Assembly (NCBI GenBank): GCA_029532415.1 | Contig: JAQOTA010000053.1 | Coordinates: 310,001-374,000 of the forward strand | Length of the DNA: 64,000 nucleotides | Reading direction: 5' to 3' | DNA from: Marasmius tenuissimus | Taxonomy: Eukaryota; Basidiomycota; Agaricomycetes; Agaricales; Marasmiaceae | Part shown: positions 1 through 64,000 of the stretch, piece after piece | How the letters are laid out: every line of letters begins with the position of its first letter | How positions within the stretch are numbered: position 1 is the first letter of the stretch | Translations under genes and position numbers: made by a program | Notes under the pieces: generated by a model | Seen by the model: the letters and a program-made list of their open reading frames with translations, nothing else | Databases searched by the model: none | What the model was told of the DNA's origin: nothing

Positions 1-1984
1 GCTTTGTTGACATTCTGTCGCGACACAAGGACCAAGCCTTGTACTGAAGGGACTAAGAGGATTCTGTTTGGGCAAAGTGAGCTACCAAGCAGGTCCGGCC
101 ATAGAGTTGTCAAAGACGTACGGGATGAAGGAGAGCCAGTCTGCCATTAGTGCGTTCAACGCTACAAGTAAGTGAGGTGCGGGGGAGGGAAAGCTGTTGC
201 CTACTTCACAAAAAAACAGCGAGAGAACTGGTTTTTATGGAGTACAAAAAGATGGAGGGTCGTGATTAGATCAGTTCACCTTGGAATTCGGATATGTGGT
301 AGCAGCGCGCGTTTGCCATGGAAATTGGGGTTGTCCTGACGAGACTGAAGGGAACTATCTAAAAACATGCTCCATCTTTTCTTAGGCCAGAGACCAAGTT
401 CTGATACTCGAGGTTTCTTGGACTTCTGAGTCTTGATTTTTTCACCACCGAGACTCGATGGATGCTTCGTTATGAGTCTCCCGCTTCCGAGTCGATGATA
501 TGGGCTGCTTTGAGTGATTCTCTTGACGGGGGACATCACAATCTGTTGAGTCGCCAAGTTTGGAAACAAGGGTATCGCAGCCAGTGGAGTTGTGCGGAAA
601 TGCTGTGGAGTTTTTTTCTCGCTCGGGTGAGATGTTGTTAATTCCAATGGAAAAGTTGTGAAGTAGAAGCAAAAAAGAGGCTTTCGATGGTACGAGAGAG
701 GAATAATAAAAAACTTTGGATAGTCTCCAACTGGTAACGCTTGAGAGCAGTATAAATACTGATGTCGCGAGATTTCTACACATCTAGCCCAACTTCACTA
801 TACGTGCTTCGTGTATATATAGCAGTCCAAAAATAGGGGAATACAGCTAGTAGTAGACGAATAGCTCAGGGTTTCACAATTTTACGGCTCAGACTATGAA
901 CAACGAAGAGTAGTCAAAGGGATCACTCCGGATTTTTGGGGAAACATGAGGGAAATCGAAAGTAAATAGGGGTCTACGTGTAAGCGAACAGGGCGGGCTT
1001 GTGGTAGAGTGCTGGCAGTGTCCTAAATCTGAAGCCATTTCGGCGATTCCCGAAAATGGCCGTACGGCGTATTGCTCACCAACCAGGTTAAAAGGGGATG
1101 CTCAACCTATACTTGGTATCAGCAGCTATAGATTGAGGGTCGAAATCACAATCGGCAGCCTCACGGATTACCTCCAAAATTCTTCCGACTCGAGTACCTT
1201 TGCATGTTGTGTCCTGGCATCCCGTCTCTCGAAAGACACACACAGTCTTGGTCTGCCTGAGCTCAGCGCACAATATGTAAGGCAGTTCTGGAAGTCAATA
1301 ATGCGAGTAGGTGCTGGTGGGGCCCATCATCGCACGGCAGGGTGAACTATACCAAACCCGGACATATTCTGCTTGTCCTATAAACAGGAACGCTAGCCGC
1401 GAGGTCGCTTTTAAAATATTGAGGTAGCTGTGAGCCAGAGAAGTATCGCTATCGATGACCTGAACTGTCGAGATCATGAGGTAGGCACTACTGCGGTCTA
1501 CAAAGCACTGCGGACGCCTGATTGATTCTTATTGCTAATGATAGCAGAGCACACCAGTAGGTATCTCAATACCGACACTTATCGACCGTCCAACCGTGTA
1601 ACCCGCCGGCGGATACTACCTGACAAGCGAGATGACCAACCACTGAATGAAAACACGACACAGGCCCTGGCCTCCTTGATCATCTATTTAATGAAGCTTT
1701 GAGAACAGCATGACGACTTAGACCCTAGCTTGGTTGCTGACTGCAAATTGAATACTAACGAGTATACTTCCCCCGCAGTATTACTCACCTTCTCGAGCCG
1801 ACCTTGAAAAACTGTTCATTTCTATTTATTTTTTCTTTCGGGCTCTACCAGTCAGCAAACGACTCACTCAGAAGTTGAAACGATTTCACTACACCTCTTT
1901 TATAACCAATCGATCATGGGATGATTCGCCTTCACAGCACAGTTGACCTTCACAACTTGAGCCACAGATATACCATCAAGAACC
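1..1984. other. No gene recognised
   Basis: Only short overlapping open frames without recognisable protein features are seen on either strand. No tRNA or repeat was noticed. A basic, short plus-strand frame at 1001-1345 has no supporting splice or family signal. Confidence 0.5.
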
Positions 1985-2633
1985 ATGACTATCCTCCTCA
2001 CGGGCGGCACAGGCACCACCTCTTTCCGGATCTCGAGTCTCCTAGAGGACGCAAAGATTCCTTTCCTACTCACTTCCCGTCGCCCACAGCCGAACTTCAT
2101 CATGTTCGACTGGACCGATTCATCAACATACAAAAATCCTTTTCAGGGGCACAATATAACGGCCATTTACCTCCTGAGAGGAAGATTTACACTGCAACTA
2201 GAGACGCCAGAATCGCGTTCATCAGTGCGACTGATATTGCACGTGTGGCGTTCCGTGGCTTGGTCGACGAGGAACCGCACAACACGGACTATCGCATCGA
2301 AGGTCCCGAAGCATTGACATACGACGAGGTGAGCACTGAGTTATGGGTTCATTCGCCTCACACGTACCCACTTAAAAAACTCCAGATAGCGGACAAGTTA
2401 ACCCACTGTCTCGGTGTCAAGATTGAGCATGTCAAGCTCAGCGAAGAGGATAGGGTGAGAAAAATGGTAGAACTGGGGTCGACAGTGCCATCCGCGAGAT
2501 TCATCGCCGCACTTGAGGCGCGTTCGGACGTATAGGAGAGCTACCCACCAGCAAGGACGCTGAGAAAGTACTCGGACGACCGCCTCAGACGTTCGACAAC
2601 TTTGCCCGGGAGCACAAAGCCGTATGGAGCTGA
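1985..2633 (+). pseudogene. NmrA-like NAD(P)-binding reductase, internally deleted and frameshifted
   Basis: The start encodes a Rossmann nucleotide-binding turn (MTILLTGGTGTTSFRISSLL) and continues to about 2172 with sequence typical of NmrA/agroclavine-dehydrogenase-like reductases. It then jumps, in a different frame, to the family's C-terminal half from about 2182 (ISATDIARVAFRGL, then YRIEGPEALTYDEV). A 57-nt GT-AG intron (about 2329-2385) precedes ADKLTHCLGVKIEHV. The frame stops at 2533-2535, but a -1 shift restores the expected tail (KDAEKVLGRPPQTFDNFARE) to a stop at 2631-2633. Compared with the usual ~290 residues, roughly 100 central residues are missing. Seen: two frame changes and a deletion. 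Known: family domain order. Inferred: a recently inactivated gene. Confidence 0.72.
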
Positions 2634-4231
2634 TCTGTATAAATGTACGACGAGGTGGAGGCGAGAGAGGTGGAGGAAGAGATTGTGCACTCCAGAGAGC
2701 AGATTCCAAAGCAACCAGCCAAAGGTATGGTCTGAGAGTTGACGAAGACGTTTGCAACAAGAGATTGCGAGGAGAGCTTCGGCATGTTCAAATTTGACAC
2801 TCGTAGTAAGAGGAAAGTATAGATGATAACCTCTGTTGAGGAAAAGATTCAGTCAAACGATCACTGTGAGGCTCCATATCCGAAACGGCGAAATCTCTCC
2901 TTGGTCCTAGAACATGCAGCATTGGATATTAACCCTTCAAAAGGCTAAGTTTGGGATTGCGGCACTAGCATCGCAGTCTGATTGATTCTTGACGCTCGTG
3001 ATGAGGATAACCGTTTACCTTTGAGAGACCCGAGACGGTCTTGTAAGGTATACTGGAGCGTGCGCTCAACATGGCCGACATGGCCGTTTGGGTCAAGCCG
3101 CATCACTGTATCATCACAATTCATTCGGCCAAACATGTGATTATGGATCCTGCCGTCCGTGATTTCCGGCCGTCCGGAACGGCTCAAACTTTCTGACCAA
3201 GACCACCTTGACCGTAACCACCACCACCACCATCAATAATGAATCAATTATCGCCTGCCACATTCCGAAGATGGCACTGACACTGACAGTGCAGTACAGT
3301 GCAGGTACAGTGGGTAATTAATGTGTCGCGCTTATAGTTTTACCTTCATGTCAATGCCTCTCATTGCTACATCTATGTCATCAGGAACCTCGCCTGAATC
3401 TCCAAGACTGGAGTCTAGACCATCTCTTCGACACTGAACACACCGAATTTGGACGCGTCGGGACTCGGGGCTCGGGATTTTGCAATGTCGGGAGGATCTA
3501 TCATTGTATCAGAATGTAAACGGCCCCCAGACAGTTTCACGTGTATGTATCGTTGCGTTAACTTTCTTCTTCCTCGCTTGATACCCAACAATGCTCACCA
3601 ATACCTTTCAGAGCTCGTACTCAAGAAGGACGTCGTCACGCCTACGCCACTTCACTTCTTCCAGTTGTACTCTGCAACTGTGGATATGTTCTTCCTTGGC
3701 TATGTTTCCCCCCTGGCTTTGTAGTACATCGCACGCGCCCAGTGGGACCTGAATCTTGCCTTTTGGAGTTTGTCCCAGTTTACGTCCCGTGCCCCCGTCA
3801 ACATCTGTCTGGCTCTCACCGACTGACAATGACATGAATGAAGGGTTGATGCTACACGGGATGCAACCACCATCTGCTTTTAGTTTATCTCTGACGGGCC
3901 AAGCGTCCACGAGTTGCTCTTTTACCCTCTTCCCATCACCACCTCTTCGCTGGTTTCGACTAGGGAGTCTGGATTGGACTGGCATTTGGGATTCGGGAAT
4001 TGGGAATTTTGAGTCTCTGGGACCCACGACCTAGGTGCGTCATTATAGCCTATTTCCTGGCATTCGGGATGTCTGATTTGCGTTGCGTTGTCACTCGTAG
4101 GGTCGGACAAGGTGCTCAATAGAGTCGCCTAAGCGTCTCTACATTCGAATTCACCCATACACGCTTCCCAACAGTAACACTGGCGCCACATTCACAACGA
4201 TCATCCAAGCCTGAAATCACAGGGGCCAATT
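2634..4231. other. Intergenic, no gene recognised
   Basis: Contains a short CCA run near 3220 and imperfect GACAGTGCAGTACAGTGCA-like repeats at about 3275-3312. A 91-residue frame at 3449-3724 and others lack recognisable features. Confidence 0.5.
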
Positions 4232-5764
4232 ATGGCTCCCCTCGCCGCAGAAGACGAATGGGCCATCCTCCAAATCGGCACCTCCATCATGTCGACGACT
4301 GTAACCGTCATAGGAGAGACGATATTGTGGGCCATATATCTAGTCTTGTTCTTTTGGGCGCTGTGGTTACAAATGTACGTTCTCTTCCTCATCCCCTTCC
4401 CCCCTTCTTCCCCAACCTTACACTTGGCCAGCTCGACCCGTGCCCTACGAAACCCCAGCCTCCCCCGCATAGCCATCTTAACAGTAACAGTATTCCTCTT
4501 CCTCTCTGCGACGGCTTTGTGGGTGATGAACATCTCCTGGCTCATAATCGGGACGAAGGCGTATTTTATGAATGCTCAAGATGGAATGGAGGTGATGGAT
4601 ATCAAGAAACTGAGAGATAAGAGGTTGCACCCCATTGCTTTACCGATGGAGTTGTTTTTCTGTTTGAATGTGCGCCATGATTTCGTTGTTTCTGGGATGA
4701 GCTGACACATTACCGTGGCCTCGTAGATGATATTAGGAGACGCGGTCGTGATCTGGCGAGCTTGGGTTATATGTCGTGGGACTCGACTGCATAAATTTGT
4801 GTTCATACCGATATTCATGCTTCTCACCTCCCTCGGTGCGTGATATATTCCATCATACATCACCTTACTGACACTTTGCTTCGTCCTTCCACTGCCCTAC
4901 TTGGTAGGCTTCACAATTTTCGCCATGCACTGTCTCGCCTCTGATGGGTGGTCCACAAGCACGACGATTCCGATTGGCGAGAGGGTGTGCAAATGGGCAG
5001 AACCGATTGCCTGGGGTGTATCATTGGTAACGAATTTGGTGTCGACGGCTTTGATTGCCATTAGAGCTTGGTGAGTGTTCGTCTGTATCTCGGCCTATTT
5101 CTTGATTTTATCTGACCCCGGCGCGACCTTCCAGGCACTACCGGCGGTTCCTGAGAGAAGGCCGACTTTCAACTCATCGATTCCGAGTTCATAGGATCTT
5201 GATCATGTTGGTTGAGTCGGGGTTTATATATTGTTTGTTCTGGGTACGTTAGTCTTTCAACTGAGTAGATCCCTCTGATTCTCTGATACTTGTACATGAG
5301 CAGCTCACCCAAGTCGTAATATTCCTCGAAATCGAACGTGGGTATAAGTTCATATTCTTCCTCCGAGCATTTCTGTACCCGTTGGGTGATCAGATATCTG
5401 TAAGTCATAACCTGTAGTTTGCCTCTTCCCATGGCCGCTCGTCACTTACTTGACTCTCGCACGTTTCCCAAATTCTTAGGGCATCTACTCGACTCTGATC
5501 ATAATCGTTGTTCACCTCAAACGAAGTATAAACGACGCTTCATTCGTCGGACCTGGTCCTTCGACGACTGACGTAGAACCTGAGCGGTCAAGATCACGAT
5601 CTCAGCCTCCGCACACGCACCAGCTATCGACGATTCTGTTCACGTCCCATGGGACTATGCCCGTTCAGATCGATCCGAGTGCGAGCGTCAGTGATCTTGA
5701 TGTTGTGCATGTTCTTCGGGGGTCAGGGGAGAGGATTGAGATGGTTAGGATGGATCAGAAGTAG
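4232..5764 (+). CDS. Seven-helix membrane protein, first tandem copy
   Basis: Seven exons: 4232-4374, 4432-4669, 4727-4835, 4908-5070, 5135-5243, 5304-5399 and 5480-5764, all with GT-AG introns and matching phases, give 380 residues. About seven hydrophobic segments are visible: TVIGETILWAIYLVLFFW, IAILTVTVFLFLSATALWVM, a GDAVVIWRAWV motif, FVFIPIFMLLTSLGF, WGVSLVTNLVSTALIAIRAW, a LVESGFIYCLFW segment and IYSTLIIIVV. A polar, Ser-rich tail follows. This architecture is common among Agaricomycete orphan membrane proteins of unknown function. The ligand and role are not known. The next gene is a diverged copy with almost the same exon lengths, so this is a tandem duplication. The start is the first ATG giving a short cytosolic lead before helix 1. 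Confidence 0.85.
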
Positions 5765-6446
5765 TCTGAATAGTGAGAAGACTGGGAGCTGGGGACGGGC
5801 GCGAACCCGTTGTATATTACTACAGTACATACTCACCATTATACCTGTTTGTCGTACATAGTTACAGTACAATTCTAGTCTACCAATACCGTTCCTTGCC
5901 CAGTTATCTGTATGCCGTCTCTGATCAAAACCCTGGGCCTATATGCGAGCATAGGTTCTCGGTCTCGTTCTACCTCTACACACTGCTGCATGCTGCACAG
6001 CGCACGCCGTGTTGGCTATGAGAGTGCCGTGTTTCGTTGGAGCCGATGGATCGGTCGTTCTATACGGGCACGCTATCCTACGCTATCCTGGCCAGAATTC
6101 CTGAACATGAGGCTGAAGTACTGAATCCGAGACCAGTAATATTAATAGCCTCACACTAGTCCAGTGGCGTTAAACTGTCACTGAGTTAGCATATAGGATG
6201 TAACCAACCAAACCGTTGGAAAAAGTCTTGACTGCTGCCTGTGCAAACTGTGCGCATCGCTTGAGATTGCACACGACCTGTCGGCCATACCGTAACCAAG
6301 CTTTTTTCTTCTGATTGATTTACCCGTCCCCCGGTAATAACCGCTTTTCGGCGCTTTTACCTTATCACTAACCAAGACAAAAGTGAGGAGAAAGCTTAGG
6401 AAATGTACCCACCGCCTCTTCTACTTGCTCGACCATCTCCACCTGC
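5765..6446. other. Intergenic spacer between tandem membrane protein genes
   Basis: Short open frames only. It holds the 3' flank of the first and the promoter of the second seven-helix gene. No clear element was identified. Confidence 0.5.
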
Positions 6447-7999
6447 ATGGAATCTACGCCAGTAAGCCCCGAAGACCAATCCCTCGTTCTCGACGGGCTC
6501 GGACGCTACTTCGTCGTCAATCTCGTCGGTGTCGTCTCAGAAACGGGGTTATGGGCGATTTACCTCGTGTTGTTCTGTTGGGCGATGAGATTGCAGACGT
6601 GTGTTCCTCGCTCATTTTGCCTGTCTCCCCCTTTTCTAAAAATTTCTGTTATGTGCGCAGATCCCGCAAACATTTTCGAAATCCATCACCAGCTAAAATT
6701 GTCCTCCTGATCCTGACGATAATCTTATTCCTCTCTTCGACGACACTATGGGCGATGAACGTGTCCCAATTGACGATCGCGACCAAGGGGTTCTTTGTCA
6801 ACTACCCGACGTTAGGGCTTTTGGAGAGATATATTGCGCTGAACGACGATATAAGAGTGTTTGGATTGCCGATGGAGGCGTTGTTTCTTTCGAATGTGAG
6901 TCACAATTGGATCCTTTCGTCGCCGTAGTCGAGTTGGGAGTATGGTTTTTGGAGAGCTTACTGACACAGCAACGTTCCTCCTCGGTTTGGTTAGATGATC
7001 TTGGGTGACTCTGTGGTCATATGGCGCGCTTGGGTTCTATGCCAGAACACTCGCATGCAAAGGTTGGTGTATATCCCAATTGTAATGCTCCTAACCGGTT
7101 TTGGTGAGTATATATACGCCACATGTACCAGTCTTTGGCTGTTGCTCATCTATACGATTATAGCGTTCATGGTCATCGCACTGGAATGCCTGTCGGCCAA
7201 CGGATACGGGCACCAGAGCGCTATACCGGTTGGGGCGAAGGTGTGTCAGTGGGGAGAACCAATTGCGTGGGGGATATCATTGGTGACGAACTTCGTATCG
7301 ACGTGCCTTATTGCGGTTAGAGCTTGGTGCGTTCGATTCTAATCCAATCCTTCCCTTCGTGAACTAATATCTGCCCTTTTTCCTATAGGGAACACCGCCA
7401 GTTTCTACGGAAGAGCGCTGCAATGAAGGGAACGAAGAGTGAGAAGATTCTGATTGTCTTGACGGAGTCTGGATTCATCTACTGTCTGTTCTGGGTAAGT
7501 GAGACCGAAGTTTATCCTTTCCCATTTGGCTGACTCCTTCGGAATCCTCAAATAGCTCACGCAATTAAACCTTTTCTTCGGACACCCGTTGGAGCTCAAC
7601 TTCGTCACATTCCTTCAGGTGTTCCTCAACGGCGTAGGAGATCAAATTTCCGTACGTCTCAGCCTGCCCTTTGGTTATTCCCACTAGATTGACCAAATGC
7701 AGGGCGTATACCCGACGATAATCATTATCCTCGTCAACAAGCACCGGAGTATATCCCAATTCGACGAGACAATCCAGATGTCCTCGTTGCCCAATAGTAG
7801 GGGTCATACTCAACGGTCGAGTTCGGCGAGGCCGAAATCGGGTGGGCTGTTGTCGACAATTCAGTTTACTCCCGGCGCTTCGGAGATGGGGTCTAGTTTG
7901 AACGTTGCTGAGGAGGGAGGCATGTTTGGGAGTGGACATGACACCGTAACGTCCTTCCATGATGATCACGAAGCCACGGGTAGGTTGAAGACGGTTTGA
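6447..7999 (+). CDS. Seven-helix membrane protein, second tandem copy
   Basis: Exons 6447-6598, 6661-6895, 6995-7103, 7164-7326, 7389-7494, 7556-7651 and 7703-7999 give 385 residues. The third, fourth and sixth exons are exactly as long as in the upstream copy (109, 163 and 96 nt). Shared landmarks include LWAIYLVLF.WA, LGD.VVIWRAWV, the EPIAWG.SLVTN segment and ESGFIYCLFW. About seven hydrophobic helices are predicted, followed by a ~95-residue polar Ser/Thr-rich tail that differs from the first copy. It is probably a plasma-membrane or endomembrane protein of unknown function. Family membership and duplication are well supported by the sequence. Any receptor role would be speculation. Confidence 0.85.
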
Positions 8000-8535
8000 G
8001 CACTGGAGTGGGGCCGGGACTGTGATTTATGCTCAACTTTTGTGTTTTTGTATGTATTTGTAGATAACTTGGTCGAGGAAACGATTTATATTATCATATC
8101 TTATAACCCCAGAGCATGCTGGATAGATCATAGAAGTAGCAGTCGCGGCATCTATCTAGACTTTGATTTCGGGCCGTTTCGAGAAAATAGACGCCCACAA
8201 TAGTGATCCGCTCGAAGCCAGAGTTCGGGATCATTGTACCGTGTAAGTACGATGCATTCAAACCCAAACGACGATCTACCATATCTACTAATTACAAGAT
8301 GAGGGTACAACAAAATGTAGATGCTAATAACTATGAATGAATTGACGAGAGACGAAGAACATATGGTAGTGCGAGCATTGTAAGACATGGGACATGAGAA
8401 TGATGGTCATGAAGAGGCATAAATGATGAGTGGAAGAAGCTCAAAAGTGACGTGAGATGCATACAGAGTGCAACGAATGAAATGGTGGCTGATCGATGGG
8501 GGCAAGCCGAATGGAACGAATAACGCAGAGGAGTC
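8000..8535. other. Convergent intergenic region
   Basis: Lies between the end of the plus-strand membrane gene and the end of the minus-strand gene at 8536-9243. Nothing beyond 3' flanks was recognised. Confidence 0.5.
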
Positions 8536-9243
8536 TCAATACATCAGCTCGATCTCCCCCTCAGATCCATCCATAATAGTCGACCTGCACCTAACACTCC
8601 GAACTTGCGCCCGATGATCGTAGTCAACAACATTGACTTCTTCGCACTTCGAGTCCCTAACATCGAACGACCACTCGGGTTCTCGGGACTTCGAGCTTCG
8701 GAATCCAGAGAAAGACTTGAACCGCCGAACTCTCCTAGCCTCGGGAGCACTCTCGTTTTGAACTTCCTGCTGCTCACGAAGTACTCGGGAAAGACGAGTG
8801 AAATGAACGGCCTCAGTCGACATAGTGGGAGGGGTAGGAGGAAGGATAGGACTCGATATGACGGGCGATGTCGTCGTACTCGTCGAAGTTGAGCTCGCTT
8901 CGGTCTTCGTGATTAATGAGAATGTTCGAGACCTACGAATGAGTGTGGATGTTTGCGACAATGCGCACCACGTCGAGGTCGAGGAGTGTCCGGTATCGCC
9001 GTCCTTGCCCTCGTTACTACGAGTGCCCTTCACGATGTTTGCTCGATCGGGGCTTGAATCCACAATACCGGCGTTCTCCTTCTGGGAATAGAACAAGAAT
9101 GAGAAGGTTCTACTGAGTCGGGTTGCTCTGCGACGCTCTTTATGAGTCGATTCTGGGGCACTAGAGAACTCGAGAATTGGCCGATCGAAGTCTGGAAGGG
9201 ACTTGGTACTAGATATTGGCGCGAACGTAATTTCGGATGCCAT
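8536..9243 (-). CDS. Hypothetical Ser/Thr-rich basic protein with repeated R-x-x-[RK]-[ST]-F-S sites
   Basis: Single-exon frame of 235 residues starting at an ATG, with a TATA-like TATAAAAG about 135 bp upstream (near 9374-9383). No domain is recognised. Composition is strongly Ser/Thr-rich and basic, suggesting a largely disordered protein. Three spaced copies of a basic-Phe-Ser motif are visible: RLSRTFSF near residue 43, RRSRTFSL near 103, and RRFKSFSG near 173. Each resembles a basophilic kinase or 14-3-3 target site. A proline run (ILPPTPPT) sits between the second and third. It could be a signalling scaffold, but function is unknown. The long open frame and upstream TATA argue it is real. 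Confidence 0.55.
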   Translation of the reverse strand: MASEITFAPISSTKSLPDFDRPILEFSSAPESTHKERRRATRLSRTFSFLFYSQKENAGIVDSSPDRANIVKGTRSNEGKDGDTGHSSTSTWCALSQTSTLIRRSRTFSLITKTEASSTSTSTTTSPVISSPILPPTPPTMSTEAVHFTRLSRVLREQQEVQNESAPEARRVRRFKSFSGFRSSKSREPEWSFDVRDSKCEEVNVVDYDHRAQVRSVRCRSTIMDGSEGEIELMY

Positions 9244-9373
9244 TCTGGTAGTTGAGTCGCTGCGTCAGTACATGCCTCAGCACTCACGCAAGCTAACCAC
9301 GCCACTTACCTTGCCTAGACCAAAGGAGAGGATACTGGAGAACTACTGAAATGCTAGAAAGGATTTCGACCGC

Positions 9374-9383
9374 CTTTTATACC
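9374..9383 (-). promoter_or_regulatory. TATA-like box upstream of the Ser/Thr-rich gene
   Basis: The minus strand reads GGTATAAAAGG about 130 bp before the ATG at 9243, a plausible basidiomycete core promoter position. Confidence 0.4.
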
Positions 9384-10304
9384 GGGACACCATTACGTTA
9401 AGAATGAAAGTCGAACCTTGGTTTATTGTTTGCAGCATGGACATGTGACCCACTATTCCCGTTAGATTCAGGAATCTCGCCTTTGTTGAACCTAAAGAGA
9501 CATAGGCATAGTCTGGTCCAGGGTAGAGTCCAGAATTCTCGGTGCTAGTCAAACTAAGTAGCCCTCCCACAAGACGGTCTATTGTTCGACTTAGTGAAGG
9601 CTGATCCAGGCGGCCCTGAGAGCGAGGCGGTGTAACGTCTGAGTTTCCTGCCTGGATGGATTTACTGGAAGAGGAAGCGAGTCGATCAGGTCCATTTCGT
9701 TGGGAAAATTACCAGTCGGAGAAAGATTCATGGGGGATCCGAGGAAGGGTGGCTGTTGGACTGACTCCCACGTGCATGAGTTTTTAAGTCTGTGCGTGGG
9801 AACGGCAAAACCCGAGAGTCCTATTTTAAGAAAGCCTCACGCCTCGCATGAATTGCAGAGAGCTAACTTCCAAGTCAGCAGCTGTGGCTCCTTGTTAATC
9901 AACGCTCAACGTTCAAAACCCGCGAGGTACTAGCGATCGATGGGCGTCGAGTCGTTTCTCTTCTCCTAACGTTAGCCCCTGAGGCGAAGATGCCCTTGAC
10001 GACCCTTCCAGACGACCGGCTTTTAAGTGGCTTCACGGTCTAAGTCCTTCTTCACTTTGTGTATGATGTACTGTTGCAATCAATCAAGCTCTCTCGTAAC
10101 TGCCTCTGTCAGTGTATACTCTGACCAAGAATCATTCAGTCAGGTACGCCCATCATTCTAGGAGTCGGGAAGTGAGCTGAAATGAGCTGATAGGAGGAGA
10201 TTCATGAACGCCGTTGACGAATACTCCTGAAGTTTGACAAGGCGAAGATCGGTAGGCGCCTGCGCCCGTTACTCACTTGCACCGCCCTGAATTGGGTACT
10301 CAAG
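9384..10304. other. Intergenic, divergent promoters
   Basis: Separates the minus-strand gene ending at 8536 from the plus-strand secreted-protein gene. Only short open frames are seen. Confidence 0.45.
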
Positions 10305-10312
10305 TATATAAG
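10305..10312 (+). promoter_or_regulatory. TATA box of the small secreted protein gene
   Basis: TATATAAG lies 95-100 bp upstream of the ATG at 10407, a typical spacing for a strongly expressed fungal gene. Confidence 0.55.
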
Positions 10313-10406
10313 CCGGTTCATTTGGCAAGAGACGGACAGGATTCTGTTTTGGCCCCTCTTGCTTATTCGCACCTTCGTTCGTTCAACAGCCTACACTCCT
10401 TTAAAG

Positions 10407-10982
10407 ATGTTTTTTTCTCGTTCCTCTGCTGTCCTCCTTTTTGTCGTCATGGGCCTTATTCTCGTGAGCTCCACACTTCGATGCTACTCTGACGTCCGCT
10501 GACTTTATCCGACCATGACCTTTCAGAACGCTGAAGCGACCCTCGAGGTTGGGGACGTTGGCAATAACGGTACCGTTATAACCGCGAAGGGAGGCTCTCC
10601 TGCAGGCCAACCTTGTGGTGAAGGCTATGCAAGCTTGTGCGTGGGCGGTCTGATCTGTCAGGATGGGGTACGTTTGCAATGATTTTCTTTTTTTCGTCTC
10701 CCTTCGGCTAAATGTTACCACGTCACATCCGTCATTTCATCCAGACATGTCGCAAGCCGGTACGCCACAATCCTTCTGTCTAGGCTAAACGTGCTCGCTG
10801 ACTATCCTGACTGTCCAACAGCAACCTGCATGTCTGCCCCTTGGGGCTAAATGTCCCACTGCTAAAGGTTCGATGTGCTGCTCAGGAAAATGTTCCGATG
10901 TAAGCCAATTTCCCCGTTGTGATGTGCTCGAACTACTGACTGATTGAGCTGCGCTCCCCTACAGAGTCTGGGATGCTCATAG
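10407..10982 (+). CDS. Small secreted cysteine-rich protein (10 Cys, knottin-like)
   Basis: Five exons, 10407-10463, 10527-10667, 10745-10759, 10822-10899 and 10965-10982, are all phase 0 with clean GT-AG introns, giving 102 residues. Residues 1-19 (MFFSRSSAVLLFVVMGLIL) form a signal peptide. The mature part has ten cysteines: about C49, C57, C63 and C68, then ACLPLGAKC, a CC pair, KC and a final C two residues from the end. This C...CC...C spacing resembles disulfide-rich knottin or effector-like proteins. Because every exon is short (two are 15 and 18 nt), it is invisible as a long open frame. Known: many mushrooms secrete small Cys-rich proteins. Inferred: an extracellular or effector-like role. 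The target is unknown. Confidence 0.7.
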
Positions 10983-13423
10983 AGCGTATAAGTCTTGTAA
11001 TAGGTGCTCTGAGTACTCTACACGAGACTACGTACTTACTTTTGGATCCAACTTTTGGGATTATGCGAAGTCGGACATTCATTTGTTTCTCTTACCTTTG
11101 AGTCCCACTGATGGCGGACTCCGGAAGCGAACTTTCCGGAAGAACGACAATCACGAATCTAATGAACGGCCCTCCCACCTCGCCCTGGGCGGTCAGATAC
11201 GTCCCTCAGCCAGTGGCAGGCGAATTGCTTGTGGATCGCTCCACGTCATGGGTAATACAGGTTATTTCGTTTAACCTGCGGGGGCCTGTCTGACTTTCGG
11301 GTGCCTTGCATACTAGTACCAGTGGACCTACAATGAGAGATTAATGGGAGTGATTCAACCAATAAGGAGTGGTAAGCTTTCCGGTGGGCGGCAGATTCTC
11401 ATCAACCCCGTGATGTGTGTGGGAAAACCCAATCATCGACTCCGGTAATGACGCGGACGACCGATGGCCCTGGACGGAGACCCTAACCCCCTCCGAATCG
11501 TTTCGTCTCTTCTACCACCGACACTAGCGTTATGCCCAGTCTCAGGCCGATGTTACAGCTTTCTCAGAGATTGAGCTCACTCAATAGTCAATCTTGATGC
11601 CGAACCTTGGCATGAGGCTCGCTAATTCGTCTGCTAAAAGCCACCCCCTGTATAATTATTGGATCACAGGGTCTGAATGTTGGCGTTACAAAGAAAAGGT
11701 CTAGAACGATGTGATACACTCGAGAAGTAGAATTCAGAAGGTGAGCGCAGAGCTGGCTCGAAAGCGACTGATGTCTAAAACCCCCAGGTAGAACTTTTAC
11801 ATTGGCTGGTTTAGTTGGGATCAAGCCTCGAAAAGTTACGACAAACTTTGGATCCTTACTCCATTTTCGCGACCTCCGAAACGACATCACGAAATCCCAG
11901 CCCTAGTCATCCTCCGAGTGGCTCGACCTGCAGATCATAACCGAGGGGATATTACCCGCTCCTGGATTGGACTCCTTGTTTCTCCGCCGAACGCCTCCCT
12001 TATCATATCAAGATCTTCCAGATTTCCGCTGAAAGCACCTCAGACCGACAAACGATTTGATGGCCCGTTTCTCCTTGCCACGGACATTCGCCTATACGGG
12101 ATCATGCCGCTGATCACCCTTGTCTGCAGCATGGTGCCTGCGTCTGTTTTAACTACATAAGACATTGCGATGGGCGTGGGTGGGGAGTAACGTGGTTTGA
12201 ACCTTCCAAACTTGGAGGACTGAACCCTTGAAGGCGTCTCCTTGGTTTATGACCATATGATCATCAGGTAGGAGACCGTCACCCTTCACTAGGCTCTCAC
12301 CCCACTAAGACCCTTCATCCGTGATTCCAGATCGTTTTCACTCGGATAAACACTTATTTTCGACTGGCATAGATCTTTACGGTCACGACTCGATCTAATA
12401 GCGCTATGTTCTTCGCGTGACTGCTCTACGATATCCTCTTAGTCGTATCGTGAGGTCGCCCCCACAATGGTTACAAGCCATGGCAAAGATGGCACAGAGT
12501 GGTGGGTCTGAACGCTGATGTTACGTTGAAGGTACTGACTTCGGATCTTCATCCAGGGTGGAATGTGTAGTGGTAGAAGCAATAGAGATCGTCGGGGAAG
12601 CATGCTCCATAGGGCTATTGAGCCGGTTGGTGAGCATTCACAAACTCCCATTCCAGCTAACGTCCCCATGTTCTGATGAATTTCGAACAGAATATTCATT
12701 CGCCAATTCGACCCCTTCGTTCGTTCTAGTCGGCACTAATATTCGTTTCAACTGTGAGTATTGGCGATGACTTCCGCGTTCTAATGTCAAGTTGCATTAT
12801 GGTGTGTCGATGAAGCCCAGCAAACGCTCACCATCAGCGAATTCCTGTTACCTAAAGGTTCTCAATCGTGCTTAAGAAGCCGTATATCCGCGCTGTGACC
12901 CGCCAACCACATAGACATGAACTTAGATGTGAGTCCGCCGGAAATCGAAGCCTCTGTTAGTCCGTCCTTGCTTACGGCCACCTCCAAGATCTGATTTATC
13001 GACCACTTAACCATTGCCCTGTACTGTTTGGAGTTGTATTGGGGCCTTTCACGTCAATTCAGTGCTCATCTGTGCATGCGATTAAGATCCCTCTTTCGTT
13101 GTTGCTTAGTGACGTGAACTGAAAAACATCACTTTTTGTGGTCGGTTGCTAAAATTTTTCGCGGGGTCGATTCTCCCTGGCTCTTGAATGGAAGCTCCCG
13201 AGATTCCGGTAGACCTCGCGGAATGTTGGTTTCCTTAGGAGTCTCGGGTCCCAGGTTAGGCGAGTGGTGACAGGCCAACGTAACTCAATTCATAAAAAAC
13301 TGAATTTCGAAACTCCTTCCAGGTCTCCAATACAGTCATTCCCACAGATATAACGGAGGGTAGGGCGAGGTCGAAGGTCATCCTTTGTGCCCTCCTTTAT
13401 TTCCACAGTACATCCGATCGACA
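10983..13423. other. Gene-poor 2.4 kb interval
   Basis: Only short open frames on both strands. No recognisable domain, repeat or RNA gene was noticed. The final part is the promoter of the DUF6534 gene. Confidence 0.5.
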
Positions 13424-15229
13424 ATGGCCGACGCAACACCTCTCGACGATACGTCAGTAATCTTCCTGCGGCTTGCATGATACAGGACACTCACCTTGCG
13501 CTAGTTTCGGATGGCTGTACATTGGGACAGTGCTGGCCATGGCTCTCTGGGGGGTTACGGTTGTGCAAACATGGTGGTATTATGATAATTACCCGAAGGA
13601 TAATCAGTGGCTCAAGATGACGGTGAGGCTAATTCATTTCGTGCGGCTCAAAGACCGGATAGACTTATTTCCGCACTGTACAGGTCGCCGCAACATTCGC
13701 TTGCGACACCATCCACCAGGCCTTGATCACCTACGCCAGTGCGTCTCTTCCTCCGTGGCCGCTCTGAGGCGAAACTGATCCCGATATATCCAGTCTACAT
13801 CTACACGATACGAAACTTCGGCGATACCGTTTTCGCTGTCTCGGTGGATTGGTTCGATTTCATGCTAAAGAGAATACTCCACGGGTGTTAACGACGATTA
13901 CAGGAGTCTCTACGTCGAAATCTTGTTCAACGCCTTCACTGCCTTTATTGTGCAATCCTTCTTCACTTATCGGATCTGGACTCGTACGCCGCCTTCCTCA
14001 TCATTGTGATCACGAGATGCTGACCGTACACTAACAGTCCGGAAGAACATTCCAATTACTGGCTTCGTCGTGAGTTCTAGTCGAGCAAAGAACCCTGTAG
14101 AATCTGGCAGCTGATTTGGTCGCAGTACCTTCTCGTGCTTGCCAACTTAGGTGGGTGGTACTACAGTGAAGACACTGGAGTATTGTAACTCATTGCCATC
14201 ATTCAGGAAGTACCGTTGCTTTTGTCGCACAAGGAATGGATCAGCAGTTGGATACCTTTGCAAAGTTCGTCGAGCTGAAGTCACTCTCGATGGTTTGTTT
14301 CCCTCTCTCCTGTGTTCGTGTCGACGTATCTGATTGAGAACTGGTGCATGTAGACGGTCAACAGTAAGCTACTCCCGCTTCACAATCTGCTGAGTGCTCC
14401 CATTGACACTGGATGTCAGTCACGGCTGTGGTTGCAGATCTTGCAATTGCTGCGGCGGTACGTTCTATCGTTTGTTCATTCCGTTTGTCTTTCATCTCAT
14501 TCTCGTCGCATTCCCGCCTCGGATAGATGGTTACCTTCCTGAGTCTTTCAAAGACGGGTTTCTCGTGGAGTAACAACATCATCAATCGTCTGGTGAGCTC
14601 CTTTTGGAAGCCGTCTTATTGAGACCTCTGACCCCCTTGTAGATGCTCTTCTCGATCAACACGGGAATTCTGACAGCAGCCTGCGCTTGTTGCTCACTGA
14701 TTTTCGTAAGTCTGAGAGCATCCCGCGGTCCCGTCCTTTGAACACGAATTCTAAACTCCTTTTACAACCCACGTACCTAGATTCTGGCACTCCCTAACAC
14801 CCTTGTATATTTCGGTTTCTACCTGACGAGTACGTTGACTTCCGTCTCCTGTTTCATGAACAGAACGCTCATTGCTTGTTTCTCTCACCCCTGCAGTCGG
14901 TCGTCGTAAGTGTCGCTCCACACATCCTATCTCACCGGCTTGATTACTCAAAACCTCCGATCAATTCCACAGTATACACCAACTCTCTTCTTGCGACTCT
15001 CAACGCTCGTGCATTCATCCGGGGTACCGTTCGCGGAAGGTCCGACCCAAGTCAATACGACACGACATCGAACCTTCAACTCCAAGATCGCACCACCAAA
15101 GGTGCTCGAGGACAAAACTCCGTCCAGGGGATCACAGTTCAGATTGAGACCATCAAAAACTACTCTGGCGACGAGGAGCTGGGACAAAGTCATCACAACT
15201 CTGATTCGAAAGAGCCTCAGGTGATATAA
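13424..15229 (+). CDS. DUF6534-type seven-helix membrane protein
   Basis: Fifteen exons with fully consistent phases give 324 residues: 13424-13452, 13505-13622, 13684-13738, 13794-13851, 13904-13983, 14038-14069, 14126-14150, 14207-14292, 14354-14363, 14420-14457, 14527-14592, 14643-14705, 14781-14829, 14897-14905 and 14973-15229. Family landmarks are in order: GWLYIGTVLAMALWGVTVVQ, YPKDNQWLKM, FACDTIHQALITY, SLYVEILFNAFTAFIVQSFF, a KTGFSWSNNIINRL segment, MLFSINTGILTAACA and YTNSLLATLNARAFIRG. The conserved NSLLATLNAR signature closes the DUF6534 domain. A polar tail of ~60 residues follows. The function of the family is unknown. Two exons are only 10 and 9 nt long. Identification rests on remembered family patterns, so it is strong but not searched. 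Confidence 0.9.
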
Positions 15230-17499
15230 AACCAGCTTGGAATGTGGGGAGTGGGTTGTTAGAGCCGTGTAAGTAGGAAAACCGATATGTAGAACGACCA
15301 CCACCGCGCGCAACACACACACCACTTGCGTGTCAGTTGTGACCGGTCCATACCCACTTCTTTTTTATTTTTTGTGTTATACTGGGCCCCGGTGTGGCGA
15401 ATCATGTTTTCAAAAATTGACATTCGTTTGAGTTTTGCGTTCGTTATACTTTCTGTCTGCTTCTCTTCTGAACGAGGATCCCAAGTAGTAGCCTAAACAT
15501 AACCTCCGGCCTTACCGTTCATCAGAAGGACAACGGTCTGATGCGCAAGGCTCGGAGTGTAAGTAAGTTCTGAACATACTCTCTTTAAATGTGAGCGGGC
15601 TTCTTCGAATCACGGTCCTAAACTCCGTCTACTTGATCACTCAAGACACTACGATATATATGTACAGGGAACGGAGCGCTCCAAAGTTGAATGGAAAAAC
15701 GGCAAGAGTCCTTGAATAAGGACGGATAGCAATTGCAGTAGTATACTTGTCCTCACGCGAAACCACGAAATAGTCGGATAAGTCGGTCAGGTCCGCCCGA
15801 GGGCCATGGAGGACCTTGGATGTTCAAACTTCAGAAAGTCTCAGGCAAGGGACGCGCTGAGTGCTGAGCCTCAGGGCACCTAGGTACGCCGCACATCCGC
15901 TATTTCTTTGGTCGGAAGCGAAGTTCATGTCAAGAACGCTGTCAACTCTCAAGTTAAGTTTCAGTCTAAATCTAAAGACCTAAAATGTTACTCCTCCCAA
16001 ATCTAATAGATCTTTTCTGTACTAGGAAGGTATGTATAGCTGCTATACACTCTGAGGGTTCGGGAGTCGGCAGCAACAACCCGCGTCCCTGCACCGGGGT
16101 CCGTGGCCTGGGAATTGAGAACTGAGAAATGGGCACGAATAACAGTTCCCAGTTTCCCATCTTCTGTAGACCCTTGATTTCTGATTGTTTGCACAATATT
16201 ATTATATGTAAATACATATTCTCTGGAGGTTTCTGTGAGATGTTGATCCCCTTCGTCCCTATGTGAGGTTTGTAGGTAGGGCCAAGCGTTGCGCCACCGC
16301 ACACGACAACATTGGGATACCTGAGAGAAAAAAAGGTCCACTGTGAGTCATACGGACCAGGACTCCTCCGACTCTGGAAACCAGTGGACTACGGTTGCCG
16401 GTGATTCAGTCCCCGAGAAGTTAGAACAGCATGATCGGAAGTAACCTGATTGAATGCTCGGAGTCGGAGACCTACGCGCTAAACGTAGCCTGCAGTTGTG
16501 GCCAATAGGGGCCAGCTTTGGCTCCCTTGTGCTCGAGTTGGCGAAGATATAAATAGTGGAGATGACGGGGTAGGGTCTCGAGGAGCTGGCGTCGCCAGGC
16601 TAACGATCCGAGTGAGCGAGTGAGCAAGATCTACGCGAACTTCGATTCTCGAATGACGGTTAAACGAACCTGGTTTTCTGTTACCTCAGGATGAATGTTT
16701 AACACAGTCGTCCATGTGAGTTCTGGGGTCTCGGCTGTCGGTAATCTGTTAGATGAGCTCGTAAGGTTCTCTGTACATTATGCATACGCTGCTCCTTATG
16801 TTGGAAGGAGCCGTTCCTCGAGTTAACCTCAATGTGGTAGCACCGACCGCTGACAATTGGAACACCGAGGCAACTTGGACCTCAAGGCCACGGGCAGCGT
16901 TGGTACGGACGGAATATAGGGTGGAACTCTATGGTATCACACCACCAGGTTCGACATAGGCTCCTCGGGAAATCGGAAAGGTTCTTCGAACAGTCGATCG
17001 CTACAAGGAGTTACCAAAACTCCAGAGCGGGGTACTCGGAAATGCCGATCCTCACGTGCAGCGTGATGGACCGTGGAGAACTGGTCCCAGTTCAACGGGT
17101 GTTTTCAAAAGAGCGAGTCGAGGGTGCGAAGGGGTGCAAAAGTTACCAGTGTATATGTAACGTTCCATTCAGTGTCACTGTGTCACCAAGATTTGGAAGA
17201 TGTCATTACGTTCATACTTTCGCCGGCATCCCCGTATCGCCGTTGCCAATGCTTGGGAGGGAGGCTGGAGCCCTCTCAGCCCTTCCCACATACGACAGCC
17301 GAGACCGCACTTCCCACTGTATCCGGTGTTGCCTTGGATTTAGATAGGGGTATGAGGTATGGAGGCGATCGTCAAGTATTAGAGAGGGAGAGAGGTAGAA
17401 GTCACTAGAAGTGCAAGAGGTTGGAGTAGACTCCTTACCCAGTCCCGCCGAGGGAGCGCTTGATAATTACTTGAGAAGAAAAAAGGAAGAAAAAACGGA
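15230..17499. other. Gene-poor 2.3 kb interval
   Basis: Only short overlapping frames. The longest (16931-17347) is compositionally unremarkable and was not accepted as a gene. Confidence 0.5.
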
Positions 17500-17594
17500 G
17501 GTCTAACCAGGATTCGAACCTGGGTTAATGGAAGAGGACATGCTCTATACGGCATTATCAAAATCCACTGTGATAACCACTACACTATTAAACC
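17500..17594 (-). tRNA. tRNA-Gln (anticodon TTG), with intron
   Basis: The minus strand folds as a cloverleaf. The acceptor GGTTTAA pairs with TTAGACC, the T arm is CCAGG-TTCGAAT-CCTGG, and the anticodon stem is GTGGA/TCCAT. The anticodon TTG lies at plus 17559-17561. A 24-nt intron (17534-17557) sits one base 3' of the anticodon, the canonical position. Confidence 0.88.
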
Positions 17595-18020
17595 GATGAA
17601 CAGCACAGGTATATACGTCATTATATCATTATATCACTCAATCTGCGATGCCGTAGCCCAGGCCGTTCCAGTCTGCCAAGCTGTTCGTATGCACGGTAGT
17701 AACACTAACGATTCACATAAATCCATTACGGGCCTCTCACTACATGCGCTGATCGGAACCCAATCGACGAACCTGTCCGTCGAGCTAGTAATGCGATGAT
17801 CCAATGTCTATGTTTCCAGCTACTTACAGATGTCATCGGTCTCTGCACATGCATCATTTCAAACTCCTTCCGTTACGACTCTCATCGGTGGGTTCGATGA
17901 TCAGGCCTCGGCTTATGGGTGTTTTAATTCATGCTGCCAGCTTCGGACTGACCAGGGGTCAAGTACATGGACTACTACCGTTGAGGTATCTACCCAAAAT
18001 CGGTCATGTTGCCACGGTTA

Positions 18021-18048
18021 CGGTTGCCGAGCAGGCTCAGGCCGACCT
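18021..18048 (+). repeat. Left arm of a 28-bp perfect inverted repeat
   Basis: Begins CGGTTGCCGAGCAGG and ends GCCGACCT. Its exact reverse complement occurs at 18906-18933, with 857 bp between the arms. Confidence 0.75.
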
Positions 18049-18905
18049 CAGGCTGGAGGCCGTCCCAAGCTATAGTAATCTGCTGATAGTCAATCTTGGG
18101 AAGGTTAATTGACGAAACTTCCGATCAGGGGAGATGTTCTGGGGGGAAGGGATGGTGCCAGACAGACACCCCAAACCAGCAGGAAACTTCACTATCCCTC
18201 TGGCAAGGACAAGGCAAGTTCAGACAAGTAAAATTAGCTCAAAATTCGTTGGAAAAACATGGAGAAAACATACGAACAATGACAAGTCCGAATCAGGAAG
18301 GTCTGGCATTTCATCGGAGTTAACGTGCTACAGGAAAGGTAAATTGACAAGGTAAACATTTTTTCGTCAGCTCTCCACGACCTTGGTGATCCTCTGGCGG
18401 TACGAGATCAAGAATCCTACACTGACAAGATAGGCTGAAGTCCGCTGGAAAATCGAGAAAAACGGTGAGTTTCTGCTGTGCGACGGGCGGGCTATGATGC
18501 GTTTCACGTTTCAGGCTGTCGGGATACACACTTATTTCGCCACATTCGGTTGTCGGGCAAAAGCCCAGAGGAATCAGGCAACCGTCAGGAAGCAAAACTA
18601 TCTATATTGGAAAATGTGAGCTTGAGTTAATTTGACTTAGTTCCACGTTGAGGCCGATTGACTCCCATAGAAAGCGGATTATGGTAGCAAAACATTCCAG
18701 AGGTGGGCCAGAACATTTTGACACACCTCAAAATCAATAAAAGTGGCTGAAGAGAGGATAACATGCCGCCAGAGACCCAGCGTACAGCGGCCTAGGGGTC
18801 TCCGACTCGCAATAAAAATGTGTCGATTACGGCAGCATATACTTCTGAACCCTATACTCGTGGCGAATCTCTATTTGGCTCCCTTGCCTGGCTCTTTGGT
18901 CAACC

Positions 18906-18933
18906 AGGTCGGCCTGAGCCTGCTCGGCAACCG
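18906..18933 (-). repeat. Right arm of a 28-bp perfect inverted repeat
   Basis: Exact reverse complement of 18021-18048. No clear target site duplication is visible next to the arms, so a terminal-repeat transposon is possible but not shown. Confidence 0.75.
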
Positions 18934-19982
18934 TACACGGTAGAGGCGGGAGAAGGACCCTTGGTTGCTGTCTCCCGTAACCTAAAGATCGAGGTACGCG
19001 AGCTATTGGCAAAATGAGACGGTAGCGAGGAGTGAGAGCATATGTATAATGTGAGATCCTCACAGCATGGCTTCATTGTGATTCGGAGCCGGCGTCATGG
19101 CAGATGCCAGGATGATCACCTTGCTTGTCAAGGTCCTTCGTATGTGATAATTCACCCGTCGGGACTTACATCGTACACACAACCAAACAAGTGATCCGAC
19201 GGAACTACTTTCCGGCCCGGAATACCCTCGTCAGAATTACCTTGCAACTTCGGATTCCCTTCGGAGTCCAGACCGAGTCCAGACTTCAGCTTCAGTGTCC
19301 CCTCGCATTTGCGGCTCAAATCAAGGCTCATGAGCACCTCTTGCCTGCCCCATCCAGAAATTTTTGGATAGATTGGTGTGCTCAATACCGGGTTTCAACC
19401 GGGTACGTGCCAGCGGCGGCCAATGGCCCAATACTACATCATTTCTCTGACGGAGTTATCACAGTTTCTGTGTAAACTTACCACTTGTATCCACTACGCA
19501 GAAGTTTCAATGGATCTTTGTCTCCATAATAGCTTATCCTACCTTCGCTTTCACGCCCAACTGCTCCGACTCGACAACGGCAACGTTTGAACCGTTCATA
19601 TCCTCTGGCTCTGTGATTAGCTCTGATGTCTAACGTTCAACTCTCACAGATTACAACAGTGATTGTACGAATCTCCAAGACAAGCAAGGTGTGCCGCCGC
19701 TGCAAGCGGCACTTCCCGAGTTAGGAAAGGACCTTAAAACCTAGAGCTTATACACTCGTCGGCCAGTCGATCGGGCCAGGACATGAATGCATAAGGCTTC
19801 ACGGAACGAGTCGAGAACCATGGATATGTTCTGCGATCATCGGGAATTGAATAAGTGCTAGAAACAGGCTGGTAACTCGCAGGGTTGAGAGCTTGAGCGA
19901 GCTACTTACTATTTCCTGAAACAATTCGCAGGGTACGGACGGGCGGGCCGATTATGATTTGTTGATCGCCCTTGCATAGCAT

Positions 19983-20065
19983 GCCCGCCTAGCTCAATCG
20001 GATAGAGCGTCAGACTTTTAAGGAAGGGCATCTGAAGGCTGCGAGTTCGACCCTCGCGGTGGGCT
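19983..20065 (+). tRNA. tRNA-Lys (anticodon TTT), with intron
   Basis: Acceptor GCCCGCC pairs with GGTGGGC, the D arm contains AGCTCAATCGG, and the T arm is GCGAG-TTCGACC-CTCGC. The anticodon loop reads CTTTTA with a 9-nt intron (AGGAAGGGC) after position 37. It is nearly identical to the tRNA-Lys(CTT) at 25122-25204 on the other strand. Confidence 0.93.
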
Positions 20066-23000
20066 ATTGTTTGAGTGGCTTCCAGACGTTTTGCAGCACG
20101 TCAATAATTTTTATGCCTGGGACTTCCTGGGGATCTCGTTCGGGGCCCGGATATTGCGTTGTCGGCCGGTCGGAGGTCCACTGGTGTTGTCTTCACGCCT
20201 ACACAGCCACTCGCCAAGTTGAACCTCCACGACCAATGACCATGACGACTGGCTGGTGAGTTACAACAACTATCACTGCCATTTTCTATCTCCTTAGTAT
20301 ACTTCGCAAAAAGCAAGCCATTCGTGAAAACTCGACTCTCTGCTCGGCCTTGTCATTATGGTTTCTTCCCTCCACCAACGCTACGATTGCCCATCTTCGG
20401 ACATGCTCCATCGCCCCGAGACAATATCTGCTTATAAGAATCGACTACCGCGACAGTGACCGGTAGACTGCCGTTGAGGGTTTTGAAGAGGCTCTCAGGT
20501 CTTACTGTGTTGAAAGCGGCGGTTGGATGTCGAGCAGCATCACTGTTCGCGATATCGGCTTGCTCGTCTGCTGCAGAAGAGGATGCCTTTTGGATGTTGC
20601 TCACGCTGGATTAGAAGGGTGTTCTTTGTTGTGTGGTCTTGGCTCGTCGATCAACGTCAATGTCAGAACGCTCTCCTGCACTCCTTTTGGCACGCCTAGC
20701 TGTTCACCTTGGACCCTGGGGGAAATTTTATGGAGCTCATTCGAGTTGTTATGGATGGAGTTAAGCTTATGGTTGGATTTTCTTGGTGAAGACATGCTGT
20801 GAGTTTTATGTCTTATCGCCTCTCTTGTATACCGCCCCATTCCTATTCCCCATTTCTGTCTTGTACCCTGCCGTTTGTTGTTTGCTTACAAGTGTAGTGT
20901 TTTCCCAGTTAGCCCAATCGCTGATTGTCACAACCAACTACCGAAACGTCTTTGACTTGAAGAAAATCTCTCAGCCTAGCGTGCCCAACGCTCCAGTACA
21001 TCGACCTACGATCCTCAGAAATTTCTCCATCGTTACATCAAACTACTAGCCCATCGGTCTTAACTTGTACATTAGCGGCAGCAGGGAGAGGCTTTGCCTC
21101 ACTCACGTACATGGGTACGATTATGTTCTGCAACACCCCTCTAATCTCTTCCTCTACTCCGCATCTTACACCGAGGCTCGTCGCGGCGGCACGAGACACG
21201 ACCACCCTCGGGCTTGATTCTTCTCATTGCGAGAGAGCCTGACACCCCCAGATTCGCCTCGCAGGGATTACATTCGTCTGAGCATAGGGTCTCAGCGTCG
21301 ACTCTCCTACCGAACCCCTCCGCGGATCCAGTTGCCACTGGCACCATCGATACCGAGAATTTTCGAACCGATCTCGGCGTCGTTGAAGAACACGCTGGCG
21401 AGCCAGTGTATGTCTCGCTGGGTATATTCTAGGAGACGGATACTCTTGGAGAAGTCGTGCGGTAGCTCCAGAGGAATGGTGATGAATCGGAAAACGGGGT
21501 GCAGTCTACAGGACCTCCGTGTTCTCGCGATGTCGCGGCTTTCGGACTAGCGATATACCTGGCGATGGGGTAGACACCTGTTTGGGTTTTCTCCTCTTTT
21601 CTGAGCCCTACGTCTTCGTATAGTGAGTTTTGTTCTCCCCTGTTCGTATTTTCGCTCTTCTCTGTCTTTGTTATGGCTCCCCTTCGCTTATCTTCATGAT
21701 TTGCTGTCTCGCTCACTACTCATTTTGATCCTTCAGGTGACCCCGCAAGCACGAAATCGGATTTCAGTCACAGTGCTCGAATTTCGATAGGCTCGGTCGG
21801 CGCCCTTGAACTATCTCTCCATACCGTCGACATCGAATCGTCTCTGATGGCGACCATAGTCACTTGGAATCGGAGCAACGGGAATTTTGGACGGATTGTT
21901 AGTAGCTTCTCATCGAGCGGATTCGATGTTGAACCATGCTACCCTGTCGGACTGATCGAGTCGATTCGAGGGGATTGACGACGATGGTTGCGAACTGTCG
22001 ACCTACCCAGTGTATTGAGAGGAGGCCCAAACGATCTGGCAACGTTGTGCACGGAGTTTCAGGACCTCGGAAGGGGGGTGAAGAGGACGGATGCGTATAG
22101 TGAGTAAATCCGTTGTATATTTTGCGCTCCCTTTCCTTCCCCCCCCCTCGTCACCTCTTCATTCCTTCTGTCTGGGTCGCCTCGGAGACGTGTAGTTATC
22201 TTTGCTCTATCCTCGACTTTATGTCCTTTGTTTTGTTTCCTATCGCGGTTCACTGAATGAGTTTGCTCCTCCAGGTGGCCTTACAACCGCCAGAGTCCAC
22301 AGTCACAGGCTACCATCTCCACCTATTCGAGCACGAAAACCACTTGGGCTTCTTACTTCCATCTTCCCTGATGCCATAAACGTCGGTTGTGAGGTCCCTC
22401 GGCGGAACGGAATAACACAGTTCGCCTTCCCTGAAATGTGCCTTCAGGTGACATCGAATCAAGGCTTGCGCCTCCCAGATAGCTCAAAGCAGCGAACGTG
22501 AGTCGGTTCGGTTCTCAAATTCACCGAATCGTGGATACTAACTGCGCTTGCCTTCGCCTCCTGAAACCTGTGGTAGTAAATCCTACACATCGAAAGAGGC
22601 AGTTCAACGTTCAAAACTCAAGGTTGGCTGAATCGCATTTGAGCAGAGCGGAGCCTTTTCGTGACATGTCATATGCTCATTGTGGAGATAGTAGACTAAG
22701 ATCACAGACGTCCAGAAATGTTTTTGTACAGATGATAGTTTCGAGTCCCAGCTATCTATCGTTATCTTTCACTTGATCTGACGTATTCTTATATTTACAA
22801 GATACTGTGGCTAGACGGATGAGAGCCTCTCGCTATTACGGCGGGATGATACCTGAGGCTGAGCTGAGGTTGACCGAGCTATGGGACGGGACGCGTTTGT
22901 TGCACGTGCTGTGAACATACCGGTAACCGGTCCCCGGAAATTTCGGATCACGTTTAATTTTTGACTTGCTTCTGCTCAGCGCTCAGTGCTCTGCTCAGTA

Positions 23001-23107
23001 CCACGATCATCGCAAATGCCGAACCATCAAGAAACAGTTCAGTCGCGTCGTCTCATTGAGGTCCCTATCAAGCAAGGTTTTCTGATATCATTCTCTAGGA
23101 TCCAACC
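20066..23107. other. Gene-poor 3 kb interval
   Basis: Several overlapping 60-107 residue frames, but none with a recognisable domain or a convincing splice model. Minus-strand frames at 20356-20840 and 21429-21716 were examined and left unassigned. The last ~120 bp are the 5' region of the MYND gene. Confidence 0.45.
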
Positions 23108-24956
23108 ATGCCTGTTTACCCCCAGAGCATCAAGGGCTTTCTCAAGCGAGTCGCAGAGGGACCGCTCATTACACTCACACCCAGTGAAGCTGGGATGCGC
23201 AAGATTTTGCAAAGCAAAGCACCCTCATCACACTCTTCGACTTCCGCACTAGAGCATCGGGATGTCTTTGGGCTCATTTTCTTTCTGGTGAGATCGGTCA
23301 TCCTCAAGACCGGCCAGCACCAATTATTCCTCAAATCCTTTCGTTGGATGGCTGATTGGATGGCTTTTTTCATCCAATCGGGAGTCACCAAAACCGAACC
23401 TATGACACCAGATGAATCTACATTCCGAGGCGAAGTCATCTGTTTATCCTCTGCGATCCTCACTACGATCCTCCCGTTCAACGCGAGCAGCGTCAGTCCC
23501 ATAAAAACGACACCACGGTTTTTACCCGTTATGGTGGATCTCACGTTTCACCTCGTTGAAGTTTTGGATCCGCAATTCGAGATTATTTGGTCTCAAGTTA
23601 CGAAGTTGATGTCTGATCGCATATCAGTCATGCAATTCCACACTGCGGTCTCGCTTGACCTCCAGAATGTGTATAACATCCCACTCATCTCGACGAGGCT
23701 CATCCAAAAACTTACGACGGATCCAGAGATTGACGTTTACGCGGTAGATTCCTCTGTGACCATCGCACTCTACTGCATTACTTTTGGGAAGATCGTACAT
23801 CCTTTCCTGGCGAAGCGTATCGTTAAACGGATCGCAGACGTTTTGGAATACGTGGCTTCTAAAGCGGAATCGATTTCTCGAGAGGATACCCAAGTAGCCG
23901 TGAACTGCGTAGGATTTTGCTGCAACGTACTCAAACGCTGCTTCGAGGATGGGTTCACCTGGGTCTGTGAGGGGCTTGATGGTGGTATCATTACTTCCAT
24001 CATAAACATCTTCCTGTCGAAGCTTCCGAAGGCGATTGGGCGGGAAGAATTTGCGTCGATGAAGAAATCGTGCACTGAAGTCCTTCTGGCGATCAAACCG
24101 TATCTCATCTTCCGATCGGTACTGAACAGGGTCGTTCGAAATGGGAAGAAGCTTCAGGCTCAGAGGGGACTCTTCAGAAAGCTGAAGGCCGTGTCTTCAG
24201 AGTTCGAGGGGTCTGTTCGTGTGTTTTTCGATCACGCAGTGGCTTTGAAGAGACCGATGTATCTATTCGACGATATCAGTGCTTCGAATACCTGTGTAAA
24301 CACAACGGTTCGTTTCCCGCGATTTTTTTCTTCGATCAAGGGTGGTATGACGTTCTAATCGTCTTTCATTGATGTGACAGTGCCCAAAACACAATGGCCC
24401 GCCCACCAGGCTCAATGAGAAGAAGCTAAAGCTCAAGCTTTGCTCTTCATGCAGAGTGGCAACGTACTGCTCGAAAAAATGTCAGATCGTGGATTGGGAA
24501 GCGATCCATCGACGAGAGTGTTGCACAGATCGTCCTTCTGATGCCGGTCAGTAACTTTCTGTTTCTCGCGTACTTCTATTGGCGTTGAGGATGTACTGCG
24601 CTCTTTTAGGCCATTCGTTCCGCCCGTCTGCTCTCGATGCTGCTTACATGGCCTTTCTCGGTGACGACGAATGTGCACCTCAACGACAATTCAAGCAACT
24701 TGCGAGGTCAAGTCCAGTGGAGCGGGCTTCGAAGGTCGTACAACTGGATTTTCGACAGTGGCCAATGGATGCCTCGATTGTTGAGTATGAATCCTTGCTT
24801 CGCTCTGTATCTTCAAGTGCAGACGCGAAGGAGTTGATGGACAACAAAACACTATTGGATCCGACGAAGGAGACAATTTTTCATATTTTATTTCCTGGGA
24901 AAGAGGATCGTTCGAGGCTCACCATGAAGAGGGGAATCGGACATTGGGTCAGTTGA
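23108..24956 (+). CDS. MYND-type zinc finger protein
   Basis: Three exons (23108-24307, 24381-24546, 24610-24956; phases 0 then 1) give 570 residues. The first 390 residues are an alpha-helical region without a recognised domain, as is usual for Agaricomycete MYND proteins. The finger spans about residues 396-450: a first pair C396 and C401, then CSSC, YCSKKC and a final H...REC, with the diagnostic VATYCSKKCQIVDWEAIHRR core. The first cysteine pair is spaced by four residues, and there is an insertion before the second pair. MYND domains bind proline-rich partners. The partner here is unknown. A ~115-residue C-terminal tail follows. The start ATG opens the 400-codon first exon. Confidence 0.85.
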
Positions 24957-25121
24957 TAGAGGTCATTAATTCGGTGTATGCCTTGACTCAAAAAACTAAT
25001 GCGATATGATCCGCGCGTAGAGACTTTGTGCAGACTCCTCTTGTAGTTCTAAGTGTAGACTCTATATCGATGCTGATGAGTCACAGCTTGGAAAAGAAAA
25101 AACCGGACACGGCATATGCAT

Positions 25122-25204
25122 AGCCCACCGCGAGGGTCGAACTCGCAGCCTTCAGATCACCCGCTTTAAGAGTCTGACGCTCTATCCGATTGAGCTAGGC
25201 GGGC
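25122..25204 (-). tRNA. tRNA-Lys (anticodon CTT), with intron
   Basis: The minus strand gives the same acceptor, D arm and T arm as the tRNA-Lys at 19983-20065. The loop reads CTCTTA with a different 9-nt intron (AAGCGGGTG). The mature bodies differ only at anticodon position 34. Confidence 0.93.
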
Positions 25205-25367
25205 GTTAAAATTAAGACTTGCGATACCACGATATGGTTCATGTATGCAATCCGCCTGGATGTCACACATCCGACAACGAAAAGGACTAATCGAGTATGT
25301 ACAAATCAGTCGATATTCAGACTACAGTAGCCAGTACGTTTACCTAGACAGTTCAAGCGTTCTCCGA

Positions 25368-27058
25368 CTATTCCTCCAAGTCTAAATCGTCGCACAAGAC
25401 GAGGTTTTGCCCACCCCATTCAACATCTTCAATCACTCCTCTTTCAACCACGTCCTCGATGGTCAGATACAAGGGAGTGGTTCCCAAGTCCGATCTCTTG
25501 AAATTCAAGAACCGAAGATCAGGCTTAACATATCCAGGCAAGACGCCCGGCCGTCCAAAAATAAACCCATCCCTCTTCATGCCACACGTCCCGTCAAGCC
25601 TGACTACCTTCAACTTGGGGCAGTACCGCGCCAGTATATGCAAAACCCGGAGGTTAAGGAACTTCTTTTTCGTCCCCTTGTCCTCCGTAGGGGCGGGAAT
25701 CGGTCTCAACTCTCCATCCTCTTCCCCTCCCAACGAGCGACCGATAGTAAAGGTCGCCAACTCGGGCCACTGCGAGACCAACTTCGCAGTGTCCTGGTTG
25801 TCCAGTGAAACCTCCCCCAAAGTGCGTTGTGCGAGTAAGAGGACAAAGGTTTTGAGGTCCGTCAACCGCGAGAGGTAGGAAAGATGCTCCACCGTCAGGA
25901 TGAACGGTTTGCGTAGTTTCTCGGTACTGCGAGAGGTTGCGCTGAGCTCCGCGGTACGGTAGTCCAGTCGGACGTCTAGAGAACGGAGGTTCGGGAAAGC
26001 TGCCACAATTCCCTGGAACAGCTTTGCGAGCTGGGGAGCGATGGGAGTGGGTTCCGAAGAGGGGTCGGGGTCGGGGTCGGGAAGTGCAATGATTAACAGT
26101 AAGCCTCTCATGCTTATGCCTTGCCCTGAGCGGGATAGCACCGAGGTGAATTCGATGGCCTCTGAAGCCTGGAGAGCCAGACCAAGCGAACGAAGAGCCG
26201 GAAAGGTTTCGACGAGACGATGGGGTGATTGAAAGGTTGTGCAGTCGACGAGGCACGTGTACGTGAGGTTCTGGAGGTGCTGAATGTTGTTGAATATAAC
26301 ATTCCCGCAGATGAACCCGTTGAGTGATAGTTTCGTGGTCGTTGGTGGCAACGAGCTGAACAGCGACGAGAACTCAGCGGCGAGAGATGCCTCCAAATTT
26401 GGGAAGTAAAAAGATACGTCCGTTAGTCGAGGCATTTGCGCTACCGCTTTGGCGATATAGTTGGTCAGAAACACACTACAAACTTCGTGTCTGATAAAGC
26501 CGTCAGACTCTTCGTGGAAGCCAAATTTAGTGACGGTGGGTGACAAGAGGTGATATGCAACGAAAAGTAAAGTGAAGGCCAACTCCGTCCGTGCCGTCTT
26601 TGTATAAACTTGATTGATCGTCATCGAGATGAGGTTTGGGAGAATTGGGTCTGATGAGGAATTTCGGTAGGTGGCCAAGATAGTGTATAGTTTGTCGCAC
26701 TCCGCTATGGTGATATTGGACGACGGCTCAATTATCAAGTGGCGGATCCGAGGGGCATATGTAAACGTAAAGTAGTCCCAGTCTGCCTTCGTAGGCTTGT
26801 ACGCAAAATCCTACTGGCTATGAGCTCATAGGTCTCCGAAAGATCCGATGTGAAAGTATTGCTTACCGAGCCCCGACACAAGGCCACGAGAATGCTCCTC
26901 ATGTCGTCTACTGTCCGCCAGGAGACGGAGAGGTAAATGTCAAACCACAAGCGCGAGGCTAGCGCCATGCTCTTTAGCGTCTTCCTCGACTTGCATTGCT
27001 CGAAGATGTTGATGATGATTTCGGTGGGAAGGTATGGAAGGGCGACTGGAGGGCTCAT
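25368..27058 (-). CDS. F-box protein with leucine-rich C-terminal region
   Basis: Two exons (27058-26867 and 26786-25368, phase 0; donor GTAAGC, acceptor ...ACGAAG) give 536 residues. The first 45 residues match an F-box-like start (LPYLPTEIIINIFEQCKSRK followed by ALASRLWFDIYLSVSWRTV), which normally binds Skp1 in SCF ubiquitin ligases. The rest has irregular leucine-rich segments (LRSLDVRLDY, LSRLTDLKTFVLLL, FLNLRVLHILARYCPKLKVV), as in fungal F-box/LRR-like proteins that recruit substrates. A TATATCAAAG-like signal lies just upstream of the ATG. The substrate is unknown. Large F-box families are common in this fungal group. Confidence 0.82.
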
Positions 27059-28677
27059 TTCTGAAGTATGAGGGGTCAGTTGTTTGAATTGACAACGGTA
27101 ACTCGTCCTTTATATCAAAGGCACGAGCCATGCTTTGACCTTTGTGCGTTCCCGTTTCGCCTTTTGTGTAATAATGGGCATTGGAAAGTCATTGTTCTCA
27201 GTGCCACAATGTGATCGATCAATTGTGACATCGCTAGCCTTTGACTTGTGATGACCAGGCCACATCGCAGAGCGGGAAGGCGAGATTGACGTTAGGTATA
27301 TTCCAGAAGGAGGTACAACGCGGTCAAAGTCAGCGAGGAAGGCTTCTCTGCTTGGACAATGTCTACGCCGAAGCTGAGCCGCAGATAAAGTAAAGTGAGT
27401 CTGACGGCCGGTCGTTGAAGCTAGTGCACTCCTATCTCAGCAGATTCCACAGCGGTCACGACGTTTTAGCAGCTACCTCAAATATCATTGACGTCTTTGC
27501 AGCTCGCGCAAGGTCGCTACCTTCAATGGCATCCCTCTCTTGATTGCGCATATAGCATGGTGTACCGCACCTCAGGCATCCCACAGGTATGTATTCCGCT
27601 CGAGCAACACCGTGACCTCCAGCTGGTGGAGGTCGTACAGGTACCCCTTCAGGGTAAGACCCCGGCCCAAAGGGTTTAAACGTTCATGTGTGACCAGTTA
27701 TATTCACAGAGAGGATAATTGGTCCGCAGTGAGGCGAACCCAGCCTCTGATATAAATTGAATGCAAAAAGGCTGACAGGCGCTATTGCGATTAGACAAAG
27801 GACGATTCGGGAATTGCGCGGAACTCAGAAGAGTCGGATACGTCTGATATGGAAACCTTGAGCGCGTTCAGGAGAGGTGAGAGCGTAATAAACGTGGAGT
27901 CGTACGGCCTGTATCTTCTACCAAGGTCAGACCGACTCGTGTGATGCCGAAGAGAACCCGATGGTTGATTGGTTGGCCTAGACGGGATGAGAGCAACTTG
28001 TTGGCGTACCAAAGACTCAGATTATCCTCGTCGATTCACCTCGTAATTCGATTCATGGCTCTAAGTCTCTGTATCCCAATTGTATCCAATCCCCGAGAGA
28101 TGCATGAAAACTCTCCCGCCTTGTACCGTTGCAGTTTGGCGCCAGAAGCGAGCGATTTCCAGCAAGACTAGATATCCCATGATTGCAATGACAACGGGTT
28201 CGATCTATCAGGGATCCTCAGTGGTATTTCAAATTTTCAGCATCACCATAACCCGTCGTGCGGTGCACCGTGCCAGACCCCAGCGAAATGGCACAGATGA
28301 CCAAGGTCATCAACTGCGATGAAGAGATCAATAAAACGGATGATTCATACCCGTTTTCGGTAAAAAGGACATACCCTTGGGTTAACCCACCTTATTCAAG
28401 GCTTTTGTCTCGTAGGTTGTGGGAGGTTGTGGGTGTAACTGAGACAACGGTATTTCTCGGACGGGAATCGGATGGCAAAATGCTGTGCTCGACGCTCACG
28501 TGTCGAAAATGACAGGTTCCATCTCGCCCTCCCCGCTTGGGTGTCAAGCTTTATTATTCGGCCGTAGAAGAATCGGTAAGTTGAGCGTACTACGTTGAAA
28601 TCGAAATGGACAATCTTTTTCTTTTTTCCTCCCATCGCCGGTGCAATCATATTGTTGAAGATTATCAAAAATGTGTA
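27059..28677. other. Gene-poor interval between F-box gene and tRNA-Asn
   Basis: Starts with the F-box promoter. Otherwise only short frames without features. Confidence 0.5.
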
Positions 28678-28765
28678 TGCCCCATGGCTGAGTTGGTTAC
28701 AGCGTCCGACTGTTAGGACATCGCAAGCAATCGGAAGGTCGTGAGTTCGAGCCTCACTGGGGCAG
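28678..28765 (+). tRNA. tRNA-Asn (anticodon GTT), with intron
   Basis: Acceptor TGCCCCA pairs with TGGGGCA, followed by discriminator G. The D arm is GCTG...CAGC, the anticodon stem TCCGA/TCGGA, and the T arm GTGAG-TTCGAGC-CTCAC. The loop reads CTGTTA, then a 14-nt intron (GGACATCGCAAGCA). The anticodon GTT specifies Asn. Confidence 0.9.
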
Positions 28766-28922
28766 TGCTGTTTTTGTTCCTTCCCACCATCATCATCCTC
28801 AAACGTCGCTTCCCGTTACTTATTGATGATCTCTCGGTCTCCAAGGGCCCTGAGAAGAGAAATCATGCAGTGTACGTACCATTGCTTTATAGCTAACGTT
28901 CTCTATCACTCCTCGATGATCA

Positions 28923-31293
28923 ATGCCCACCAACAGCTTCACAGAGCTCTCCAGTGTTGACTCTTCTTTCTCCAGCTCGACTCGGACCACAATTCCAGGG
29001 ATAGGATATCTCTCTGGCAAAGCCATTCAACGACTGGGAGAGGTCATTCTGAATCGGGCTGATGTCGTCCTGGTCAATCGCCGGCTCCGTCGAATCGAAG
29101 CTTCAATCGCGACCAATAATGGTTGGCGCAAACCCACTCCATCTGAAGACGTTGTAAATATGTGCGAGTTACTTCTAGAGCTGCTACAGTAAGTCGATTG
29201 GCCTGCCAATCTCGTCCTGCACATCCAATCGACTCACACCTTCCTTGGCACTCGCAGCCCTGGTTATCCCTTTTCAATACGGACGCGAACTATGCGCATC
29301 GTTATGGCTCTGATCAGCTCAATGAACTTTGCTGGTCTTGCCACAGCTCTGGTTTCGCTCAAGTCGACGGCAATGATACAGAATCATCTCTGCGAGGTCC
29401 TCGATTGTCTCTGGGATTCAAAGTCATCTAAAAGGCAAGCAATTGCTGTTCATCAAATCGGAGCTGTGACTACCCTACTGATCTTAGACCCGGCGATTAT
29501 CATTTTATTATTGACAGCGCGTTCAGGCGAGAAGCTACTGCGGATGCAGTCACGAGAAAGAAGATTACAGCCCTCCGGACCGCCGGTCACGAAGCTTATG
29601 TTTCATCCTTCCCACAACTTGGGCACACTACCTCTACCCTACTCCTGTCATCGCCGTTTATACTCTATCTCGCTCTCATCGCCATACTTGGGCATAGGAA
29701 GCACACCTGCGTGATACTATCAGATTCACTGGGCATCGTCCAGTTCCTTCGATCCGTAGGGCTCTTCGAATCCAACGATCAAGGCAGCGCTGGCATCATG
29801 GCCAGTCAGCTGCTCATGCGAGTTTTTGAAGCTAGGCTCCATTGCAACCTGGATGCGGATCTGAAAGTACTGGTTGCGAAGGTGATATCCGACATTCCCT
29901 ACACCACTAATACTGGGGACTCAGATGCGGGGTATATGTGGTCCCAATTGAAGCGAGGCTTCATCGACACACCCTCAGAGTACCTGTTGATGGAGGCATT
30001 GTCTCTCATTCTGGAAAGAATTCAGATGCCGTTCATGCATCATGGTGCCATCCTTCCACTGGACGAACCAGTAACAGTCGGGGCAGGCATCGAAAAGGTG
30101 GTTTTAACTCGCATTTGGTTTCGATTGCCTCTGACGAACTGCAACACTTTTCATATCTCTCAAAATCCTTCAGACAACAATGATCCGAAAACGACTGGTC
30201 CTCGCACATGACCGCTCACGACTCTTCGGAACGCACAGCAAGGAGGCCTATTTTCAGATGATGGAGGACTACATCGTGACCTTCTTGGCCGAGGTTATTG
30301 ATTATCACCTTCCATTTCGGCGACGACCCGACTGGGCGCTATACGACCTCCACAGCATCAAATCCAACTTTCTCCAACTATTTGCAGTTTCATCTTCCAA
30401 ATCCCCGTCTGAGAGGTTACTCGAACTTCACGCCTTCATCCAGAAAAACATTACGGAATTTGCCTCTTTGCGCTATAACTTATCTTTGACAGTTTTCGTA
30501 GGCATGGAATCTTCTCAGGGAGAATGTTTAGACCAGATAGGCCGCCTATTCAGAGATCTGAATCACATGGCACGTTGTGATAGTTCAGCCTACTTCGAAG
30601 TCATGGAGCAGGATATTGTCCGATGGTATACTCAGACCGCCGGTGTTTGCATCGATTTTCTCGCCAATGAATTGGAAAGAGAGATTTGGATCGAGGAATT
30701 TGAACCTGAAACAGACGCCGCGGTGTTCGTTGTGCCGTTGGCCATGGTCGAGTGCGAACAGCTCGTCTCGGGAGATGCCTCCGTTGTGAGCTCACAATGC
30801 CTATATTCTGTGCCAGTGCTTCTCACTGTTCGACGTTAGAACTGGCTGGAGAACTCCTTAGAACTATTCCGGTCGATTTGTGCTGCTCATAGGACGCCGG
30901 CGAAATCTCCAGTCAACACACTCCCGCTGGTACAAGGTCCATAATATTTCTACAGATGATGGTGGCCTGACGTTTCTCTTTTGACTCGCTTAGACGCTCG
31001 TGTTCAGCCACCAAGACCTCAGGTTCACGGATAAGCTCCAAAGCTCGCCACTCCGGGCTCCCATCTCAATCCACGGTGGGGAGCAAGATATGAGCGCAAC
31101 CTACCGATACATCAAGGACCGTTTTCTTGAATGCGTCCGACCAGATCAGGACGTGTCTGTGCGTTTTATACCAGTGTCAAACCCGGGGGACGTAAATGGT
31201 AAGTCTTTCTGATTGCGGCGGGAACAAGACCTTTGATATGTACTAGATCTCTTCTTGGAGCTCGAGACGCCTAAACAGCAACATAACCCGTGA
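28923..31293 (+). CDS. G-alpha-like protein with N-terminal extension, copy A (degenerate GTPase motifs)
   Basis: Seven exons: 28923-29188, 29258-29434, 29518-30097, 30174-30785, 30840-30929, 30994-31198 and 31247-31293, giving 658 residues. Intron positions and phases match copy B exactly. Residues 1-330 are a shared domain of unknown function (GYLSGKAIQRLGE near the start, then a CEVLDCLWDSK block). The G-alpha part has a damaged P-loop (VGAGIEK before TT, residues ~335-343). The DxGGQ switch II motif is absent, the usual NKxD reads SHQD, and the guanine-binding TCAT loop is unrecognisable. Intron 2 uses a GC donor (AAAAG|GCAAGC). The open frame is intact, so this may be an expressed protein without GTPase activity rather than a pseudogene. 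First of three tandem paralogs. Confidence 0.8.
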
Positions 31294-31836
31294 CATCCTC
31301 ACAAATGTTTGGTGTGGCGGTTCATTAGGTTCAAACAGGGCATCGTGGGTCATCAGTCGTCACTGTAGAACAAACCATCAAGTATCTTTCGCCCCGGAGG
31401 TTTCGGGTAAGGTTGGAGATTAGGCGCTGCAGGGAGAAGTTCTTCGACCAGTGGAACAGTACCCGTATGAGTCACTTTCGCAGTGGGTTAGTGCTCATAA
31501 ATCATATAAACTTTACTAGTTATTGACACATATAATTGATAATACGCGGAACTACTTAGTGATTGCAGTCTGAGCAGCAGGCCGCGTTCTCACCTAAAAA
31601 AGAGCTTGAGAAAGTACATACTACTAGAGCGTTTTAGGGGCCGCATCAACGGCATGGGTGAGTGACTTTTATTGTTAAAGCGTCCGACGGCTTCAATTCA
31701 TCACGGTGGTAACAGGTGCCAGGTACTCCCGCTATTGACTTGTTGGCACTCTGAGGCGATGAGGCCTTGTGACACCAAAGCTGTCGCTGCTTGAAATGAA
31801 AGCCTCTTTCTCTCTTTCTGTGTCAGCGAACGATTC
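31294..31836. other. Intergenic spacer between G-alpha-like copies A and B
   Basis: Nothing recognised apart from the promoter region of copy B. Confidence 0.5.
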
Positions 31837-34320
31837 ATGAACAGCTACTCAGACCATTCCAGCCTCTACTCTTCCACATCGAGTTCAACTCGATCTACAC
31901 GTCTTGGATTGGGATCTCTCTCGGGCAAAGCTATCAAAAGATTCGGAGAAACAATTCTCAATGGGGTTGACAATGCGATTGATAATGGGCGGCTCCGCCG
32001 CATCGAGGCTTCAGTCAAGAGTGATAAAGTTTGGTACGAAGAGACGCCATCTTCTGAGGCCAAGGAAATGTCCAGAACACTTCTGGAATTTTCGCAGTAC
32101 GTACCTCTTGACACACTCAGCTGTAGTGTTGCGGGCTCAATCTAAGGTCAATTGCAGTCCTGGGTCTCCATTCCCAATTCGAAAGCGAGCTTTGCGAGTA
32201 ATGATGAATCTGATCGGCTCCATGAAATACAACGGGCTTGCTACCATCCTTGTCAATCTCAACTCGATGTTGGATCTTCAAAGACATCTTTGCGATGTTC
32301 TCGATTGTCTTTGGGACTCCAAAACATCGAAAAAGTGCGCTCTAGTATGTCCCCTCCCATCCCGGTGATAACTGATTCTACCATTGATAGTGCGTTTAAG
32401 CGAGAAGCTGGGGAGGAAGCCTCAAGAAAGAAACTACTAGAGCTCCGCGCAGATGGATACGAATCTTATGTCGCAGCTTGTTCTCAAGCACAAACCTCCA
32501 GACTACTACTGTCGTCACCCTTCATACTCTATCTCACCCTTATTGCCGCCCTCGGCGACAGTAGACACGCCCACCTTATTCTCTCTGAAGAGTTGGATAT
32601 CGTCCGATTCCTGCGTTCCATAGGACTTTTCGACAAAGACAGAACGGGCACTGGCGTCATGGCGGGAAGACTCCTGACGCAGGTGATCAGGCTCAGGCTC
32701 TGTCCTGTTGCTGATGGCCTAACGGGAGTCGTCCAAGATGCAATCTCGGAGCTTTCCTCAACCCTCGAGCCTGGTGATTTGGTGACAGATCACATGTGGG
32801 CTCAATTAGAGTGGGGTTCTGCTGATTCGCCGTCTCGGGAATTTTTGACGAACGCGGTGAAGATTGTTCAGAATGAGCTCATCCGAATGGACGGGACGCA
32901 GGCCTCGCTGAACCTTTATAGTGACAGTCATAATATGCGCGATGTTAAGGTTCTGCTCCTCGGTGAGGGCTGTAGCGGAAAGGTCACTTGAATCTCAACT
33001 ACCATTCTTAACTAGTACACTGACATTACCTTCAAACCTTCCCGACATCTAGACTACCATTATGAAGCAACTGATCCTTTCACGCCACAATTCGACATCC
33101 TTCACCGCCCTCTGTGACCCTGAATATTACTTGGAAATGATGGAAGCCCGTCTCCGAGCCTTCCTGCAGAGAATCATGGATTGGTTCCTCGAAGATCAGT
33201 GCAACTCCCGGTGGGCTCGCCATGATGCCCATACCGTCGGAGCAAACTTCCATAAGCTCCCCGAGCTGGATATGAGTACACGGTCACAGAGATTGCTGGA
33301 GCTCAATGACTTTGTTCAAGTCAATATCACAAGCGCTGGGGACTTGTGCGCCGTCCTAGCGTCGACTAGCTTTGCGAAGTTGCTGGACTTTCCTTTAGAT
33401 CATTATAGGTCCTTATTGGAGGCTCTAAACGATATGGCGGGCCGCTCTCGTATGCATGATGATGATACAGCTCACAAATCAGCCTCACTTGAGCCGACAA
33501 ATCAAAATCTTCTTGGGTGGTACATCCAGACTACTGAAGCTCACCAAGAATCGTTCACCACTAAAGATAGCTCGTACACCTTCTGGGACTGTGGAGGTCA
33601 GATGTCCGATAGATGGGTCCAATATTTCCCTCAAACGGACATTGTGCTTTTTGTTGTCTCATTGATTGGCTACGACCAAGTGTCATTTGAGAATCATTCA
33701 GTGGTGAGCATGCAGCATCCGACTCAATCCGGATATTGACCATGCGAATCGGAAAATTCTTCTCAGTATCAGGACGGGATGGACCGCTCACTCCAGTTAT
33801 TCAGTTGGATTTGCACCGCCAGTGAGGACTTGATGAAGCGACTGAGAACGTGCCCGCTTGTGCGACATTTTTCTACTCACCACAAACAATTTTAATTGAC
33901 ATCCCTTGCGTCCAGATACTTGTTTTCAATCAGATGGACCTACTCGCGGACAAACTCGAGACGTCACCTCTTCGAAATCATTTCCCAGACTACGATGGAG
34001 GGTCCGACACCAACGCGGCCTGCGAATATATCAAGAACCATTTCCTCAAGCATGTTCAATCCGGACAAAACGTGTCCGTATTCTTCATGTCGGCAATAGA
34101 CTCGAAGAACGTGGAGGGTAAGTATTTTACGGATCATCGTCGAGTCGAGGCATTCATCGATCCCTATTTAGATCTCTTTGAAAAAGTTCACCAGTTAAGC
34201 CGCAGTATCACAACCAAAGCTCGGCGGACAGCTCGGACTTCGATCATCCCGGCTTCAGAGGCTGAAATCTCTGTGTTGAAGTTTTCATTAGCAGAGGGAT
34301 TTGCAGTATTGAATCTCTAG
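31837..34320 (+). CDS. G-alpha-like protein with N-terminal extension, copy B (most complete)
   Basis: Seven exons: 31837-32096, 32158-32334, 32391-32982, 33053-33703, 33767-33859, 33916-34117 and 34172-34320, giving 707 residues. After a ~330-residue N-terminal region comes a G-alpha domain: P-loop GEGCSGK-TT (337-345), followed directly by IMKQLIL as in G-alpha helix 1; a helical insert; a switch I region with QTT where canonical proteins have RTT or KTT; the switch II motif DCGGQ (522-526), then SDRWVQYFPQTDIVLFVV; NQMD for NKxD (~596); SAIDSKNV for the TCAT loop. The catalytic switch I arginine appears replaced by Tyr, while the Gln of GGQ is kept. The N-terminus has no obvious MGxxxS acylation signal. 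Known: G-alpha subunits relay receptor signals. Inferred: nucleotide binding likely, GTP hydrolysis altered. Confidence 0.85.
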
Positions 34321-35845
34321 AAAAGTGAGCTACTGCCAGGTGTGCAGTTCATTACATCTCATCATGAGTCTCCGTGTATATAAGCCTGATGACCAGAGCC
34401 ACCCGTAAATCGAAATACAGCCTGGAACAGAGCACCACGGTTCTTGAACTTGATCAATTGATTGATTGATCCATCCATCCATCATCGTTCGAGCGCAACG
34501 ATTTCGGTAACCAACGGGCAAGACGGCCTATCGAGGTACAACGAAGTTCAACTGTAGACGTACTACAGTATACTGCAACCATCTCTTTCACCTCGAAGGC
34601 TTCTCTTGAAATCTTCTTGCAAAGGTAGAAAAATGCTTTGGCCTGATCGGGAAACTCCGAACTTGATTCTGAACATCACTGAGGCAGTGCCGATTGAGTG
34701 CCGAACTCTTCGATTGTTCCCCTCAGACCTTTGCGATCTTTACGATCTCTACTCTACATCTCGAATATCCATGTCTCCTTCGTCCTCAGCCGCGGGCCCG
34801 GCCAGTATTGTTCAAGTTACACTATGACTTCATCAGGACGACGCCTACACGTACAATATTGAGAGAATGAGCAGAGGGTCCTCCAGATCGTAGCTACCAC
34901 TCTATAATTATTGGCATGTTCTCACGACATCAGGAATTTGGCAAAAAACTTATCAGGGCTTGTCCGGGCTTCGTTCGGCTTGTTGAGGGCCATCAACAAG
35001 CTATGTCAAAATTCCCGCAAGTTCATCAAATACGGGCACTTGAGACCATTCGACGCCTGCTCAGAGCGGAAATGGCGGAGAGCCAGACTGCCATCTTTCG
35101 TCTCGATACGCTAGTATCCGAGTACTCAGTCACTCAGACCTTCGCTAGCTGTTTGGTATATTTTAGGGGATATTGTAGACACGAGCTTTCGAACTTGTGG
35201 GGCTTGTCACTTGCGGCCCCGGCCAAAAAGCCCAAACAAGCCCAACAAACTGAGCTGATGGAGTCTGCACAGGGTATCAGCAACCATCACGACTCACAAG
35301 TGCGTGTGAGCCAAGAAGATCTTCGGCAGACTATATCGGCTCACTATGCGAATTGTACTGGACGGGAACTTGGGAATCATTAATCATCACTAGGTCTTGA
35401 TCTGAAGTTAGTAGAGACTTTGGCGAACACGCAGGCACGAGAGTGCTAGCATGACTTTGGGTACAACCACGAACTTGGACTGGATATATGCAAGAACGAT
35501 GTACGCCAGTTTCACCCGGGAGAAATGATCGGCTGAGTAGAAGCTGGAGCTGGTGACACTGCCGCACTGAGTTGTTGTCTCTCCTCGTCATGTGGTACTT
35601 GTTACTGGAAGCTGTCGTCGTTGGTAATATGACGGGGGACCTTTTAGGTGGGTTATTCACGTACGAACAACCCCCCTATTAGGTCACCTCCCCCACGGTC
35701 GCCGGTGGTGCCTAAGGTCCTGTTGTCAGTATTGGAATCTTCAAAGGCGATGATGCTGATAGTATATAATGCAACAGCTATTTCTACTTCTTGGGAGAGC
35801 TTCTTTCCCTCCTCCTTCTCTCCCTAGGCCTAGGCTTGACGAGCA
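34321..35845. other. Intergenic, with short tetranucleotide repeats
   Basis: A GATTGATTGATCCATCCATCC microsatellite lies at about 34458-34482. A 155-residue frame at 34916-35383 has no recognised feature. The last ~100 bp lead into copy C. Confidence 0.5.
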
Positions 35846-36935
35846 ATGGACGCTAACATAGAGTTGTCTAGTACCCACTCTACCATGTCAAGCTCGACTC
35901 GGACCACAATTCCCGGGTTGGGTTATCTTTCTGGAAAAGCTATAAAGAGATTGGGAGAGGCCGTGCTGAATGGGGTTGACAATGTCGTCGTTAATAGGCA
36001 GCTCGGTCGCATCGAGGCTTCAGTGAAGACGGACAATGCCTGGCATGAGGACACGCCATCCCCGGAGGTCAAACAAATGTGTCGAGTCCTTTTAGAATTC
36101 TCGCAGTGCGTAATCGCACCTCAATCTTGGCTTGAGAGCTGTGGACTGAATCGAAGTCTGTAGTCCTGAGTATCCTTTTTCGATCCGAACGCGAGCTTTA
36201 CGAGTTATTATGACTCTAATTGGTTCAATGAAGTTCATTGGACTTGCTGCGGCCCTTGTCAATCTCAACTCGATGCCACAAACTCAAACACATCTTTATG
36301 ATGTGCTTGACTGTCTCTGGGACTCCAAATTATCCGAAAAGTACGCCAGAGTCTTCTCTCCCACTGGTTTCTTTGATGCTGACTCCATTATCGATAGTGC
36401 ATTCAAGCGAGAAGCTGAAGCTGGAGATGAAGCTACAAGAAAGAAGATTTCAGCACTCCGTTCAGCCGGTTACGAATCTTATGTCGCCTCTTCTCCCCAG
36501 GCCCATACCTCCATCTTATTACTATCATCGCCATTCGTTCTCTATCTCACCCTCATCGCCGTACTCGGAGATACCAAGTACACTCACATCATACTCTCCG
36601 AACAGTTGGATATCGTCCGGTTTCTGCGATTTTTGGGTCTGTTCGACGAAAACAGGGGCAGAACGGATATCGTGGCGGGAAGACTCTTTATGCAGGTTCT
36701 CCAGCTCCGCCTGGCTCCTACGCCCGATGATGACGAGTCGAGCCTGAAGACAGTCGTCAAAAATGCTATCTCGTCAGTGAAACGAGAAGTGCATGGTCAT
36801 ATAGGAGTACTCAGTTCTGCACTGCCTCCCATACCGGCCTACACCTACCTAGTTTTTCTGCAATCCCTCCACGCATCCCATCTACTACCAGTACAGTCGG
36901 CCGAACAGCCTGAAAACTCCATCGAGCCAACATGA
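35846..36935 (+). CDS. G-alpha-like protein copy C, truncated to the N-terminal extension
   Basis: Three exons (35846-36105, 36164-36340, 36398-36935) give 324 residues. Exons 1 and 2 are exactly the lengths seen in copy B (260 and 177 nt), with the same intron phases. Homology to copies A and B runs through VVKNAISSV at about residue 275, then breaks into an unrelated Pro/Leu-rich tail that ends before any P-loop. No G-alpha domain is found downstream. It is either a truncated pseudogene or a stand-alone version of the N-terminal domain. The intact frame and splice sites make expression possible. Third member of the tandem array. Confidence 0.75.
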
Positions 36936-37390
36936 CCTTAATCGACCGCTGATGTGTTGGTTTGCCGGTTTTGCGCCCATCGACTGGACGCACGAAACCA
37001 TTGTGCGGGATAGGCCACCTTGGAGGCAATCCCAGGAGCCCTGACGGGACGTCAGATTCATGATACTTCCTCCTCGCCCACAGAACGCCGATATAATCTT
37101 GTATGGACCGCTTCAAAAGGGATATTCAGGGATATTCTCGTGATGGTTTTACTGTCTAGATCGCAAAGTTGAGGGAGCGGTGAGGAGTTTGATGTTTTTC
37201 CAATATCGTAGGTACTACGAGAAGCTACACAAATGTTGTTGATAAGTAGGGTAATAGAGCACAAACATAGCACTGACTGGATTCTTCCGTCACAAAACCC
37301 TTGGGTTAAGCTTGAACTAAAAGCGTAGCTGCAAGGAAGATAGTGAATAGAAGAGAGTACGGTCATAGCAGAAAAGTGAATGCGTAGACT
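36936..37390. other. Intergenic
   Basis: No gene recognised. The missing G-alpha domain of copy C is not found here on either strand. Confidence 0.5.
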
Positions 37391-38028
37391 CTAGGCCTCG
37401 GCTTCGGAAAGACAAGGTAAAAGGTACCACCCATCTGAATCTAATCTACATGTTCTGGAATATACCGTAACTGTGGTATAGTCCTTCGACCACGCGAAAA
37501 CTCCTGGGTTTTCCCAGGCCACTGCGTGTTCGACGGTCATAGGCACTAGAACACCGATTTCCCAATTTACAGTGATATCCCAGCCGTCGTCTGGTCGTGT
37601 AATCCTGTTCCTCGGCATACGGCAGATGGCGGACGAGAGCAGAGAAGGTTGGTATGGCCCGAGTTGAGTTTTGATGCCTTTTACTTGAGCAAACGTCGCC
37701 GAGAGCTGGCTAGGATATTGCGTGTCCAACGAGTGCCAGAGCTTCATTGCGAGAGTGGGGTTTCCGTGACGGTATTCTCGTTGACACCGGGGGCCAGGTC
37801 TCGATGACAAGTTCGGGCTGGCAAAGAGGTTGCACTATGAACACGTTCGAAGGCTGGAGAAAATGATGGTTGAGGACACCAATAGGTACTACCGGCAACC
37901 GAACGCACCATTATTTGCCCGTCAATATCCCGAACACTCATGGGTACTGTATCGTCCCCTTTTTCATTATATTCACCTTTCGTCGGCGTAACGATTGACT
38001 GAGACCCGCTCATTGATGACTGTAACAT
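37391..38028 (-). CDS. Hypothetical small protein, tentative spliced model
   Basis: The first two exons look convincing: 38028-37909 (start MLQSSMSGSQSIVTPTKGEY, donor GTGCGT) and 37853-37788 (ending ...LVIETWPP, next donor GTGTCA). The 3' part is uncertain. A frame with GWDITVNWEIGVLVPM and HAVAWENPGVFAWSKDY looks coding and can be joined by one or two more introns, ending near 37391. No domain is recognised, and no signal peptide or membrane helix is seen. The end and total length should be treated as provisional. Confidence 0.35.
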
Positions 38029-38660
38029 CCTTGCTGCCGCCTTGATTCTCCGTCAATAGGCCGTTCGTTATTGGGGATGTCGAGATTGTCCTGACAGCTG
38101 GATGGCCATAATTGTTCAGCCATTCAAGCTAGTGATTGGAGGTCCGGTTAAAATCACACCTGGGAACCTTCATCCATTGGGTTGTTTGACGCCCACCGAT
38201 TGGCTTCTCGACAATCCTAGATCTATGGCACTCTGCTCACATGCTCGCGAGTTCTCAGCATGTGAAGTTGTAGATAGAAGAAAGGTGGTTAGGAGCAGTG
38301 ATCTGAGCACTTTCTGAGTCGAGCTTGCGTCGAAAGCAACTACACAAAACAAACTTGAGACCAAGAATAATGCCAAAGACGGGAATAAAAATGAACCTGT
38401 TCTTTCTTTGAAGCCTAGGTTTAACTGAAGTACCTCCAATAATTTTTTGTGAAAATTGAGGCTGATTTACTCTTGAGTCGAAAAAGGTTGAACGATGTTA
38501 ATGAGGGTGAGTCGAGTGAGGAAACAACCATGGCTTTAGTGCCAGTGCTGAGTGGGCGCCCGGCACTGGGAGTCTAGGGAAGGGACGTCCGGCCCGGGTG
38601 CTCGATCCTCCGTCGACACAAACCAAACACACGTAAACTCAAACCTGTTCCGCAACCACG
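38029..38660. other. Left part of a segmental duplication (copy 1)
   Basis: About 38130-38330 resembles 56790-57000, for example CATGCTCGCGAG versus CATGCTCGTGAG followed by GGTTGTAGATA-like sequence. It marks the edge of the duplicated block carrying a small membrane protein gene and a DUF6699 gene. Confidence 0.5.
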
Positions 38661-38747
38661 ATGAGCTCTGCAACGACTTCCACGACGACGACGATACCGG
38701 GCAACATTCTCAATGACAAAGACAACTGCATAATCTCAAGCTCATAA
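38661..38747 (+). pseudogene. Truncated copy of the small single-helix membrane protein gene
   Basis: Starts MSSATTSTTTTIPGN like the intact gene at 57317 (MSSATILTTTIPSN) but stops after 28 residues. Remnants of the lost 3' half, including AATGTCCTTTAGCATTT and GTCGACGCTGACCGTTGACGAG, persist to about 38873. The comparison shows an insertion or divergence plus an early stop. Confidence 0.6.
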
Positions 38748-39124
38748 ACGAGAGAATTTTGACTGTCTACGGTCAGCATGATTAATCAAGAAAAGTTTTA
38801 CTTATTGCTGACTGTAATGTCCTTTAGCATTTCCCCCGCCGTCACTCTTGTTAGTCGACGCTGACCGTTGACGAGACTATCACGGGAAATGTAGAATACC
38901 CAATGGTCAACAGAATACCGTCCTTGATTGCTTTTGTCTCTACATACCAAGGCGGCAAGCTCAGAACGCGACGAGTTCATCATACATACGAACTTCGTGG
39001 GGTATCGTCATGGATCGACGACGACGTGTAGCGACGGGACGCGTGGGCTCGAAGGTGCGTTTTTTTCTGGTACATTGTCCAAGGTATACACTAATAATAC
39101 ACGAATCCCGATATAAAAAAGTGG

Positions 39125-39847
39125 TCAACCAACTACAAGTTCCCAAATATCTCCTCCGACTCGACTCGTTCTCAGCCCCAGGAATACCCTTCGACCTCGC
39201 AGAAAGTCCATCTTGATTCTGCTTCTCTCCTCGCCAACGGGTTGTAACATCTCTCTCGAAATTGCAACAAGCACGTCAACAACCGTGACTCCTCTCGAGT
39301 CCAAACCGGATTCATGAACCGTTATCGGCCATGGTAGCCAATGGTGTACCACTGTCATCGAGGGAATCGCTGGGAACGTAGCCGGGTCCCTTAACGCGCT
39401 CCAGCCACTTTCCATCGCGGCCTCTACGCCCTCGTGCGACCACAGCAGGTCCCAGTGCAGTCCAGCTTTTCTCGGTGCAAGTAGCAGTCGATGTAGCACT
39501 ACCTCGCTACCGCACTGTGTAGGCAGAGGAACACATTGGTGACGGCGTAGAGCAGGAGGGGTTGTTCCCGTCACTCGACTTTCGTGACTTTCCTCAAAAG
39601 GAAATCCTGGTCTAAGGGGGCTTGTCGTTTTCGCGGTCGTTGTGGACGTCGATCGCGATGTCCAGGTGTCCTCTGTCGCGACTGAAAACTCTTCACGATG
39701 CTCTCTGGCCTCATCGAATGACTTTGCCATCGATTGCGGTGTCTTCATCGTGCCGGGGGCGTCTTTGATGGATCGTGTTGCGTCCAGTACTGGCGGTGTG
39801 CAATGTGGTGGGAAGCGGACGAGATATCGAGAAGTTGGGTTGGTCAT
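39125..39847 (-). CDS. DUF6699 domain protein, copy 1
   Basis: Single coding exon of 240 residues. The start chosen (MTNPTSRYLVRFPPHC) aligns with copy 4 (MTNPASRYLVHFPPHC). A Ser/Thr/Pro-rich N-terminal half (to about residue 105) is followed by the conserved domain: PLPTQCGSEVVLHRLLLAP, GLHWDLLWSHEG, a DPATFPAIPSMTVVHHWLPW block, VTVVDVLVAIS and a GGDIWELVVG end. The function of DUF6699 is unknown. No signal peptide or membrane helix. The promoter is the shared TATA/ACGCGT module upstream, and a 5'UTR intron with a GTGAGG donor at about 39952 is likely. Closest relative in the window is copy 4. Confidence 0.85.
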   Translation of the reverse strand: MTNPTSRYLVRFPPHCTPPVLDATRSIKDAPGTMKTPQSMAKSFDEAREHREEFSVATEDTWTSRSTSTTTAKTTSPLRPGFPFEESHESRVTGTTPPALRRHQCVPLPTQCGSEVVLHRLLLAPRKAGLHWDLLWSHEGVEAAMESGWSALRDPATFPAIPSMTVVHHWLPWPITVHESGLDSRGVTVVDVLVAISREMLQPVGEERSRIKMDFLRGRRVFLGLRTSRVGGDIWELVVG

Positions 39848-40101
39848 CGTGTATCGCATGTGGTGATGAGCAGGGATATTCAATTCGACGTTCTCTACGG
39901 CCTGGTCAACCTCACAACATCGACGAGAACCATATCCTCCAGACGCCCTCACCTAGCGGTATAAGCACCGTGGCCACTCTTTGAGCCTTCGTATGAGCTT
40001 TTGGGAGCGGGGGGAAATGGGGGGAATGCAAGGAAACGGTGGGGAGATGGTGGGGGTGTTGGTGAAAGATGGGTTCCAATGGGTGGGACGTTGGGCATAC
40101 T

Positions 40102-40138
40102 TATATATGTGCAGGAGGGATATGAGGAACTCACGCGT
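40102..40138 (-). promoter_or_regulatory. Shared promoter module of DUF6699 copy 1
   Basis: TATATA at about 40102-40107 and CTCACGCGTCAC with the ACGCGT core at 40133-40138, about 255-290 bp upstream of the ATG. The ACGCGT core equals the MluI cell-cycle box recognised by MBF-type factors in yeasts. Confidence 0.65.
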
Positions 40139-40582
40139 CACGTCTGAACTCTGTCACTGTCACCACCATTGTTTCCAGCTCACATTAGGGTCACGCCGTA
40201 ACGCACCCTAAGCCCCAGCGTTCTTTCCCAGAACATACCACAGCCTCGAGATACTTTCTCGGACGACTTGCAAGACGGCTTTTCGACTCGTGACCTCTTG
40301 CTAGCCCATTGGACCACGCCCTGTGGATATTTGTCGTTCCCACCGCAGATGCCGACTCTCGCTATGGCCTCGCGTCCTCATTTCCTTCACTCGTGGACAT
40401 TGAGATACGGCAAACAAAACTTCTTATAGGGCCATTTGGGTGCCTCAGCTCTCTTCTCATACCAGCACACGGGACTTGGCTTGAAGACGGCTATGACGTT
40501 TTGGAAGGGTACTCGGTATGTGTGCATAATTATCAACGAAGTTTTCACCTACTAATTCAACCTTTTTGTTGGTACAAAGGGC

Positions 40583-41296
40583 TCAATCGACCACGAGTTC
40601 CCATACGTCTCCTCCGAGCTGGCTAGTTCTCAGTCCAAGGAATATCCTCCGACCGCGCAGAAAGTCCAACCTGATCCTACTCCTCTGCTCGCCGACTGGC
40701 AGCAGAAGTTCTTTCGATATCGTGACGAGCACATCCGCCACGCTAACTCCTCCCGAGTCCGGATCAGACGCATGTACGGTTATCGGCCACGGTAGCCAAG
40801 GATGCACGATTGACATCGAGGGGAGTCCAGGAAAAGTAGCCGGTTCACTCAGAGCCTTCCGATGGCTCTCTGACACGCTCTCCACGCTCTCGTGTGACCA
40901 TAGTAGGTCCCAATGCAGACCTGCTTGTCTTGGGGACAGAAGCAGCCGATGTGGCACTGCCTCGGAGTCACATTGCGTGGGCAGGGGGATAGGTCGCCGA
41001 CGGGAAAGAGGAGGAGGGTTCATTTCAGTGGCGCTTTCGTAACTTTCCCTAAAAGGAAAGCGTGGTGAAGGCGCGTTCGTTGTAGAGATCGAAGACGTTG
41101 ACCGCGATGACGAGGAGCCCTCCGTTATCACTGGGAACGCCTCGGAATACTCCTTAAAGTTGGTGAGGGCTCTCGCTGTCGTTTGTGACGACCTCGTGTG
41201 GCTGGGAGACTCTTCGATGGAGGGTCTTCTATGGAATACGGGTGGCGAATCGCATGACGGGGAGTAAAGGGAACATCGAGGAGATGGGGTGGGCAT
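40583..41296 (-). CDS. DUF6699 domain protein, copy 2
   Basis: Single coding exon of 237 residues. A Ser/Pro-rich N-terminus is followed by the same domain as copy 1: PLPTQCDSEAVPHRLLLSP, GLHWDLLWSHES, an EPATFPGLPSMSIVHPWLPW block, a VSVADVLVTIS segment and GGDVWELVVD. The GLHWDL, LPWPITVHAS and FLRGRR blocks are the most conserved across all five paralogs. A likely 5'UTR intron has a GTGAGA donor near 41397. A tandem GGTTGGGAGAT repeat (about 41487-41510) lies between it and the TATA box. Function unknown. Confidence 0.85.
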   Translation of the reverse strand: MPTPSPRCSLYSPSCDSPPVFHRRPSIEESPSHTRSSQTTARALTNFKEYSEAFPVITEGSSSSRSTSSISTTNAPSPRFPFRESYESATEMNPPPLSRRRPIPLPTQCDSEAVPHRLLLSPRQAGLHWDLLWSHESVESVSESHRKALSEPATFPGLPSMSIVHPWLPWPITVHASDPDSGGVSVADVLVTISKELLLPVGEQRSRIRLDFLRGRRIFLGLRTSQLGGDVWELVVD

Positions 41297-41559
41297 CGTG
41301 CTCTTTATGATGGAGGGGAGCTTATCCGACGTTCTTTACGCCCTAGTCAGCCCCGACATCGACTGGAGCAATACCTCTCTCTTCGATCTCACCTGACAGT
41401 TCTCAAACTCGGAGGTGCACTCTGATTCTACGTATGACCTCTGGCCTCTGGGTAACGAGGGGAACTGGGGTGGAAGGCAAGGAGATGGTTGGGAGATGGT
41501 TGGGAGATGGCGGTATCAAAGAAAGATGTGCTGACATGGGTCGAACGGTTGGACGGTCT

Positions 41560-41587
41560 TATATACGAGAAGGGGAAACTCACGCGT
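41560..41587 (-). promoter_or_regulatory. Shared promoter module of DUF6699 copy 2
   Basis: TATATA at 41560-41565 and CTCACGCGTCAC with ACGCGT at 41582-41587, about 265-290 bp upstream of the ATG at 41296. Same order as in the other four copies. Confidence 0.65.
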
Positions 41588-41864
41588 CACGCTTGGTCTG
41601 TCACCGTCACTTCCAATTCATTTGAGGATGACGCCCGTCGCGCGTTAATCCCCAGCGCCCATTCCGAAACCACCTAAGACCCGCGATTTGATACGAGACA
41701 GCTCTTGCTCGGTGAATGTCATCTGGGCGGGCGTATGTACGACACCGGCATGATTATGAGAAGGTGTTCGTGCTTCAAGGGAGATGCGTCCTGTTGATTG
41801 GCGCTGCCCACGTACCATTAAAATTTTTTTTACAAATTACACTTGTTTCGATAACAGAAAGACC

Positions 41865-42584
41865 TCAACCCACGATGAGCTCCCACACATCCCCTCCAAT
41901 TCGACTGGTTATCAATCCAAGGAATGACCTACAACCTCGCAAGAGATCGGCTCTAACCCGACTCTTCTCCTCTCCGACTGGTCGCAGCAGCTCTTTCGAG
42001 ATCGTAACGAGCACATCCATGACAGCCACGCCTCTTGAGTCGAGGCCGGAGGCGTGAACTATGATTGGCCATGGTAGCCAATGGTGCACCACTGTCATCG
42101 AGGGCAGCGCAGGGAACGTAGCTGGGTCTCTCAATGCCTTCCATCGGCCCTCCAGCTCGTTCTCTACGCCCTCATGGGACCACAGGAGTTCCCAATGTAA
42201 CCCCGCTTTTCGAGGAGACAGAAGCAACCGATGTAACGCTACTTCGGTGCCGCATTGTGTGGGGAGAGGGATAGGTCGCCGGCGGCAAAGCGCAGGAGGG
42301 CGTATTTCCGTGCCACTCCCTTCGCGATTTTCCCTAAAAGGAATATGCGGGGAAGGCGCGCTCGTTTTCCCGGATAATTTAGACGTCGACGGCGATGAGC
42401 AGTCATCCTCCGTCGCTGTTGGAGACATCTCACAGTGCTTTCCCACCACGATGAGGACTCTTGATACCGTTCGCGATGATCCCATGACACCGGGAGAGTC
42501 TTCGATGGATCGTCCTCTTAAACATCCATGTGGCGCGTTGTGTGAGGGGAGGCGGCTGGGATATCGAGGAGATCGGCCAGACAT
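41865..42584 (-). CDS. DUF6699 domain protein, copy 3
   Basis: Single coding exon of 239 residues. It starts MSGRSPRYPSRLPSHNAPHG and has the usual low-complexity N-terminal half, then LPTQCGTEVALHRLLLSP, GLHWELLWSHEG (Glu replaces Asp in the WDL motif), a DPATFPALPSMTVVHHWLPW block, VAVMDVLVTIS and GGDVWELIVG. A 5'UTR intron with GTAAAG donor is likely near 42680. It resembles copy 5 in its upstream flank, suggesting block duplication. Function unknown. Confidence 0.85.
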   Translation of the reverse strand: MSGRSPRYPSRLPSHNAPHGCLRGRSIEDSPGVMGSSRTVSRVLIVVGKHCEMSPTATEDDCSSPSTSKLSGKTSAPSPHIPFRENREGSGTEIRPPALCRRRPIPLPTQCGTEVALHRLLLSPRKAGLHWELLWSHEGVENELEGRWKALRDPATFPALPSMTVVHHWLPWPIIVHASGLDSRGVAVMDVLVTISKELLRPVGEEKSRVRADLLRGCRSFLGLITSRIGGDVWELIVG

Positions 42585-43730
42585 TGTGGTCTGTGACGTG
42601 CAGGAGCTTATTTGATATCTTCGACGCCCTGGTCAGCCTCGTAACATCAAGGAGACGATTGTCATCCCCAACAACTTTACCTGATTGGCCTCAGACTCGA
42701 AGACGCTCTTTAATCCTTTCTAAGAGCTTTGGGAATTGGGGGGAATCAAGGGGACACCGGAAAGACGAAGAAGCGGTGGTGGTGGTGGTGTTGGAGAAAG
42801 ATGGTTCGACATGTCTCGATGCATGGGGTGGTCTTATATAGGTGCAAGAGGGACTAGCTCACGCGTCACACCCGACCTGCCTATCTGGTCTGTCACTGTC
42901 ACCTTCCAATTCACTTGTTGATCCCCAATGTAACCCCACACATCTGTACTAAGCCCCAGGGCTTTTCACTGGACCAAGTCACAGCCTCGGGCGCCACTGC
43001 GCAACTTGGTAGACTCAGGCACGCAGTTGATGTTTTTATTCGACGCTCGTTATTTATGAGGCGCAACCTTTCGTTTGATGTTTGTATCATATACTCGCTA
43101 CCCGCAACAGCCTGTTCGGTCCATGTCTGAATCGAGTGTTCATAACCCATCTTTTCCCTGGTATTACCGTCGTCCTTTCATTCATCGCTTATCTTGAGGG
43201 ACAGTAAATACATGACACTTTAGACTTGCAAGGGACCAGTAGTCAAACAACTTGAATCGCCAGCGAAATTCGTCAGTCGAAGTCTACGACTCAGTATACA
43301 AGAAAGGGCCTAACCTTAAAACGACACCACCGAGGGGAAGCACGAACTTAGGGAGGGCAAACGAGTTCGGCGACTTATGAATCATGATGCACGATGTCCG
43401 AATGACCGCGACGCCACATCGAAAAATATCGAACAATCGAACTCTGAGCCTCGTCAGGAGCATCCGACTCGGAAACATAGGCTTGGTGGACTCACCTATG
43501 CTTAGCGACTCAACATCAAGAAACTCAAGAGTCGAGTTGGACTGGAATAGGTCACGCACGACCCGAGTTACATACTAATGCCAACGGTTCATTTCTGTCT
43601 GTCATTTGGCAATACCCTCGAAGTCCCTTTCTAGATTCTCCTCCATTGAATAGCTCTAATACTTCGGCCTGAATCAGCCCAGCTGAAGTGGTCATGCGAT
43701 TCAAAAACGCAGATATTTCTCATAATTTTC
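42585..43730. other. Promoter of DUF6699 copy 3 and unassigned sequence
   Basis: Contains the promoter module at 42835-42866. Beyond about 42950 nothing is recognised. The P-type ATPase phosphorylation motif DKTGT, expected downstream of the truncated ATPase half, is not found here. Confidence 0.5.
42835..42866 (-). promoter_or_regulatory. Shared promoter module of DUF6699 copy 3
   Basis: TATATA at 42835-42840 and CTCACGCGTCAC with ACGCGT at 42861-42866, about 250-280 bp upstream of the ATG. Confidence 0.65.
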
Positions 43731-46700
43731 TCATACATTTACGCGTTTCGAGACCCATATCTTTACGGCAAATACTAGAATGATCGTCACAGCAAGAGTC
43801 AAACCTAGAATGCTCTCGTTTTGAAAATGAGATCGTTATCGTACATGGATGGGGCGTACCTTCCGGCATGGACATAACAATCGAGGCACAGATGACTATG
43901 ATTTTCACGAACGAAAACACCTTCCCTTTCCAAGACCTTTAGAGATTAAGTCCCAACAGTGAAAGAAAGGGAGAAAAGTAAGCATACCGGTCGTCATTTG
44001 GTAGGTGGCTAAAGTTGAATTGACCTATCGCACTAAGCGCCTTGAGAAGGAGGAAACCACCGTAGGAGTACTGCAACGTTGTGGTAAGTTCGGCCCGACT
44101 GTCGAGGCGGCGCAGTGCTGCTGTAGCATTCAACACACCCCGTCGCACAATTGAGAGCTGACGAGTGCCTTACCCATCATAATTCCATTGCAGCTCCTTG
44201 TCCCCAGTACTGTCACTACAACGTATTTACCCAAGCCCTCCCGGACCTTGCTGCCACTCAATACGAAGCAATCAGTGTGCTTTGTACCTGCACCTGATGA
44301 GCCAAAGTGAGTTCGATGCAACGGTCGAATCACGATACGAGAAGTATCTTGCCTCCTTCCTTTTCCTTCTGCCTCAGAGTTGTCCATTCAGCCCAGGTCA
44401 CTTTCTTGATTACATCGCTCTCTCCTGTGACGGCACTTTCGTCACACCTGACGTTGTGGCCTGACAAGAGGATACCGTTGCAGAGAATGTTTTCACCCGG
44501 TCCCAGGAGTGCAATGTCGCCGACAACAACTTCCTGAAAACTATTCAGGTCACGGTGTGTGCGTGAACAACGATGAGAACTCACTCTGAAATCAACGATC
44601 TCTTCAAGCCCATTTCGAACAACCTTCACACTAAGCTTGTCCCTCTTATTTTCCAAAGCTCGAACCTGCCTCTCTTGCTGCCAGGCCTGGATCGGAGATA
44701 CAATGCCAACCTGGGCAGAATGTTCAAATGCGAACAAGAGATGATGGGTCGAGTCCACATACCACAACAATAAAAATAGCCGCCACGGTAGTCACTCCTT
44801 CAAAAAAGACCACAGGAGGGCCTTCTGCGCTATGCGTACCAATGGCATCGGGAAACCCAAAGGCCGGTGAGACAGCCATCCAAGTCTAGAAAGCAATGTT
44901 AGTACCACTCGTAGCTGTATTGCTTGAGAACGAACAAAAGTAGTACATACCAATTTAATGTTGTCCCACATTACTAGCGCCATGTGATCAAATAGTCTCC
45001 TCGCTTTTCGGACTGGCAACGAGTTTTCGCCGTATACGCGTCTTCTGTCAGCGAATGACGCGCTGAGGGCGCCCGAGTTGTCCCATTTGTCGTCGTCACC
45101 TTCTTCCGTACAAGAGACAGTGCCCAAGTCGTCAACAGAAGTGACCTTGCCTTGCCTATCGCCACGTCCTTCGTGACTCTCGTTGGTCCCTGTTCGAGCA
45201 AGATCGTTCCCAGCATCATGGTCTGTCTGCAGACCGCGTGAGGGGTCAGTCCCTAACCCCCGAACTATACCGACCACGCCGCCAAAGCTTTCCAAGGTCT
45301 CATAGCTCTTGGGGTGAAACATAAAAGCGAGCTCGTGAGGTTTAAACCTAAATGGTGTGGGGTCGACCTCCTTAATATCCGAGAGTTCCGCTCCCAACGT
45401 GCTCCGTCCCGCGGTGCGCGAATCCAAACTCGGATCGTCCGGGTTCAAATAACTAATGAAGGAAGGGTCTCCAGGAAAAGGGTTGCCGGCCTCGATCAAC
45501 CTGTGTAGGTAGCGCTGCAACATCGTTGCTGTCGGTCGTCGTAAGGGATCCTCGCCCCAACATAGTTCAACCAAATCCCATATGTGGTCTGGACACCAAC
45601 CTTCTGACGGTCGTTCTGGTCTGATGTGGTGAACGCTGACCTGAAAAATAACCGCAGCATCTATGAGGTGATGAAAAGGCGGCTTCCCAGTCATTATCTG
45701 TGTAAGTTCAAGTCAATAAAGTCGAATTGACGAAATTCTCCCGAGCGCACCTCAAGCACTGTACAGGCGAAAGCGTAGATATCTCGTGGGGTTTTTTTCG
45801 AGTCCTTAGTACTATTTCCCTTTGTATCTCCCTTGACATCCACTCCCGATGCGAATGAGAACATCTCAGGCGCCATCCACCTCGTGGAACCCTTGATACC
45901 CCCGCTACTAGTTGTAGGCATCATAGTTGTGTCAGCCAGGATGTCTGCCAACCCAAAATCCGCCAGAAGGCATTGGTGGTGTCCATCTACAAGAATATTG
46001 GCCTAAAGATGTTTATTGGGTTACATTCTGTGGGAGAGAGCCACGTACCCCTTTGATGTCTCCATGAACCACAGGGGGGGAGAGGGAGTGTAGGTACTGT
46101 AGTCCGGATACAATGTCGTAGAGCTGGTTGAGAATAGGAGTGTATTACGACGGTTATCAACAGACCAATCATACGAGCACCTACTGCCCGGATCCTATCG
46201 TGGCCAGGATTTTCCTTCAGGAACGTGATGATGTCTCCATGCTCCATCCAGGGTGAAACGAGGCAGAACCCTGACGGGAACAGGTTGGTATTCACTCCGA
46301 GTAGAGGAAGAAGGTTGGCGTGTTGGAGTTGCGTCCATAATAGTGCCTCTTGGCAGAAATTCTGGCGTTTCGTGAGCAGATTACCGAAAGTTATAATTCA
46401 GGCGACGCACTGCTATGAGTTGTTCCTTCTTCCGCCCACTCTCAGCTACGTGAACGCGTAAAACCTTCAAGCAAACTGCCTTCCCGCCTGTGGTGCCTTT
46501 GTATATGTCCTGGCAATGACAGAGTCAGTACGGTCATAGGCTTCATCCCATTCAAGAATTGAGCCACCGCAAAACCTCCACCAGTACGTGGATGAGTCCC
46601 ACTCTGTATTATGTCGTGCAAAAACAAAGACGGTGGAAGTGCCCGAAAACTCTTGACAAGACGTTTCAGGCATTCCATGCAACGCCATCTGTAATCATCT

Positions 46701-46939
46701 TTTAGATCGAGTCTTTTTAACTCCTTGATAGCCCAGTGTCAGCGATGTGGCATGGAGGATAGATACAGAGGACCACGAGCCGTGTAAAGAAATTCAATGG
46801 CATACAATCCAAAGGATGGATCGAGTCGAAGCAGGTGATTCGCCGGTTTTGGCAGCGATAGTATTTCTCGAAGGTCCTCTGCGTTCTGGATCGGGCAAGA
46901 TGGAGGAGGATAAGCCGGAGAACCTTCAGAAGAGTTCAT
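43731..46939 (-). CDS. TKL-type protein kinase fused to the N-terminal half of a P2B calcium ATPase
   Basis: Fourteen exons with consistent phases give 825 residues: 46939-46767, 46688-46568, 46509-46411, 46361-46185, 46123-46049, 46002-45751, 45697-44951, 44885-44763, 44710-44585, 44533-44353, 44293-44174, 44120-43988, 43936-43860 and 43804-43731. Kinase, about residues 85-370: GGGFADIYKG loop, Lys113, HGD at 210-212 (HRD is canonical), DFG 230-232, APE to Glu261. A Ca-ATPase start follows from ~411 (DPTPFRFKPHELAFM, GIVRGLGTD), then RRRVYGENSLP, an actuator domain with TGES (667-670), HTDCFVLSGSKV, and a TM4-like PEGL segment (~800) before the stop. The phosphorylation and nucleotide-binding domains are missing. 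The junction lies inside one uninterrupted 747-nt exon. One intron is GC-AG. Extra 5' exons (for example 47122-47043) are possible, so the N-terminus is tentative. Confidence 0.75.
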
Positions 46940-46994
46940 CCCAGCGGAGCCCAGAGAGTTTCGTACGATTGTCAGGAGTGTACAGTGGAGGAAA

Positions 46995-49803
46995 CTAAAC
47001 AGAAGTGTTAGTACAGCACCTCACAATTAGCCTCGAGCGAACATGTGGCAGCCTCGCGGCTTTAATGTCGACTTGGACAGCAACTGTATTCTCAAGCTCG
47101 AGCGTTCCCAGGACATTGCAATCTACCCAAAAGTATTGAGTTCATGACAGCGTCAATCCACGCACCTGTTGAACGTTATGCCTTGAGGGAGTGCTGATGA
47201 TGGCAGCCAAAGTATAAGGGATAGGTCACCGATCCTTATTTCGGAAAGACAGCGGACCGCAGGGCAATCCGGCCCGAAAGTACTTTTTCACGCACAGATC
47301 GTTGCTCAACGACCTTGATCTTGGGGCAGGGAGTCGATTCAATCTGTTTCCAAGCTTGAAGCACCACTCAATTTCGTTCAAAAGCCAAGATCGCCACGAA
47401 GGCTGAGATTGCATACAATCATAACGATACTACATCGGCATAGGAATCAAGATACGAGTATAGGAGGAGGGAAAGCATAGTTCAAGTTGAACGTAGAAAG
47501 AGAAGGTACAACTGACGAGGCGAGGAGAGACGTTAGCACCGTGCCGTGTGCAAAACGACGGGTAGAGGACTTACCGATCATGAGAGAGAAACGAGAGCTG
47601 CAGAGCAAAGGAAGATCAGCACTCTGCGTACCAACACACAAAGGACTCACCGACATAACAAAAGAAACCAGAAAAGAGGTACAACACACGACAGGGCACT
47701 ACCGAACCGAGTTTCGAACATCCCACAAGCATTCGTAGCCACTTATGACCTACGGTGCTATCCATCCTTGGACAAACAGCATCGCTCAACCCCATGTAAC
47801 CTTAGGCGTGATCCCCCTCAAAACCAGTACAGTAGGTCACCGGCGGGGGAGTCAGCAGTCACAGAAAAGAGGAGCGAGTTCCGTAGGAGGGTAAATGACG
47901 AGCGGAGAGGTTCTTTCGCTCGGTTCTTCTCCTTCGTTTGGGGTATTCCGTTTATCGTGTGTGCGGGCGAACAAAGCGAAAGTGGTTTTTTTTTCTGGGG
48001 ACGGGATGGTGTCAGTTTGCAAGGACGACGAGAAGGAGAAGAGGAGACCCACAAAATATTTCCCAAAATAGTGTGAAGACCCAGACGCGAGTAGATGCTC
48101 GTTATATGTCCCAACCCACGTCACACAATCCGTCCTCAAGCAGCGATCCGATGGGACCAGCGATGTCATTTGAGGGGAAGGAGACTGGGGACGTGGAAGT
48201 GATGATAAGACGGCCTCTTGCTGCTTTACTCGGTGGGGTCGTGAAATAATGTGGGAATTGTCTTGTCTTTTGTAGGTACGATCGAAGAAGAGATAAGAAC
48301 CTGCGAGGCGAGGGAGCAGGTAGATTAGAAACAGCGACGACGAGGAGAAGGGACGGTGGAGGCTCACATAATGATATACTAGATCGCACATAGACCCAAA
48401 CACGAGTAGGTGCTCGTTGCATGTCCCAACATCCCACATCGACCAATTCGTCCTCAAGTAGCGGTCTCGAGGGGACCAGCAAAATCATTCGAGAGAATTG
48501 GACGAGAGAGTTGTCGACACGACGGCTCTTGCTGCTTTACCCGGCGGGTTCGTCATAAGATAAAGGTCTTGTCTTTTTTTGTAGGTACGAAACAGAGAAC
48601 TGAGAAGGGATATGTCAACTATACCCATCGGAAACGAAAGATAGTGAACGTACATAGAGGGCTCGCCATCACCGAAAGATCAACAGTGTGGGCGGGGAAG
48701 TAGTCTTAGGCTTATAGCGACCTAACGCTATAGCGGTGACAGTTTGCCGCGAGCATGTCTAGATTCAGAAACTTCCTGTCAGACGAGAACTCGGAATCAA
48801 AGAAAAGGACGAGGCATACCGTATAGCGACGATGGCGAAAGCTGTCGTATAGGTTGCCCCTCCTCTAACGTAGGGGTAGGTAGGAGGGTTGCGGGTGGAG
48901 GAGCTGAGGTTGAGCAACCGGATAATGAGTCTCCGCATCGTGCCAACCGGCGTGCAAGCCTGTTCTAGAGAGTGTCAGAACCTGTCAAGCCACATACGAG
49001 AACGGTGAACGTATCAGGCACACCAGTCCTCACGTATTGACCAGGTCAGACAAAGTCGCTAGGTGGGTGTGGCGCCACCGATGGAGGTAACCATATGTGG
49101 CGAACAACGAGAACGCGGGTAGCGAAAGACTCCGATGAACTGCGTCTCAATACGGATGAACAAAGGTTCTTTCGCTCGGTGTGGCGACGTTCAAAAGTCG
49201 AAGGTGAAACCTCGTGGAGCCTGGAACACACGGAGATATGAGAGTCTGGGTGTCAATGTAGGTGAAGGACACGCACCGTACTGTGGTGAGACACGAGCCA
49301 CCGACCCAAGGCTACGAAACCTCTCCGAGGGGTGAATGGCTAACTGAACATGCGATGAGGATCACATTGGAAAGGGCTCAGAGGAAGATGAACCTTGCTG
49401 TGGCGTCACTGTGGCGAGGTCCTCATCGACGAGTAGAGGTGTTGTGCACTGGTTGAGCATTTTACGTGACCTGGAGAGTGTAAAAAAACGTCAGAAATAA
49501 TCTAGGAGGAAACAGAGAACAAGAAACGTACCTCGTCCAATAGTCAGAGCAGTGGCGCCATCTTTGCGGAACGATGGGGATTAAGAATGTCGTCTATCTC
49601 GGCGTACGAAGCTCCATCATGGTAGCGCTATCGAAAGCTCGAGGAAATGAGGGAGAGCGACGGGAGTGGTTGAAGGTCAAGAACCTATCGAACTGGACCC
49701 CCAACCCAGAAGGGTTTTTATACCTCTAGCATCCTGTGAATTTCGAGCCTTTTTCTGTATTGTCGGATAATCAGATGTATGCAGGGTACACGAGGTCCCA
49801 CAG
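46995..49803. other. Unassigned region upstream of the kinase gene, with a diverged tandem repeat
   Basis: Possible extra 5' exons of the kinase gene lie at about 47040-47420, where coding-like stretches such as VLGTLELENTVAVQVDI appear next to splice signals. A tandem repeat at 48077-48589 is listed separately. No other gene recognised. Confidence 0.4.
48077..48589. repeat. Diverged ~310-bp tandem duplication
   Basis: Unit 1 begins at about 48077 (AGACCCAGACGCGAGTAG) and unit 2 at 48392 (AGACCCAAACACGAGTAG). Shared landmarks include CCGTCCTCAAGCAGCG / TCGTCCTCAAGTAGCG, GGGGACCAGC-like sequence, CTCTTGCTGCTTTAC, and TCTTGTCTTTT...GTAGGTACGA. The offset between units is 309-315 bp. Confidence 0.65.
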
Positions 49804-50109
49804 CTATCCTGCATCGGGAAGGTGAAAGAGAAAAGGGGTGGTGTTACAACATAGGGATGATAGGGCATTTGGCGCTCGTCGATAGGCTTGGCTTCGGGGA
49901 GAGTTGGCGTGGAGGACAAAGGGACGAGTCAAGACCATCACTTCAATATCCAAAAATCTGGAGAAGCGGTCGTTTAGTACACAAAGCAGCTTGTAACGAA
50001 TGAAGATCCACTGACCAGCCAGCAGAGAAAGAGATAGGCAGGTGTAGGGACCTGCGAGAACGAGCGCCAGAATCCACATGGGGCTGATCTTCGCTGGGTT
50101 TGAAGACAA
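49804..50109 (-). other. Possible exon of a membrane protein
   Basis: A 101-residue frame contains a strongly hydrophobic stretch (MWILALVLAGPYTCLSLSLL) followed by basic residues. A good intron (GTGAGT...CCCAG) precedes it at about 50148-50094. The remaining exons could not be assembled, so it may be a fragment. Confidence 0.25.
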
Positions 50110-50159
50110 TCAGCGATTGTGGTTCTCCATTCAGTCGTTCTGACTCACCTGGTAACATG

Positions 50160-51358
50160 AGTCTCCTGACATGATCGTTATCTCCGAGAGAAACAAGGGC
50201 GGATTTCTAGGGTGCATGAATGTAGAATCGAGAAAGTATCCTTTGTCTTATGAAACTGTTTGGTGGCGTAAACATCGCAAAAACGAGCACTCCATTGCTT
50301 CAAGGATAGAATGCAAGGAACGAGTTGGTGCAGTGAAGAAGAACGTTGCGAGTATAGGATATGGCCTGACAAAGGCTGTTGGTCTGACCATGTAGGACCA
50401 TGTAATTGTGAGCGAAGGACGGTGCTGGCAGCTCTGTCCACCCGTTCAAGACGAATTTCTTCGCCTAATCATCTGATATCCTCAACCTCATCCAACGATA
50501 AGACTTCTATTTCGCCTTCCCGTCCCACGTCCTCGAGCACGCCTGATGGAAAGATGTCAATTTCTGGGTGTGGATAGACGACTGTAAGCTGAAGTGAGTT
50601 GTTGTAACCCAACGATTAAGACTCAGAACGTACCCTTGCGAAGACTTCTAGGCCTTGTTCCTGTCAAATCTTCAAACATTGAATGCAATCACCTGAGGAA
50701 AGTCAGAACAGCTCGCTGAGAGTTGCAAGGATTCTCTTCAAGACAGGCAGCTTCATGGTGACGAAAGAGCCGCGAGCGAAAACTTTGAGGAACGTTCTGG
50801 TGCTGTCAAGGCAGATATTTCAAGCACAGCACCACGGTCTGACAACATTGATAGTCAGTGAGGATCGCTAACAATACAACTGACGAGCGCACCCCTTACT
50901 ACTCATCTAATCCCTCATCCAAGACCCCTTGTAATCCACGAGATTTCGTTTTGGCCCTCCATCGTTTGGTTTTTCCTTGTACTTCTCTATCTCTCAACAT
51001 TGGAGAAATTGTCTCGCACAAGGGCCAAATTCTTTGGCTCAAGAATCCGAAATAAAGGTTTCATCTTCATTGAGAATACTGTCAAAGCTTGGGGTCGAGA
51101 AGAAGATGGTGGTCCTAATATTAGTATTTCAGGCTGGGCGGAGTTCAAACGCGACGCACGTGATTCGTACCTGAGGTCGCGACTCGCGACGCGTCCAGTA
51201 CATCCATTCTCGTTTCCAAATCCTTCGAATAATCTGGCACAAATTCAAATCGAATTGCCATAAATAAATCAACATAAAATGTCCAACAAATCGAGTAGGT
51301 GTAAATCAAGCTCGGCTAGACTCCTACTAACTCCGCGTTGAATCCAACTCCCTCACCC
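50160..51358. other. Intergenic
   Basis: Short open frames only. The last ~120 bp correspond to the 3' flank that is duplicated downstream of the second peroxygenase gene (shared AATTGCCATAAATAAATCAAC). Confidence 0.45.
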
Positions 51359-52398
51359 TTAGATAGTCCCGTCAGCTCTGGGGTTCTCCGATCCATTCTG
51401 GAACAACGTGACCCAAGGACACTGCTCCTCCTCCGCTTTAAACTCTGACCTTTTAGCAATCTCCGTCGCAATCTCTACCTCACTCGCCGAATCAATAGGT
51501 ACCTTTGAGATCTTCCACCCCTCCTCAATCGGCATCCTCTCCTCCCGGAAGAACACATCCACAAACTTCTTAGGTGCAACTCCAAAAGTCTCACCGCTCA
51601 TGACCATGAGGTAGAGACCAGACTCTCGTACACGAATCTGGAATTCTTTGATGGTACTCTGGAAGTTTGGATTGGTGGCTTTTGTTATTTCAAGCCGGGC
51701 TTTTTGCACGAGACCGGCGGAGGTGGCGTTGTAATAGTCGACACCGGGGTTGGAGTTGGCCAGGGTAGTGTAGATCTCTTCGTTGAAGGCGATGTTGTCC
51801 CCAAGGTTGCGGTCTTGGCGAGAGACGGAGGCGTCATGTTCGATGTTTCCGTGTCTGTAGGGGGTAATTAATGAGATTATAACTCGCATTTTGTTGGTCA
51901 ACATTTAGACTTACAGGCCAATGTCACCGAGAGAGAACTGGTCGTCGTGTTCGGAAGTTAACAATGCTGCCTTGGCCGCGAGAAGGACCATATCCCGTTG
52001 GACGTTGAAGCCCTCTGATTCACACAGGTGTGTCAGTCGCGAGGAAATCGAACTTGTGACCGATTTAGACCCACCTCGAACAGACTTGACAATCATTGGG
52101 ATCGTAATGTTATTGCCGTTACGCGGGAGGAATCCATGGTTTGCCAGGCTACCCAAGTCAGAGATGTCAGTTACTAGATCCACCCTCGGAGAGATGAAAT
52201 TTCCACTCACGTATTCAACCCAGGACACGGACTCCTCGCATCAGTCTCCGTGGCAGCTTGGAACTGATGCTGGGACCAGTCGACCATATCGTGAGGGTCC
52301 GAACCTTCATTATCCCGGCGTCTTGGCGTCGCACCACCGAAAACGGTAGAGGAGATAGAGAGAAGAGTAAGAGCAGAGAGACCAAGTTGGAACTTCAT
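51359..52398 (-). CDS. Short heme-thiolate peroxidase/peroxygenase (UPO), copy 1
   Basis: Four exons (52398-52211, 52148-52075, 52014-51915, 51854-51359) give 285 residues, normal for the short chloroperoxidase-like group. A signal peptide (MKFQLGLSALTLLSISSTVF) suggests secretion. The PCP motif (57-59, in SPCPGLNTLANHGF) supplies the axial heme cysteine. EHD (128-130, NIEHDASVSRQD) is the metal/heme-side motif of short members, and a later RESGLYLMV segment probably holds the acid-base Glu. Known: these enzymes use H2O2 to insert oxygen into C-H bonds and alkenes or aromatics. Natural substrates are unclear. It lies next to an epoxide hydrolase and a duplicate peroxygenase. The ATG at 52398 is used because the codon two positions upstream is TTG. 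Confidence 0.9.
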
Positions 52399-53137
52399 CG
52401 TCAATAATAGAAAAAAAGTCGTAAAGAGAAGTACGAAAGAAGAGAAGAGAAACTACCGTCCCTCAACGACGAACGAGGTCTTATATAGCTCGTCTCGCGC
52501 TGGCTCAATACAACGGTTGAGCGGTAAAAGGGCATCTGTGCCCTTAAGCTCACAGGCCGGCGGGGACACTCGGTCTGCGAATCGTAGTATTGAGTAGGCG
52601 TTGACGAATGAATGAAGTCGGCTTACTGCGCAATGCCGTGTAAGCCGTGTAACAGTGCACCTCTCTGTCACTGCGCAATTCAGGGAGGTCGATATTCTTG
52701 AAACACCGGCCTCGCCATCTTGATGCAGCAGCATTTGGTCTCCGCAGGCCTGTCAGTGTACGCAGCACAGACGACCTGCACCATCAACGAGCCAATGGTG
52801 ACGCGTCAATTTGGCACGGCGTGGTAAGCTGGTAACCATCAAAACGCGCCACATTCACGCATGGCAAGCTTCCACACCTAAATTCCGAGCGCCATTAGTA
52901 CAGTCAGACGAATACAGTATCCGTCCGGCTCCCAACGTTCAGCTCTATTGACAGCATCAAGCGAAGGCTCCATAGTCAACCTCAAGCTACGTCGAGTTGA
53001 GCTTTGTCACCAAACACCGGCAATTCAGCATATATTCTCCTGTTTCATATATACATGTTACAATTTTTCGATGACCTAATCGTTCATTTTTCAACGCGCG
53101 TAAAGTAAACAGAAAAGTCTTGGACTTACAAGTAAAG
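52399..53137. other. Promoter region of peroxygenase copy 1
   Basis: About 52480-52830 is duplicated, diverged, at 56340-56710 upstream of copy 2 (shared TGCCGTGTAAGCCGTG and AATTCAGGGAGGTCGA). An isolated ACGCGT lies at 52801-52806. Confidence 0.55.
52481..52490 (-). promoter_or_regulatory. TATA box of peroxygenase copy 1
   Basis: The minus strand reads CTATATAAG about 85-90 bp before the ATG. The equivalent site of copy 2 reads GGTATAAAG at a similar distance. Confidence 0.5.
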
Positions 53138-54627
53138 CTAATATCCATCCTTTCCTTCAACCACTCCGTACGCCGGCCCACCCTTCCCAAACATCTTCCT
53201 CAAATCACCGACAAGTAGCTCGGGGACCTCGTGTGCAGCGAAATGTCCTCCCTTTTCGTGTCGTTCGTAGAGGACTACATTAAAATTCGTAAGCCACCTT
53301 GATTCGAGTAATGTCAGTCATGGTAAGCCCTGGGGTTAGCCTGCGCGAAGTACTCACGAACGAGGCATAGGGACGGTCTCTCTCGGGAAGATTGAACAAC
53401 CAAGCGGAATCGTGACCTCCGTCTTCGGTAGATTGGTGATTCCACCGGACTGAGCTACTTCGTAGTACGTGCGAACCGATGCCGCAGGTCCAGAGCGAGA
53501 GAACCAATAGATGGAGATCCATGTCAAGACTACGACGGATGGCATACGTGAGAAGCAACGAAAAGCAAGGCGAGGGTGAAGGAGACATACCCTCATCGTC
53601 ATCCCAGGCATACGCATCTGTCCAGGCAACCAACTTCTCGTATATCCAAGCCAAGAGCCCCACAGGCGAATCACTCAAACTGTAGCCGACAGTCTGAGGT
53701 TGCGTAGATTGCTCCATGAAGTACCCATTTCCTTTCGTGTTGAACCAATTCATGCCTTTGAATGCGAGTTGCTCTTCGGGAGAGTGGGCCTTGCTCTCGT
53801 TGGGGGAGGCGGGATCATTGGTCGCGTTAGGCGGACGACCCATGGGCATATTCGAATGCCAGGCTTTGATGTTCGCCCCACCATATGTCGCAGCCATGAC
53901 GTGAGTTATCTGGAAAGAAGAAAGGTTACTTTCGTCAGGACGGAATCAGAGCAAACAAGACGCACGAGAGCGCCCCAGTCACCTCCTTGAGTGACTACGA
54001 TCGGGCGCGGATTAGAGGCTGCATATGATTCGAGATGTGGAGCCGACGTACCATACTCGTTGTACCCAAGAGCCAGCATGAGCTTGTGTCCAACTTCGCC
54101 ATATTTCGTCAAATCAAATCCCTTCTTCTTCGCGCCTTCAGAGAATCCATAGCCGGGTAAGCCAAGAGCTACAACGTGAAAGCTTGGTTGTCCTTGTTCA
54201 ACAGCCGTGAGGAGAGGCAGGATTTTTCGAACTTCGATGAAGCTCCCAGGCCCTACAAGTTTCTCGGTCAAGAGATCAGAAGAACCCGAAGCGAATGGTA
54301 GTACTCACAACCATGAACGAACAATAACGGAATAGCGTTTTTCGCATCGCTCTTCTTGTACACATAGTGTACATTGAGAGTTCCGTGCCCGCCGCTGACT
54401 TCGATATCCCTCGTGAACTGCGGCAATTCCTCGTTCAACGCCTTCTCGTGTTTCCTCCAATCGTATCCGTCCTTCCACCTGGCGACGAGACGTCGGATGT
54501 CAGCGAGAGGTGCCCCGTAGTCCCATCCAGCCTCATCAATCTCATCAGGAAGTCGCGTGAGCTCGAGTTTTTGCTTGAGGTGGTTGATTGCGTCGTCAGA
54601 GATAGATATCTTGAATTCGGATGCCAT
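53138..54627 (-). CDS. Epoxide hydrolase (alpha/beta hydrolase with EHN domain)
   Basis: Five exons (54627-54309, 54252-53966, 53909-53591, 53529-53358, 53297-53138) with consistent phases give 418 residues. The N-terminal EHN region contains [19 protein letters not shown] and [19 protein letters not shown]. The core has the oxyanion-hole HGWPGS motif (completed across intron 1), LPGYGFSEG, the nucleophile motif GGDWGAL, and the catalytic His in [11 protein letters not shown] near the C-terminus. These are the hallmarks of soluble/microsomal-type epoxide hydrolases, which add water to epoxides to give diols. No signal peptide, so it is probably intracellular or peripheral. It sits between two peroxygenase genes on the same strand, suggesting coupled epoxide formation and opening. 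Confidence 0.92.
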
Positions 54628-55233
54628 CGTTAAGAGACGGGCACAAGGTGGTAGATGTGAGGATACAGACTTGTAATAAAGGATCTCAGGTCTTGGTACT
54701 CACGAGGTAGAGCAGGGTAGAGCTGGCTAAGGCATTTGCATCATCACCTGGGCCGTGTGTGCTTCTTTGACAGAGGGAAATTTTGTCATCGCGTGAGAGT
54801 GAGAGCAATGTTAAGTTCCGTATGTTGAAGTTGTACAAATTGCATTCATCCAAGGAAGGAAACGTTGAAACTGTGAAGTGGATGGTGGTGGTTGAACTGA
54901 AAGGAAGGCGTGCGGCATCGCATTCGAGGATCCCGTCAGCGACACGGCCCGGAGATCTTAGGGGCGAATCCTGGGGCCAACGCTGGGCGACACGGTCAAC
55001 CAGCCACGATACGAGTAAATGTCATGGCATTGGATCTGCGTTCCGTCACCCTATAAGCTATATACAATACTAAGATGGTTCAAAATCAATGGCATCGTAA
55101 TCATGAGCAGAATGTCCTCTGACCTGCCGCCGGATTCCTATACGCCATGAAGACGGATTGAATTGCCATAAATAAATCAACAAAACAAACTACCAAAGAA
55201 AATGTCCAACTATGTATTCCCTCTTCCTCTCCC
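54628..55233. other. Intergenic between epoxide hydrolase and peroxygenase copy 2
   Basis: Contains the epoxide hydrolase promoter and the 3' flank of peroxygenase copy 2. No gene recognised. Confidence 0.5.
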
Positions 55234-56281
55234 TTAGATGGTCCCGTCATTAATCGGATCCTCCGAGGCCCCCTGAGCCAGCGTAACCCAGGGACACTGC
55301 TCCTTCTCTGCCGCAAACTCCGAAGTCCTAAAGATCTCCACCGCAATCGACTGCTCATTCGCCTGATCAATCGGTACCTTTGAAATCCTCCACCCTTCCT
55401 CAATCGGCATTCTCTCCTCCCGGAAGAACACATCCACGAATTTCTTCGGTGCGATACCAGTTCTGGGATCTCCGCCGGTCATGACCATGAGGTAGAGAAC
55501 AGACTCTCGTGTACGGATCTGGAACTCCTTGATGGTACTACGGAAGTTCGGGTTGGTGGCTTTGGTTTGTTCAAGCCGGGCTTTTTGCACAAGACCGGCA
55601 GAGGTGGCGTTGTAAAAATCGAAACCGGGATTGGAGTTGGCTAGGGTGGTGTAGATCTCTTCGTTAAAGGCGATGTTGTCTCCGAGGTTGCGGTCTTGGC
55701 GAGAGAGAGAAGCGTCGTGTTCAATGTTTCCGTGGCTGCGGGGTTGGTGAGTGAGATTTGAGCCATAAATAAATGATAACTCTTTGAACGTACAGGCCAA
55801 TGTCAGCGAGAGAGAACTGGTCGTCGTGTTCGGAAGTTAACAATGCCGCTTTGGCAGCGAGAAGAACCATGTCTCGTTGAACATTGAAGCCCTCTAATTT
55901 ATACAAGTGTATCAGTCGTGAGGAGATCAAACTTGTGAGTGATTCGGACCCACCTCGAACGGACTTGACAATCATCGGGATCGTAATATTATTCCCGTTA
56001 CGCGGGAGGAATCCATGGTTTGCCAGGCTATCCAGGTCAAGTCGAATAGGTGTCAGTTATATCCATCCTCAGAGCGGTAAGATTCCCACTCACGTATTCA
56101 ATCCAGGACACGGACTCCTTGCATCGGTCTCTGTAGCAGCTTGGAACTGATGCTGGGACCAGTCGACCATATCATGAGGGTCCGAGCCTTCATAATCACG
56201 GCGTCTAGGGGTCGCGCCACCGAGAACGGTCGAAGAGAGACAGAGAAGTGTGAGGGTAGAGCAAAAAGACTGAAGCTTCAT
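55234..56281 (-). CDS. Short heme-thiolate peroxidase/peroxygenase (UPO), copy 2
   Basis: Four exons (56281-56094, 56027-55954, 55893-55794, 55735-55234) give 287 residues. Exons 1-3 have exactly the same lengths as in copy 1 (188, 74 and 100 nt). A signal peptide precedes the PCP heme-ligand motif (57-59). EHD is at 128-130 (NIEHDASLSRQD), and the RESVLYLMV segment follows. The two copies share most residues, including GGATPRRR and DPHDMVDWSQHQFQAATETD. Copy 2 carries a two-residue insertion after the VMTG segment. Both copies keep the residues needed for heme binding and catalysis, so both are probably active. The duplication includes the promoter and 3' flank. Confidence 0.9.
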
Positions 56282-57316
56282 CGTCAATGATAAAATAAAA
56301 ACTTTGTAAAGAAGTATGGAAAAGAGAAGAGGAAGTAGTGTACTTCGACGTTGAACGAGGTCCTTTATACCTCTTGAGTCTGGCCACTCAATACATCGGT
56401 CGAGCGGAGGTATAGCATATGTGCTCTTAAGCCCCTGGTCAGTTTCCAAATCGTAGTCATTGAATAGCGTTGATGAAATGAATAGAGTCGGCATGCTACT
56501 GCGCAGTGCCGTGTAAGCCGTGCAACAGTGCACTCGCTCGTTCACTGCGGAATTCAGGGAGGTCGACATCCTTGACGTTCATGAAACTTGTGAAACCCTC
56601 CGATAATACAGATAATACAGTAGCACTTGATTTCCGCAGGCCTTTACGCAGCACAGACGATCTGCATCATGAACAAGTCAGTGATGATAGCCATATACTA
56701 GTAACCATCGAAGCACGCCAGATCAAAGCTTCAGGAACTTACAGACCTTGGTTTGCCCGTTCTACATGAGCGGACTACAGGTGAGTGAATATCCGTGGCT
56801 GAAAATCACACCTAAGATCCTTCACCTGGCGTGTTGCTCACCGTTCACTAGTTGGCATCTCCTCGATCCACGGCACCCTGCTCGCATGCTCGTGAGCGCC
56901 CCGCAGGTGAGGTTGTAGATAACACGGTGTCAGCGCTGAAAGAAAAGCGAACGGGAGCAGCGGATTGATGACTTTCTGGATCAAGTTTGCATCGAATGTA
57001 AGTACATAGCTCAATCAAACTTGAGACCAAAGAAATCGCAAGAAATGGGAATACAACACACCCAATCTTGTTTGAATCTTGGTTCAGCCGAGCAGCCTCA
57101 GGCAGCCTCCGGTAGCTCGATCCGTGTTCAAAGTTGACATTGAGCGCTGAGCGAGGAAACAGTCACCGTTTTGTTTGAACTTGAACTTAAGTTGAAGGTT
57201 GCAAGAGCTTAGAGGATGTCGTGATGATGGAAAGAGGGATATCCGGCCCGGACGCGCTCGAACCTCCGCGGGGTACGCACAAACATACGCAAACCTAAAG
57301 CTGTTCAGCAACCACG
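56282..57316. other. Promoter of peroxygenase copy 2, then left part of duplication copy 2
   Basis: A TATA-like box lies at 56361-56370 (minus GGTATAAAGG). From about 56790 the sequence resembles 38130 onwards. Confidence 0.5.
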
Positions 57317-57520
57317 ATGAGCTCTGCAACGATCTTGACGACGACGATACCAAGCAACGTCGACGTCGACAACGGCAACGGCACCGGCTGCAATATTGTG
57401 AGCTCGAATGAGCCTTGGACTTCGTTGGTGAGCACGATCAATCAATTCCAAGTTCTATGGCCGATTGTAATGTCCTTTAGCATTTTCCTCGTCGGCACCG
57501 CGGTTGTCAGTCGACGCTGA
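57317..57520 (+). CDS. Small C-tail-anchored single-helix protein
   Basis: Single exon of 67 residues. A Thr-rich start (MSSATILTTTIPSN) and an acidic/Asn-rich middle are followed by a hydrophobic helix (FQVLWPIVMSFSIFLVGTAV) and a short basic end (VSRR), consistent with a small tail-anchored membrane protein. A broken copy occurs at 38661, in the same position relative to a DUF6699 gene. Conservation of the start in two diverged blocks supports a real gene, though its shortness leaves doubt. Function unknown. Confidence 0.45.
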   Translation: MSSATILTTTIPSNVDVDNGNGTGCNIVSSNEPWTSLVSTINQFQVLWPIVMSFSIFLVGTAVVSRR

Positions 57521-57780
57521 CCGTTGACGAGCCCCCAGCATAGAAGACCGAGATCAATAAATGACCCAAAAAATACCTCCTCGATTCTTCTTGCCTTTAC
57601 GCGCTAAGGCGCAACAAGCTCAGAGCGCAACGAGTCCATCATACATACAAACTTTGTGGGGCATCGCTGTGAATTGGCAACGACGTGTAGCGACAGGATG
57701 CGTGGGCTCGAAGGTGTGCTCTCTGGTATCTTTTCCAAGGCATACACTAATAATACATGAATCCCGACATCAAAAAGAGA

Positions 57781-58500
57781 TCAACCAACTACAAGTTCCC
57801 AAATATCTCCTCCAACTCGACTCGTTTTCAGCCCCAGGAATACCCTTCGACCTCGCAGAAAGTCCATCCTGATTTTGCTTCTCTCCTCGTTAACGGGAAG
57901 TAACAGCTCTCTCGAAATCGCGACAAGCACGTCAACAACCGTCACACCCCTCGAGTCCAGACCAGAGGCATGAACTGTTATCGGCCATGGCAGCCAACGG
58001 TGTATCACAGTCATCGAGGGAATTGCTGGGAACGTAGCCGGGTCTCTGAACGCGCTCCAGCCACTTTCCATAGCGGCCTCTGCCCCCTCGTGCGACCACA
58101 GCAGGTCCCAGTGTAGTCCAGCCGCTCTTGGAGCCAGCAGCAGTCGATGCAGCACTACTTCGCTGCCGCACTGTGTAGGCAGAGGAATACACTGGTGACG
58201 GCGTAGGGGAGGAGGGCTCTCTGTCACTCGACTTTCGTGACTTTCCTCAAAAGGAAATCGTGGTCTAAGCGGACTCGTCGTTCTCGCAGTCGTCGTAGAC
58301 GTCGACCGCGATGTCCAGGAGCCCTCTGTTGTGCCTGCAAATGCTTCAGCACGTTCTCCGACCTCGTTGATGGACTTTGTCATCGATCGCGGTGTCCTCA
58401 ACGTGCTGGGGGCGTCTTCGATGGATCGCGTTGTGCTCGGTAGTGGTGGTGTGCAGTGTGGTGGGAAGTGGACGAGATATCGGGAAGCTGGGTTGGTCAT
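57781..58500 (-). CDS. DUF6699 domain protein, copy 4
   Basis: Single coding exon of 239 residues, the closest paralog of copy 1 (both start MTNP.SRYLV.FPPHCTPP). The domain shows PLPTQCGSEVVLHRLLLAP, GLHWDLLWSHEG, a DPATFPAIPSMTVIHRWLPW block, VTVVDVLVAIS and GGDIWELVVG. The Ser/Thr/Pro-rich first 100 residues are probably disordered. A 5'UTR intron with a GTGAGG donor near 58602 is likely. It belongs to the duplicated block that also carries the small tail-anchored protein gene. Function unknown. Confidence 0.85.
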   Translation of the reverse strand: MTNPASRYLVHFPPHCTPPLPSTTRSIEDAPSTLRTPRSMTKSINEVGERAEAFAGTTEGSWTSRSTSTTTARTTSPLRPRFPFEESHESRVTESPPPLRRHQCIPLPTQCGSEVVLHRLLLAPRAAGLHWDLLWSHEGAEAAMESGWSAFRDPATFPAIPSMTVIHRWLPWPITVHASGLDSRGVTVVDVLVAISRELLLPVNEERSKIRMDFLRGRRVFLGLKTSRVGGDIWELVVG

Positions 58501-58759
58501 CGTGTGTTGTGATGAGCAAGGGGTTTATTTTGACGTTCTCTGCGACCTGGTCAGCCTCACGGCACCAACGAGCGCAACACCCTTCAGACGGCCTCACCTA
58601 GCGGTACCGGACGGATACTGGCCCTGTTGTTACTCCTCTATCCTTCGTATGGGTTTTGGGGAACGGGGGGAAACGAGGGGAAGACAGAGAAACGTTGGGG
58701 AGATGATGGAGGGTGTTGATGAAAGATGGGTCGCAATGGGTGGGGACGTTGGGCAGTCT

Positions 58760-58797
58760 TATATATGTGCAGGAGGGATATCGAAGAAATCACGCGT
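58760..58797 (-). promoter_or_regulatory. Shared promoter module of DUF6699 copy 4
   Basis: TATATAT at 58760-58766 and ATCACGCGTCAC with ACGCGT at 58792-58797, about 260-297 bp upstream of the ATG. Confidence 0.65.
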
Positions 58798-59224
58798 CAC
58801 ACTCGGACTCCCCGCTTTTTGTCACTCCCAATTCACTCGATCACGTCTATCGCGCGCTAAACTCTGGCGCTCTTTCTCAGAATATGACACAGCCTCGAGA
58901 CACTTCCTCGGAGGACAATTTTGCAAAATGACGCGCCAACTCGTGACCTCCTGATAGCCTGTTGGATATCGAAGAGGTTTGGCATTGACCCGAGCTATTG
59001 TCGTCGTTCCCTTCGATCGACCTAATATCAAAGTTGACTCGACGATGACCAGACACTCGTATCGCGATGTCAGATAGCCTGGCTGAGATTCGTTTCTTCC
59101 CGAATGCTGCTGTGGAAAGTACAAGTCAAAGGAAGCTATAATGACATGGTCTTGAGCGGGTACGTGTACTACTGTCTTACATGTTTTCACCTACTAATAC
59201 AATGCTTCTACCAGTTTAACGAGT

Positions 59225-59956
59225 TCAACCAACTACGAACTCCCACACATCTCCCCCGAGCCCACTCATTTTCAACCCAAGGAACATCCTATGACCTCGC
59301 AAAAACTCGAACCTAGTCCTACCCGTCTCTTCTTGAACTGGGAGCAGTAACTCCCTCGAGATCGAAACGAGCACGTCCACAACGGTTACTCCTTTCGAGT
59401 CTAGACCAGAGGCCTGTACTGTTATCGGCCACGGTAGCCAGGGGTGCACGACCGTCATCGATGGAAGTGCAGGAAAAGTAGCTGGGCTCCTCAAAACGTT
59501 CCAACGACCCTCCAATGCATTGTCCACGCCCTCGTATGGCCTCGTCAGGTCCCAGTGGAATCCCGCCTCCTTTGGAGCAAGTAGCAGCAGATGCAACGTT
59601 ACTTCGATGCCGTACTGCGTAGGCAGTGGAACAGGTCGCTGACAACAAAGAGCAGGAGGATCCGTATTCATGGTATTCCCCTCGTGATATGCCCTAAAAG
59701 GAAGTTGCCGTGAAGGCGCGCTCGCCGCAGACGTTGTGGATGTCCACCGCAACGACCAGTAGCTCTCTGTTGCTAATGGAAACGTCTCCGAATGCTCCCC
59801 AACGTTGGTTAGGGCCCTCGATGCCGTTGGAGGCGGCCTCTTGGTGACGGGAGAGTCCTCGACGGGTCGTCCTCTGAAGACTACTGGCCCTCGTAGGTCG
59901 AGTGGTTGGTAGGGGATGGGATACCGAGGAGATGGGGCGAGTATGGTGCTCTGCAT
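59225..59956 (-). CDS. DUF6699 domain protein, copy 5
   Basis: Single coding exon of 243 residues starting MQSTILAPSPRYPIPYQPLD. Conserved blocks: PLPTQYGIEVTLHLLLLAP (the Cys of the other copies is Tyr), GFHWDLTRPYEG (diverged from GLHWDLLWSHEG), a SPATFPALPSMTVVHPWLPW block, VTVVDVLVSIS and GGDVWEFVVG. It is the most diverged of the five. A 5'UTR intron with a GTAAGG donor is likely near 60046. Function unknown. Confidence 0.82.
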   Translation of the reverse strand: MQSTILAPSPRYPIPYQPLDLRGPVVFRGRPVEDSPVTKRPPPTASRALTNVGEHSETFPLATESYWSLRWTSTTSAASAPSRQLPFRAYHEGNTMNTDPPALCCQRPVPLPTQYGIEVTLHLLLLAPKEAGFHWDLTRPYEGVDNALEGRWNVLRSPATFPALPSMTVVHPWLPWPITVQASGLDSKGVTVVDVLVSISRELLLPVQEETGRTRFEFLRGHRMFLGLKMSGLGGDVWEFVVG

Positions 59957-60201
59957 CACGCAAGAGTTCTATTCTATTCGACGTTCTCTACGTCTTGATC
60001 AGCGTCACGACACCAACGAGACGAATGCCTCCTTCGACGACCTTACCTGGCGAACCCCAAATCAGGCTCGAAGGTGCTTCTTGACCCTCCGTATGGGCTT
60101 TGGGCTTCAGGGAATCAAAGGGAAAGCGAGGCAATGGCGGAGAGATGGTAGTGGTGTTGGAGACAGATGGGTTGGCATCGGTCGAATGGTTGGGGTGGCC
60201 T

Positions 60202-60233
60202 TATATACGTTAAGGCAGGAGGAACTCACGCGT
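60202..60233 (-). promoter_or_regulatory. Shared promoter module of DUF6699 copy 5
   Basis: TATATA at 60202-60207 and CTCACGCGTCAC with ACGCGT at 60228-60233, about 245-277 bp upstream of the ATG. Confidence 0.65.
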
Positions 60234-61162
60234 CACGCCCAGCCTGCCTGTCTGGTTTGTTACCGTCATCTTTAATTCACTTGTTGATCATCCCAGTTCG
60301 CCCACGAACCCGCTCTAAGCTCCCGCACTTTTCTTTCGAGTAAATTACTGCCTCGATAGCCATGTTCTTTGCTCATAAGGACTCTCATTACGAGGCTTGG
60401 CCTTTCGTCACTTGATCAATGATTGTATAAACATACTTTCTGGCATCCTATTCGACCTGAGCGTTTGTGATCTATCCTTCTCTTATAGTCTCGGGGTCCC
60501 TTCATCCAGCTCACCCTTAGCTTCTGTCTGAATGCGATAATTGAGATATAGTCCCTTAAATTCCCTTGAAGAAAGATTGCTTTTCATCAGTCGCGAAATG
60601 CGTACGATGAATGGAAGTTAGACTCCTCAAAATCATAGCAACGCCGCCCAACTACGTGGATCAGTTCCAAACCTATTAACCTATATTACACCGACAAGCC
60701 TTGCCTTTCCCGAGATAGTACTTAGATCACCAGATGAACGAGCTGAACGGGGAAGGTTAGATTGGGCAGGTGGATATGGGTCCTGGTTTCAGAAAGGATC
60801 GACGAAAGGACTCCATTTGAGTTTTTGGATGAAGTCAAAGCATGACCACCAAGGACCTTAGAGCCCTGAAGACATTCGGACGAGACGAAAGAAATATCCC
60901 GCACTCGGAACGATAGCAACTCTTCACGCTCGAACGTCGGGGACAGGAGAAGAAAGAAAGATTAAGCGAGTTCTGGGATTGGTATGCGCACACAAACCGA
61001 GACTAAGGTAATTAGCGGAGGGAGATATCGATACTTTGAGACCACCACTGCTTCATCTGCGTCTCGTTGCGAGTGTGTACGTAAAACTCGTCACTGGGGG
61101 ATCTGCGAAACACAAAGATCAGATTTTGAATGTGTAGACGTCAACGGGGACTTACTACAACT
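60234..61162. other. Intergenic
   Basis: Upstream flank of DUF6699 copy 5, then unassigned sequence and the 3' flank of the secreted protein gene. Confidence 0.5.
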
Positions 61163-61971
61163 TCAAGCTTGGAACTGGAGGCCCATGGGAGCGAAGAGGT
61201 GGAGGATGCCGAGGGCCTTGAGGACGACAACGATATCGGCGCATAAGGGAAGGAGAGCAGCAACGAGACCGCCAACGAGAGGAACGACGATCTTGAACAT
61301 TGCAACAACGGGTACGGCAACCTCGCAAAGCAAGGCAACAACAACGTCCTTGTCGGCGTCAGCAACGACCTTCAGGACAGCTCCGAGCGCAACGAAGACG
61401 ACCTGTGATCGGTTTGAGTCACTGGACAACACAGATGAAAGGAAAGATCTGACCTTGAGGAGGACAGCAAGGAGTCCGGCAATGTCAACGACAGCGAGGA
61501 CGCTTCCACCAATGGAGAAAACGCTGGCGATAGTGCCGCTGAGGATTCCATTGATACCAGCCTGAGCGCTAGGAACAACACCGACGGTGATGTCGGCAAC
61601 TAGCTTGACGCCGCCTTCAAGGATGGTCTTCACTTCAACGACGTGCGGCTTAATGTTTTCAACGGTGCAGTTGTCCTTGGTGATGTAAGCTAAAAAAAGC
61701 AGGACGTTAGCGACGGGTATCAGCTACAAAAGATCGTGAACTGACTGAGAGGTTGTATTGCGAGAGCTACTTTAGCAGTAATGTCCACAATCGCTTCGGC
61801 ACAGGTCTGCTCATGGCGAGCTTTAGGAATGAGAGGACCTTTTGTGAGATCAAGAGCATTGCCAGTGGGGAGTTCAGGGGCTCCGGGGAGCTTGGGAAGG
61901 GGGTCCACAACAGGGGCAGCGAGAGAGAGGGCGGCAGCGGCCAAAGTAGCGAAGAAGGAGAAGGAACGCAT
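61163..61971 (-). CDS. Secreted Ala/Val-rich hydrophobic protein
   Basis: Three exons (61971-61746, 61689-61454, 61402-61163) give 233 residues. A signal peptide (MRSFSFFATLAAAALSLAAP) is followed by a Pro-rich linker and one CAEA..., then hydrophobic low-complexity stretches rich in Val, Ala, Leu and Gly (VVFVALGAVLKVVADADKDV; VVPLVGGLVAALLPLCADIV). The repeated amphipathic V/A-rich helices resemble Agaricomycete small secreted or surface-active proteins of unknown function. It is not a classical hydrophobin, since the eight-Cys pattern is absent. The second intron is 51 nt, free of stops and a multiple of three, so its retention would add 17 residues. A TATA-like box lies ~130 bp upstream (near 62104). 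Confidence 0.7.
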
Positions 61972-64000
61972 TTTTGACCGAGGGCGAGAAAAGACTGTGG
62001 GGAGTTGGTAGAAAGAGTGTAAGGGGAGTGTAGTCGTTGAGAGACGAGAAAGCAAATTAAATCCCGAGGTGAGATGAAGAAAAACGGCATGTTCATTGGG
62101 GACTTTATAGGGCTCGGCATAGGAGGTGGGAACATTGCTACGTTATGTTACTCCGAGCGCCATTATTCAATATACGCGAACCTGAGTGGGAGTGTCAGAG
62201 CCGCGTTTGAATACAGATGAATGTATCGTAAAACTTCGTGAAACCGCCGTCCGCTAACTCCTTCCCTTCTTTCCATTTCTACCCAGCCTATCGTTTCCCT
62301 GAGGAAGACTTACCTCCTGCAGAGATGTTGGATAGACGAGAGAGCTTGCACAAAGTGGCTGAAAGCTTTAATCTTGAGATAAGAGAATAATCTCCGAGCA
62401 TGGAGGCTTGAATGTCGTCTAACCGATGAAACGTAAAGTCTACCTCTACGATCAGTGACGGAAGAGATTGAGCCGCTGTTTCCGATTCCCGAGTCTCCAT
62501 GTCCTTAACGACTCTGCGAGCCATCGGCAAGATGCGAACAATTCTCCTTTCGAGGCTTGCAAGACGTATCAGTGCCAATCATTCCAGTGAAAGTATCATC
62601 AAGAGTCGTTGCATCGTGATCAACGAAGCAGGAGGCAAGGTTCGGGAAAGTCCTTGAGATTTTTTGATCGAGTACTCCGAAACCTGGGAAAGATTTGCCT
62701 CTTAGCCGATGACAGGAAGGAATTGATGCCGAGAGCTTCAAAGGGATTGACAACCCCTTTGCATATTGCCACTCTCGTTCGCGAAATACGTTTCGAACAT
62801 GAAAGGACGTTGGGGCTGCGTGTTCAGTTTGTAAGCCCTCCTATCCTTGTACATGTCCAGAGATAAAAGTCACCTCGCAGAAACGTCGTGTTGGGGCTAC
62901 TTGACCTCTTACCGACTATTCGGACGATTACCATCATCGTCAGGGTGAGACTTTGGTACGTAACACGCTTATTTAGCACGTATAGCTACTCCGTATCTGC
63001 ATAAAAATAGAGTTTTGAGTATGTACGCGAGCACGGCACAGTAACATGCATGCAAAGGAAGGACAGACCTCTTGTAAAGATCATCTAGAGACACCTTGCA
63101 CGCTCCAAGGAATCGACGCTGCGTTGCGCCACTTCTGGAGGTCATGGCGGGGATGGACGCCTGTAACCGATGAAAAAGCACCACGGCATCGGTCCAACAA
63201 AGTGGAGCTGGCAATGAATGGGATTGCGCGTCGGGCAAACGTAGGGTGGTCGCATTCTTGGAGATCCAGGGAGGAATCAATGGCATTGGAGGACAACAAG
63301 CGAGCTGATGTTGAATTCCCGACATTTGTGAGCTTTAAAACAAGTAGTCTTGCGAAGTCCGAATCAGCAATCTGGCGTTGACGGGTTGGTAGAATTCCAA
63401 CAGAGGGCGACTGAGGGTTGGTATGAGAGATAACGCGTATGGTTTGGCGGCTTAACCGGAAAAAAACTGAGCAGCGGCTGCAAAAGACACCAGAGGAACT
63501 TTGACAGCGTCCAAAACGTTCAGACATGAAATTGCATACAAAGCAGCAGATATCGAGACTCACAATCACATCATTGTTACCCTATTCAACATTGCATGCA
63601 GCTTTTAATCGTTGATCATCGTCTCCTTTCTGGATATCCTGAGAGAGGCCTCTGGAGATATGAGTCTCGGTTGCATGAATCAGAAGAAGGTCCGGTTGAA
63701 GCCTGGAGTGCGCCGCATACGCGTAACGCGCTTGTTAGAGACTGGGGTTGGTAACAAACAATTGCGTCATCACATAGTCCTGCCGGAACGCTTGAGCTTG
63801 AAACACCCCTGCAAAGCCAGGCAGGCTTCATAGGCTTTTATCGCTAAATTAGCAGAAATTCACCTTCTCGACTTCGCAGTCGCAGTTTCTTCAATGATGT
63901 CCATATACAGGTCAGTAAATGTACATACAGGATATTCTTTGTGGTATGTTTACACGATTGAGTATGTTTACCCTCGTTGAATGAATATTACAGGCTCTTG
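61972..64000. other. Right end of window, no firm gene
   Basis: A minus-strand frame at 62288-62578 is helical and coding-like (IRLASLERRIVRILP, then a GTAAGT donor after ISAGG) but is preceded by an in-frame stop and could not be extended. It may be a gene fragment. Other frames look random. Confidence 0.4.

Follow-up and report, generated by a model that had tools for sequence, protein, structure and literature searches.

How a complete protein kinase came to share one open frame with the front of a calcium pump, and whether the result is a gene with a product of its own, is the question raised by a locus of the basidiomycete Marasmius tenuissimus, a fungus that PMC8581569 names as causing cacao thread blight. 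At this locus, a TKL-type kinase is followed in the same frame by the leading portion of a calcium ATPase of the P2B type. The window analyzed was a stretch of 64,000 nucleotides on contig C10 (6,714,940 bases), and genome searches covered 71.06 Mb in 70 contigs. Features of the window are collected in Table 1.

Table 1. Positions within the window of the kinase-ATPase gene, its parts, and the neighboring DUF6699 frames.
Feature	Position	Strand	Remarks
Whole chimeric gene	46939-43731	minus	14 exons, 832 aa, hand-built model
Exons 1-5	46939-46767, 46712-46568, 46509-46411, 46361-46185, 46123-46049	minus	hand-built model
Exons 6-10	46002-45751, 45697-44951, 44885-44763, 44710-44585, 44533-44353	minus	hand-built model
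Exons 11-14	44293-44174, 44117-43988, 43936-43860, 43804-43731	minus	hand-built model
TKL-type kinase domain, complete	46712-45509	minus	residues ~103-370, PF07714 3.1e-34
Junction exon	45697-44951	minus	kinase C-lobe end, post-kinase stretch, ATPase-derived N-terminal region
ATPase stub	45397-43755	minus	partial P2B duplicate, introns retained
TGES, actuator domain	44428-44417	minus	PF00122 1.1e-22
GC-donor intron	44352-44294	minus	GT at same site in parent pump gene
TM4-like segment	43936-43731	minus	PEGLTLAV, ~20 residues more, then stop; no DKTGT
DUF6699 frames	39125-39952, 40583-41335, 41865-42632	minus	array downstream of chimera
DUF6699 frames	57781-58524, 59225-59968	minus	second small array, other side of chimera

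The gene was modeled by hand, with splice sites set by homology to the parent pump gene while the frame was kept in view; sibling kinases were also used. The product has 832 residues or near, the exon 1/2 boundary being uncertain, rather than the 825 of the original prediction. The chimera has GC where the sibling kinases carry the GT donor of intron 1, and the intron was modeled with a GT further down and a matching acceptor (46766-46713); residues ~58-60 are uncertain because of this substitution. An in-frame alternative acceptor lies 3 bases from the exon start at 44117, which may instead be at 44120. The junction exon is followed by seven introns and not six as first counted, one of them with a GC donor. 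Were this GC-donor intron left unspliced, the protein would end in KILLVS and would still include the kinase, TM2, and the actuator core. GC-AG introns are described in PMC7072748 as one of two major noncanonical splice classes, accounting for less than 1% in model organisms. Pfam profiles run against the 832-residue model found the kinase (PF07714), then Cation_ATPase_N (PF00690 at residues 446-484, 8.4e-06), and then E1-E2_ATPase (PF00122 at residues 624-823), in keeping with the proposed order.

The kinase had been described as complete-looking, with Lys, HGD, DFG, and APE motifs, and it proved so both in the motifs read directly and in the PF07714 match. These comprise a GGGFADIYKG loop, HGD (Asp220), DFG at 238-240, APE at 267-269, and CW(X)6RP; the motif lysine, given as Lys113 in the original prediction, is Lys121 in the 832-residue model. 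The best solved relatives were TNNI3K (1.2e-25) and CTR1 (1.2e-23), both TKL kinases, with tyrosine kinases such as EphA2 (5.4e-22) next. By its whole catalytic domain, its motifs, and its closest solved relatives, the chimera kinase is of the TKL type. Compared with six sibling kinases, the kinase half gave w values of 0.145-0.254, inside the range of the siblings among themselves (0.125-0.283; exon 1 left out in both cases). Judged by these ratios, purifying selection acts on the kinase half.

The fusion itself lies where it was predicted to lie, in a single frame through an uninterrupted exon of 747 nt with 0 stops that contains the Cation_ATPase_N region as well as the last part of the kinase C-lobe. 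Within this exon the C-lobe is followed by a stretch, GNPFPGDPSFISY, that is common to the sibling kinases. Compared as DNA, the six sibling kinases of C10 follow the chimera as far as 45431-45543 and diverge beyond; for the three closest, homology stops at 45431-45433. The ATPase homology is firm from 45367 and probably begins at ~45397 (LGAELS), and the junction lies at ~45432-45397.

The genome search found ATPase DNA of the stub type at two loci only, the chimera and a P2B pump gene on the minus strand of contig C27 (1807148 to ~1802300), in which DKTGT and the later domains are open. Stub and parent align as DNA in two pieces, identical at 69% (E 1.8e-165) and 85% (E 5.6e-58) of positions, and the DNA homology ends at ~43785, with protein likeness a few codons further. 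The copied segment begins within parent exon 1, at about residue 147 of the parent protein (firmly by residue 208), spans seven introns, and ends within exon 8.

Other origins were considered and rejected. A multi-copy element carrying the fusion does not fit ATPase DNA found at the chimera and the parent only, and a processed retrocopy does not fit the retention of 7/7 parent introns in the copied segment. A full pump with its remainder hidden downstream was likewise dismissed, as no parent DNA was found past ~43785 at E<=10 except short chance-like pieces.

In a tree of seven rows, the stub sits on a long branch and joins P0011, the pump of M. tenuissimus, with 95/95 support, while the other pumps, from M. 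crinis-equi, M. fiardii, M. oreades, Moniliophthora roreri, and Armillaria, fall outside the pair. By this grouping, the stub is a P2B calcium ATPase by descent. At sites differing between the M. tenuissimus and M. crinis-equi pumps, the stub sided with the former at 24, with the latter at 7, and with neither at 16. The copy therefore seems, with the caution that a long branch demands, to be younger than the split of M. tenuissimus from M. crinis-equi.

As had been proposed, the spliced 832-residue model contains TGES and PEGL and lacks both the phosphorylated Asp (DKTGT), which is present in the parent pump, and the remainder of the pump. The nucleotide-binding domain and TM5-TM10 are absent from it, with no match to PF13246, PF00702, or PF00689 at E<=0.1. 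The predicted end of the frame at PEGL was right as to the motif, whereas the stop falls ~23 residues beyond it, at 43731. A P-type ATPase cannot cycle without its phosphorylated Asp and nucleotide domain. The chimera product, which has neither and of the membrane helices retains just the TM1-TM4 region, cannot pump.

A second M. tenuissimus assembly carries the same junction. Its protein P0001 (513 aa), encoded on another contig of 186,486 bases, contains kinase and E1-E2_ATPase domains and matches our model in identical blocks of 271 and 236 residues (507/507 aligned); a 16-residue gap and the last residues reflect differences between the gene models. The P0001 annotation starts inside the kinase, ends earlier, and reads through the GC-donor intron to the KILLVS stop. 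The pump of that assembly, P0011, differs from the pump of this genome at 4 of 525 residues (1/333 and 3/192, in two tblastn pieces crossing no intron, with pieces running into introns uncounted), and the two assemblies are therefore not one sequence deposited twice. Because both carry the junction, the fusion is not an assembly error, and an artificial joining of the two halves, one of the outcomes that would have overturned the original prediction, is not borne out. Beyond the odd architecture, nothing was found to suggest an assembly or annotation artefact; against one stand the same junction on a different contig and a 15-31% DNA difference between stub and parent, which argues against a recent misjoin, making such an artefact extremely improbable. 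AlphaFold was run on P0001 with kinases and pumps aligned together (run 1) and with pumps only (run 2), and the mean pLDDT values of the two runs, 47.9 and 54.8, represent low mean confidence in both.

The disagreement of the two gene models at both ends shows that the annotation is unstable, as would be expected if the locus made two separate products, namely an early-ending kinase transcript and a second transcript that starts internally and carries the ATPase stub. However, one open exon holds both parts with no stop between them, and the model of the other assembly also joins them in one protein. The copied segment begins inside parent exon 1, so the parent start codon and promoter were left behind; expression of the stub would therefore depend on the kinase gene. 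We consider two separate products improbable.

The ATPase-derived part has changed rapidly. Stub and parent differ with dS 0.72, dN 0.25, and w 0.35 overall, and the stub's own w must exceed 0.35 because most of the amino-acid change sits on its branch; in the seven-row tree its end branch is 0.8, ~60x that of the parent pump (~0.013). At the protein level, 156/425 residues differ, a count close to what simulated neutral drift of the parent sequence gave at 0.2 and 0.25 changes per site (means of 145 and 171 differences). The best 19-residue hydropathies of TM2 and TM4 are kept (2.37 and 2.14, versus 2.68 and 2.51 in the parent), while those of TM1 and TM3 have fallen to 0.85 and 0.88 from 2.48 and 2.13. 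Such helix damage misfits a working pump, and much of the change in the stub was therefore probably made after the pump function was lost, with the frame still kept.

The long stub branch, the near-neutral amount of amino-acid change, and the eroded TM1 and TM3, together with GC at two splice donors where relatives carry GT, would suit a chimera in decay, in which the kinase works while the ATPase-derived tail drifts, is translated without a role, and is heading for loss. This is the chief rival to a membrane-tethered kinase, and we regard it as possible though not probable. The identical tail in the second assembly says little against it because the strains are close. What does speak against decay is the state of the frame and of the actuator core. 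The 425 aligned codons contain 0 stops, an outcome to which neutral simulation assigned P 0.056 at 0.1 changes per site and P 0.001 at both 0.2 and 0.25, and which arose in 0/1000 runs at 0.3, 0.36, and 0.5. The six whole exons compared differ in length between stub and parent by -15, +3, 0, 0, -18, and -3, and the seven introns by +13, 0, 0, 0, -1, -4, and +2, so that the changed lengths are divisible by three in 4/4 exons and 0/4 introns; this count is not fully independent of the gene model because the frame was taken into account when the splice sites were chosen. An in-frame join alone would have a chance of ~1/3, whereas a frame kept afterwards is something that chance would rarely give. 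Across seven 60-codon windows (a final 5-codon piece gave no value), w ranged from 0.135 to 0.57, and the lowest value belonged to the window of the actuator core, which starts just before TGES.

The share of changed sites also differs by compartment, strongly on one set of invariant sites and weakly on the other. Among sites invariant in five Marasmiaceae pumps, the stub has changed 38/147 cytosolic and 58/113 membrane positions (P 3e-5), and among those invariant in all 14 pumps 24/81 and 31/68 (P 0.06), with segment limits set by the analyst and the N-terminal linker (16/45 changed) placed in neither class. By these measures, evolution of the stub is relaxed and fast, yet the stub is open and in frame.

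The stop-free 425 codons, the frame-keeping length changes, and the constrained actuator window lead us to favor over decay a young, species-restricted chimeric gene encoding a membrane-tethered kinase and not a pump, a reading that we consider slightly better than an even bet (a probability of about 0.52). It agrees with one of the two possibilities given in the original prediction. Also in its favor are the single frame through the junction exon, the fusion in the second assembly, the parent start codon and promoter left behind, the intact and constrained kinase, the kept hydropathy of TM2 and TM4, and the other tails of sibling kinases; against it count the GC donors, the eroded TM1 and TM3, the large amount of amino-acid change, the weak compartment contrast on the 14-pump sites, the shorter P0001 gene model, and the low AlphaFold confidence. 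The sequence shows that a TKL-type kinase paralogue from a cluster of kinase and DUF6699 genes has been fused in frame, downstream of its kinase domain, to a DNA copy of an inner P2B gene segment. One protein would be made from the gene, with an active kinase. The TM2- and TM4-like helices would insert in the membrane, leaving the kinase and the actuator remnant facing the cytosol. There, the actuator-derived domain would offer a docking surface that might touch the parent pump or its partners, and the tail may affect the parent pump through docking or competition.

The kinase belongs to a large group. When used as a genome query, it gave at least 150 exon-level matches (253 candidates), two of which were the chimera locus and one the pump. 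The best were mostly on C10, at 570-573, 589-591, 438-445, and 499-501 kb, with C27:1088482 also ranking among them. The siblings at C10 501 and 589 kb continue into DUF6699 (P0047 and P0027 of the other assembly), and those at 439 and 444 kb have two hydrophobic stretches, as judged by eye. The sibling pair at C10 570-573 kb may be one tandem-kinase gene; its second kinase has a tail without a named domain and, in the alignment, an intron 2 donor that is not GT.

A quick tree of 62 kinase rows placed the chimera and P0001 in a clade of 15 (SH-aLRT 99), with three rows under half filled. The other tails in this clade were DUF6699 in seven cases, a dsRBD in one, a caspase in one (P0013 of Marasmius fiardii; PF00656, 1e-19), and four without a named domain. 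Elsewhere in the tree, P0023, P0026, P0028, and P0044 of Marasmius oreades and M. fiardii have a G-alpha tail (PF00503) in common; since it is common to two species, one such kinase fusion seems to have been kept across species. From this distribution, the chimera looks like one tail swap among several in related kinases.

Among the related kinases, the named tail seen most often is DUF6699, a domain of unknown function. Of its 45 matches in the genome, 19 are on C10, 17 of these between 349 and 590 kb, where kinase and DUF6699 genes are interspersed over ~240 kb. Five DUF6699 frames lie in the window, the nearest ~1.1 kb downstream of the chimera. The domain was not named in the open-licence PMC papers searched, and a search with the middle of a long DUF6699 tail returned no known signaling domain, its 6 matches (query included) being kinases of the same kind or pieces of them. 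A stretch of 1.1-1.3 kb upstream of the chimera kinase is 77-78% identical to the DNA before the 438-kb kinase, and kinase and upstream DNA were therefore probably duplicated together, with the pump piece added on the 3' side. The window block appears to have an inverted paralogue on C10 at ~436-457 kb. Within the upstream stretch (window 48493-47388, minus strand), some parts have two matches in the C10:436-kb block, which suggests internal repeats.

The presence of several alternative tails within one kinase clade, and of a tail that changes fast yet stays in frame, invites an analogy with integrated decoys, for which a plant precedent and model are described in PMC10260397. The copied pump fragment, a piece of a likely target, would then be bait, and the kinase would signal when it is touched. 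Relaxed constraint accounts equally well for a fast tail, and we hold such a receptor to be quite improbable here. A broader conjecture, speculative and in our judgment unlikely, is that the Marasmiaceae have a tail-swapping system in which a TKL module in a fast-turning cluster repeatedly gains pieces as baits or address tags. The pieces would be DUF6699, caspase, dsRBD, G-alpha, and calcium pump, with the pump stub a fresh capture. The whole might then be the fungal equivalent of kinase fusion proteins in plants.

Two protein searches, each capped at ~8,000 scored candidates, found kinase and ATPase domains together in one protein only, P0001, among the best 120 of 131 matches in the first and the best 120 of 176 in the second; matches beyond the best 120 were weaker. 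No kinase/P-type ATPase fusion in fungi was found in the open-licence PMC papers searched. The original statement that no standard family has this architecture thus holds for the kinase/ATPase pair among those matches, and it misses the other tails. As far as searched, the chimera has a new architecture and belongs to a kind already known, the kinases expanded in Agaricomycetes.

Among the 120 matches listed, eight other front-half pump proteins were examined. DKTGT is still present in P0155 and P0216; P0222 continues past PEGL with DKTGT changed; P0171, P0205, and P0207 end ahead of PEGL; and P0140, on a 9.2-kb contig, stops after TM4 and shares 99.5% identity with a full pump across 657 residues. 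The eighth, P0203 of Stygiomarasmius scandens (1102 aa), aligns at residues 197-580 with P0011 residues 202-607 (54% identity), with nearly the same start, and its pump part stands behind a zinc finger-like stretch (by eye) and is without TGES or DKTGT. P0203 may represent a separate capture of this part of the pump, or its gene model may be wrong.

With the parent pump and close kinase siblings preserved in the same genome, the locus offers a clear case of gene birth from a kinase and a copied pump piece. Were it expressed, the product would be a membrane kinase anchored by a dead pump and could show the effect of a pump fragment on calcium handling. The clade of kinases differing mainly in their tails provides a setting for following the birth of signaling proteins.

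Comparison with known systems places the chimera between several of them. Like the FslK kinases, as described in PMC3937382, it has complete catalytic motifs, CW(X)6RP, and HGD instead of the tyrosine-kinase subdomain VI pattern, and it belongs to a lineage-specific expansion in Agaricomycetes. Additional domains were reported there in 16 of 241 members in a 2014 survey of that lineage, and the chimera differs in its ATPase-derived tail, the likeness being one of features (PMC3937382). With P2B pumps of the PMC1/PMCA type, represented by the C27 parent and P0011, it has in common the N-terminal region, TM2, the TGES actuator core, TM4 with PEGL, and, in comparison with the parent gene, seven intron positions. 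Unlike these pumps, the stub has no DKTGT, N and P domains, or TM5-TM10; its TM1 and TM3 are eroded, and PEGLP has become PEGLT.

SERCA pumps belong to the P2A group. S1T, a truncated SERCA1 without ATP-binding and phosphorylation domains, disturbs calcium regulation when expressed, according to PMC6418371, and resembles the tail of the chimera in being the front of a calcium pump without catalytic domains; in contrast to the chimera, it is made by exon skipping and carries no kinase (PMC6418371). Triticeae kinase fusion proteins such as Sr43, Lr9, and Pm4 likewise join a kinase to varied other domains and, as set out in PMC10260397, arose in many independent events within one organism group. 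They differ from the chimera in being plant resistance genes with tested effect (PMC10260397).
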